A stretch of DNA of 35,138 nt from Geodermatophilus sp. DF01-2. GTDB taxonomy: Bacteria > Actinomycetota > Actinomycetes > Mycobacteriales > Geodermatophilaceae. Below, one piece after another: positions 1-35,138 of this stretch. A program made the translations under genes and the position numbers. Location: contig NZ_SPQN01000048.1 of the NCBI RefSeq assembly GCF_004571065.1, positions 1 to 35,138 of the forward strand, written 5' to 3'. The notes beneath the pieces are model-generated. The model saw nothing but the letters and a program-made list of their open reading frames with translations, made no database searches and had not been told where the DNA came from. Numbering within the stretch: the first letter of the stretch is position 1; every line of letters starts with the position of its first letter.

Positions 1-2
1 TC

Positions 3-1247
3 CGGCCCGGACGGCGGCGCACCGCCACCGGCCCCTGGTGGAAGTCCGACGCCCGGTCCGACCCCTGGCGCGATCCGCACGCACCGGCCGGCCTCACCGG
101 GCCGGCGGTGTTCGAGGAGCCCGAGCAGCAGACCGGCCCGGTCGTCGTCGACGCCAAGGGGCGCCGGCGGCTGCGGCTGGCCGACGTGTCGATCCGGCTG
201 TCGGTCCTGGCCCTCTTGGCCGTGCTGCTGACCGGGCTGGTCGGTGGCGCGGCCGGCTACTGGCTCACCCGCACCGCCGACGAGACGCCGCTGCTGGCGC
301 CCGGCACGCAGCTCAACGAGACCGACCGGGGCATCGCCCGTGAACCCGGCTCGGTGTCCGACATCGCGGAGCGGGTGACGCCGACCGTCGTCTCGGTCGA
401 GGTCCGCATCGGCGAGGCCGGCGCCACCGGTTCCGGGGTCGTCATCGACGGCGCGAACGGCTACATCGTCACCAACAACCACGTCATCTCCGGCGCCGAC
501 GGCGTCGAGGGCGCCGAGATCCGCGCGGTCTTCTCCGACGGCAGCGGCTCGGCGGCGCGGATCGTCGGCCGCGACCCGGCCAGCGACCTCGCCGTCCTCA
601 AGGTGGAGAAGCCCGGCCTGCTCACCGCAGCGCTCGGCGACTCCGACGACGTCGTCGTCGGCGACCCGGTGGTCGCCATCGGCTCGCCGCTGGGCCTGGC
701 CAGCACGGTCACCAGCGGCATCGTCAGCGCGCTCGAGCGGCCGGTCCGGCTGGCCGGCGAGGGCAGCGACACCAATGCGGTGATCAGCGCGGTCCAGACC
801 GACGCCCCGATCAACCCCGGCAACTCCGGCGGGGCGCTGGTCAACGGCGCCGGCGAGGTGATCGGCATCAACACCGCGATCGCCTCGGTCGGCGGCGGCA
901 GCGTCGGCCTCGGCTTCGCCATCCCGATCGACACCGTGCGCGACATCGCCGAGCAGCTCATCGCCACCGGGCACGCGGTGCACGCCTCACTCGGTGTCAA
1001 CGCCCGCTCGGTCACCGACGGCACCCGCGACGGCGCGCTGGTGATCAACGTCGAGCCGGGCAGCGCGGCGGCCGAGGCCGGCATCCGCGAGCAGGACGTC
1101 GTCATCGCCGTGGACGGCGAGCCGGTGGGCAGCTCGGAGGAGCTGGTCGTGGCGGTGGACTCCCACGAGCCGGGGGAGACCATCAGCCTCGAGGTGGTCC
1201 GGGGCGGCTCCTCGACGACGCTCGAGGCGACCCTCGACGAGGCCTGA
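3..1247 (+). CDS. Membrane-anchored trypsin-like (HtrA/DegP-type) serine protease with PDZ domain, 5' end missing
   Basis: The frame is open to the window edge, so the true start lies upstream. The first in-frame start visible is GTG 108, and the residues before it (TGPWWKSD..DPWRDP) look like real coding. Numbered from that GTG there is one membrane segment at about residues 31-53, a trypsin-like domain with catalytic His125 (TNNHV), Asp160 (SDLAV) and Ser240 (NPGNSGGA), and a C-terminal PDZ domain at about 290-375. The family degrades or refolds damaged proteins outside the membrane. A protease of this kind followed by tatB matches the actinobacterial sigE-rseA-htrA-tatB arrangement, so an anti-sigma factor may lie just upstream, though that is inference. 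A short CCCCT/AGGGG hairpin follows the stop. Confidence 0.9.
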   Translation, partial: RPGRRRTATGPWWKSDARSDPWRDPHAPAGLTGPAVFEEPEQQTGPVVVDAKGRRRLRLADVSIRLSVLALLAVLLTGLVGGAAGYWLTRTADETPLLAPGTQLNETDRGIAREPGSVSDIAERVTPTVVSVEVRIGEAGATGSGVVIDGANGYIVTNNHVISGADGVEGAEIRAVFSDGSGSAARIVGRDPASDLAVLKVEKPGLLTAALGDSDDVVVGDPVVAIGSPLGLASTVTSGIVSALERPVRLAGEGSDTNAVISAVQTDAPINPGNSGGALVNGAGEVIGINTAIASVGGGSVGLGFAIPIDTVRDIAEQLIATGHAVHASLGVNARSVTDGTRDGALVINVEPGSAAAEAGIREQDVVIAVDGEPVGSSEELVVAVDSHEPGETISLEVVRGGSSTTLEATLDEA

Positions 1248-1264
1248 CCCCCTCATCAGGGGCA

Positions 1265-1293
1265 CTGACCGCGACGCCATCGGAGCCTACGCT
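1265..1293 (+). promoter_or_regulatory. Candidate promoter of tatB
   Basis: CTGACC at 1265-1270 resembles a -35 box. It is separated by 17 nt from TACGCT at 1288-1293, which fits the actinobacterial TANNNT -10 box. The predicted leader is about 40 nt and contains the tatB ribosome site. Assigned by eye only. Confidence 0.4.
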
Positions 1294-1340
1294 GGACCCG
1301 CGCGACGGCCGGCCGGGCGCACGAGGAGGGGGAGCAGCGC

Positions 1341-1703
1341 GTGTTCGACTCGATCGGCTGGGGCGAGATCGTCGTCCTGGCGCTCGCCGCGCTCTTCATC
1401 TTCGGGCCCGAGCGCCTGCCGGACCTGGCCAAGGACGCCGCCGCCGGGCTAAAGAAGGTGCGCTCGGCGCTCACCGGCGTCCGCGCGCAGGTCGACGAGT
1501 CCCTGGGTGACGATCTCGCCAAGCTGCGCGACCTCGACCTGCGCCAGTACCACCCGCGGACCTTCATCAGGAACCAGCTGCTCGGCGACGACGACGCCCC
1601 CCCGCGGGCCGGCGGCGCGACGGCCGCGACCACCATGGCCGCCGCTGCCGCTCGGACGCGGAGCCCCTCCGCCCCGCCCCCGTTCGACCCCGACGCGACG
1701 TAG
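1341..1703 (+). CDS. tatB: Sec-independent protein translocase subunit TatB
   Basis: This 120-aa protein has the TatA/B layout. A very short periplasmic N-terminus (MFDSIGWGE) leads into one hydrophobic helix (IVVLALAALFIFGPERLP), with the conserved Glu8 and the FGPERLP hinge, then an amphipathic helix and a charged, disordered tail. The length and the MFDSIGWGEI start favour TatB over TatA. TatB binds TatC and receives twin-arginine signal peptides of folded exported proteins. The GTG start follows a strong purine-rich site (GAGGAGGGGG) by about 8 nt. It lies 93 bp after the protease gene and converges with mrp. Confidence 0.92.
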   Translation: MFDSIGWGEIVVLALAALFIFGPERLPDLAKDAAAGLKKVRSALTGVRAQVDESLGDDLAKLRDLDLRQYHPRTFIRNQLLGDDDAPPRAGGATAATTMAAAAARTRSPSAPPPFDPDAT

Positions 1704-1710
1704 TCGGGAA

Positions 1711-1780
1711 GCTCTTGCGGTCGTCTGCCTGCTCTTGCGGCGCCGCACCACCGCAGGAGCACGCGAAACACCGCAAGAGT
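1711..1780. repeat. Nested inverted repeats between convergent tatB and mrp
   Basis: GCTCTTGCGG occurs twice as a direct repeat (1711-1720 and 1731-1740). Each copy faces a complement: 1751-1760 (CCGCAGGAGC, one G-T wobble) and 1771-1779 (CCGCAAGAG, perfect). This allows an inner stem with a 10-nt loop inside an outer stem. It lies between two converging genes and may help termination, but the doubled arms suggest a REP-like element. Confidence 0.6.
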
Positions 1781-1801
1781 CGCCGAGAGGCTCTCTCGGC
1801 G
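1781..1801. terminator. Perfect 9-bp hairpin between tatB and mrp
   Basis: CGCCGAGAG (1781-1789), a 3-nt loop GCT and CTCTCGGCG (1793-1801) form a perfect stem. It sits 7 nt beyond the mrp stop on one strand and downstream of tatB on the other. There is no T-run, which is usual for high-GC bacteria. A bidirectional terminator is the simplest reading. Confidence 0.65.
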
Positions 1802-1808
1802 GGTCAGC

Positions 1809-2960
1809 TCAGTGACGGACCGGGGTGAGCCCCAGCGACATGCCCGACAGCCCGCGCTGGCGGGTGGCCAACGTGTCGGCGACGGCGGCCAGCGCCCGCG
1901 CGGCCGGCGACTCCGGCTCGGCCAGCACGACCGGCGCACCGGCGTCCCCGGCCTCGCGGACCCGCGTGTCCAGCGGGATCTGACCCAGCAGCGGCACCCG
2001 GGCACCGAGCGTGCGGGTGAGCGCGTCGGAGACCGCCTCGCCGCCGCCGGAGCCGAAGATCTCCATGCGGGAGCCGTCGGGCAGGTCCAGCCACGACATG
2101 TTCTCGATGACGCCGACCACCTGCTGGTGGGTCTGGGTGGCGATGGCGCCGGCCCGCTCGGCGACCTCGGCGGCGGCCTGCTGCGGCGTCGTCACCACCA
2201 AGATCTCGGCGTTGGGTAGCAGCTGGGCGATGGAGATGGCCACGTCGCCGGTGCCGGGCGGCAGGTCCAGCAGCAGGACGTCGAGGTCGCCCCACCACAC
2301 GTCGGCGAGGAACTGCTGCAGCGCGCGGTGCAGCATCGGTCCGCGCCACACGACCGGGGTGTTGCCCGGGGTGAACATGCCGATCGAGATGACCTTCACG
2401 CCGTAGGCCTGCGGCGGCATGATCATGTTGTCGACCTGGGTCGGCTTGTCGTCGACCCCGAGCATCCTTGGCACCGAGTGGCCGTAGATGTCGGCGTCCA
2501 CGACGCCCACCGACAGGCCGCGCCTGGCCAGCGCCGCCGCCAGGTTGACGGTGACGCTGGACTTGCCGACGCCACCCTTGCCGGAGGCGACCGCGTAGAC
2601 GCGGGTCAGCGAGCCCGGCTGGGCGAACGGGATGACCGGGTCGGCGGCGTCGGTGCCGCGCACGGTGCGGCGCAGCTCGGCGCGCTGCTCGTCGCTCATC
2701 ACGTCCAGGCCCACCTGCACCGAGGTGACCCCGGGGACGGCGGAGACGGCCTGGGTGACCCGGTTGGTGATCGTCTCGCGCATCGGGCAGCCGGAGACGG
2801 TCAGGTAGACCTCGACGCGGACCGAGCCGTCGGGGCCGATCTGCACGTCCTTGACCATGCCCAGCTCCGGCAGCGGGCGGTTGATCTCCGGGTCCTGCAC
2901 GGTGGCCAGGGCGGCGTTGACGGCGTCGAGCGCCGGCGCGCCGGTGGGCGGGGCGGACAT
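1809..2960 (-). CDS. mrp: Mrp/NBP35 (ApbC)-type iron-sulfur cluster carrier ATPase
   Basis: The 383-aa protein has an N-terminal MIP18-like (DUF59) domain at about residues 8-85, with the PEINRPL and SGCPM motifs. A ParA/MinD-like P-loop ATPase follows, with the deviant Walker A SGKGGVGKSS at 126-135 and later LLDLPPGTGD. The family binds and transfers Fe-S clusters to apo-proteins in the cytosol. The CxxC after ENMS seen in many bacterial homologues is replaced by LDLPDG; I recall this as normal for actinobacterial Mrp, so cluster binding may differ. An AAGGAG lies 11 nt before the ATG, a rather long spacing. It lies downstream of the diguanylate cyclase gene on the same strand. Confidence 0.93.
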   Translation of the reverse strand: MSAPPTGAPALDAVNAALATVQDPEINRPLPELGMVKDVQIGPDGSVRVEVYLTVSGCPMRETITNRVTQAVSAVPGVTSVQVGLDVMSDEQRAELRRTVRGTDAADPVIPFAQPGSLTRVYAVASGKGGVGKSSVTVNLAAALARRGLSVGVVDADIYGHSVPRMLGVDDKPTQVDNMIMPPQAYGVKVISIGMFTPGNTPVVWRGPMLHRALQQFLADVWWGDLDVLLLDLPPGTGDVAISIAQLLPNAEILVVTTPQQAAAEVAERAGAIATQTHQQVVGVIENMSWLDLPDGSRMEIFGSGGGEAVSDALTRTLGARVPLLGQIPLDTRVREAGDAGAPVVLAEPESPAARALAAVADTLATRQRGLSGMSLGLTPVRH

Positions 2961-3026
2961 CGTTGCGGCAGTCTCCTTCGGCGGGGGACCCGGTCCGGTC
3001 CGCCGAGGAGCGGCGGGGACCTGCGT

Positions 3027-4274
3027 TCACGGGCCTGCTGCCACTGTACGGCCGCACGCGCCGCCGGCTGCTGCCCGGAGGGTGATCTCCCGCGCAGGGG
3101 CTCCGGCCGCTCGGCCGACGGACAGGGGGGCCGTCGGCGTCGGAAGGCCTGCCCAGACGGCGTTGCGGGTGACCTTGGCGCGGTACAGGTGCGCGTCCGC
3201 CTCGGCGGTCAGCCGCTCCGGCACCGCGGCGTCCCCGGATGCGACGGCCACGCCCAGGGACAGCGTCAGGGAGCCCGGCCCGGAGCCGGCCAGGCCGATG
3301 CGGAGGGCGGCGCCGCGCAGCTCCTCGGCGAGGGCGACCGCGCGGCCGAGATCGCTGCCGGGCAGGAGGACGGCCAGCTCGTCGCCGCCCAGGCGCGCGA
3401 CGACGTCCCCGGCCCGGACCCGTGAGGTGATCGCCGCGGCGATCAGCCGGAGGGCCTCGTCGCCGCCGCCGTGCCCGTGCTCGTCGTTGACCTGCTTGAA
3501 GCGGTCGACGTCGACGAGGACGACGACCAGCGGGGTGCCGGCCTCCCGGGCCGCGGCACAGGCCGCCGCCAGTTCGGCGTCCCACCGGCGGCGGTTGGCC
3601 AGGCCGGTGAGCGGGTCCTCGTGGCTGAGCCGCTCCAGGCGGGTGAGCAGCGCCCGGGTGCGCTCCTGCTCGCGCTCGAGCCGGATGCGGGCGGTCGACT
3701 CCCGGGTGGCGAGCCGGTACCGCTGGTGGTGGGCGAGCACGCCGACACCGGACGCGGTGACGAGATAGATCGCGGCCGCGAGCAGGTCCTCCGTCGGCAT
3801 CGACGTGGGCGCGGTGAGGGCGGCGACCCCGAAGGCCACCCACGTCACGCCGACCAGGGCACCGGTCCACACCGGCCGGGCCACCAGGAGGCAGCCGCTG
3901 GCGTAGACCGCGAGGGTGAAGCCGAGCAGGTAGAACTCCACGTGCTCCACGCGCGGGACCATCCAGGCGATCTCGGCCTGCACCGTGGCGAGGACCGCGC
4001 AGGCGAGCAGCTCCGGCTGCCGGCGTCCGAGGGGGTGTCGCCACAGGAGCCAGACGGCCGCGACCATGGGGACGAGGCAGCCCAGCCGGACGGCGATGAA
4101 GACCCGCGCGACCCGCGGCTCGAGCAGCACGTCGAAACCGGACCAGGCGGGGACGACGAACACCGCCAGCGCGGACGTCCACAGCGCCGACTCCCGGGCA
4201 CGGGCCAGCCGGTCCTCGGCGAGGGTGGGCCGGTGGCGCAGTGGCGGGGCACCGGACGGGGAGCGAACGGACAC
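3027..4274 (-). CDS. Membrane-bound GGDEF-domain diguanylate cyclase
   Basis: From the chosen GTG at 4274 the protein has 415 aa. The N-terminal half holds about six hydrophobic segments (residues 30-180) of no family I recognise. A charged helix (about 185-218) leads to a GGDEF domain starting at DPLTGLANRR (about 220). The active-site motif reads GGDEL (296-300), a tolerated variant of GGDEF. The inhibitory I-site RAGD (287-290) has the normal five-residue spacing, and the late YRAK motif is present, so c-di-GMP synthesis from two GTP is likely. A longer frame to 4406 would overlap the divergent azlC start; GTG 4274 has GGAG 5 nt upstream and is preferred. The signal sensed by the membrane part is unknown. 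Confidence 0.85.
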   Translation of the reverse strand: MSVRSPSGAPPLRHRPTLAEDRLARARESALWTSALAVFVVPAWSGFDVLLEPRVARVFIAVRLGCLVPMVAAVWLLWRHPLGRRQPELLACAVLATVQAEIAWMVPRVEHVEFYLLGFTLAVYASGCLLVARPVWTGALVGVTWVAFGVAALTAPTSMPTEDLLAAAIYLVTASGVGVLAHHQRYRLATRESTARIRLEREQERTRALLTRLERLSHEDPLTGLANRRRWDAELAAACAAAREAGTPLVVVLVDVDRFKQVNDEHGHGGGDEALRLIAAAITSRVRAGDVVARLGGDELAVLLPGSDLGRAVALAEELRGAALRIGLAGSGPGSLTLSLGVAVASGDAAVPERLTAEADAHLYRAKVTRNAVWAGLPTPTAPLSVGRAAGAPAREITLRAAAGGACGRTVAAGP

Positions 4275-4284
4275 GCCGCTCCAT

Positions 4285-4302
4285 CGGAACGCTGCGGTTC
4301 CG
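4285..4302. promoter_or_regulatory. 18-bp inverted repeat in the cyclase/azlC divergent region
   Basis: CGGAAC and GTTCCG form perfect 6-bp arms around GCTGCG. The site lies 10 bp before the start of the cyclase gene and about 75 bp from the azlC -10 box, suitable for a dimeric repressor of the cyclase. No regulator gene is adjacent. It could also be chance. Confidence 0.3.
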
Positions 4303-4376
4303 GCTGAGCCCTCGCGGCAGGAACGTCCCCCCTCCGGGGGATGCGGCAGCCGTCCGGGGGCGCTCCGGGCCCCGGA

Positions 4377-4382
4377 TAGCCT
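4377..4382 (+). promoter_or_regulatory. -10 box TAGCCT, likely leaderless azlC transcript
   Basis: The TANNNT hexamer ends 7 nt before the azlC GTG, which would put the transcription start at or next to the start codon. No Shine-Dalgarno precedes the gene, in agreement with leaderless initiation. Confidence 0.45.
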
Positions 4383-4389
4383 CGCTGCC

Positions 4390-5085
4390 GTGTCCGCCGC
4401 CCGCACCGCGACCCTGCGCGACGCCGTCGGGTTGGGCCTGGCGGTGGGCCTCTACGGCGTGGCCTTCGGCGCCGCCGCCGACGCGGCCGGCCTGCACGTG
4501 TGGCAGGCGTTCGTGATGTCCGCGGTGATGTTCACCGGTGCCTCGCAGTTCGCCCTGGTCGGCGTCCTCGGGGCGGGCGGCGGGGGGCCGGCCGCGATCG
4601 GCAGTGCGCTCCTGCTGGGCACCCGCAACACCGTCTACGGCGTCCGGCTGCTGCCGCTGCTGCGGCCGGCCGGCGTCCTGCCGCGGGTCGGCGCGGCGCA
4701 CTGGGTGATCGACGAGACGACGGCCCTGGCGGTGGCCGCACCCGATCGTCGGCTGGCCCGGCTCGCCTTCCTCGCCGGCGGCGCCACCCTCTACGTGACC
4801 TGGAACGCGACCACGGTGGTCGGCGCGCTCGGCGCGGCGGCCCTCGGGGAGACCGCACAGGCGGCGCTGGACGCCGTCGTCCCTGCCGCGTTCCTGGCGC
4901 TGCTGTGGCCGCGGCTGCAGCGCGGTTTCCCCGAGGCGGCGGCGCAGCGGAGGGTCGCCCTCGGCGGCGCGGTCGTCGCCCTCCTGCTCACCCCGGTCGT
5001 GCCGCCCGGGGTCCAGGTCGTCGCGGCGGTGGTCGCCGTGGCGCTGGCCGGGCGGCCGCGCCGGGGGGCGGCGGTGCCGCGGTGA
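4390..5085 (+). CDS. azlC: AzlC family branched-chain amino acid exporter, large subunit
   Basis: This 231-aa polytopic membrane protein opens with TLRDAVGLGLAVGLYGVAFG and contains the family signature MSAVMFTGASQFALVGV and the GTRNTVYG stretch. AzlC works with a small AzlD partner to export branched-chain amino acids and some of their analogues. GTG 4390 gives a start that matches the family length; longer frames run into the opposite gene. Its stop overlaps the azlD start as GTGA, so the two are probably translationally coupled. Confidence 0.9.
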   Translation: MSAARTATLRDAVGLGLAVGLYGVAFGAAADAAGLHVWQAFVMSAVMFTGASQFALVGVLGAGGGGPAAIGSALLLGTRNTVYGVRLLPLLRPAGVLPRVGAAHWVIDETTALAVAAPDRRLARLAFLAGGATLYVTWNATTVVGALGAAALGETAQAALDAVVPAAFLALLWPRLQRGFPEAAAQRRVALGGAVVALLLTPVVPPGVQVVAAVVAVALAGRPRRGAAVPR

Positions 5086-5399
5086 CCGACGGGACGCTCT
5101 GGGCGGTGGTGGTCGCCGCCTCCGTGGGCTGCTACCTGCTGAAGCTGGCCGGGCTCTCGGTTCCGGCCGCGTGGGTGCAGCGGCCGTGGACCACCCGCGT
5201 CGTCGACTTCGTCCCGGCGGCGCTGCTGGCCGCGCTGGTCGCCGTCCAGGCGGCCACGGCGGGTCCGGCTCTGGCGGCCGACGGGCGGCTGGCCGGGCTG
5301 GCGGTCGCGGCGCTCGCGCTGGCGCTGCGCGCGCCGTTCATCGTCGTCCTCGTGCTGGCGGGAGCGACCGGCGCACTGGTGCACGTCCTGACCGGCTGA
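5082..5399 (+). CDS. azlD: AzlD family branched-chain amino acid exporter, small subunit
   Basis: The 105-aa protein has about four hydrophobic segments and the AzlD pattern YLLKLAGLSVP...VVDFVPAALLAALVAVQ. It is the obligate partner of AzlC. The GTG start overlaps the azlC stop by 4 nt. The stop is 11 nt from the end of the convergent DUF1003 gene. Confidence 0.88.
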   Translation: MTDGTLWAVVVAASVGCYLLKLAGLSVPAAWVQRPWTTRVVDFVPAALLAALVAVQAATAGPALAADGRLAGLAVAALALALRAPFIVVLVLAGATGALVHVLTG

Positions 5400-5410
5400 G
5401 GCCGGTCCGC

Positions 5411-5932
5411 TCAGCCGGCCGCCTCGCGGGCGGCGGCCTCGCGCTTGCGCGCCTTCCTCTCCTCCCGCCGCTGCGCCTCGTCCTCGGTCAGCCGGTTGAG
5501 CTCGCTGCGGATGAAGTCGCGGGTGGCGAGCTCGCCGATGGCGACGCGCAGCGCGGCCAGCTCGCGGGCCAGGTACTCCGTGTCGGCGCGGGTCTGCGCG
5601 GCCCGGGCGCGGTCCTCCTCGGCCTGCACCCGGTCGCGGTCGGCCTGCCGGTTCTGCGCCAGCAGGATCAGCGGCGCGGCGTAGGCGGCCTGGGTGGAGA
5701 AGGCCAGGTTGAGCAGGATGAAGGGGTAGGGGTCCCACTGCAGCCGGACGGCGAAGACGTTGAGCAGGATCCAGACGACCACGACCACCGTCTGGACGGC
5801 GAGGAAGCGGCCGGTGCCCAGGAAGCGGGCGATGCCCTCGGCGAACCGGCCGACCGCGTCGGGGTCCAACCGGAGGAAGCTGCCGAAGCCGCGCGCCCCG
5901 CGGGGGACGTCGAGCCGGCGGCCCTCAGCCAC
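5411..5932 (-). CDS. DUF1003 family membrane protein
   Basis: The 173-aa protein matches DUF1003. It has a charged N-terminus, two transmembrane helices (about 42-62, FLAVQTVVVVVWILLNVF, and 69-92) separated by LQWDPYPFILLN, and a long Arg/Glu/Ala-rich tail (95-173) likely to form a coiled coil. The molecular function of the family is not established. Its ATG overlaps the end of the upstream PRC-barrel/MgtE-N/CBS gene by 8 bp, so the two are co-translated, which suggests a shared task in Mg2+ or envelope homeostasis (inference). Confidence 0.88.
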   Translation of the reverse strand: MAEGRRLDVPRGARGFGSFLRLDPDAVGRFAEGIARFLGTGRFLAVQTVVVVVWILLNVFAVRLQWDPYPFILLNLAFSTQAAYAAPLILLAQNRQADRDRVQAEEDRARAAQTRADTEYLARELAALRVAIGELATRDFIRSELNRLTEDEAQRREERKARKREAAAREAAG

Positions 5933-7163
5933 GCCGGGCCCGCTCGCGCCAGTCGTCGGGCAGCAGGTGGTCGAGCACGTCGTCCACGCTCACCGCGCCC
6001 ACCAGCCGGCCCTGGGCGTCGACGACCGGGGCAGCGACCAGGTTGTAGGTGGCGAAGTAGCGGGTCACCTCGGCCAGCGGCGCCTCCGGCCGCAGCGGCT
6101 CCATGTCGTCGAGCACCCCGCTGACCAGGGTGGACGGTGGTTCGCGCAGCAGCCGCTGGATGTGCGCCAGGCCCAGGTAGCGGCCGGTCGGGGTGGCCGA
6201 CGGCGGCCGGCACACGTAGACCTGGGTGGCCAGGGCGGGGGTCAGCTCCGGCTCGCGCGCGCGCGCGAGAGCTTCGGCGATCGTGGCGTCCGGGGTGAGG
6301 ATCACCGGCTCGCTGGTCATGATGCCGCCGGCGGTGTCCTCGGTGTACTGCAGCAGCTGGCGCACCGGCTCGGCCTCGTCGGGCTCCATGAGCTCCAGCA
6401 GCCGGTTGCGGTCGACGTTGGACAGCTCGGCCAGCAGGTCGGCGGCGTCGTCGGGGTCCATGACCTCGAGCACGTCGGCTGCCCGCTTCTCGTCCAGCGT
6501 GCCGAGGATGGTGATCTGGTCGCCCTCCGGCAGCTCCCCCAGCACGTCCGCCAGCCGCGCGTCGTCGAGGGCCTCGGCCACCTCGTGCCGCCGCTTGATC
6601 GGCAGGTCCTGCAGCGCGTGCGCCAGGTCGGCGGCGTTGAGCTCGCGGTAGGTCGCGATCAGCGTCTCGGCGCCCTGACCGGTCTGCGGCAGGGCCAGCC
6701 CGGTCACCTCGTCCCAGGCGAGCTGGTGCAGCTGCCCGCGCCGGCCCAGCCGGCCCGGCTCCTGGACGGCGAGCCGGGAGAGCACCCAGTCGCCGGTGCG
6801 GGTCTGCTCCATGCCGGCGTCGACGACGGCGGCCGGCCTCCCGGACTCGGCCACCTGCACCCGCCGGTCGAGCAGCTCGCCGAGCACGAGGGTCTCGCCG
6901 CGCCGCTGCTCGAAGCGCTTGAGGTTCAGCGTGCCGGAGCCGAGCACCACGGCACCCGGGTCCACCGCGGTCACCCGGCCCATCGGCACGAAGATCCGGC
7001 GGCGGGCGACCACCTCGACGACCAGGCCGAGCACGCGCGGAGCCGCGGTGCCCACCCGCAGGGCCACCACCACGTCGCGGACCTTGCCCACGCGGTCGCC
7101 GTTGGGGTCGAAGACGGGCAGCCCGGCGAGCCGGGAGACGTACGCCCTGGTCGCCGTGGTCAC
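5925..7163 (-). CDS. Soluble PRC-barrel / MgtE N-terminal / tandem CBS domain protein
   Basis: The 412-aa protein has a PRC-barrel-like N-terminus (SRLAGLPVFDPNGDRVGKVRDVVV; FVPMGRVTAVDPG), then an MgtE intracellular N-domain of helical repeats (LQDLPIKRRHEVAEAL, DLLAELSNVDRNRLLELM), then two CBS motifs (ILTPDATIAEAL, APVVDAQGRLVGAVSVDDVLD). In Mg2+ channels of the MgtE family the N-domain and CBS pair sense Mg2+, but the five-helix pore domain is absent here. A stand-alone sensor or adaptor is therefore likely. GTG 7163 is chosen because GAGGAGG lies just upstream; the frame is open further up only through a dispersed repeat. It heads an operon with the DUF1003 gene. Confidence 0.85.
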   Translation of the reverse strand: MTTATRAYVSRLAGLPVFDPNGDRVGKVRDVVVALRVGTAAPRVLGLVVEVVARRRIFVPMGRVTAVDPGAVVLGSGTLNLKRFEQRRGETLVLGELLDRRVQVAESGRPAAVVDAGMEQTRTGDWVLSRLAVQEPGRLGRRGQLHQLAWDEVTGLALPQTGQGAETLIATYRELNAADLAHALQDLPIKRRHEVAEALDDARLADVLGELPEGDQITILGTLDEKRAADVLEVMDPDDAADLLAELSNVDRNRLLELMEPDEAEPVRQLLQYTEDTAGGIMTSEPVILTPDATIAEALARAREPELTPALATQVYVCRPPSATPTGRYLGLAHIQRLLREPPSTLVSGVLDDMEPLRPEAPLAEVTRYFATYNLVAAPVVDAQGRLVGAVSVDDVLDHLLPDDWRERARRG

Positions 7164-7235
7164 GGATCCTCCTCGCTGGCGCTCGTCGGCTCCGTGCCGC
7201 ACGGCTGTGTCCTTGCGGGACCTCGCAAGCTCGGT
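7161..7235 (-). repeat. Dispersed repeat F1, copy A: ends at the start codon of the PRC-barrel/MgtE-N/CBS gene
   Basis: Read on the minus strand it runs ACCGAGCTTGCGAGG ... GACGAGCGCCAGCGAGGAGG ATCC GTG. The terminal GTG is the start codon of the 412-aa gene and GAGGAGG is its Shine-Dalgarno. Copies B (20021-20100) and C (24597-24676) have the same ends. Copy A is 5 nt shorter than the corresponding part of B and C, so its internal frame is in phase with the downstream gene rather than ending in an overlapping stop. It has its own perfect stem CTTGCG/CGCAAG. Confidence 0.8.
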
Positions 7236-7247
7236 CCCGGGTGAGGC

Positions 7248-7253
7248 TACCGT
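7248..7253 (+). promoter_or_regulatory. -10 box TACCGT, likely leaderless phzF-like transcript
   Basis: TACCGT ends 6 nt before GTG 7260, and no Shine-Dalgarno is present. This matches the leaderless TANNNT promoters at several other genes in the window. Confidence 0.45.
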
Positions 7254-7259
7254 CGGGCC

Positions 7260-8129
7260 GTGTCGCCCTCCGGAGAGCTCGACTACGAGGTCGTCGACGT
7301 GTTCGCGCCACGCGCCTTCGCCGGCAACCCGCTGGCCGTGGTGCTCGACGCCGACGACCTGAGCACCGAGCAGTGCCAGGCACTGGCGAACGAGTTCCAC
7401 CTCTCGGAGACGTCGTTCCTCTCCGCGCCCGAGGCCGGGGACGCCGACTACCGGGTCCGGATCTTCACGCCCTACGCCGAGCTGCCCTTCGCCGGGCACC
7501 CCAGCGTCGGCGCGGCGCACGTGCTGGTGCGCACCGGCCGGCTGGCCGCCGGGACGCTGCGCCAGGAGTGCGGCGCCGGCGTCCTCGACGTGGTGGTCGA
7601 CGAGGACGGCGCGACCCTCTCCGGCGGCCGCCCCACGCTCGAGGACGGGCCCGACCCCGCCGCCCTGGTCGAGGCGGTGGGGCTCGCGGCCGCCGACGCC
7701 GCCGGGGTTCCCGCGCACGTCGCCGGCTGCGGCCTGCCTTTCACGTTCCTCGCGGTGCGCCCCGAGGTCGTCGACGCCGCCGCACCGGTCCCCGCGCTGC
7801 TCGGCGGGCGGGGCGTGGGTGAGGGCGTCTCGGTGCTCTCGTGGGACGCCGCGACCTCGACCGCCCGGGCGCGGGTGTTCGCCGCCGACCTGGCCTGGGG
7901 CGAGGACCCCGCCACCGGCTCGGCGGCGCTCGGCACCGGCGTCTGGCTGGTCGCGGCCGGCCTACTGGCGCCCGACGGGACGTCGTCCTACGTCGTCTCC
8001 CAGGGCGAGGCGATGGGGCGGCCGTCCGTTCTCTCCTGCACGGTGACCGCCTCCGGGGGGCGGGCGGTCGCGGCGACGGTCCGGGGCGCGGTGGTGCCGG
8101 TCGCGCGCGGCCGCATCCGGGTGCCTTGA
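7260..8129 (+). CDS. PhzF family isomerase/epimerase
   Basis: The 289-aa protein has the PhzF two-lobed fold markers: VDVFAPRAFAGNPLAVV near the N-terminus, the conserved glutamate in HLSETSF (about residue 46), FTPYAELPFAGHPSVGAAHV in the first lobe and GEDPATGSAALG in the second. The glutamate is the acid/base in phenazine-pathway PhzF. Most homologues outside phenazine clusters have unknown substrates, and no phenazine genes are here, so a biosynthetic role should not be assumed. The length is typical. It is divergent from the PRC-barrel/MgtE-N/CBS gene and followed by a hairpin repeat. Confidence 0.9.
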   Translation: MSPSGELDYEVVDVFAPRAFAGNPLAVVLDADDLSTEQCQALANEFHLSETSFLSAPEAGDADYRVRIFTPYAELPFAGHPSVGAAHVLVRTGRLAAGTLRQECGAGVLDVVVDEDGATLSGGRPTLEDGPDPAALVEAVGLAAADAAGVPAHVAGCGLPFTFLAVRPEVVDAAAPVPALLGGRGVGEGVSVLSWDAATSTARARVFAADLAWGEDPATGSAALGTGVWLVAAGLLAPDGTSSYVVSQGEAMGRPSVLSCTVTASGGRAVAATVRGAVVPVARGRIRVP

Positions 8130-8133
8130 AAGA

Positions 8134-8206
8134 GGACCCCCCTGCCCCCCACGGCCCCGTCCCGGGTCCCGCCCCGAGTTCGCGAAGGGTGGGGAGGACG
8201 GGGTCC
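8134..8206 (-). repeat. Dispersed hairpin repeat F2, copy a (3' end of phzF-like gene)
   Basis: On the minus strand it begins GGACCCCGTCCTCCCCACCC and contains facing GGACGGGG/CCCCGTCC-type arms (8153-8162 with 8196-8205, one wobble). Minus-strand positions 8206-8152 match 22141-22195 at 49 of 55 bases without gaps. It starts 5 nt after the phzF stop and probably ends that transcript. Confidence 0.65.
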
Positions 8207-8284
8207 TTCAACCTGGAGGAGGGCCGCGGGGCCGTCGCCGGCGCCTGGGCGCTGCACCGGCCGGGTGGGCGGGACGTCGGGATC

Positions 8285-9145
8285 ATGGCGGTCGCCGTCA
8301 TCGGCATCTCGCTGTCGGCGCCGCTGACCACGATGCTGACCGCCCCGATGCTCGCGCTGGCCTTCTGGCGCAACCTCGGCGGAGCCACGGCGCTGCTGCC
8401 GGTGCTCCTGCTGCGCGAGCGGTCGGTGCTGCTGGGCCTGCGGTCGGGCGACCTGGCCAGCTCCGTCGTCGCCGGGCTGTTCCTCGCCGCGCACTTCGCC
8501 GCGTGGCTGCCCAGCCTGTCGATGACGACGGTCGCGGCCTCGACCGCGCTGGTCACCACCACCCCGGTCTGGACGGCGCTGGCCGCGCGCGCCAGCGGGG
8601 TCCGGCTGCCCGCGACGACCTGGTGGGGGCTGGTGCTGGCGGTGCTCGGCGTGGCGCTGATCGCCGGGGTCGACGTCACGGTCAGCCTGCGCGCCCTCGC
8701 CGGGGACGCGCTGGCGCTGCTCGGCGCGATCTGTGCCGGCGGGTACGTGCTGGCCGGCGCGCGGGCCCGGCAGCGGCTGTCCACCTCGGCGTACGCGGTG
8801 GTCTGCTACTCGGTGTGCGCCGCGACGATCGCCGTCGCCGCGGCCGTCGTCGGCAACCCGCTCGTCGGCTTCTCCGCGCGGGACTGGCTGCTCATCGCTG
8901 CCATCACCGTCTGCGCCCAGTTGCTCGGGCACACGCTGTTCAACCTGCTGCTCTCCTCGGTCGGCCCGACCATGGTCAGCCTGGTGATCCTGCTGGAGGT
9001 GCCCGGCGCGCTGCTGTTCGCCCTCGTGCTGCTGCAGCAGGTGCCGCCGCTCCTCGCGCTGCCCGGCCTGGTGCTGGTCGTCGTCGGCGTCGCCCTGGTG
9101 GTCCGGGCCAGCCGTCCGGCGGGGCTGGCCGAGCCCGGCACCTGA
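8285..9145 (+). CDS. EamA (DMT superfamily) transporter
   Basis: From ATG 8285 the protein has 286 aa and about ten hydrophobic helices in two EamA repeats (about 5-135 and 145-283). Markers are FWRNLGGATALLPVLLLRER and AAHFAAWLPSLSMTTVAASTALVTTTPVWTAL in the first repeat, and LLEVPGALLFALVLL in the second. The family exports or imports small metabolites; the substrate cannot be read from sequence. The frame is open further upstream, but that part runs through the F2 repeat and has no good start near, so ATG 8285 is preferred. A short C-terminal tail (RASRPAGLAEPGT) is cytoplasmic. Confidence 0.85.
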   Translation: MAVAVIGISLSAPLTTMLTAPMLALAFWRNLGGATALLPVLLLRERSVLLGLRSGDLASSVVAGLFLAAHFAAWLPSLSMTTVAASTALVTTTPVWTALAARASGVRLPATTWWGLVLAVLGVALIAGVDVTVSLRALAGDALALLGAICAGGYVLAGARARQRLSTSAYAVVCYSVCAATIAVAAAVVGNPLVGFSARDWLLIAAITVCAQLLGHTLFNLLLSSVGPTMVSLVILLEVPGALLFALVLLQQVPPLLALPGLVLVVVGVALVVRASRPAGLAEPGT

Positions 9146-9165
9146 GCGCCTCGGAGGCCCCTGGC

Positions 9166-9171
9166 TACTCT
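9166..9171 (+). promoter_or_regulatory. Candidate -10 box TACTCT for the CoA lyase gene
   Basis: TANNNT hexamer 62 nt before GTG 9234; it predicts a leader of about 55 nt carrying the GGAGG ribosome site. No clear -35 box is seen. Confidence 0.3.
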
Positions 9172-9233
9172 CCGGTGGAACCCGACCCCGAGCTGAGTGT
9201 TCCACCCACCCACACCACCCCGACGGAGGCACC

Positions 9234-10187
9234 GTGGCCGAGCTCCGATCCCGCCGTTCCAACCTCGCCGTCCCCGGCAGCAACCCGCGCTTCCTGGAGA
9301 AGGCCAAGGGCCTGGGCGCCGACCAGGTCTTCCTCGACCTCGAGGACGCCTGCGCGCCGCTGGCCAAGCCCGGTGCCCGCAAGAACATCGTCGCGGCCCT
9401 CAACGAGGGTGGCTGGGGCGACAAGATCCGCACCGTCCGGGTCAACGACTGGACGACGGAGTGGACCTACCGCGACGTGATCGAGGTCGTGGAGGGCGCG
9501 GGGGCCAACCTCGACTGCATCATGCTGCCGAAGGTGGTCGACGCGCACCAGGTCGCGGCCCTGGACTTCCTGCTCACCCAGGTCGAGAAGGCCAACGGGC
9601 TCGAGGTCGGCCGGATCGGCATCGAGGCGCAGATCGAGACCGCGCAGGGCCTGATCAACGTCAACGACATCGCGTTCGCCAGCCCGCGGATCGAGACGAT
9701 CATCTTCGGTCCGGCCGACTTCATGGCCAGCATCAACATGAAGTCGCTGGTGGTCGGCGCCCTGCACCCGGACTACGCGGGCGACCCGTTCCACTACATC
9801 CTCATGCAGATCCTCATGGCCGCCCGCGCCCGCGGCGTGCAGGCCATCGACGGCCCCTTCCTGCAGGTGCGCGACGTGGACGCCTTCCGCGAGGTCGCCA
9901 AGCGGTCCGCCGTCCTGGGCTTCGACGGCAAGTGGGTGCTGCACCCGGGCCAGGTCGAGGCGGCCAACGAGATCTACTCGCCGTCCCAGGAGGACTACGA
10001 CCACGCCGAGCTGATCCTCGACGCCTACGACTGGTCGACCTCGGAGGCCGGCGGCAAGAAGGGCTCGGCGATGCTCGGCGACGAGATGATCGACGAGGCC
10101 AGCCGCAAGATGGCGCTGGTCATCGCGGGCAAGGGTCGCGCCGCCGGCATGCAGCGGACGTCGTCCTTCACCCCGCCGGAGGGCTGA
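9234..10187 (+). CDS. HpcH/HpaI (CitE-like) CoA ester lyase, malyl-CoA lyase type
   Basis: The 317-aa protein is a TIM-barrel lyase of the CitE/malyl-CoA lyase group. Visible motifs are RSNLAVPGSNPRFLEKA (phosphate/CoA site), FLDLEDA, MLPKV, the metal-binding glutamate in EAQIETAQG (about 142) and the aspartate in FGPADFMAS. The family cleaves or forms C-C bonds of beta-hydroxyacyl-CoA esters with Mg2+, for example malyl-CoA to acetyl-CoA and glyoxylate. Length and the C-terminal MLGDEMIDEASRKMA favour the L-malyl/beta-methylmalyl-CoA lyase branch over citrate lyase beta subunit. GTG 9234 has CGGAGG five nt upstream. An acyl-CoA dehydrogenase lies 0.7 kb downstream. Confidence 0.85.
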   Translation: MAELRSRRSNLAVPGSNPRFLEKAKGLGADQVFLDLEDACAPLAKPGARKNIVAALNEGGWGDKIRTVRVNDWTTEWTYRDVIEVVEGAGANLDCIMLPKVVDAHQVAALDFLLTQVEKANGLEVGRIGIEAQIETAQGLINVNDIAFASPRIETIIFGPADFMASINMKSLVVGALHPDYAGDPFHYILMQILMAARARGVQAIDGPFLQVRDVDAFREVAKRSAVLGFDGKWVLHPGQVEAANEIYSPSQEDYDHAELILDAYDWSTSEAGGKKGSAMLGDEMIDEASRKMALVIAGKGRAAGMQRTSSFTPPEG

Positions 10188-10193
10188 GCCCGC

Positions 10194-10260
10194 CCGAGGC
10201 ACGGGAGGCTCTCCCTACGTGCTGAGCCCGCAGACGTGGGAAGGGCCTCCCGTGCCTCGG
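10194..10260. terminator. Long hairpin between convergent CoA lyase and DUF4190 genes
   Basis: CCGAGGCACGGGAGGC (10194-10209) pairs perfectly over 16 bp with 10245-10260. The inner part continues imperfectly (CCC..ACGT with ACGT..GGG). It starts 7 nt after the lyase stop and ends 4 nt before the stop of the opposite gene, as expected for a bidirectional terminator. Confidence 0.75.
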
Positions 10261-10263
10261 CGC

Positions 10264-10719
10264 CTATGGCGCGAAGCCTCCCGAGCCGACCGAGGCCAGG
10301 GCGACGACGAAGAACACGAAGCCGAGCACGACGACGGCGGTGCCGAGGCCGCCCACGATGATCCCGGCCAGGGCCAGGCCGTCGCCTTCCTCCTGGGTCT
10401 CCCGGATCTGCCGGCGCGCGACGATGCCGAGCACCAGCCCGACCGGGCTGAAGACGAACGCCATCACCAGCGCCAGGATCGCCATGGTGTTGGTCGGCCG
10501 CCGGTAGCCGCCGGGAGGGTAGCCGTAGCCGTACCCGGGCGGGGGACCGTAGCCCGGTGGCGGGCCGTACCCGGGCTGGGCGCCGTACCCGGGCTGGGCG
10601 CCGTACCCGGGCGGCGGGCCGTACCCGGGCGGCGGGTACCCAGGGGGCCGCTGTTCCTCTCCGCCCTGTGACCGAGCTGCGGGGTCGGGGCCGCCGCGGT
10701 GGGCGTCGTCCTGCGTCAT
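10264..10719 (-). CDS. DUF4190 small membrane protein with PGYG-repeat N-terminus
   Basis: The 151-aa protein starts at ATG 10719 (GAGGA upstream). After a charged leader it has a Pro/Gly/Tyr-rich segment of PGYGPPPGYG repeats (about 27-70), then the DUF4190 pattern TNTMAILALVMAFVFSPVGLVLGIVARRQI with two transmembrane helices (about 78-99 and 115-143). The family is common in actinobacteria and its function is not established. Pro/Tyr-rich tails often mediate weak assembly or act as intrinsically disordered tethers (inference). A longer frame to 10950 overlaps the acyl-CoA dehydrogenase start and is rejected. Confidence 0.82.
   Translation of the reverse strand: MTQDDAHRGGPDPAARSQGGEEQRPPGYPPPGYGPPPGYGAQPGYGAQPGYGPPPGYGPPPGYGYGYPPGGYRRPTNTMAILALVMAFVFSPVGLVLGIVARRQIRETQEEGDGLALAGIIVGGLGTAVVVLGFVFFVVALASVGSGGFAP
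10530..10637 (-). repeat. Six tandem 18-bp repeats inside the DUF4190 gene
   Basis: Six 18-bp units, each starting CGTA(C/G)CCCGG on the plus strand, lie at 10530, 10548, 10566, 10584, 10602 and 10620. Units three and four are identical. They encode the PGYG-type hexapeptide repeats, and copy number may vary between strains by slippage. Confidence 0.85.
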
Positions 10720-10870
10720 CGTCGTCCTCGCTCGGTCGTGGAGTGGGCTCTGTGGGAATGCTGGACGGGCCACGCCCCCGGAGGTGACCGGGCACACGCG
10801 GACGGCGACCGCCGGTGGCCCATACTGCCCGGTAACCACGGACAACCGGAGTCCCCGGAGGAGCGACGCG

Positions 10871-12070
10871 ATGACCCGTCTGGCGCAGACCGCCGACCTG
10901 ACCGACGTCCAGCAGGAGATCCTGTCGACCGTCAGGAGTTTCGTCGACAAGGAGATCGTTCCGCACGCGCAGGAGCTCGAGCACGCCGACGCCTATCCGC
11001 AGGAGATCGTCGACGGGCTCAAGGAGCTGGGGATCTTCGGCCTGACCATTCCCGAGGAGTTCGGTGGCCTGGGCGAGTCGCTGCTGACCTACGCGCTGGT
11101 GGTCGAGGAGATCGCCCGCGGCTGGATGAGCGTCTCCGGCGTCATCAACACCCACTTCATCGTCGCCTACATGGTGATGCAGCACGGCACCCGGGAGCAG
11201 AAGGAGCGCCTGTTGCCGCGGATGGCCATCGGCGAGGTGCGCGGGGCCTTCTCGATGTCCGAGCCGGGGCTGGGCTCCGACGTCGCCGGCATCCGCACCA
11301 AGGCCACGAAGCAGGCCGACGGCGACTACGTTCTCGACGGCCAGAAGATGTGGCTGACCAACGGCGGGTCCTCCACGCTGGTCGCGGCGCTGGTGCGCAC
11401 CGACGAGGGCGCGGAGAAGGCCCACCAGAACCTCACGACCTTCCTGGTCGAGAAGCCGGCCGGCTTCGGCGAGGTCGTTCCCGGGATCACCATCCCCGGC
11501 AAGATCGACAAGATGGGCTACAAGGGCGTCGACACCACCGAGCTCGTCTTCGACGGTTACCGGGCCAGGGCCGGCGACATCCTCGGCGGGGCGCCCGGGC
11601 GGGGCTTCGCCCAGATGATGGACGGTGTCGAGGTCGGCCGGGTCAACGTCGCCGCCCGCGGCTGCGGCATCGCGATCCGCGCCTTCGAGCTGGCCATCGC
11701 CTACGCCCAGCAGCGGGAGACCTTCGGCAAGCCGATCGCCGCCCACCAGGCGATCGCGTTCAAGCTTGCCGAGATGGCGACCAAGGTCGAGGCCGCGCAC
11801 GCGATGATGGTGCGCGCCGCCCGGCTCAAGGACGCCGGCGCGCGCAACGACGTCGAGGCCGGCATGGCCAAGCTGCTGGCCAGCGAGTACGCCGCCGAGG
11901 TGACCCAGGAGTCGTTCCGCATCCACGGCGGCTACGGCTACTCCAAGGAGTACGAGATCGAGCGGCTCATGCGCGAGGCGCCGTTCCTGCTCATCGGCGA
12001 GGGCACCAGCGAGATCCAGAAGACCATCATCAGCCGGGGCCTGCTCAAGGACTACGCCCTCAAGCGCTGA
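10871..12070 (+). CDS. Acyl-CoA dehydrogenase
   Basis: The 399-aa protein has the three acyl-CoA dehydrogenase domains: N-terminal helices (about 10-125), the beta domain with the FAD/substrate signature AFSMSEPGLGSDVAGI (about 127-142) and MWLTNG, and a C-terminal helical domain with RETFGKPIAAHQAIAFKLA and FRIHGGYGYSKEYEIERLMREAP. The catalytic glutamate is in IGEGTSEIQ. It oxidises a fatty or branched acyl-CoA to the enoyl-CoA using FAD, passing electrons to ETF. Chain specificity is not readable. ATG 10871 is chosen over an upstream frame because GGAGGAG precedes it. With the CoA lyase it may form part of a CoA-thioester route (inference). Confidence 0.92.
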   Translation: MTRLAQTADLTDVQQEILSTVRSFVDKEIVPHAQELEHADAYPQEIVDGLKELGIFGLTIPEEFGGLGESLLTYALVVEEIARGWMSVSGVINTHFIVAYMVMQHGTREQKERLLPRMAIGEVRGAFSMSEPGLGSDVAGIRTKATKQADGDYVLDGQKMWLTNGGSSTLVAALVRTDEGAEKAHQNLTTFLVEKPAGFGEVVPGITIPGKIDKMGYKGVDTTELVFDGYRARAGDILGGAPGRGFAQMMDGVEVGRVNVAARGCGIAIRAFELAIAYAQQRETFGKPIAAHQAIAFKLAEMATKVEAAHAMMVRAARLKDAGARNDVEAGMAKLLASEYAAEVTQESFRIHGGYGYSKEYEIERLMREAPFLLIGEGTSEIQKTIISRGLLKDYALKR

Positions 12071-12077
12071 ACGAGGA

Positions 12078-12174
12078 ACCCCCTACGGGGTCCCGCCCAA
12101 CTGAGCCTGCGAAGGCGTGAGGCCCCGTCCAGAGGCTCGCCGCGAGCATGCGAGCGGGGAGGGGGGACGGGGTC
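12078..12174. terminator. Hairpins between convergent acyl-CoA dehydrogenase and DUF4230 genes, including F2 copy b
   Basis: A small stem ACCCC/GGGGT (12078-12091) follows the dehydrogenase stop. A second, longer stem pairs GGCCCCGTCC (12121-12130) with GGACGGGGTC (12165-12174), with an inner GCTCGC/GCGAGC stem. The GGACGGGGTCCTT end on the minus strand is the start of the F2 repeat family seen at 8134, 22141 and 27215. Confidence 0.55.
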
Positions 12175-12191
12175 CTTCCGGGGGTCCTTTC

Positions 12192-12893
12192 TCAGCCGGC
12201 GCTGTCGGCGGGCTCCTCGAAGCGGACCTCGACGTCGTCGACGCCGAGCGACCGGGCGAGGCCGGTCAGCATCGCCCGGGTGTTGCTCTCGGCGCGCTCG
12301 CGCAGGTCGCTGGCCGCGGCCGCGGCGGCCAGCCGGTCCTCCGCCAGTGCGTACAGCTCGCTGTCGTCGACGGGGTCGTCGCCGAACGCGTCGCCGACCC
12401 GCTCGAACAGCCCGCGGTCGCGGTCGAGGACCCGGCTCTCCTCGGGGTCGATCCGCACCTCGCCCAGGCGCGGGGCCGGCAACGCGATGGTGGCGGAGGT
12501 GCCGTCGGGCGAGAGGGCGACCCGGCCGGCGTCCAGACCCTCGAGGTCGACGTACGCGTCGGCGGTCCCGGTGGCGAGGAAGCTGACCCGCTCCCCGCTG
12601 ATCACCGACGGCACGTACCGGGTGTCGTCCTCGCGGTCGACGACGACCTGGAAGGTGCCGGTCGCGGCGTGGTACTCGTGCAGGTCCTCGAGGGCCAGCA
12701 GCAGCGGGGTGGTGCTGCGGTCGACGACGTCCTGCCCGAACAGGTCGAGCGCCAGCCAGTCGGCCAGCTGCGTGCCGAGCGGCACGAGCACGACCAGGCC
12801 GATGCCGGCCGCGGCGAGCCGGCGGGGGACGCGTCGGCGGCGGCGCGGGGCCGGGTCGAGGGAGACGGGGCGGGACGGCAGCAGCGTGGGCAT
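12192..12893 (-). CDS. DUF4230 membrane-anchored protein
   Basis: From ATG 12893 the protein has 233 aa: a basic N-terminus (PRRRRRVPRRLA), one membrane helix (about 28-45, AAGIGLVVLVPLGTQLA), then an extracytoplasmic domain with ALEDLHEYHAATGTFQVVVDREDD...YVPSVISGERVSFLATGTADAYVDLEGL. This matches the DUF4230 pattern, whose role is unknown. The C-terminal part (about 170-233) is helical and ends in acidic residues. A longer frame to 12980 has no better start; GAGAGG precedes ATG 12893. Confidence 0.8.
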   Translation of the reverse strand: MPTLLPSRPVSLDPAPRRRRRVPRRLAAAGIGLVVLVPLGTQLADWLALDLFGQDVVDRSTTPLLLALEDLHEYHAATGTFQVVVDREDDTRYVPSVISGERVSFLATGTADAYVDLEGLDAGRVALSPDGTSATIALPAPRLGEVRIDPEESRVLDRDRGLFERVGDAFGDDPVDDSELYALAEDRLAAAAAASDLRERAESNTRAMLTGLARSLGVDDVEVRFEEPADSAG

Positions 12894-13069
12894 GCGCGGC
12901 CTCTCGGGGTCAGGGAATGAGATGCGGTGCGGTGCTCGCCCGCTCCAGCGACGGGTGTGCCCGCCCTCATTCCCCGACACGCGACGACACGCCGAAACCG
13001 CCGGGCGAACCAGCCGGCCGGCCGGGGCCCGATGGGCAGCGGCGGCACGCCGTCGGTCAGGGTGGGGGC

Positions 13070-14008
13070 GTGCGAGCTGTCGGAGTGACCGAGTTCGGTG
13101 GGCCGGAGGCCCTGCGCGTCGTCGACGTCCCGGCGGAGCCGCTGGGGCCCGGGCAGGTGCGGATGCGGGTGACCGCGGCCGCGGTGAGCCCCACCGACAC
13201 CCATCTCCGCGAGGGCGCCTACGCGCGGCGGGACCCGGTGCAGGAGTTCCCGTACGTGCCGGGGATGGACGCCGCCGGCGTGCTGATCGAGGTCGGCCCG
13301 GACGTGGACACCGACCTGCGGGTGGGCGACCGGGTGATGGCGGTCGTGGTGCCCACCGGCGCGCACGGCGCCTACCGGGAGGACCTGGTGCTGCCGGCCG
13401 GCTCGGTGGTCCGGTCCCCGGCGGGCAGCACCGACGCCGAGGCCTCGACGCTGCCGATGAACGGGCTCACCGCGCGGCTGGCGCTGGACCTCATGGGCCT
13501 GCAGCCGGGCCAGGTGGTGGCGGTGACCGGGGCCGCGGGCGCCTTCGGCGGCTACGTCGTCCAGCTGGCCCGGGCCGACGGGCTGACCGTCGTCGCCGAC
13601 GCGTCGGAGGCCGACGAGGAGCTGGTCCGCGACCTGGGCGCCGACGTCGTCGTCCGGCGGGGGGACGACGTCGCCGATCGGATCCGTTCGGAGTTCCCGG
13701 GAGGTGTCGACGGGCTGGCCGACGGCTCGGTGCAGGACGCGCTGGTGCTGCCGGCGGTGCGGGACGGCGGGGCGGTGGCGACCGTGCGCGGCTACCGGGG
13801 CACCGGCGAGCGGGACCTGCGCGTCCACCCGACCCTCGTGCGGCGGTACGCCGAGAACCGGGCGGCGCTCGACCGGCTGCGGGAGCAGGCCGGGCAGGGC
13901 GTGCTGACCCTCCGCGTGGCCCGGACCCTCCCGGCCGAGGAGGCCGCCGAGGCGCACCGGTTGCTGGCGCGCGGGGGCATCCGCGGGCGGTTGGTGCTGA
14001 CGTTCTGA
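13070..14008 (+). CDS. Zinc-independent medium-chain NADP-dependent oxidoreductase (quinone oxidoreductase-like)
   Basis: The 312-aa protein follows the MDR/quinone-reductase pattern: GroES-like N-domain (about 1-115; GGPEALRVVDVPAEPLGPGQVRMRV, VPGMDAAGVLIEVG), then a Rossmann domain with the nucleotide motif VTGAAGAFGGYVVQLAR (about 144-160). The cysteines and histidine that bind zinc in alcohol dehydrogenases are absent, so an NADPH quinone or enone reductase is more likely. It lies 52 bp before an IlvB-like gene in the same direction and could be co-transcribed. The GTG start is weakly supported. Confidence 0.85.
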   Translation: MRAVGVTEFGGPEALRVVDVPAEPLGPGQVRMRVTAAAVSPTDTHLREGAYARRDPVQEFPYVPGMDAAGVLIEVGPDVDTDLRVGDRVMAVVVPTGAHGAYREDLVLPAGSVVRSPAGSTDAEASTLPMNGLTARLALDLMGLQPGQVVAVTGAAGAFGGYVVQLARADGLTVVADASEADEELVRDLGADVVVRRGDDVADRIRSEFPGGVDGLADGSVQDALVLPAVRDGGAVATVRGYRGTGERDLRVHPTLVRRYAENRAALDRLREQAGQGVLTLRVARTLPAEEAAEAHRLLARGGIRGRLVLTF

Positions 14009-14060
14009 CGCCTCGTGGCTGCGGTCGCACGGACTCGCGGTCCGTGCGAGGGTCGCGACC

Positions 14061-15611
14061 GTGAACGGCGCGCAGGCACTCATCCGGACCCTCGTCGGCG
14101 CGGGCGTCGACGTCTGCTTCGCCAATCCCGGCACGTCGGAGATGCACTTCGTCGCGGCGCTGGACGACGTCCCGGAGATGCGCGGTGTGCTGACGCTGTT
14201 CGAGGGCGTCGCGACCGGTGCCGCCGACGGCTACGCGCGGATGGCCGGGCGGCCGGCGGCGACGCTGCTGCACCTGGGCCCGGGGCTGGCCAACGGCCTG
14301 GCCAACCTGCACAACGCCCGGCGCGGCGGCGCGCCGCTGGTGAACGTCATCGGCGACCACGCCCGCTCGCACAAGCGGTTGGACGCGCCGCTGGAGTCCG
14401 ACCTCGACGCCCTCGCCGGGGCGGTGTCGGGCTGGCTGCGCCGCTCGCTGTCGCCGGCCGACGTCGCGGCCGACGCCGCCGAGGCGGTGGCGCAGGCGGC
14501 CCGGCGCGGGATCGCCTCGCTGGTGCTACCCGCCGACGTCTCGTGGGAGGACGGCGCCGCGCCCGCCGACCCGGTGCCGGTCCGTCCGGCCCCGCGGGTG
14601 GCGTCGTCGGTGGTGGACGACGTGGCCGCGGTCCTGGCGTCCGGCGAGCCGGCGGTGCTCTTCCTCGGCGGGGACGTCGTGGCCAGCGAGGAGGCGCTCC
14701 TGGCCGCCGGGCGGGTCGCCGCCGGCACCGGCGCGCGCCTGATGGCCGAGACCTTCCCCGCGCGGATGGTCCGCGGCGCCGGGCTGCCGGACCTCGCCAA
14801 GCTGCCCTACCCGCCGGAGATGGCGATGGCCGCGCTGGCGGGGACCCGCCACCTGGTGCTCGCCGGAGCCACCGCGCCGGTCCACTTCTTCGCCTACCCG
14901 GGCCTGCCGGGGACGCCGGTGCCCGAGGACTGCACGGTGCACGTCCTCTCGGCGCCGGGGGAGGACGGCGTCGCCGCGGTGCAGGCGCTAGCCGAGGTCG
15001 CCGCGCCCGGCGCGCAGCCGGAGCTGCTGGAGGCGTCGCGGCCCGAACTGCCGTCCGGCCGGCTCACGCCACGGTCGATGGCGGCCGTCGTCGGGGCACT
15101 GCTGCCGGAGCGGGCGATCGTGGTCGACGAGGCACTCACCTCCGGCGTCGGCCTCACCGAGCTGACCTCGGGCGGGCCGCGGCACGACTGGCTGGCGCTG
15201 ACCGGCGGGGCGATCGGCGACGGGCTGCCGATGGCCGTGGGCGCGGCGGTGGCCTGCCCGGACCGGCCGGTGGTCGTGCTGCAGGCCGACGGCAGCGCGA
15301 TGTACACGATCCAGGCGCTGTGGACCATGGCCCGCGAGCAGCTCGACGTCACCGTCGTCCTCTGCGACAACGGCTCCTACGCGATCCTCGAGCACGAGCT
15401 GTCCCGGGTGGGTGCGGCGGAGGACGGCAAGCGCGCCGGGGAGCTGCTGCACCTGGGCGGTCCGTCGCTGGACTTCGTCGCGCTGGCGACCGGCATGGGG
15501 GTGCCCGCGACCCGGGCCACGACCACGGAGGAGCTGGCCGACCAGCTGCGGTCGGCGCTGGCCGCCCCGGGGCCGCACCTGGTCGACGCGGTGCTGCCCG
15601 GCCGTCGGTGA
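14061..15611 (+). CDS. Thiamine diphosphate-dependent enzyme, IlvB/benzoylformate decarboxylase-like
   Basis: The 516-aa protein has the three ThDP-enzyme domains. The N-terminal PYR domain starts ALIRTLVGAGVDVCFANPGTSEMHF and holds the ThDP-activating Glu48 in TLFEGVATGAADGYARM. A central domain (about 180-320) follows. The C-terminal PP domain has GGAIGDGLPMAVGAAVA and the Mg/ThDP motif ADGSAMYTIQALWTMAREQLDVTVVLCDNGSY (about 409-440). The GxGxxN spacing and the AMYT motif resemble the acetolactate synthase-like/benzoylformate decarboxylase branch. It is shorter than biosynthetic IlvB (about 570-600 aa) and no small subunit is present, so valine/isoleucine synthesis is unlikely. The true 2-keto acid is unknown. 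Confidence 0.87.
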   Translation: MNGAQALIRTLVGAGVDVCFANPGTSEMHFVAALDDVPEMRGVLTLFEGVATGAADGYARMAGRPAATLLHLGPGLANGLANLHNARRGGAPLVNVIGDHARSHKRLDAPLESDLDALAGAVSGWLRRSLSPADVAADAAEAVAQAARRGIASLVLPADVSWEDGAAPADPVPVRPAPRVASSVVDDVAAVLASGEPAVLFLGGDVVASEEALLAAGRVAAGTGARLMAETFPARMVRGAGLPDLAKLPYPPEMAMAALAGTRHLVLAGATAPVHFFAYPGLPGTPVPEDCTVHVLSAPGEDGVAAVQALAEVAAPGAQPELLEASRPELPSGRLTPRSMAAVVGALLPERAIVVDEALTSGVGLTELTSGGPRHDWLALTGGAIGDGLPMAVGAAVACPDRPVVVLQADGSAMYTIQALWTMAREQLDVTVVLCDNGSYAILEHELSRVGAAEDGKRAGELLHLGGPSLDFVALATGMGVPATRATTTEELADQLRSALAAPGPHLVDAVLPGRR

Positions 15612-15695
15612 CATGGCTGCGCGGGCCGTCGGTTCCGTGGCGATTCGCCGTCCGGCCTTGCACTGCCCGGGGCGCGCGAAGCAGAGTGCGAGGCG

Positions 15696-15709
15696 GTGAC
15701 GTCCGTCAC
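15696..15709. promoter_or_regulatory. 14-bp inverted repeat upstream of the secreted hydrolase
   Basis: GTGACG and CGTCAC form perfect 6-bp arms with a 2-nt spacer. The site lies 24 bp before the GTG start and just upstream of the AAGGAG ribosome site, in the zone where a repressor would block transcription. The regulator is not identified. Confidence 0.35.
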
Positions 15710-15733
15710 TCAGTGATCGAAGGAGCTCACTCC

Positions 15734-17242
15734 GTGTCCTTGCACCGCAATCGGTTCGTGCACCTCGCCGCCGCCACGTGCCTGAGCGTCGGCGCGGTCG
15801 CCGTCACCGGGACGCCCGCCCTGGCCGGGCCGCCCGACTCCGTGCAGCCGCCGGGCCGGGCGGAGGGGCACCCTCCGCCGGGATCGGAGGACTGGCAGCC
15901 GGTCCAGGAGTCCCCGAGGGAGCCGCTCTTCGACCTCGACTGGACGATCGCCGACCCTCGCTACGACTACAACGCGCGGACCGGTCAGCCGGGTGCCGAG
16001 TTCGTGCCGCTGACCGACGAGGCCGGGAACGAGCTCAGCAAGGTGCTCTACGGCGTGCACAAGGGGGCGGCCTACCGCATCGAGGTGCCCCTCGACTGGA
16101 ACGGCGACGTCGTGTTCTGGGAGCACGGCTACCGCGGCACGGGCACCACCCTGTACGTCAGCGACCCGAGCTACGACCTGCGCCGCACCTACATCGAGAA
16201 CGGGTACGCCTGGGCGGCGTCGTCCTACAGCGCCAACCGGTACGACATCGAGGCCGGCGTGCGGTCGACCGAGCAGCTCGCGAGGCTCTTCGACCGGCTG
16301 GTGGGCAAGGCCGACCAGCGGTACCTGCAGGGTGTCTCGATGGGCGGGCACGTCATCGGCGTGTTGCTGGAGCGCAACCGGGGTGTGGAGTGGGCCGGTG
16401 CCGCGCCGATGTGCGGCGTGATGGGAGACCGCGAGCTCTACGACTTCTTCCTCGACTACAACCTCCTGGCGCAGACACTGGCGGGGATCGACGCCTACCC
16501 GATCCCCGAGGACTACGTGAGCGACGTCGTGCCGAGGATCAAGGCCGAGCTGGGGACCCCGCTGCAGCCGACCCCGGTGTACTCGGGCCTCACCGAGGAG
16601 GGCGAGGTGTTCCGCGACCTGATCACCGCGATCTCCGGCGGCGAGCGCCCCGGTGACGACGAGGCATTCGGCTACTGGGAGGGGCAGAGCTTCGTCTACG
16701 GCGTCGTGGCCACCGAGCCCGGCGGTCTCGACGGGGTGGCGCCCGGTGCCGTCTGGTCGAACGTCGACACCGACTACCCGATCGACTACACGTTCGACGA
16801 CGGGTCCACCCTCGACGAGCAGGTGGAGCGCGTGGCGCCGGCGCACCAGGCCCGGCGCAGCGGCCCGTCGGCGTACGTCCCGGACATCACGGGTGACTTC
16901 GACGTCCCGGTGCTGTCCATCCACACCCTGGGCGACTACTACGTGCCGTTCTCCATGCAGCAGTACTACGCGGCCGACGCCGCCGAGGAGGGCAACGCGG
17001 ACCTGCTGGTGCAGCGGCCGATCCGGGCCGCCGGGCACTGCGAGTTCACCCCCGAGGAGGCGTCGGCGCAGTTCTTCGACCTCGTCGAGTGGGTGGACGA
17101 GGGCGTGGAGCCGGCGGGTGTCCCGGTGCTCGACCCGGAGGTGGTCGCCTCGCCCGACTACGGCTGCGCGTTCACCACTCCGGCCCGGACCGGCACGCGG
17201 GCGATGTACGACCCCTGCCCGGTCGCGACGGCCGGCGACTGA
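15734..17242 (+). CDS. Secreted alpha/beta hydrolase
   Basis: The 502-aa protein begins with a Sec signal peptide (MSLHRNRFVHLAAATCLSVG.. ending PALA, cut near residue 32). The mature part has an alpha/beta-hydrolase core: GVSMGGH nucleophile elbow with Ser202, likely acid Asp401 (LGDYYVP) and His435 (AGHCEF). FWEHGYRGTG probably forms the oxyanion region. A cap-like insertion of about 150 residues separates the elbow from the acid, and there are a few cysteines (CGVMG, GHCEF, YGCAF, YDPCP). It hydrolyses an ester or amide outside the cell; the substrate is unknown. AAGGAG lies 9 nt before GTG 15734. The frame is open far upstream, through the previous gene, but the signal peptide fixes the start. 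Confidence 0.85.
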   Translation: MSLHRNRFVHLAAATCLSVGAVAVTGTPALAGPPDSVQPPGRAEGHPPPGSEDWQPVQESPREPLFDLDWTIADPRYDYNARTGQPGAEFVPLTDEAGNELSKVLYGVHKGAAYRIEVPLDWNGDVVFWEHGYRGTGTTLYVSDPSYDLRRTYIENGYAWAASSYSANRYDIEAGVRSTEQLARLFDRLVGKADQRYLQGVSMGGHVIGVLLERNRGVEWAGAAPMCGVMGDRELYDFFLDYNLLAQTLAGIDAYPIPEDYVSDVVPRIKAELGTPLQPTPVYSGLTEEGEVFRDLITAISGGERPGDDEAFGYWEGQSFVYGVVATEPGGLDGVAPGAVWSNVDTDYPIDYTFDDGSTLDEQVERVAPAHQARRSGPSAYVPDITGDFDVPVLSIHTLGDYYVPFSMQQYYAADAAEEGNADLLVQRPIRAAGHCEFTPEEASAQFFDLVEWVDEGVEPAGVPVLDPEVVASPDYGCAFTTPARTGTRAMYDPCPVATAGD

Positions 17243-17267
17243 CACCTCGCCGCGCAGGGCGTGAGAA

Positions 17268-17308
17268 CAGAGGGCCTTCTCTCCCGCAGTGGGAGGGAGG
17301 GCCCTCTG
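17268..17308 (+). terminator. Strong hairpin terminator after the secreted hydrolase
   Basis: CAGAGGGCC (17268-17276) pairs with GGCCCTCTG (17300-17308), with an inner CTCCC/GGGAG stem (17281-17285 with 17291-17295). It lies 25 nt after the stop and is followed by GCTCGTT. Confidence 0.75.
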
Positions 17309-17591
17309 CTCGTTGCGCGCGGATGGCGGTCCGATGGGAGGTCTCGGGTCGACCGACAACGTCGAGCAGACGGCCTTCGAGGAGGCCGGCCTGCCCGACC
17401 TGTCTCCTCCGAGGACGGCTCCCACGGCCACTCCGGGGACGGGACGGGGGAGGCCTGACGTACCGGCCGACGCCCGCCGGCCGTACCGCGAGCGCCACGC
17501 CGGCCCGGAGCCGCGCAACGGTGCCCCCGTTCACCTGGCAATCGCCGTCCGCGGCCGCGAGCATGGGGCCTCGACGACACGGGGAGGCCGG
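17309..17591. other. Non-coding stretch before the OsmC gene
   Basis: With the terminator, the gap between genes is 349 bp. Open frames crossing it encode Arg/Pro/Ser-rich peptides without family features, and none has a convincing ribosome site. I see no RNA gene. A promoter for the OsmC gene probably lies near its end; GGGGAGG at 17581-17587 is the OsmC ribosome site. Confidence 0.5.
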
Positions 17592-18095
17592 ATGGACGCC
17601 GCACGGTTGCGGGAACTGCAGGCACCGATCAAGCAGCGCTACCGCGACACACCTGCGACCGCCTGCGTGACGATGCACGCCGAGGCGGACTTCTCCGACC
17701 CTGGTGTCACGTGCACCGTGCAGACCTGGGCCGGCCCGGCCCGCGCCGGGCTGCACCCGTCGACCGGCGGCGACGGGAGCGACGCCTGCTCCGGCGACAT
17801 GCTGCTCCAGGCCCTGCTGGCCTGCGCCGGGGTCACGATGCGCAGCGTGGCCACGGCGATGGGGGTCGAGATCCGCTCGGCGCGGCTCACCGCGCGCGGC
17901 GACATGGACGCCCGCGGCACCCTCGGCGTCTCGAGGGAGGCCCCGGTCGGGATGGGTTCGCTCACCGTGGACGCCGAGCTCGACACCGACGCCGACGACG
18001 CCACTCTCGCCAAGCTGGGGCAGCTCACCGAGCGGTACTGCGTCGTCGCCCAGACCCTGGCGCAGCCCCCGCACCTCACGGTCCGCCGCGTCTGA
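17592..18095 (+). CDS. OsmC family protein
   Basis: The 167-aa protein fits the OsmC/Ohr fold: an N-terminal beta region (TVQTWAGPARAGLHPSTGGDGSDACSGDMLLQALLACAGVTMRSVA) with two cysteines in the usual positions for this superfamily (about 61 and 72), and a C-terminal half ending LTERYCVVAQTL. Members reduce organic hydroperoxides through a cysteine pair, though many close homologues have no tested activity. ATG 17592 follows GGGGAGG. The stop overlaps the ATG of the next gene by one base (TGATG), so the pair was built as an operon. Confidence 0.85.
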   Translation: MDAARLRELQAPIKQRYRDTPATACVTMHAEADFSDPGVTCTVQTWAGPARAGLHPSTGGDGSDACSGDMLLQALLACAGVTMRSVATAMGVEIRSARLTARGDMDARGTLGVSREAPVGMGSLTVDAELDTDADDATLAKLGQLTERYCVVAQTLAQPPHLTVRRV

Positions 18096-18612
18096 TGCAG
18101 CGCTCGGTCGTCCTGGCGACCCCCCGGGCGCGCCTGACGACCTGGCTGGCCGAGGACCTGCCGGACCTGTGCGCGCTGCACGCCGACGCTCGGGCCATGC
18201 GCTTTCTGCGGTCCGGCGTGGAGGACCAAGCCGGTACGCGTGCCCGTCTCGACGCCTACCTCCGGGAGCAGGTCGAGCGGGGCTGGACCCGGTGGCGGGT
18301 CGAGGACAGGGCCGGCCGCATGGTGGGCCGCGCCGGCTTCCTGCCTTCCGTCGACGGTCGACGGCGGGAGCTGGGCTATCTGTTGGAGCCTCGACAGTGG
18401 GGAGGGGCCTGGCCACTGAGCTCGCCCGGGCGCTGGTGCACTGGCACGGCGAGAACCCGGACGGCGTGGACACCGAGCTGGAGGCGCACGTCTTCGCCGA
18501 CCACGCTGCCAGCCGGCGGGTCCTGGAGAAGAGCGGCTTCGTGCTCGTGGGGCCGAGCGAGGACAAGGGGCCTGGTGTCGTCCTGTACGTCCACCTGGGG
18601 CGGCTGAGCTGA
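18095..18612 (+). pseudogene. GNAT acetyltransferase, frameshifted
   Basis: The first part reads in one frame from ATG 18095 (MQRSVVLATPRARLTTWLAEDLP...ELGYLLEPRQWG), a RimJ/RimL-like GNAT N-terminus. The rest reads in another frame (GRGLATELARALVHWHGEN...HAASRRVLEKSGFVLVG), the acetyl-CoA site and the usual NxxSRRVLEKxGF region, to the stop at 18612. The switch falls in the G-rich stretch at about 18398-18412 (TGGGGAGGGGCC): one base is missing relative to an intact gene. A sequencing error in the G run, a true recent mutation and, least likely, programmed frameshifting are all possible. Both halves keep family sequence, so any inactivation is recent. Confidence 0.75.
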
Positions 18613-18732
18613 CCACCTCCAGCGCCCGCCGGTGACCATCTCCGGTGGCGGGTGACACCTGACCGGGTGGCGCTCGGTGTCACGTCGTCCACAGATCGGG
18701 GCGACGGCCACCTGCGGACCGCCCCGTCCTCC

Positions 18733-18738
18733 TACTGT
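18733..18738 (+). promoter_or_regulatory. Candidate -10 box TACTGT of the Tad operon
   Basis: TANNNT hexamer 38 nt before the tadA start, in the only gap (164 bp) before the pilus genes. No clear -35 box is seen. Confidence 0.3.
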
Positions 18739-18776
18739 CCGTCGGAGTCCTGACCGGGCGTGACGACGGGGGTGCC

Positions 18777-20024
18777 GTGCCGACTGCGACCAGTGCGCTG
18801 GAGGTCGTCGACGGCGAGGTGCGCGAGCTGATCCGCCGGCGTGGGCTGGACCCGTTCACCGATCCGGGGCCGGTGCGCCTGCTGGTGCGCGACGTGGTGG
18901 CCGACTACTCGGAGCGGTCGCTGACGTCTGCGCTACCCGCGCTCGGCGACCCGGAGTCGGTGGTCCGCGACGTGCTGGACCGGGTGGCCGGGTTCGGGCC
19001 GCTGCAGCGGTGGCTGGACGACCCCGAGGTCGAGGAGATCTGGGTGAACGAGCCGGGCCGGGTGTTCGTCGCCCGGCGCGGCCGCAGCGAGCTGACGACG
19101 ACGATCCTCGCGCCCGGGGAGCTGGCCGACCTGGTGGAGCGGATGCTGCGCACCTCGGGCCGGCGGATCGACATGTCGACGCCTTTCGTGGACGCGACGA
19201 TGCCCGACGGGTCGCGGTTGCACGTGGTGATCCCGGACATCACCCGGCGGCACATGGCGGTCAACATCCGCAAGTTCGTGCTGCAGGCGCACTCGCTCGA
19301 CGAGCTGGTGGCGCTGGGCACGCTGACCCCGCAGGCGGCCCGCTTCCTGGAGGCCGCGGTCGTCTCCGGGCTCAACGTCCTCGTCGCCGGCGGCACCCAG
19401 GCCGGCAAGACCACGCTGCTCAACTGCCTCTGCGCCGCGATCCCGGCGCGCGAGCGGGTGATCACCTGCGAGGAGGTCTTCGAGCTGCGGGTGCCGCTGC
19501 CCGACGTGGTGGCCATGCAGACCCGCCAGCCCAACCTCGAGGGCGCCGGGGAGATCCCGCTGCGCCGGCTGGTGAAGGAGGCGCTGCGGATGCGGCCCTC
19601 GCGCATCGTCGTCGGCGAGGTGCGCCAGGAGGAGTGCCTCGACCTGCTCATCGCCCTCAACTCGGGACTGCCGGGCATGTGCACGCTGCACGCCAACAGC
19701 GCCCGCGAGGCGGTCACGAAGATGTGCACGCTGCCGCTGCTGGCCGGCGAGAACATCGGCCACGCGTTCGTCGTCCCGACGGTGGCCGCCAGCGTCGACC
19801 TCGTCGTCCACGTGGGCAGCGACCCGGACGGACGGCGGCGGGTGCGGGAGGTCGTCGCCGTCCCGGGCCGTGCCGAGGACGGCGTCATCGAGCTCGCCGA
19901 CGTCTTCACCACGCGCGACGGCCGGCTGGTGCGGGCCACCGGCTACCCACCGCGCCCCGAGCGCTTCGCCGCCCACGGGTTCGACCTGCCCGCCCTGCTC
20001 GACGACGCGCGGTGGCGGGCGTGA
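18777..20024 (+). CDS. tadA: Tad pilus assembly ATPase TadA/CpaF
   Basis: The 415-aa protein is a type II/IV secretion ATPase of the TadA/CpaF group. An N-terminal helical domain (1-80) is followed by LQRWLDDPEVEEIWVNEPGRVFV, typical of CpaF. Walker A GGTQAGKT is at 205-212, the Walker B region RIVVGEVR at 276-283, and the TLHANS motif at 303-308. It powers assembly of Flp/Tad pili as a cytosolic hexamer at the inner membrane. Length is near the family norm. It heads the operon tadA-tadB-tadC-pilin-tadE-tadF. Its stop overlaps the start of a 26-codon frame in the F1 repeat as GTGA. Confidence 0.92.
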   Translation: MPTATSALEVVDGEVRELIRRRGLDPFTDPGPVRLLVRDVVADYSERSLTSALPALGDPESVVRDVLDRVAGFGPLQRWLDDPEVEEIWVNEPGRVFVARRGRSELTTTILAPGELADLVERMLRTSGRRIDMSTPFVDATMPDGSRLHVVIPDITRRHMAVNIRKFVLQAHSLDELVALGTLTPQAARFLEAAVVSGLNVLVAGGTQAGKTTLLNCLCAAIPARERVITCEEVFELRVPLPDVVAMQTRQPNLEGAGEIPLRRLVKEALRMRPSRIVVGEVRQEECLDLLIALNSGLPGMCTLHANSAREAVTKMCTLPLLAGENIGHAFVVPTVAASVDLVVHVGSDPDGRRRVREVVAVPGRAEDGVIELADVFTTRDGRLVRATGYPPRPERFAAHGFDLPALLDDARWRA

Positions 20025-20100
20025 CCGAGCTCGCGAGGTCACGCATGGACACAGCACCGCCCGACACGGGGCTGACGAGTGCCAGCGAGGAGGCCCCGTG
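20021..20100 (+). repeat. Dispersed repeat F1, copy B: bridges tadA stop and tadB start
   Basis: It runs from GTGACCGAGCTCGCGAGG to GCCAGCGAGGAGGCCCCGTG. The first GTG overlaps the tadA stop, and the last GTG is the tadB start with its GAGGAGG site. A 26-codon frame (MTELARSRMDTAP...) opens at GTG 20021 and stops at TGA 20099-20101, overlapping the tadB start. Gapless identity with copy C is 65 of 80 bases. Confidence 0.8.
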
Positions 20101-20955
20101 ACCGGGGCGCTGCTGGGACTGCTGCTGGGGGTCGGGCTGCTGCTGGTCTGGCGCAGCGGCCCGCGGGCCCCGCAGCGGCGCGACCGTGCCATGCGCCCGT
20201 CGCGGCGGCAGCAGCAACTGGCCGCGGCCGGCCTTCCCGGCATCAACGCCGCCCAGCTGACCGCGCTGCAGGTGGGCCTGGGGCTGCTCGCCACGGTCGT
20301 CGTCCTGCTCACCACCGGCACGGTCACCGTCAGCCTCCTCTTCGGGGCCTTCGCCGCCGCGCTGCCGGTCGTGCAGGTGCGCCGGCTGGCGGTCAAGCGG
20401 CGGGCGGACCTGCGCGAGGTGTGGCCGGAGGTCGTCGACAACCTCGCCTCCGCCGTCCGGGCCGGGCTCTCGCTGCCCGAGGCGCTCTCGGCGCTGTCGA
20501 CCCGCGGCCCGGAGGTGCTGAGGCCGCCGTTCGCCCGCTTCGCTGCGGAGTACCGCTCCAGCGGCCGCTTCGGCGACTGCCTGGACCGGCTCAAGGACGA
20601 CCTGACCGATCCGGTCGGCGACCGGATAGTGGAGACGCTGCGGGTGGCCCGCGAGGTCGGCGGCAGCGACCTGGGCCGGGTGCTGCGGACCCTCGCCTCC
20701 TTCCTCCGCGAGGACGCTCGCGCCCGGGCGGAGCTGGAGACCCGGCAGGGCTGGGTGGTCCAGGCCGCGCGGCTGGCCGTTGCCGCGCCGTGGGTGGTGC
20801 TGCTCCTGCTGGCCACCCAGTCGACGACGCTGGAGGCCTACGACTCGCCCATCGGCACGGCGATCCTGCTCGGCGGCGCGGCGGTCTGCCTCGCGTCCTA
20901 CCGGCTCATGTTGCGGATCGGCCGGCTGCCGCAGGACGTGCGGGTGCTCCAGTGA
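20098..20955 (+). CDS. tadB: Tad pilus inner-membrane platform protein TadB (type II secretion F domain)
   Basis: The 285-aa protein has an N-terminal membrane anchor (TGALLGLLLGVGLLLVW), a helix pair at about 50-90, a cytosolic T2SSF domain (about 105-240; LREVWPEVVDNLASAVRAGLSLPEALSAL ... VAREVGGSDLGRVLRTLASFLRED) and two C-terminal helices. With TadC it forms the membrane platform driven by TadA. GTG 20098 is fixed by GAGGAGG, which belongs to the F1 repeat. Its stop overlaps the tadC start as GTGA. Confidence 0.88.
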   Translation: MTGALLGLLLGVGLLLVWRSGPRAPQRRDRAMRPSRRQQQLAAAGLPGINAAQLTALQVGLGLLATVVVLLTTGTVTVSLLFGAFAAALPVVQVRRLAVKRRADLREVWPEVVDNLASAVRAGLSLPEALSALSTRGPEVLRPPFARFAAEYRSSGRFGDCLDRLKDDLTDPVGDRIVETLRVAREVGGSDLGRVLRTLASFLREDARARAELETRQGWVVQAARLAVAAPWVVLLLLATQSTTLEAYDSPIGTAILLGGAAVCLASYRLMLRIGRLPQDVRVLQ

Positions 20956-21893
20956 GCGGCACCCTGGCGGGGATGCTGCTCGGCCTGGCCGCGGCGGCCG
21001 GCGCGCTCCTCGTGGTCACCTTCGCGCCGCCGTTCCGCTCGGTGCGCCTGGTCGACCGGCTGGCGCCGTACGTGCACGACACCCCACCGCCGTCCCGGCT
21101 GCTGGGGACGGCGACCGAGGCCGGTCTGCTCACCGCCGCCCGGCGGCTGTTCGGCCCGGTGGTCGCCGACGGCGCCCGCCTGGTCGACCGCGTCCTCGGC
21201 GGCCGGACGGCGGTGCGCCGCCGGCTCGACGCACTCGGCAGCGACCTCGGGGTCGAGGACTTCCGCGTCGAGCAGGTGGTGTGGGGCGGTCTGGGGCTGC
21301 TCGGCGCGGCCCTGCTCGCGGCGGTCGGGTCGCTGCTGGCCGGGGACGTCAACGTGCTCTCGGTGGCGCTGCTGTGCGTGGCCGGCCTGGTCGGCGGCGT
21401 CCTCGGCCGTGACTGGTGGCTGGCCCAGCAGGTGCGCCGCCGCGAGGAGCTGCTGCTGGCGGAGTTCCCGGTGGTGGCCGAGCTGCTGGCGCTGGCGGTC
21501 ACCGCGGGGGAGGGCCCGACCGCGGCCATCGCCCGGGTGACCCGGCTCTCCGGTGGCGAGCTGGCCCGCGAGCTGGGCGCCGCGCTCGGCCGCGCCAGGG
21601 CGGGTGTGCCGATGACCGAGGCGCTCCAGGAGCTCGCCGACCGGACGTCGCTGGACCCTCTGGCCCGCTTCGTCGACGGCCTGCTCGTCGCCCTGGAGCG
21701 CGGCACTCCGCTGGCCGAGGTGCTCCGCGCCCAGGCCGCCGACGTCCGGGAGGCCGGCAAGCGCCGCCTGCTCGAGGCCGGCGGCCGCAAGGAGATCGCG
21801 ATGATGGTCCCGGTCGTCTTCCTGGTGCTCCCGGTGACCGTCCTCTTCGCGCTCTACCCCGGCTTGATCAGCATCGTCACGCTGGCGCGATGA
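20952..21893 (+). CDS. tadC: Tad pilus inner-membrane platform protein TadC (type II secretion F domain)
   Basis: The 313-aa protein begins with a membrane helix (about 3-24), a linker, two helices (about 105-155), a T2SSF domain (about 170-290; LLLAEFPVVAELLALAVTAGEGPTAAI ... LVALERGTPLAEVLRAQAADVREAGKRRLLEAGGRKEIAMM) and a final hydrophobic helix (VPVVFLVLPVTVLFALYPGLISI). GRKEIAMMVPVVFLVLPV is typical of TadC. It pairs with TadB. The start overlaps the tadB stop by 4 nt. Confidence 0.88.
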   Translation: MSGTLAGMLLGLAAAAGALLVVTFAPPFRSVRLVDRLAPYVHDTPPPSRLLGTATEAGLLTAARRLFGPVVADGARLVDRVLGGRTAVRRRLDALGSDLGVEDFRVEQVVWGGLGLLGAALLAAVGSLLAGDVNVLSVALLCVAGLVGGVLGRDWWLAQQVRRREELLLAEFPVVAELLALAVTAGEGPTAAIARVTRLSGGELARELGAALGRARAGVPMTEALQELADRTSLDPLARFVDGLLVALERGTPLAEVLRAQAADVREAGKRRLLEAGGRKEIAMMVPVVFLVLPVTVLFALYPGLISIVTLAR

Positions 21894-21922
21894 GCCCGCG
21901 GACACGACAGGAAGGACGCAGC

Positions 21923-22129
21923 ATGCCGTTTCTCACGGGGGTCCTCGCGGCGCTGGCCGCACTGGCCGACCGGCTCCGAGGAGACGACCCCGAGCGGGGC
22001 GACGTGCCCGGTTGGGTCATGATCACGGTGATGACGGCGGCCCTGGTGCTGGCCATCCTCATCCCCTTTCGCGAGGCGATCCTCGCCGCGGTCACCAACG
22101 CCCTGGCGTCCGTCACGACCGGTGGCTGA
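21923..22129 (+). CDS. Small single-helix protein, candidate Tad pilin
   Basis: The 68-aa protein has a short charged N-terminus (RLRGDDPERGDVPGW) followed by one hydrophobic helix (VMITVMTAALVLAILIPFREAIL) and a small tail. Similar RGDVPGWV-type proteins sit at this place in actinobacterial Tad operons. Position after tadC and before tadE-like genes is where the major pilin Flp is expected, but the classical Flp motif (G/xxxxEY) is not present, so cleavage by a prepilin peptidase is uncertain. AGGAAGGA lies 7 nt before ATG 21923. Its stop overlaps the next start (GTGGCTGA). Confidence 0.7.
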   Translation: MPFLTGVLAALAALADRLRGDDPERGDVPGWVMITVMTAALVLAILIPFREAILAAVTNALASVTTGG

Positions 22130-22604
22130 AGAAGGTCAAAGGACCACGTCCTCCCCACCCCTCGCACGCTCGGGGCGGGACCCGGGACGCGGCCGCCCAC
22201 GCCTCGCAGGCTCGCAGCTCGGCGGCGAGCGGGGTGGCGCGGTCGTCGAGTTCGTCTTCGTGTCGGTGCTGGTCGTGGTGCTGCTGCTGGCGGTCCTGCA
22301 GGTCGCCGTCTACGTGCACGTGCGCAACGTGGTGACGGCGAGCGCGCAGGAAGGCGCCCGGTACGCGGCCAACGCCGACGTGCCGCCGTCCGCCGGTGCC
22401 GACCGCGCGGTGGCCGTCGTGGCGCGGGCGACCTCGCAGCAGACCGCCGACGGGCTGGTGTGCAGCTCGGGAGAGGAGGCCGACGCCAGCGGGCTGACCC
22501 TGGTGGTGGTCCGCTGCTCGGGCGCGGTGCCGACGCTGCTGGCCGGGCTGGGCTCGGTGCTGCCGGTCGAGGTCACCGGCCGGTCGGTCGAGGAGGCAGC
22601 GTGA
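22122..22604 (+). CDS. TadE-like pseudopilin with repeat-encoded N-terminus
   Basis: The core is ERGGAVVEFVFVSVLVVVLLLAVLQVAVYVHVRNVVTASAQEGARYA, the TadE pattern (glutamate five residues into a membrane helix, then a segment rich in small residues and a variable domain with two cysteines). GTG 22122 is the only usable start in this frame, and gives 160 aa. The first 36 or so residues (EEGQRTTSSPPLARSGRDPG...) are encoded by the F2 repeat and look unlike a real pilin leader. Either the repeat invaded the gene or translation starts by coupling from the preceding stop. Its stop overlaps the next start as GTGA. Confidence 0.75.
   Translation: MAEEGQRTTSSPPLARSGRDPGRGRPRLAGSQLGGERGGAVVEFVFVSVLVVVLLLAVLQVAVYVHVRNVVTASAQEGARYAANADVPPSAGADRAVAVVARATSQQTADGLVCSSGEEADASGLTLVVVRCSGAVPTLLAGLGSVLPVEVTGRSVEEAA
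22141..22195 (+). repeat. Dispersed hairpin repeat F2, copy c, inside the tadE-like reading frame
   Basis: It matches the minus strand of 8152-8206 at 49 of 55 bases, gapless, starting GGACCACGTCCTCCCCACCC. At other loci this repeat lies after stop codons; here it is within an operon and has no stop in the tadE frame. Confidence 0.7.
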
Positions 22605-23068
22605 GGCGGCTGCGGGCCCGGCTGGGCATGCTGGACGGCGAACGCGGCTCGGCACTCGTCGAGTTCGTCTTCATCGCGATCGTCGTCTTCGTGCCGCTGG
22701 TCTACATCGTGGCCGGGTTCTCGGCGGTGCAGCGCGGGGTGTTCGCCTCGACCGCGGCGGCCCGGGAAGGGGGGCGGGCGATGGGCACCGCGCCGGACCC
22801 GGTGACCGGCGCGGCCCGCGCGGAGGTGGCCGCCCGGCTGGCGGTTCAGGACCAGGCGGTCGACGCCACCGACGTCCGGATTGCCTACGCGCCGGCGGGT
22901 GCCGGCTGCGATGCCGCAGGGAGCTACGCGCCGACGCTGACGCCGGGGGAGGAGTTCTCGGTCTGCGTGACCGTCACGGTGCGGATCCCGCTGCTGCCGG
23001 AGTTCGTCGACGCCAACACCGCCACCGGCCAGTTCGTCGTCGAACGCGACCGCTACGTCGACGGCTGA
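22601..23068 (+). CDS. TadE/TadF-like pseudopilin
   Basis: The 155-aa protein has a short leader (RRLRARLGMLDGERGSALVEF), a membrane helix (VFIAIVVFVPLVYIVAGFSAV) with the conserved glutamate, and a C-terminal extracytoplasmic domain with two cysteines (AGCDAAG, FSVCVTV). It is probably a minor pilin processed with the Tad pilus. AGGAGG lies 4 nt before GTG 22601, which overlaps the preceding stop. It is the last pilus gene in the cluster; no TadZ/CpaE, RcpA or prepilin peptidase is found in the window. Confidence 0.82.
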   Translation: MRRLRARLGMLDGERGSALVEFVFIAIVVFVPLVYIVAGFSAVQRGVFASTAAAREGGRAMGTAPDPVTGAARAEVAARLAVQDQAVDATDVRIAYAPAGAGCDAAGSYAPTLTPGEEFSVCVTVTVRIPLLPEFVDANTATGQFVVERDRYVDG

Positions 23069-23261
23069 CCAGCCGCGGCCGGCCACAGCGCCACGGCAAC
23101 TCCCGCGCCACGGGGCCGAGCGCGGTCCCGTCGCCACGCGGTGACGGAACGTGGTGCCCCCGCGCTAGGAGCGGGAGGCGTCGGTACTGGGCGTCGACGG
23201 CGGCTCCCCGGGAGGCCACCATGGCCGCACCCATCCCGGTGCCGGCCACGAGGAGTGCGCC

Positions 23262-23516
23262 ATGCGAGCACGGCAGGCAGTGATCACCTCAGCAGCAGTC
23301 GGGCTGCTCGTCCTCGTTCCCACGTCGGTCGCGTCCGCGGCCCCGACGCCCGGTGGCTGCCGGGACTTCGGCGCCAACGTCAGCGGACTCGCGCGGGATC
23401 CCGCCGTCGACTTCGGCGGCAACGCGTCCGGTGCCGCGCGCGCGTTCCCGGGCGCGTTCCCTCAGCTCGTCGTGCGCCCCGAGCAGGAGCGGTTCTGCGG
23501 TGAATCGGACGCGTGA
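23262..23516 (+). CDS. Small secreted protein with two cysteines
   Basis: The 84-aa protein has a clear Sec signal peptide (MRARQAVITSAAVGLLVLVP..SVASA, cut near residue 26). The mature part is about 58 aa with one cysteine near each end (GGCRDFGANVSGLA... RFCGESDA), probably a disulfide. The middle is Gly/Ala/Phe-rich (FGGNASGAARAFPGAFPQLVV). I do not recognise a characterised family. GAGG precedes ATG 23262. It stands alone, with 193 bp upstream that hold no other gene. Confidence 0.7.
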   Translation: MRARQAVITSAAVGLLVLVPTSVASAAPTPGGCRDFGANVSGLARDPAVDFGGNASGAARAFPGAFPQLVVRPEQERFCGESDA

Positions 23517-23579
23517 CCGGGACCGGTGATGCCGAGGCCGTTCAGCGCACGCCCGGCGTCCCGTTGGTCGCGGTGACCG

Positions 23580-24599
23580 TCACCCGCCCGACCCTCGACC
23601 GGATCCCGTCCCGCGGCACTCCCGCAGGTACTCCTCCCAGTTCCACCCGGCGAGGAACTCCCGGGCCGCCGCGGATCCCGAGGCGATCAGCCGGGCTCGC
23701 TCTGCAACCCCGATGTCGAACTCGGTGAGGCCGGTGCCGGTCGTGTCGATGGGGAAGGCCCGGCGGCGCACGCACGGCTGGGCGAGGTAGCCGCGGTCCC
23801 GCGCGGTGACCGTGGTGGCCACTAGCGAGTCGAGCAGCCGCAGTGGCGGCGGCAGCAGCCAGCGGTGCGGGAAGACCGACACGTCCTCGTCGGAGAGCGT
23901 GGCCCCGACACCGACCCCGAACGTCGGCCAGCGTGGTACGGCGCCGTCGGTGCGGTCGAAGGTCTCCACCGGGAAGTTCGACAGCACCCCGCCGTCCACC
24001 AGGGTCGACCGGCCCCCGGTGCGACGGTTCCGCAATGTCCGGGGAGCGAAGAAGTACGGGATCGCCAGCGACGCCCGAACGGCGTCGGCGACGGGCTGGG
24101 CATCGGGATCCAGGCCGTACTCGCGGTAGTCCCAGGGCAGCCGCAGCAGCCGGCCGCGGGTGACGTCGGTCGCCGTCACCACCAGGCGGTAGCGCTGCCA
24201 CGGCGCCAGGGCCGGGTCGTCGCCGGGGTCGTCGCGGCGGAGATCGCCGAAGGTGTGCACGCCGAGGTCGGCCAGCTCGCGGCGCACCCACTCGGTGATG
24301 TAGCGCCCCGGGTGCAGCCCGGAGCGCGTCAGCAGCCCGATCGCCGGCGCGACGACGGGCACCGGCGCCCAGGCGTCGGGGACGCGGTCGTACTCCAGCC
24401 GGGACGCCCGCTCCAGCACACCCTCGGCGTCCAGCCCCGTCGCGAGGAACGCGGCGAGGACGGCGCCCGCCGACGAGCCGGCGACCCGCTCGAACCGGTA
24501 CCGGCCCAGCAGCTCGAGAGCGGCGCCGACGAGGGCGATCCCCTTGACGCCACCGCCCTCGAGGACGAGGTCGGCCGGCAGTCGGTCGGGAGGGGTCAC
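23580..24599 (-). CDS. Patatin-like phospholipase family protein
   Basis: The 339-aa protein has the patatin serine-aspartate dyad layout: oxyanion motif GGGVKG (15-20), nucleophile elbow AGSSAGA with Ser43, and the LVDGGVLSNFPV motif that holds the catalytic aspartate. Further family segments are VRASLAIPYFFAPRTL and FPIDTTGTGLTEFDI. Members hydrolyse acyl esters of lipids in or at the cytoplasmic face. No signal peptide is visible. GTG 24599 is the end of F1 copy C, which gives it GAGGAGG. A shorter final segment GTGSGRGSGG is low-complexity. Confidence 0.88.
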   Translation of the reverse strand: MTPPDRLPADLVLEGGGVKGIALVGAALELLGRYRFERVAGSSAGAVLAAFLATGLDAEGVLERASRLEYDRVPDAWAPVPVVAPAIGLLTRSGLHPGRYITEWVRRELADLGVHTFGDLRRDDPGDDPALAPWQRYRLVVTATDVTRGRLLRLPWDYREYGLDPDAQPVADAVRASLAIPYFFAPRTLRNRRTGGRSTLVDGGVLSNFPVETFDRTDGAVPRWPTFGVGVGATLSDEDVSVFPHRWLLPPPLRLLDSLVATTVTARDRGYLAQPCVRRRAFPIDTTGTGLTEFDIGVAERARLIASGSAAAREFLAGWNWEEYLRECRGTGSGRGSGG

Positions 24600-24676
24600 G
24601 TGTCCTCCTCGCTGGCGCTCGTCGCCCACGTGCCCGAGGGTGCTGCGCCCATGCCTGAAGTCGCGAGCTCGGTCAC
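24597..24676 (-). repeat. Dispersed repeat F1, copy C: ends at the patatin start codon
   Basis: On the minus strand it runs GTGACCGAGCTCGCGACTTC ... GCCAGCGAGGAGGACACGTG, the last GTG being the patatin start. A 26-codon frame (MTELATSGMGAAP...) opens at 24676 and stops at TGA 24598-24596, overlapping that start, exactly as in copy B. Confidence 0.8.
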
Positions 24677-24712
24677 GTCCCTCGAACCGTAGGCGCAACC
24701 CCTCCGCTCGGC

Positions 24713-24949
24713 TCAGCCGCCGCGCTGCACCTCGGCGGCCACGACACCGCGAACCGCGAGGACGAGCGCCTCGTCGGAGGTGTCCCCGCGCTCCAGGGCG
24801 TCGCGGGCGCCCTCGGGCAGCGTGGCGAGGTCGACGTCGTCGAGCCAGGCCGTGTCGTTCCCGACCCGGTGCCCCACCTTCAGGCTGCCGCCCGCGGGGC
24901 GGAGCAGGTAGTCCTCGCTGTCGATCCGGACGGTCATCTCGTCGCTCAT
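24713..24949 (-). CDS. Hypothetical 78-aa protein
   Basis: From ATG 24949 the product is 78 aa, acidic, without signal peptide or membrane helix (MSDEMTVRIDSEDYLLRPAG; WLDDVDLATLPEGARDALERGD). The pattern suggests a small alpha/beta protein; I recognise no family. Its start codon overlaps, on the opposite strand, a possible ATG of the cutA frame, so the two are divergent. It lies 113 bp upstream of the patatin gene, with the F1 repeat between them. Confidence 0.6.
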   Translation of the reverse strand: MSDEMTVRIDSEDYLLRPAGGSLKVGHRVGNDTAWLDDVDLATLPEGARDALERGDTSDEALVLAVRGVVAAEVQRGG

Positions 24950-25001
24950 GGACCCAGCCCTACCCCACGGAACTGTCATCCCACCCCTGTTGGATGGCCG
25001 C

Positions 25002-25334
25002 GTGGTGGAGGAGTGCTGCGAGATCGTCGTCACCGGAGGTGACGCCGAGTGGCTGAGCGGGTACATACGGATACTGGTGGAGGAGAGGCTGGCCGCCTGC
25101 GGCCACCAGCTCGCCGCGATCCGGTCGGTCTACCGCTGGGAGGGTGCCGTGCACGACGAGCCCGAGGCGCGCGTCGCGCTGCACACCCGCCGGTCGCTCG
25201 TGCCGGAGGTCGTCGCGCGCACCGCCGAGCTCCACCCCTACGACGTCCCGTGCGTGGTCGCCATCCCGCTCGTCGGCGGCAACCCCGACTACCTGCGGTG
25301 GGTGGTCCAGGAGACGAGGGAGCCGGAGAGCTGA
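25002..25334 (+). CDS. cutA: Divalent-cation tolerance protein CutA
   Basis: The protein shows CutA1 signatures: LVEERLAACGHQLAAIRSVYRWEGAVHDEPEARVALHTR and HPYDVPCVVAIPLVGGNPDYLRWV. CutA proteins form ferredoxin-like trimers; a role in copper tolerance is historical and the true function is debated. From GTG 25002 the length is 110 aa, which matches the family; GTG 25005 is equally possible and an ATG at 24948 would add 18 residues. A GGATGG lies before the GTG. The gene is followed after 31 bp by the GGDEF-EAL gene. Confidence 0.85.
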   Translation: MVEECCEIVVTGGDAEWLSGYIRILVEERLAACGHQLAAIRSVYRWEGAVHDEPEARVALHTRRSLVPEVVARTAELHPYDVPCVVAIPLVGGNPDYLRWVVQETREPES

Positions 25335-25365
25335 ATCACGGTCACCCGAGAGGAGTTGCGGGGGC

Positions 25366-27210
25366 ATGAGCGCCGTGGAGACGGGCACCGTATCCGTCGA
25401 GGCCGACGAGGACCGCTGGGACCTGGCAGGAGTGCGCGTGGGACGACGACCGGGAGAGCCCGACCTGCCGCTCGACGTCCGCCGCCGGGTGGAGGGTCCC
25501 ACCCAGTCCGCCGTCGTCGTGGAAGCCGTGCTCGACGCGCTGCCGTCGCCGACCCTGCTCATCGACGCCGCGGGCACGGTGCTGCTGTCCAACACCGCAT
25601 GGGACAAGGCCGCCGACGTCCTCGGCGACGACCGGGTGCGCATCGGGGTCGACGGCGACTACTTCGCGATGGCCCGCCGGCTCAACAGGACGGAGAGCAC
25701 CGCCGCCCTCATCGACCAGCTGCGTGCCCTCTCCCGCGGCGAGCGGTTCTCCGTGCAGGCCGACTACGCCCTCGACCTCCCCGGCGGCACCCGGTGGATC
25801 CACCTGCAGGCCTCCCGGGTCGACCAGGCCGGCCAGGTCGTCGTCACCCACACCGACGTCACCTCGCGGGTCGCCGCCGAGCGCGCGTCGGACTGGCGGG
25901 CCCGCCACGACACCCTCACCGAGCTGCCCAACCGCGCCCACCTGCACGAGCTCATCGACGCGGAGCTGCAGCGGCCCGACCGGGGCCCGGTCTCGGTGCT
26001 CTTCCTCGACATCGACGGCTTCAAGGACGTCAACGACTCCCTCGGCCACGACGCCGGCGACGACCTGCTGCGCCAGGTGGCCGGTCGGCTGACCGGCTCC
26101 ACCCGCGCCGGCGACACCGTCGGCCGGCTGGGTGGGGACGAGTTCGTCGTCCTGTGCCGCGACTGCGACACCGTGGGCGCCGAGGCCCTCGCCGACCGCT
26201 GCCGGGCCAGCATCGACCGCCCCTTCGACCTCGGCGGCCGGCTGGTGCGCCTGGGTGTCAGCATCGGCGTCGCGACGGCTCCAGAGTCCCGGCCCTCTCC
26301 GATGCGCTCCACCGACCTGGTGCGCGACGCCGACCTGGCGATGTACGCGGCGAAGGCGGCCGGCCGCAACCGGGTCCGGCTGTTCACCGCCGACCTGCGC
26401 GCCGCCGCGCAGCGCAAGGCCACCGTCGCCGCCGAGTTGCGGGAGGCCATCCTCGGCGACCAGCTGACGCTGCACTACCAGCCGATCGTCCAGCTGCCCT
26501 CGCGGCGGTGCACCGGGATGGAGGCACTGGTCCGCTGGCAGCATCCCGAACGCGGGCTGCTCGCGCCGGCCGAGTTCCTGCCGACGGCGGCCCAGCACGA
26601 CCTGATGACGCCCATCGCCCGCTGGGTGCTGCGTGCCGCCGCCCGGCAGACCGCAGCGTGGGCGGCGGGCGGCCTGCACTTGGTGACCTCGGTCAACATC
26701 AGCGCCAGCCACGTCGCCACCGGCACACTGGTCGCCGACGTCCACGGGGCCCTGGCCGAGGCCGGGCTGCCACCGGAGCAGCTCGTCGTCGAGCTCACCG
26801 AGACCTCGGTCGCCGAGGACGCCGAGCGCGCCGCCGCGCAGTTCGCCGAGCTGCGCCGCTCCGGTGTCGAGGTGTCCATCGACGACTTCGGCAGCGGCTT
26901 CTCGTCGCTGGGGCAGCTGGTGGCGATGCCCGCCGGCATCCTCAAGATCGACCGAAGCCTGGTGGCCGTCCCCGAGAACCGGCGCAGCGAGGCCGCCGCG
27001 GCCATCGCCGCCGTCGTCGCCCTCGGCCGTGCCTGCGGCGTGCGCAGCCTCGTCGAGGGCGTCGAGACCCCCGAGCAGCTCGACCTCGCCGTCGAGCTCG
27101 GCTGCAGCTTCGCGCAGGGGTTCCACATCGCCCGGCCGATGCCGGCCGACCGCGTCGCCGGCTGGCTGGTCGGCCGCGGCGAGCACGCCCTGGCCGTCGC
27201 CGCCCGCTGA
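25366..27210 (+). CDS. PAS-GGDEF-EAL cyclic di-GMP synthase/phosphodiesterase
   Basis: The 614-aa soluble protein has a PAS-like domain (about 48-165; LDALPSPTLLIDAAGTVLLSN, WIHLQASRVD), a GGDEF domain with intact GGDEF (256-260) and I-site RAGD (247-250), and an EAL domain with EAL (386-388), SVNIS, ELTET, DDFGSG (506-511), LKIDRS, EGVET and the QG of FAQGFHIARP. All residues usually needed for both activities are present, so it may make and break c-di-GMP, with the net direction set by the PAS signal. No membrane segment is seen. ATG 25366 has GAGAGGAG about 10 nt upstream. Confidence 0.92.
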   Translation: MSAVETGTVSVEADEDRWDLAGVRVGRRPGEPDLPLDVRRRVEGPTQSAVVVEAVLDALPSPTLLIDAAGTVLLSNTAWDKAADVLGDDRVRIGVDGDYFAMARRLNRTESTAALIDQLRALSRGERFSVQADYALDLPGGTRWIHLQASRVDQAGQVVVTHTDVTSRVAAERASDWRARHDTLTELPNRAHLHELIDAELQRPDRGPVSVLFLDIDGFKDVNDSLGHDAGDDLLRQVAGRLTGSTRAGDTVGRLGGDEFVVLCRDCDTVGAEALADRCRASIDRPFDLGGRLVRLGVSIGVATAPESRPSPMRSTDLVRDADLAMYAAKAAGRNRVRLFTADLRAAAQRKATVAAELREAILGDQLTLHYQPIVQLPSRRCTGMEALVRWQHPERGLLAPAEFLPTAAQHDLMTPIARWVLRAAARQTAAWAAGGLHLVTSVNISASHVATGTLVADVHGALAEAGLPPEQLVVELTETSVAEDAERAAAQFAELRRSGVEVSIDDFGSGFSSLGQLVAMPAGILKIDRSLVAVPENRRSEAAAAIAAVVALGRACGVRSLVEGVETPEQLDLAVELGCSFAQGFHIARPMPADRVAGWLVGRGEHALAVAAR

Positions 27211-27214
27211 AGAA

Positions 27215-27293
27215 GGACCCCGTCCTCCCCACCCCTCGGAGAAGGACCCCCTGCCCCCCACCACTCGCAGGCTTGCGGTGGGACCCTGCAGGG
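27215..27293 (+). repeat. Dispersed hairpin repeat F2, copy d, after the GGDEF-EAL gene
   Basis: It starts 4 nt after the stop with GGACCCCGTCCTCCCCACCC, identical to the start of F2 copy a (minus strand). A second GGACCCC follows at 27244. CCCACC (27257-27262) pairs with GGTGGG (27277-27282), and CCCTGCAGGG (27284-27293) is a palindrome. It lies between convergent genes and likely terminates both. Confidence 0.6.
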
Positions 27294-27333
27294 AGCCGGG
27301 CCGGGGAGGGGGCCGCCGACGGCCTCGCTGAGC

Positions 27334-27621
27334 TCAGCCGGGTTCGCCACGCGCCTTGCGCCGGGCCACCACGACCACGTCGACGGCGGCCACCGCGGCG
27401 AGCACGAGCAGCACGACCGCCGGCCAGACCGGCAGGTCACCGGCCAGCCACAGCAGGCCGGCGCCCAGGCAGAAGACGAGGCCGAAGCCGGCCAGGACCA
27501 GCCGCAGTGTCAGGGCCGACCGGGCCGGAGGCGCGCCGCCGATGCCGGCGGTCGGGTCGTGGTGGTCGGGGAGGCCGCGCTCGTAGTCCTCGCGGGGTCG
27601 CCGTCGACGAGGCTCGCTCAT
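27334..27621 (-). CDS. Small two-helix membrane protein (possibly DUF6343-like)
   Basis: From ATG 27621 the protein has 95 aa: a basic, disordered N-terminus ([22 protein letters not shown]), then two hydrophobic helices (about 37-62 and 67-86, [22 protein letters not shown] and [21 protein letters not shown]) and a short basic tail. The layout is like DUF6343-type actinobacterial proteins, but I am not sure of the family. It is divergent from prfB (46 bp). Confidence 0.65.
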
Positions 27622-27653
27622 GCCACCGCTGCCTACCCCGGCCGGAGGCGCAC

Positions 27654-27659
27654 TACCCT
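27654..27659 (+). promoter_or_regulatory. -10 box TACCCT, likely leaderless prfB transcript
   Basis: TACCCT ends 8 nt before GTG 27668, placing the transcription start next to the start codon. A weak GGAAG also lies there, so a very short leader is possible. Confidence 0.4.
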
Positions 27660-27667
27660 GGGAAGAC

Positions 27668-28780
27668 GTGGCCGCTGACTTCTCCGTCGTCCTGGACGAG
27701 CTCGACACGACCCTGACGTCGATCGAGGCGGTCCTCGACGTCGACCGCCTGCGCCGCGAGGTGGCCGAGCTCGAGCAGCAGGCCGCCGCGCCCGACCTCT
27801 GGAACGACGTCGAGGCCGCCCAGGCGCTGACCTCGAGGCTCTCCTACCTGCAGGGCGACCTGCGTCGCGTCGAGGAGCTGCGCAGCCGCCTGGACGACGT
27901 CGGGCTGCTGCACGAGATGGCCGTCGAGGAGGGCGACGAGGCGACCGCCGTCGAGGCGGAGCGCGAGCTGGAGAGCCTGCGCACGGCGATCGACGAGCTC
28001 GAGGTCCGCACCCTGCTGTCGGGGGACTACGACTCCCGCGAGGCCCTGGTCACCATCCGCTCGGAGGCCGGCGGGGTCGACGCCGCCGACTTCGCCGAGA
28101 TGCTCATGCGCATGTACCTGCGCTGGGCCGAGCGGCACAAGTACCCGATCGAGCTGTACGACGTCAGCTACGCGGAGGAGGCCGGCATCAAGTCGGCGAC
28201 CTTCGCGGTCAAGCAGCCCTACGCCTACGGCACGCTCTCGGTCGAGCAGGGCACCCACCGGCTGGTTCGCATCTCGCCGTTCGACAACCAGGGCCGCCGG
28301 CAGACGTCGTTCGCCGGCGTCGAGGTGCTGCCGGTCGTCGAGCAGACCGACCATGTCGACATCCCGGAGAACGAGGTCCGCATCGACGTCTTCCGATCCA
28401 GCGGCCCCGGCGGGCAGAGCGTCAACACCACCGACTCCGCCGTCCGGATCACCCACCTGCCCACCGGCATCGTCGTCTCCTGCCAGAACGAGAAGTCGCA
28501 GATCCAGAACCGCGCCGCCGCGATGCGGGTGCTCCAGGCGCGGCTGCTGGCCAAGCGGCAGGAGGAGCAGCGGGCGGAGATGGACGCCCTGCGCGGGGAG
28601 GGCAGCAGCTGGGGCAACCAGATGCGCTCCTACGTGCTGCACCCGTACCAGATGGTCAAGGACCTGCGGACCGAGCAGGAGACCGGCAACACCGCCGCCG
28701 TCCTGGACGGCGAGATCGACCCGTTCATCGAGGCAGGCATCCGCTGGCGCCGTCAGCAGGAGTCGGTCACCGCCGGCTGA
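27668..28780 (+). CDS. prfB: Peptide chain release factor 2
   Basis: The 370-aa protein has the RF2 layout: helical N-domain, stop-codon recognition tripeptide SPF (203-205, in [10 protein letters not shown]), and the GGQ motif (248-250, [17 protein letters not shown]) that triggers peptide release at UGA and UAA. The reading frame is continuous from the GTG, so the autoregulatory +1 frameshift known from many bacteria is absent. GTG 27668 gives the usual length; upstream codons belong to the divergent gene region. It precedes ftsE-ftsX, the usual actinobacterial order. Confidence 0.95.
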
Positions 28781-28792
28781 CCGCGGCGCGCA

Positions 28793-28820
28793 GGCCGGCC
28801 GGCGTCATCGCCGGCTGGCC
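28793..28820 (+). terminator. 12-bp hairpin after prfB
   Basis: GGCCGGCCGGCG (28793-28804), loop TCAT, CGCCGGCTGGCC (28809-28820), with one G-T wobble. It starts 13 nt after the stop. It would separate prfB from ftsE, which has its own promoter. Confidence 0.65.
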
Positions 28821-28992
28821 CGGGACATCGGGATCAGGCGTCCCGTCCACCACAGGCGTCGCACGGTGGGTCCGGGAATGGGCCACGCTGGGTGACGGGC
28901 GTCCGGGACCGCCCGGTGGGGTCGTGATGCGCGGTGAGGCCGCCTCGGCGACAGGCCTGCGCACGACACTCCATCCTCCAACGTTCGAGAGG

Positions 28993-28998
28993 TACCGT
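28993..28998 (+). promoter_or_regulatory. -10 box TACCGT, likely leaderless ftsE transcript
   Basis: TACCGT ends 8 nt before GTG 29007, with no Shine-Dalgarno. The 172 bp from the prfB hairpin to this box hold nothing I recognise. Confidence 0.45.
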
Positions 28999-29006
28999 GG
29001 CCCCTC

Positions 29007-29696
29007 GTGATCGAACTGCAACACGTCACCAAGCTCTACCCGGCCAGTTCGCGGCCGGCCCTCGATGACGTGTCCACGGAGATCGGCAAGGGGGAGTTCG
29101 TCTTCCTCATCGGCTCCTCGGGCTCGGGCAAGTCGACCTTCCTGCGGCTGCTGCTGAAGGAGGACGACCCGACCAAGGGCACGGTCATGGTCAACGGCAA
29201 GGCGCTGAACACGATGAGCAAGTGGCAGGTGCCGAAGCTGCGCCGCACCATCGGCTGCGTCTTCCAGGACTTCCGGCTGCTGCGCAACCGCACCGTGGCC
29301 CAGAACGTGGCCTTCGCGCTGGAGGTCATCAACAAGCCCCAGCGCACCATCAAGCGCGTCGTCCCCGAGGTGCTGGAGATGGTCGGGCTCGAGGGCAAGG
29401 CCAACCGGCTGCCCGGCGAGCTCTCCGGTGGCGAGCAGCAGCGCGTCGCCATCGCCCGCGCGTTCGTCAACCGGCCGCTGGTGCTCCTCGCCGACGAGCC
29501 CACCGGGAACCTCGACCCGGAGACCAGCGAGGGCATCATGCTGCTGCTGGAGCGGATCAACCGCACCGGCACGACCGTCGTCATGGCGACGCACGACTAC
29601 CACATCGTCGACTCGATGCGCCGCCGCGTCATCGAGCTCAACGGGGGAGTGCTCACCCGCGACCAGTCGCGCGGCGTCTACGGGGTCGGCCGCTGA
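29007..29696 (+). CDS. ftsE: Cell division ATP-binding protein FtsE
   Basis: The 229-aa ABC ATPase has Walker [10 protein letters not shown] (36-44), the Q-loop in CVFQDFRLL, signature LSGGEQQR (139-146), Walker B VLLADEP (159-165) and the H-loop in MATHDYHIV. With FtsX it couples cytoplasmic ATP hydrolysis to peptidoglycan hydrolases at the septum. Length matches the family. ftsX follows after 46 bp. Confidence 0.96.
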
Positions 29697-29742
29697 CACG
29701 GCGTCCCCCTCCTCCGCCTGCCTGAACTACGACAGGAAATCC

Positions 29743-30627
29743 ATGCGCGTCAACTTCGTGCTCTCCGAGGTGGCCACCGGGCTGCGTCGCAACCTGACCA
29801 TGACGGTCGCGATGGTCCTGACCACGGCCATCTCGCTCGGCCTCATGGGCACCGGCCTGCTGATCGCCGGGATGATCTCCGACATGAAGGAGATCTACTA
29901 CGACAAGGTGCAGGTCTCCATCTTCCTGGCCGACGACGTCACCGACGAGCAGCGGGCGGCGATCGAGCAGCAGCTGGCGAACTCGCCCGAGGTGGCCAAC
30001 TACCTCTACGAGTCCAAGGAAGAGGCCTACGCCCGCTTCCAGCAGCAGTTCAGCCAACAGCCGGAGCTCGTCCAGAACACCCCTCCGGACGCGCTGCCGG
30101 AGAGCTTCCGCGTCGAGCTGGTCAACCCCGAGCGCTACGAGGTCATCGCCGCGCAGTTCCCGAACGGCGAGAACGGCGTCGACCAGGTCCGGGACGAGGG
30201 TGACTTCCTCGACCGGCTGTTCAGCCTGCTCAACGGCGCCCGCAACGCAACGATCGCCGTGGCCGTCATCCAGGCGCTCGCGGCGTTGCTGCTGATCTCC
30301 AACACCATCCAGCTCGCCGCCTTCAACCGGCGCAACGAGACCAACATCATGCGGCTGGTCGGCGCCTCGCGCTGGTACACCCAGCTGCCGTTCATCCTCG
30401 AGGCCGCGCTGGCCGGGCTGATCGGTGCGCTGCTCGCGGTCGGCGGACTGGTCGTCACCAAGGTGCTCTTCGTCGACAAGACCCTCGCCGGGCCGATCCG
30501 GGCCGGGATCATCCCGCCGGTCGACTGGGGGGCGATCGCCACGATCAGCCCGATCATCGCCGCTGCCGGCGTGGGCCTGGCCGCGATCGCCGCCTACGTG
30601 ACGCTGCGCCTCTACGTCCGCATCTGA
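29743..30627 (+). CDS. ftsX: Cell division permease-like protein FtsX
   Basis: The 294-aa protein has a cytoplasmic start, one membrane helix (about 20-45), an extracytoplasmic domain (about 50-165; YYDKVQVSIFLADDVTDEQRAAIEQQL, with the PEV and ESFRVELVNPE segments), and three C-terminal helices ending LRLYVRI. This is the FtsX topology; the extracellular loop activates murein hydrolases such as RipC in mycobacteria. AGGAAA lies 4 nt before ATG 29743. The stop is followed after 6 nt by palindrome P1. Confidence 0.95.
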   Translation: MRVNFVLSEVATGLRRNLTMTVAMVLTTAISLGLMGTGLLIAGMISDMKEIYYDKVQVSIFLADDVTDEQRAAIEQQLANSPEVANYLYESKEEAYARFQQQFSQQPELVQNTPPDALPESFRVELVNPERYEVIAAQFPNGENGVDQVRDEGDFLDRLFSLLNGARNATIAVAVIQALAALLLISNTIQLAAFNRRNETNIMRLVGASRWYTQLPFILEAALAGLIGALLAVGGLVVTKVLFVDKTLAGPIRAGIIPPVDWGAIATISPIIAAAGVGLAAIAAYVTLRLYVRI

Positions 30628-30633
30628 CACTTC

Positions 30634-30693
30634 GCGAGATCTGCACACTCGGGGTTCTCAGTCACCCGAACGGCCCGAGTGTGCAGATCTCGC
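30634..30693. repeat. 60-bp palindrome P1 after ftsX
   Basis: GCGAGATCTGCACACTCGGG (30634-30653) pairs perfectly with 30674-30693; adding C30633/G30694 makes 21 bp. The 20-nt loop allows a further GTTC/GAAC stem. It starts 6 nt after the ftsX stop and could act as its terminator. Confidence 0.85.
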
Positions 30694-30748
30694 GCGGGCC
30701 TGTGGACAGCGTCGGCGGGTTCGGCGCCCTTCCGGCCAGGCTGTCCGC

Positions 30749-31624
30749 ATGCCGAGACGACCAGCGGCCAGCCGTCTGACCGGTCCCGCCACGCGCAGGA
30801 TGGCCCTCGAGGCCGGTATCAGCGACGAGCAGCTGAGGCAGCGGGACGTCGTCCGGCTGTCCCGGGACACGTACCTCCCGAGGGCCACTGCCGCCGACCT
30901 CGGTGCCCGCATGGACGCGGTGCTGATGACGGCGCCCGACGGAGCCGTCATCAGCCACCGGACCGCTGCGGCGGTGTGGGGTCTGGCCATCCCGCTGCAG
31001 CCGGACGACGACCGGGTGCACCTGACCGTGGCGACGGGGTCGGCTGTTCGGGCGCGGAGGGACCGGTGCATCCACCGGAGCCCGCTGACTCCCGACGAGG
31101 TCACGAGCCGGCACCGCCTCCCGATCACGACACCGGCGCGCACATGGCGGGATCTCGCCGCCACGCTCGACCGAGCGCCTCTGCTGGCGATCACCGACCA
31201 GCTCCTGAGGGTCCACTGCAGCGCTGCCGACCTCGCTCGGCAACTGGCGCGCCGACCCTCCGGTCGCGGTGCCGCTCGAGCGCGTGACGTCCTCCCGGTC
31301 GCCGATCCGCGGTCGGAGTCCCCCATGGAGTCGGTGCTGCGCTGGTTGATCCACGCGGCCGGCCTGACCGCGCCCGAGCTGCAGTTCGTCGTCCGTTCCG
31401 ACGGTGGGGTGTTCCTCGGGCGGGCCGACCTTGCGTGGCCGGACAGGAAGGTCCTGGTCGAGTTCGACGGAGACGGGCACCGGGCACGGGAGGTCTTCGT
31501 CAAGGACCTGCGCCGCCAGAACGACCTGGTGGCGGCCGGCTGGACCGTCCTCCGGTTCAGCTCGGCCGACGTCCTGGGCAGGCCCGGCGAGGTGATCGCG
31601 GCGATCCGGGCGGCCCTCCGGTGA
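30749..31624 (+). CDS. AbiEi-like winged-helix / DUF559 (Vsr-like, PD-(D/E)XK) nuclease-type protein
   Basis: The 291-aa protein has an N-terminal part similar to AbiEi-type proteins (ATRRMALEAGISDEQLRQRDVVRLSRDTYLP; ISHRTAAAVWGLAIP; ITTPARTWRDLA). The C-terminal part fits DUF559: SPMESVLRWLI (Glu194), GRADLAWPDRKVLVEFDGDGHR (Asp227, Glu238, Asp240) and VKDLRRQNDLVAAGWTVLRFSS. These residues suit a PD-(D/E)XK or Vsr-like nuclease core. The true substrate is unknown. The usual AbiEii toxin partner is absent. ATG 30749 is the simplest start, although no strong ribosome site is seen. Its stop touches palindrome P2. Confidence 0.8.
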   Translation: MPRRPAASRLTGPATRRMALEAGISDEQLRQRDVVRLSRDTYLPRATAADLGARMDAVLMTAPDGAVISHRTAAAVWGLAIPLQPDDDRVHLTVATGSAVRARRDRCIHRSPLTPDEVTSRHRLPITTPARTWRDLAATLDRAPLLAITDQLLRVHCSAADLARQLARRPSGRGAARARDVLPVADPRSESPMESVLRWLIHAAGLTAPELQFVVRSDGGVFLGRADLAWPDRKVLVEFDGDGHRAREVFVKDLRRQNDLVAAGWTVLRFSSADVLGRPGEVIAAIRAALR

Positions 31625-31684
31625 GCGAGATCTGCACACTCGGGGCTCTCAGCCGCCCGAACGGCCCGAATGTGCAGATCTCGC
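31625..31684. repeat. 60-bp palindrome P2 after the DUF559-type gene
   Basis: Begins directly after the stop codon. GCGAGATCTGCACACTCGGG (31625-31644) pairs with 31665-31684 with one mismatch (A at 31670). It differs from P1 at four positions, three of them in the loop region. Confidence 0.85.
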
Positions 31685-31699
31685 GGGATGGGGCGCCGG

Positions 31700-31705
31700 T
31701 AACCT
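31700..31705 (+). promoter_or_regulatory. -10 box TAACCT, likely leaderless smpB transcript
   Basis: TAACCT ends 6 nt before ATG 31712. It lies 15 nt after palindrome P2, so smpB has its own promoter and would not depend on read-through from ftsX. Confidence 0.4.
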
Positions 31706-31711
31706 GGAGCC

Positions 31712-32188
31712 ATGCCGCGTGAGACCGGGCGGAAGCTCATCGCCCAGAACAAGAAGGCGCGGCACGACTACTCGATCCTCGACACCTACGAGGTGGGCCT
31801 GGTGCTCACCGGCACCGAGGTGAAGAGCCTGCGTGCCGGCCGTGCCTCCCTCGTCGACGGGTTCGCCACGGTGGACGACGGCGAGGTCTGGCTGCAGCAC
31901 GTCCACATCCCCGAGTACACCCAGGGCACCTGGACCAACCACGCCCCGCGCCGCAAGCGCAAGGTGCTCATGCACCGCGCCGAGATCGACAAGCTGATCG
32001 GCAAGACCAAGGAGGGCGGCCTGACCCTCGTGCCGCTCGACCTGTACTTCAAGGACGGCAAGGTCAAGGCCACCCTGGCGCTGGCGAAGGGCAAGAGGTC
32101 CTACGACAAGCGCCAGGACATGGCCGAGCGGGACTCGCGCCGGGAGATCCAGCGGGCCTTCGGCCGGTACGTGAAGGGACGGCGGTAG
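31712..32188 (+). CDS. smpB: SsrA-binding protein SmpB
   Basis: The 158-aa protein has the SmpB OB-fold pattern: [48 protein letters not shown]-like LQHVHIPEY, and the C-terminal tail [31 protein letters not shown], which enters the ribosome decoding centre. It delivers tmRNA to stalled ribosomes. I see no ssrA gene beside it. The stop overlaps the following GTG by one base (TAGTG). Confidence 0.96.
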
Positions 32189-33111
32189 TGCGGGGCGTGG
32201 CCTACGACGCGTTCGGCGGCCCCGAGGTCCTGACCGTGCGCGACGACCTGCCCGACCCGCCGGTCGGCCCCGACACCGTGCTGGTGCGGGTGCACGCGGC
32301 CGGGGTGAACCCGGTCGACCTGCTCATCCGGCAGGGCGGGCTGGCCGGCGCCTACCCGCACCACTTCCCGATCGTCCCCGGCTGGGACGTCGCCGGGGTC
32401 GTCGAGGCCGCCGGCCCCGCCGTCACCGCGTTCGCTCCCGGCGACGAGGTGTACGGCTACGTCCGCCGGGACGACGTCCAGTGGGGGACGACGGCCGAGC
32501 TGGTGCCGGCGCCGCAGCGGTGCCTGGCGCCCAAGCCCTCGTCACTGTCCTTCACCGAGGCGGCCGGGGTGCCGCTGGCGGGTCTCACGGCCTACCAGTC
32601 GCTGACCGAGGCGCTCGACGTCGGTGAGGGCGATCGCGTGCTGGTGCACCGCGCCGCCGGCGGGGTCGGCTTCTCCGCCGTCCAGATCGCCGTCGCGCTC
32701 GGCGCACACGTCATCGGCACGGCCAGCCCGCGCAACCACGGCTTCCTCCGCGACGCGGGCGTCGCCGAGGTGTTCGACCACTCGGCCGGGCCGATCAGCG
32801 AGCAGCTGTCCGAGCCGGTCGACGCGGTCCTCGACCTGGTCGGGGGTGACACCCTGGCCGACGCCCCGAAGCAGGTCCGTGACCGCGCCCGCATCGCCTC
32901 GGTCGTCGACCCGGTGGTCAACGAGATGGGCGGTCGCTACGTCTTCGTCCGCCCCGACTCCCACGACCTCGAGGAGCTCGGTCGGATGGCCGACGCCGGA
33001 CAGCTGCGGGTGGCGGTCGCCAAGGCGTTCCCCCTGGAGCAGGTGCGCGAGGCGCAGGAGCTGGTCGCGGGCGGGCACGTGCGCGGCAAGGTGGTGATCA
33101 CGCTCCGGTGA
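32188..33111 (+). CDS. Quinone oxidoreductase-like MDR family NADP-dependent reductase
   Basis: The 307-aa protein is a zinc-independent MDR enzyme: GroES-like domain (AYDAFGGPEVLTVRDDLPDPPVGPDTVLVRVHAAGVNPVDLLIRQG, PIVPGWDVAGVVEAAG), Rossmann domain with VHRAAGGVGFSAVQIAVALGAHVIG (about 151-175) and the C-terminal HVRGKVVITL. It probably reduces quinones or enones with NADPH. Its start overlaps smpB by one base and its end overlaps the amidohydrolase start as GTGA, so translation should be coupled along the chain. Confidence 0.88.
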   Translation: MRGVAYDAFGGPEVLTVRDDLPDPPVGPDTVLVRVHAAGVNPVDLLIRQGGLAGAYPHHFPIVPGWDVAGVVEAAGPAVTAFAPGDEVYGYVRRDDVQWGTTAELVPAPQRCLAPKPSSLSFTEAAGVPLAGLTAYQSLTEALDVGEGDRVLVHRAAGGVGFSAVQIAVALGAHVIGTASPRNHGFLRDAGVAEVFDHSAGPISEQLSEPVDAVLDLVGGDTLADAPKQVRDRARIASVVDPVVNEMGGRYVFVRPDSHDLEELGRMADAGQLRVAVAKAFPLEQVREAQELVAGGHVRGKVVITLR

Positions 33112-33998
33112 CCACCCCTCCGGTCGACGACGCCGACGTCCCCCGGTACTGGCGCGAGCTGGGCCTGCCCGGGCTGGTCGACGTGCACGTGCACTTCCTG
33201 CCCGAACGGGTGCAGGCCAAGGTGTGGGCGTACTTCGCGGGGGCCGAGACGCACTACGGCGCCGCCTGGCCGATCCAGTACCCGCTGTCCGACACCGACC
33301 GGCTCGAGCACCTCGGCCGGCTCGGCGTCCGGGCCTTCCCGACGCTGCCCTACCCGCACAAGTCGGGCATGGCCGCCTGGCTCAACGACTGGTCGGCCGA
33401 GTTCGCCGCCGGCCGCCCGCAGGTGCTGCACTCGGCGACCTTCCACCCCGAGCCCGAGGCGGCGTCCTACGTGGAGACGGCCCTGGCCGCCGGAGCGCGG
33501 GTGTTCAAGGTGCACGTCCAGGTCGGCGCCTTCGACCCCCGGCACCCGCTGCTGGACCCGGTGTGGGCGCGGCTGGAGAAGACCGGCACCCCCGTGGTCA
33601 TCCACTGCGGGTCGGGGCCGCTGGCCGGCGAGCACACCGGTCCCGAGCCGATGACCGGCCTGCTCGAGCGGTATCCGCGGCTGCAGCTGGTCATCGCCCA
33701 CCTCGGCATGCCCGAGTACCGGGCGTTCCTCGACCTCGCCGAGCGGTACGAGCGCGTCCACCTGGACACCACGATGTTCGCCACCGACTTCACCGAGCGG
33801 CTGATGCCCTTCGACCCCGCCGACCGGCCTCGGCTGGCCGCGCTGCGGGACAAGGTGCTGCTCGGCAGCGACTTCCCGTCCATTCCGTATCCCTACGCCC
33901 ACCAGCTGGCGGCCCTGCACCGGCTGGACCTGGGGGAGGAGTGGCTGCGCGCGGTCCTGTGGTCCAACGGCGCCCGGCTGTTCGGGGTGGCGCCGTGA
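33108..33998 (+). CDS. Amidohydrolase 2 (ACMSD-like) family metal-dependent hydrolase
   Basis: The 296-aa protein has the TIM-barrel amidohydrolase pattern: VDVHVHFLP (HxH, about residues 25-33), FKVHVQVG, VVIHCGSGP, LVIAHLGMPEY and LLGSDFPSIPYPY with the final aspartate. These supply the metal ligands of the amidohydrolase-2 group, which includes decarboxylases such as ACMSD and lactonases; the reaction is not readable. It starts with GTG overlapping the oxidoreductase stop, and its stop overlaps the next start. Confidence 0.88.
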   Translation: MTTPPVDDADVPRYWRELGLPGLVDVHVHFLPERVQAKVWAYFAGAETHYGAAWPIQYPLSDTDRLEHLGRLGVRAFPTLPYPHKSGMAAWLNDWSAEFAAGRPQVLHSATFHPEPEAASYVETALAAGARVFKVHVQVGAFDPRHPLLDPVWARLEKTGTPVVIHCGSGPLAGEHTGPEPMTGLLERYPRLQLVIAHLGMPEYRAFLDLAERYERVHLDTTMFATDFTERLMPFDPADRPRLAALRDKVLLGSDFPSIPYPYAHQLAALHRLDLGEEWLRAVLWSNGARLFGVAP

Positions 33999-34360
33999 GG
34001 CTCACCGCCACCGTGCTCGACACCCCCGACCCGCCCGGCCTGGCGCGCTTCTACCAGCGGCTGCTCGGCTGGCCCCTCGGGACCGACACCCCGCAGTGGG
34101 CGACGCTGCGCCCGGAGGACGGCGGCGCGGGCCTGTCCTTCCAGCTGGAGGAGGACCACGTCCCGCCGGTGTGGCCGGCCGGCCCGGGCGACCCGCGGAT
34201 GCAGCTGCACCTCGACATCGAGGTCGACGACCTCGACGCTGCGGTCACGCTCGCCGTCCAGGCCGGCGCGACGGTGGCGGAGTTCCAGCCGCAGGACGAC
34301 GTCCGGGTCTGCCTGGACCCCGCCGGCCACCCGTTCTGCCTGTTCGTGGCCGAGGGGTGA
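33995..34360 (+). CDS. VOC (glyoxalase/bleomycin resistance-like) family protein
   Basis: The 121-aa protein shows the paired beta-alpha-beta-beta-beta modules of VOC proteins: TVLDTPDPPGLARFYQRLLGWPLGTDTPQWATLRPEDGGAGLSFQLEEDHVPP, then MQLHLDIEVDDLDAAVTLAVQAGATV and DPAGHPFCLFV. His and Glu residues at the usual metal positions are present (HLDIE; AGHPFCL). The substrate is unknown. It is the last gene of the overlapping smpB-distal chain and converges with the GYD gene 3 nt away. Confidence 0.85.
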   Translation: MRLTATVLDTPDPPGLARFYQRLLGWPLGTDTPQWATLRPEDGGAGLSFQLEEDHVPPVWPAGPGDPRMQLHLDIEVDDLDAAVTLAVQAGATVAEFQPQDDVRVCLDPAGHPFCLFVAEG

Positions 34361-34363
34361 CCC

Positions 34364-34684
34364 TCAGGCGGGGCCCGGGCCGTAGTCGGGGTGCAGCCGG
34401 GCGGCCCGGTCCACCTCCTCGGGCGTGACCAGGACGACGGTACGGACGGCGGCCACGCCTCCCGCGCTGATCGACAGCGACAGGGCCGCGGCGGCCGCGG
34501 CGTCGGGCAGGTCGACGACGGCGTAGACGTCGGCGTCGCCCAGCGCGAAGTCGAAGCTCTCCAGCCGTCCCTCGAGGTCCAGGACGGCGTGCTCGAAGAC
34601 GCTGCGGCGGGCCGACCCGCCGCCGGCCATCACCGCCCGCGCCCCCTGGGCCTCGTACCGGGCGATGACCAGGAAGCGGGGCAC
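34364..34684 (-). CDS. GYD domain protein
   Basis: The 106-aa protein follows the GYD-family pattern: FLVIARYEAQGARAVMAGGGSARRSVFEHAV, GRLESFDFALGDADVYAVVDLPDAAAAAALSLSISAGG and the end VVLVTPEEVDRAA. It probably forms a ferredoxin-like dimer; the family has no established function. GTG 34684 is preferred because GAGGAGGG lies just upstream; an in-frame ATG 19 residues earlier has no site. Confidence 0.85.
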   Translation of the reverse strand: MPRFLVIARYEAQGARAVMAGGGSARRSVFEHAVLDLEGRLESFDFALGDADVYAVVDLPDAAAAAALSLSISAGGVAAVRTVVLVTPEEVDRAARLHPDYGPGPA

Positions 34685-34787
34685 GGGGCCCTCCTCTCGG
34701 CGGCGTGCGCCGATGCTGGCGGTCGGTGACCTCGGCCGCAAGGGCAGGATCCGACCGAACCCGGTCGACCGGCGGGTCGGGCGTCCC

Positions 34788-34793
34788 TACGCT
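34788..34793 (+). promoter_or_regulatory. -10 box TACGCT, likely leaderless transcript of the phosphatase gene
   Basis: TACGCT ends 6 nt before GTG 34800; no Shine-Dalgarno is present. Confidence 0.4.
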
Positions 34794-34799
34794 GCGCGC

Positions 34800-35138
34800 G
34801 TGCCCGAGCCGGTGGACATGACCTGGGACGACGATGCCGGGCTGGTCGAGCTGCCCGGTGGGGTTCGGGTCCGGGGGCGCGAGCTGGGCGCTCCGGCGTC
34901 GCCGGCCGACCACGCCGTCGTCCTCGGGAAGGGGCCGCTGCCGCCGTGGCCGGCCCGCCGGGTGCGCTGGCCGGACTTCTGGGTGCCGCTCGACCGCGAC
35001 GACGCCCTGGCCGCCCTCACCGAGGCCCTCGAGCGGGCGCGGGCCGGGGGACGGGTCGAGGTGGCCTGCCGCGGCGGGGTCGGCCGCACCGGCACCGCGC
35101 TGGCCGCGCTCGCCGTCCTCGACGGGCTACCGGAGATC
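34800..35138 (+). CDS. Protein-tyrosine phosphatase-like protein, 3' end missing
   Basis: The gene runs off the window after 113 codons without a stop. It contains the phosphatase P-loop CRGGVGRTG (Cys90 to Arg96, matching CX5R-T/S), preceded by an upstream aspartate-rich segment (WPDFWVPLDRDD) that could hold the general acid. The family dephosphorylates phosphotyrosine or related substrates. GTG 34800 is chosen from the -10 box 6 nt upstream. Only the N-terminal part and the P-loop can be judged here. Confidence 0.75.
   Translation, partial: MPEPVDMTWDDDAGLVELPGGVRVRGRELGAPASPADHAVVLGKGPLPPWPARRVRWPDFWVPLDRDDALAALTEALERARAGGRVEVACRGGVGRTGTALAALAVLDGLPEI

Follow-up and report, generated by a model that had tools for sequence, protein, structure and literature searches.

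What is a nuclease-like gene doing between two near-identical palindromes in the gap between ftsX and smpB? In the window, i.e. the whole stretch of 35,138 nucleotides analysed here, the order is ftsE, ftsX, palindrome, nuclease gene, palindrome, smpB, the three named genes being what we take them to be from their sequences. The left palindrome (30633..30694), of a type with the outer arm GAGATCTGCACA that we call class 1, lies five bases past the ftsX stop codon and has fully complementary arms of 21 bases with 20 between them. The nuclease gene encodes 291 amino acids on the forward strand (30749..31624, stop included), and the right palindrome (31625..31685) begins directly at the end of its stop codon, with arms of 20 bases that are 95% complementary and again 20 between (31625-31684/85). 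The first-pass annotation had described this arrangement, and coordinates, repeat search and open reading frame calls confirm it; the near-identity of the palindromes also stands, although the count changes from the claimed 56 of 60 to 57 of 61, i.e. 93% identity over 61 nucleotides of direct repeats lying 991 apart. Folded as single-stranded DNA, all four palindrome strands do better than any of 200 shuffled versions (z -6.7 to -9.7). A chance repeat was rejected on these z-scores, on the presence of the arm pair at six places in the genome and on the strict pattern being found in 0 of 395 other actinobacterial genomes. A phage or plasmid passenger was rejected on a search that gave no phage-record match and seven plasmid records, every one below 60% identity; a known RNA family on an Rfam search, whose three matches (E up to 1) fell well short of their gathering scores; and T-run terminators on a scan that found none here.

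The protein has the two parts proposed from the first reading. Its AbiEi-like N-terminal region, which is presumably DNA-binding (residues 8-170; 30770..31258, forward strand), is matched by PADLOC (6.9e-18) and in its fold, and Pfam gives no AbiEi match for the 291-residue protein. At the C terminus, Pfam matches DUF559 (7.7e-9; residues 227-290; 31427..31618, forward strand); in the AlphaFold model (pLDDT 93.6, pTM 0.89), the nuclease domain starts earlier, near E194. The sole structure matched by the model at E up to 0.001 is Rv2827c (1zel, E 3e-4); the next nuclease match is the catalytic domain of I-Bth0305I (3r3p), with a TM score of 0.71 by target and an E of 0.02, above the usual limit. 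A comparison of sequence profiles puts 3hrl (1e-9) closest among solved structures. Among the 30 members of an alignment of the family (A1), 28 match the AbiEi-type model and 25 match DUF559. E194, D227, D253 and R256 are invariant across 56 aligned sequences, and E238, D240 and H244 are conserved in at least 90% of them; with its presumed catalytic residues thus conserved, the nuclease looks intact. No HUH transposase match was found by profiles or fold, AbiEi and DUF559 standing in its place. The unit holds no methylase or partner gene, and no AbiEii toxin gene lies beside the nuclease gene in the window, its neighbours being ftsX and smpB.

The palindromes are not confined to this gap. A search of the same genome found 17 arm-like places at up to three mismatches, 12 of which (at most two mismatches) make six palindromes: the window's pair plus four that stand alone on other contigs, the further copies that the first reading had suggested looking for. 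One of these (G000:C159:12138) agrees with the right palindrome (31625-31652) not just in the arm but throughout the left half (GAGATCTGCACACTCGGGGCTCTCAGCC), which looks like recent copying. Across 26 genomes of the genus, a strict class-1 pattern, which counts gene-flanking copies too, occurs 15, 11, 10, 9, 6, 6 and 6 times in seven genomes, once in four and never in fifteen, and reversed-pattern controls were zero in all 26. The strict pattern undercounts: BLAST finds imperfect copies as well, among others in G007 and G010, where no class-1 gene was seen. GATCATG palindromes, several classes taken together, reach up to 44 per genome. In the species tree, the genome studied here branches next to a clade of nine genomes, among them five of the other six that are rich in class 1; support for this placement is moderate (81/96). 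At 36 of 42 class-1 sites from five genomes, any overlap of the palindrome with a called gene is at most 20 bp, and solo copies lie mostly in short intergenic spacers; neighbouring genes, as called by a simple codon-based caller, are in tandem at 27 sites, convergent at 11 and divergent at 4. Among 49 class-1 sites, 29 fall into nine groups common to two to five species. Stem pairs of class 1 covary (0.133 vs 0.088 in shuffles, 0/500 as high), the outer 12 pairs being fixed by the search pattern and hence invariant.

Do the copies depend on the gene? A class-1 gene is present in five genomes, which carry 6, 6, 9, 10 and 15 copies (p 3e-4 vs the other 21). Two genomes, however, keep class-1 palindromes without such a gene, namely G041 with 11 copies (best homologue 35%) and G015 with 6 (best homologue 55%), so copies outlive the gene or do not need it. 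Palindromes occurring broadly with no tie to the gene had been named as an observation against the first-pass reading: outside the genus the strict pattern is found in none of 395 sampled actinobacterial genomes, and the objection does not hold, although G041 and G015 speak against a strict dependence on the gene.

Comparison of orthologous gaps reveals filled, solo and palindrome-free sites. The ftsX-smpB junction could be read in 24 of 25 congeners (in L074, ftsX was not found), and none of the 24 has a nuclease protein match there; the gene standing at this place without palindromes, the other observation named against the first-pass reading, is therefore seen in no readable congener. A single class-1 palindrome occupies the gap in three of them, a GATCATG palindrome in two and another palindrome near ftsX in four; no palindrome was seen in fifteen, for seven of which the reading covered just the two ends of a long gap. 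A second locus, followed by what we take to be a purS-like gene, has both flanks in common for 18 of 21 close homologues (L010, L022-L041), including L010 from the same genome as the window, which is 55% identical to the window's nuclease. There, class-1 palindrome, gene and palindrome follow each other in G024, G009 and G003; G006 (L025) has the same layout with an eroded right copy, through which the gene reads on; and G041 has a single class-1 palindrome at exactly the same place. The stop codons of L022, L023 and L024 run into the right palindrome, whose opening bases form their end (GGTGAGATC, GATGAGATC). We also compared two solo sites of the genome studied here with the congeners: class 1 is present in none of the 19 (of 25) readable at site A and in none of the 25 (of 25) readable at site B. 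At site A, hairpins with a different sequence are present in several congeners, and the three readings that give a gap of zero are unsafe; at site B, most share a terminator-like hairpin.

Is this one curious locus or a habit of the family? The same genome holds thirteen homologues of the nuclease gene, at least one homologue is present in 38 of 41 genomes searched (its own counted), and the family occurs in 163 of 396 sampled actinobacterial genomes (E up to 1e-10, own genome counted). We collected 152 genes flanked by 150 bases or more, 134 of them with distinct proteins; the scan of named genomes was seeded with a closer alignment (A2), and Geodermatophilaceae are over-represented in the named set. 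Limits for hairpins (13) and matches (20) were fixed after the first loci had been inspected, with identical limits for the controls, and some automatic ends of reading frames are wrong (L025, L034) and count as misses where kept. At least 13 is reached by the left hairpin of 98 homologues, by the right one of 94 and on both sides by 76, compared with 23 of 267 control stretches. For 90 of the 134 homologues (67%), the flank on the left matches the one on the right with a score of at least 20, compared with 11 of 477 control genes (2.3%), which are called genes of other kinds. Single hairpins are common beside these control genes (left 138, right 219, both 46, of 477), so it is the left-right match more than the hairpin that sets the family apart. 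Much of the 11 control matches comes from site A, where a lipoprotein-like gene has matching flanks in several congeners (L282, L284, L285, L287 and neighbours). Matched flanks were found for 8/13 genes in the genome itself, 19/25 in congeners, 4/5 in the same order, 32/39 in named Geodermatophilaceae, 5/15 in Micromonosporaceae, 19/28 in the phylum sample and 3/9 in other named genomes. The remaining 44 homologues stay under the limit, and in L015 and L018 the palindromes on the two sides differ.

The type of palindrome follows the protein. Pairs of different family genes reach the match score in 0.07% of cases at 30-35% protein identity, 0.04% at 35-40% and 0.15% at 40-50%, and then in 7.9% at 50-60%, 26% at 60-70%, 55% at 70-80% and 86% at 80-90%; the value below 30% identity is 2.1%, in a bin that includes pairs without a long alignment. 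When 53 close homologues are placed on a tree, the types of arm mostly agree with the clades (GAGATCTGCACA types, as in the window, and GAGATCTGCGATCTCG, GAGATCGGCGGTCTCG, GAGATCACGTGATCTCG and CGAACTCGTGG types), and for 48 genes protein identity correlates with palindrome similarity (Mantel rho 0.43; as high in 0/2000 permutations). A second subfamily repeats the pattern: GATCATGG types accompany the seven proteins whose identity to L012 over their length is 72% or more, and at 58-67% identity most, not all, have GATCATCGG types, while four other members have a quite different palindrome type. GATCATG palindromes number 15-44 in those seven genomes vs 0-20 in the other 19 (p 8e-5), with G041 and G008, whose matches are partial (70-71%), placed among the 19. 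The co-divergence is partly plain common descent. Related enzymes in other actinobacteria, often paired with matching palindromes of their own, suggest a so far unrecognised partnership between enzyme and palindrome. The loops of GATCATG/GATCATC palindromes (L335-L350) contain a recurring, asymmetric GACACGCG..GACACGCCG stretch, which gives these palindromes a direction. A palindrome of Micromonospora costi (L142, TGATCATGAAGTTATTGCCCC) resembles the GATCATG classes of Geodermatophilaceae, which hints at an old shared class.

A further element accompanies the genes whatever their palindrome type. Within 110 bp before the start, TGTGGA or TCCACA occurs in 102 of 134 genes, vs 4 of 267 control stretches, and in 79 of the 102 the core lies 45-49 bp ahead of the start; both directions occur (73 and 29), the commoner one reading CTGTGGAC(A/G)(A/G)CG. 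In the window, the motif is CTGTGGACAGCG (30700..30711, forward strand), at a distance from the start that is fixed in most homologues. It resembles what we take to be the actinobacterial DnaA box, TTGTCCACA, and a link to replication would be a guess.

How can these observations be brought together? The explanation that we favour, with a probability of roughly 60%, is that the unit represents a REP-like element in its gene-bearing form, with a restriction-fold nuclease instead of an HUH/RAYT transposase as the dedicated enzyme. The unit would consist of a palindrome, a short spacer, the nuclease gene and a second palindrome. Its protein would read the cognate palindrome, most likely as a dimer via the AbiEi-type winged helix, either on duplex DNA or on a hairpin or cruciform formed when the strands part, and the Vsr/EDxHD-like domain would cut at the palindrome. 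Repair of the cut may then copy palindromes, and rarely the gene, into other intergenic spacers, and recombination between the flanking palindromes could delete the gene and leave one palindrome behind. The data ask for protein-dependent recognition of, or copying between, unlinked palindromes, for which the simplest cause would be that the protein binds the palindrome; the conserved nuclease domain suggests cutting, in which case repair would copy sequence between sites. As we infer cleavage and active mobilisation, the unit is not established as ‘selfish’. The idea of a REP-like family tied to a dedicated nuclease, a RAYT/REP analogue with a different enzyme, one of the two that the first-pass annotation had put forward, gains support from the dispersed solo palindromes, the flanked genes, the protein-specific palindromes and the solo or palindrome-free sites in relatives. 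We consider the chances evenly balanced that this holds for a phylum-wide class, in which restriction-fold nucleases instead of transposases would maintain and spread populations of long palindromes, with many specificities side by side and nucleases naturally retargeted to different palindromes of about 60 bp.

Other explanations have to be weighed against the same facts. A homing-type selfish gene, for which solo palindromes would be empty targets that suffer double-strand breaks and receive the gene by repair from a flanked copy, would account for the likeness of the nuclease end to a homing endonuclease domain and for the solo and filled sites at two loci. But the presumed target is not split by the gene, which has an intact palindrome on either side, so that the enzyme would cut the very copy that encodes it; and only one class-1 gene was seen per bearing genome in spite of up to 15 palindromes. 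As the gene neither interrupts this target nor fills the many solo copies, we regard homing proper as unlikely. Slightly less credit still goes to a regulator, i.e. an AbiEi-type DNA-binding protein controlling its own and other genes through palindromic operators, with a nuclease domain that serves otherwise. The binding of AbiEi antitoxins to inverted repeats in the promoter of their own operon speaks for such a role, as do the AbiEi-like N terminus and a palindrome preceding the gene, speaks for such a role, but the second palindrome sits past the stop codon, solo sites lie between convergent genes at 11 of 42 places and between divergent ones at just 4, and the presumed catalytic residues are conserved.

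It could also be that the palindromes are plain terminators working in both directions, that gene conversion keeps them alike and that they flank this gene family by chance. They stand close to gene ends, and class-1 copies occur where relatives have terminator-like hairpins, one solo site replacing a conserved hairpin of this kind, so a plain terminator role is possible. As a full account it is about as improbable as the regulator, since left-right matching separates family genes from control genes (67% vs 2.3%), palindrome type follows the protein and the T-run scan was negative at the palindromes. Least probable is a role of the nuclease in defence, with palindromes that would mark host DNA or protect it: a few family members weakly match anti-phage nuclease models, but the unit comes without methylase or partner gene, and phage records gave no match.

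Finally, we would like to place the REP-like nuclease unit among known systems. To our knowledge, the dedicated enzymes of REP palindromes are RAYTs of the HUH type. Our literature search, which covered mainly openly accessible papers, found no description of such a nuclease-palindrome system, and among papers mentioning DUF559 none was about palindromes, going by titles and the beginnings of abstracts. The catalytic domain resembles in fold that of the EDxHD homing endonuclease I-Bth0305I, a likeness that covers this domain and not the DNA-binding parts; the reported dimerisation of I-Bth0305I on a target of nearly 60 bp (PMC3943268) can be likened to the long palindromes here. Homing endonucleases, however, insert into their target, whereas here the gene lies between two whole palindrome copies. 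AbiEi antitoxins and Rv2827c (1zel) share the N-terminal region by profile and fold; different are the added nuclease domain and, in the window, the missing adjoining AbiEii toxin gene. CGTC REPs are likewise dispersed palindromes, but they are reported to have no dedicated transposase (PMC3733652). The closest parallel is REP/REPIN-RAYT (TnpAREP, REPtron), with which the unit described here has in common dispersed extragenic palindromes (36 of 42 sites here), a dedicated gene with adjoining copies (90 of 134 here), class-specific pairing and copies persisting without the gene. RAYTs are described as single-copy and vertically inherited, and genomes with a RAYT as holding more REPINs (PMC8049555); the RAYT itself is given as an HUH tyrosine enzyme and REPs as carrying a GTAG tag (PMC8266576; PMC3733652). 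Here, by contrast, a DUF559 nuclease with an AbiEi-like region takes the place of the HUH (Y1) tyrosine transposase, and the palindromes are about 56-66 bp long, with no GTAG seen by eye at the palindrome foot, either beside both window palindromes or in the flanks of class-1 sites in ortholog groups. With the HUH enzyme and the GTAG tag absent, the nuclease-palindrome system works like REP/RAYT but is not a member. If true, proteins named just DUF559 or AbiEi-like would gain a role, many protein-palindrome pairs would be at hand from which recognition rules could be read, and a second, unrelated enzyme would share the REP-like genomic habit, a way of life that would then have arisen more than once.
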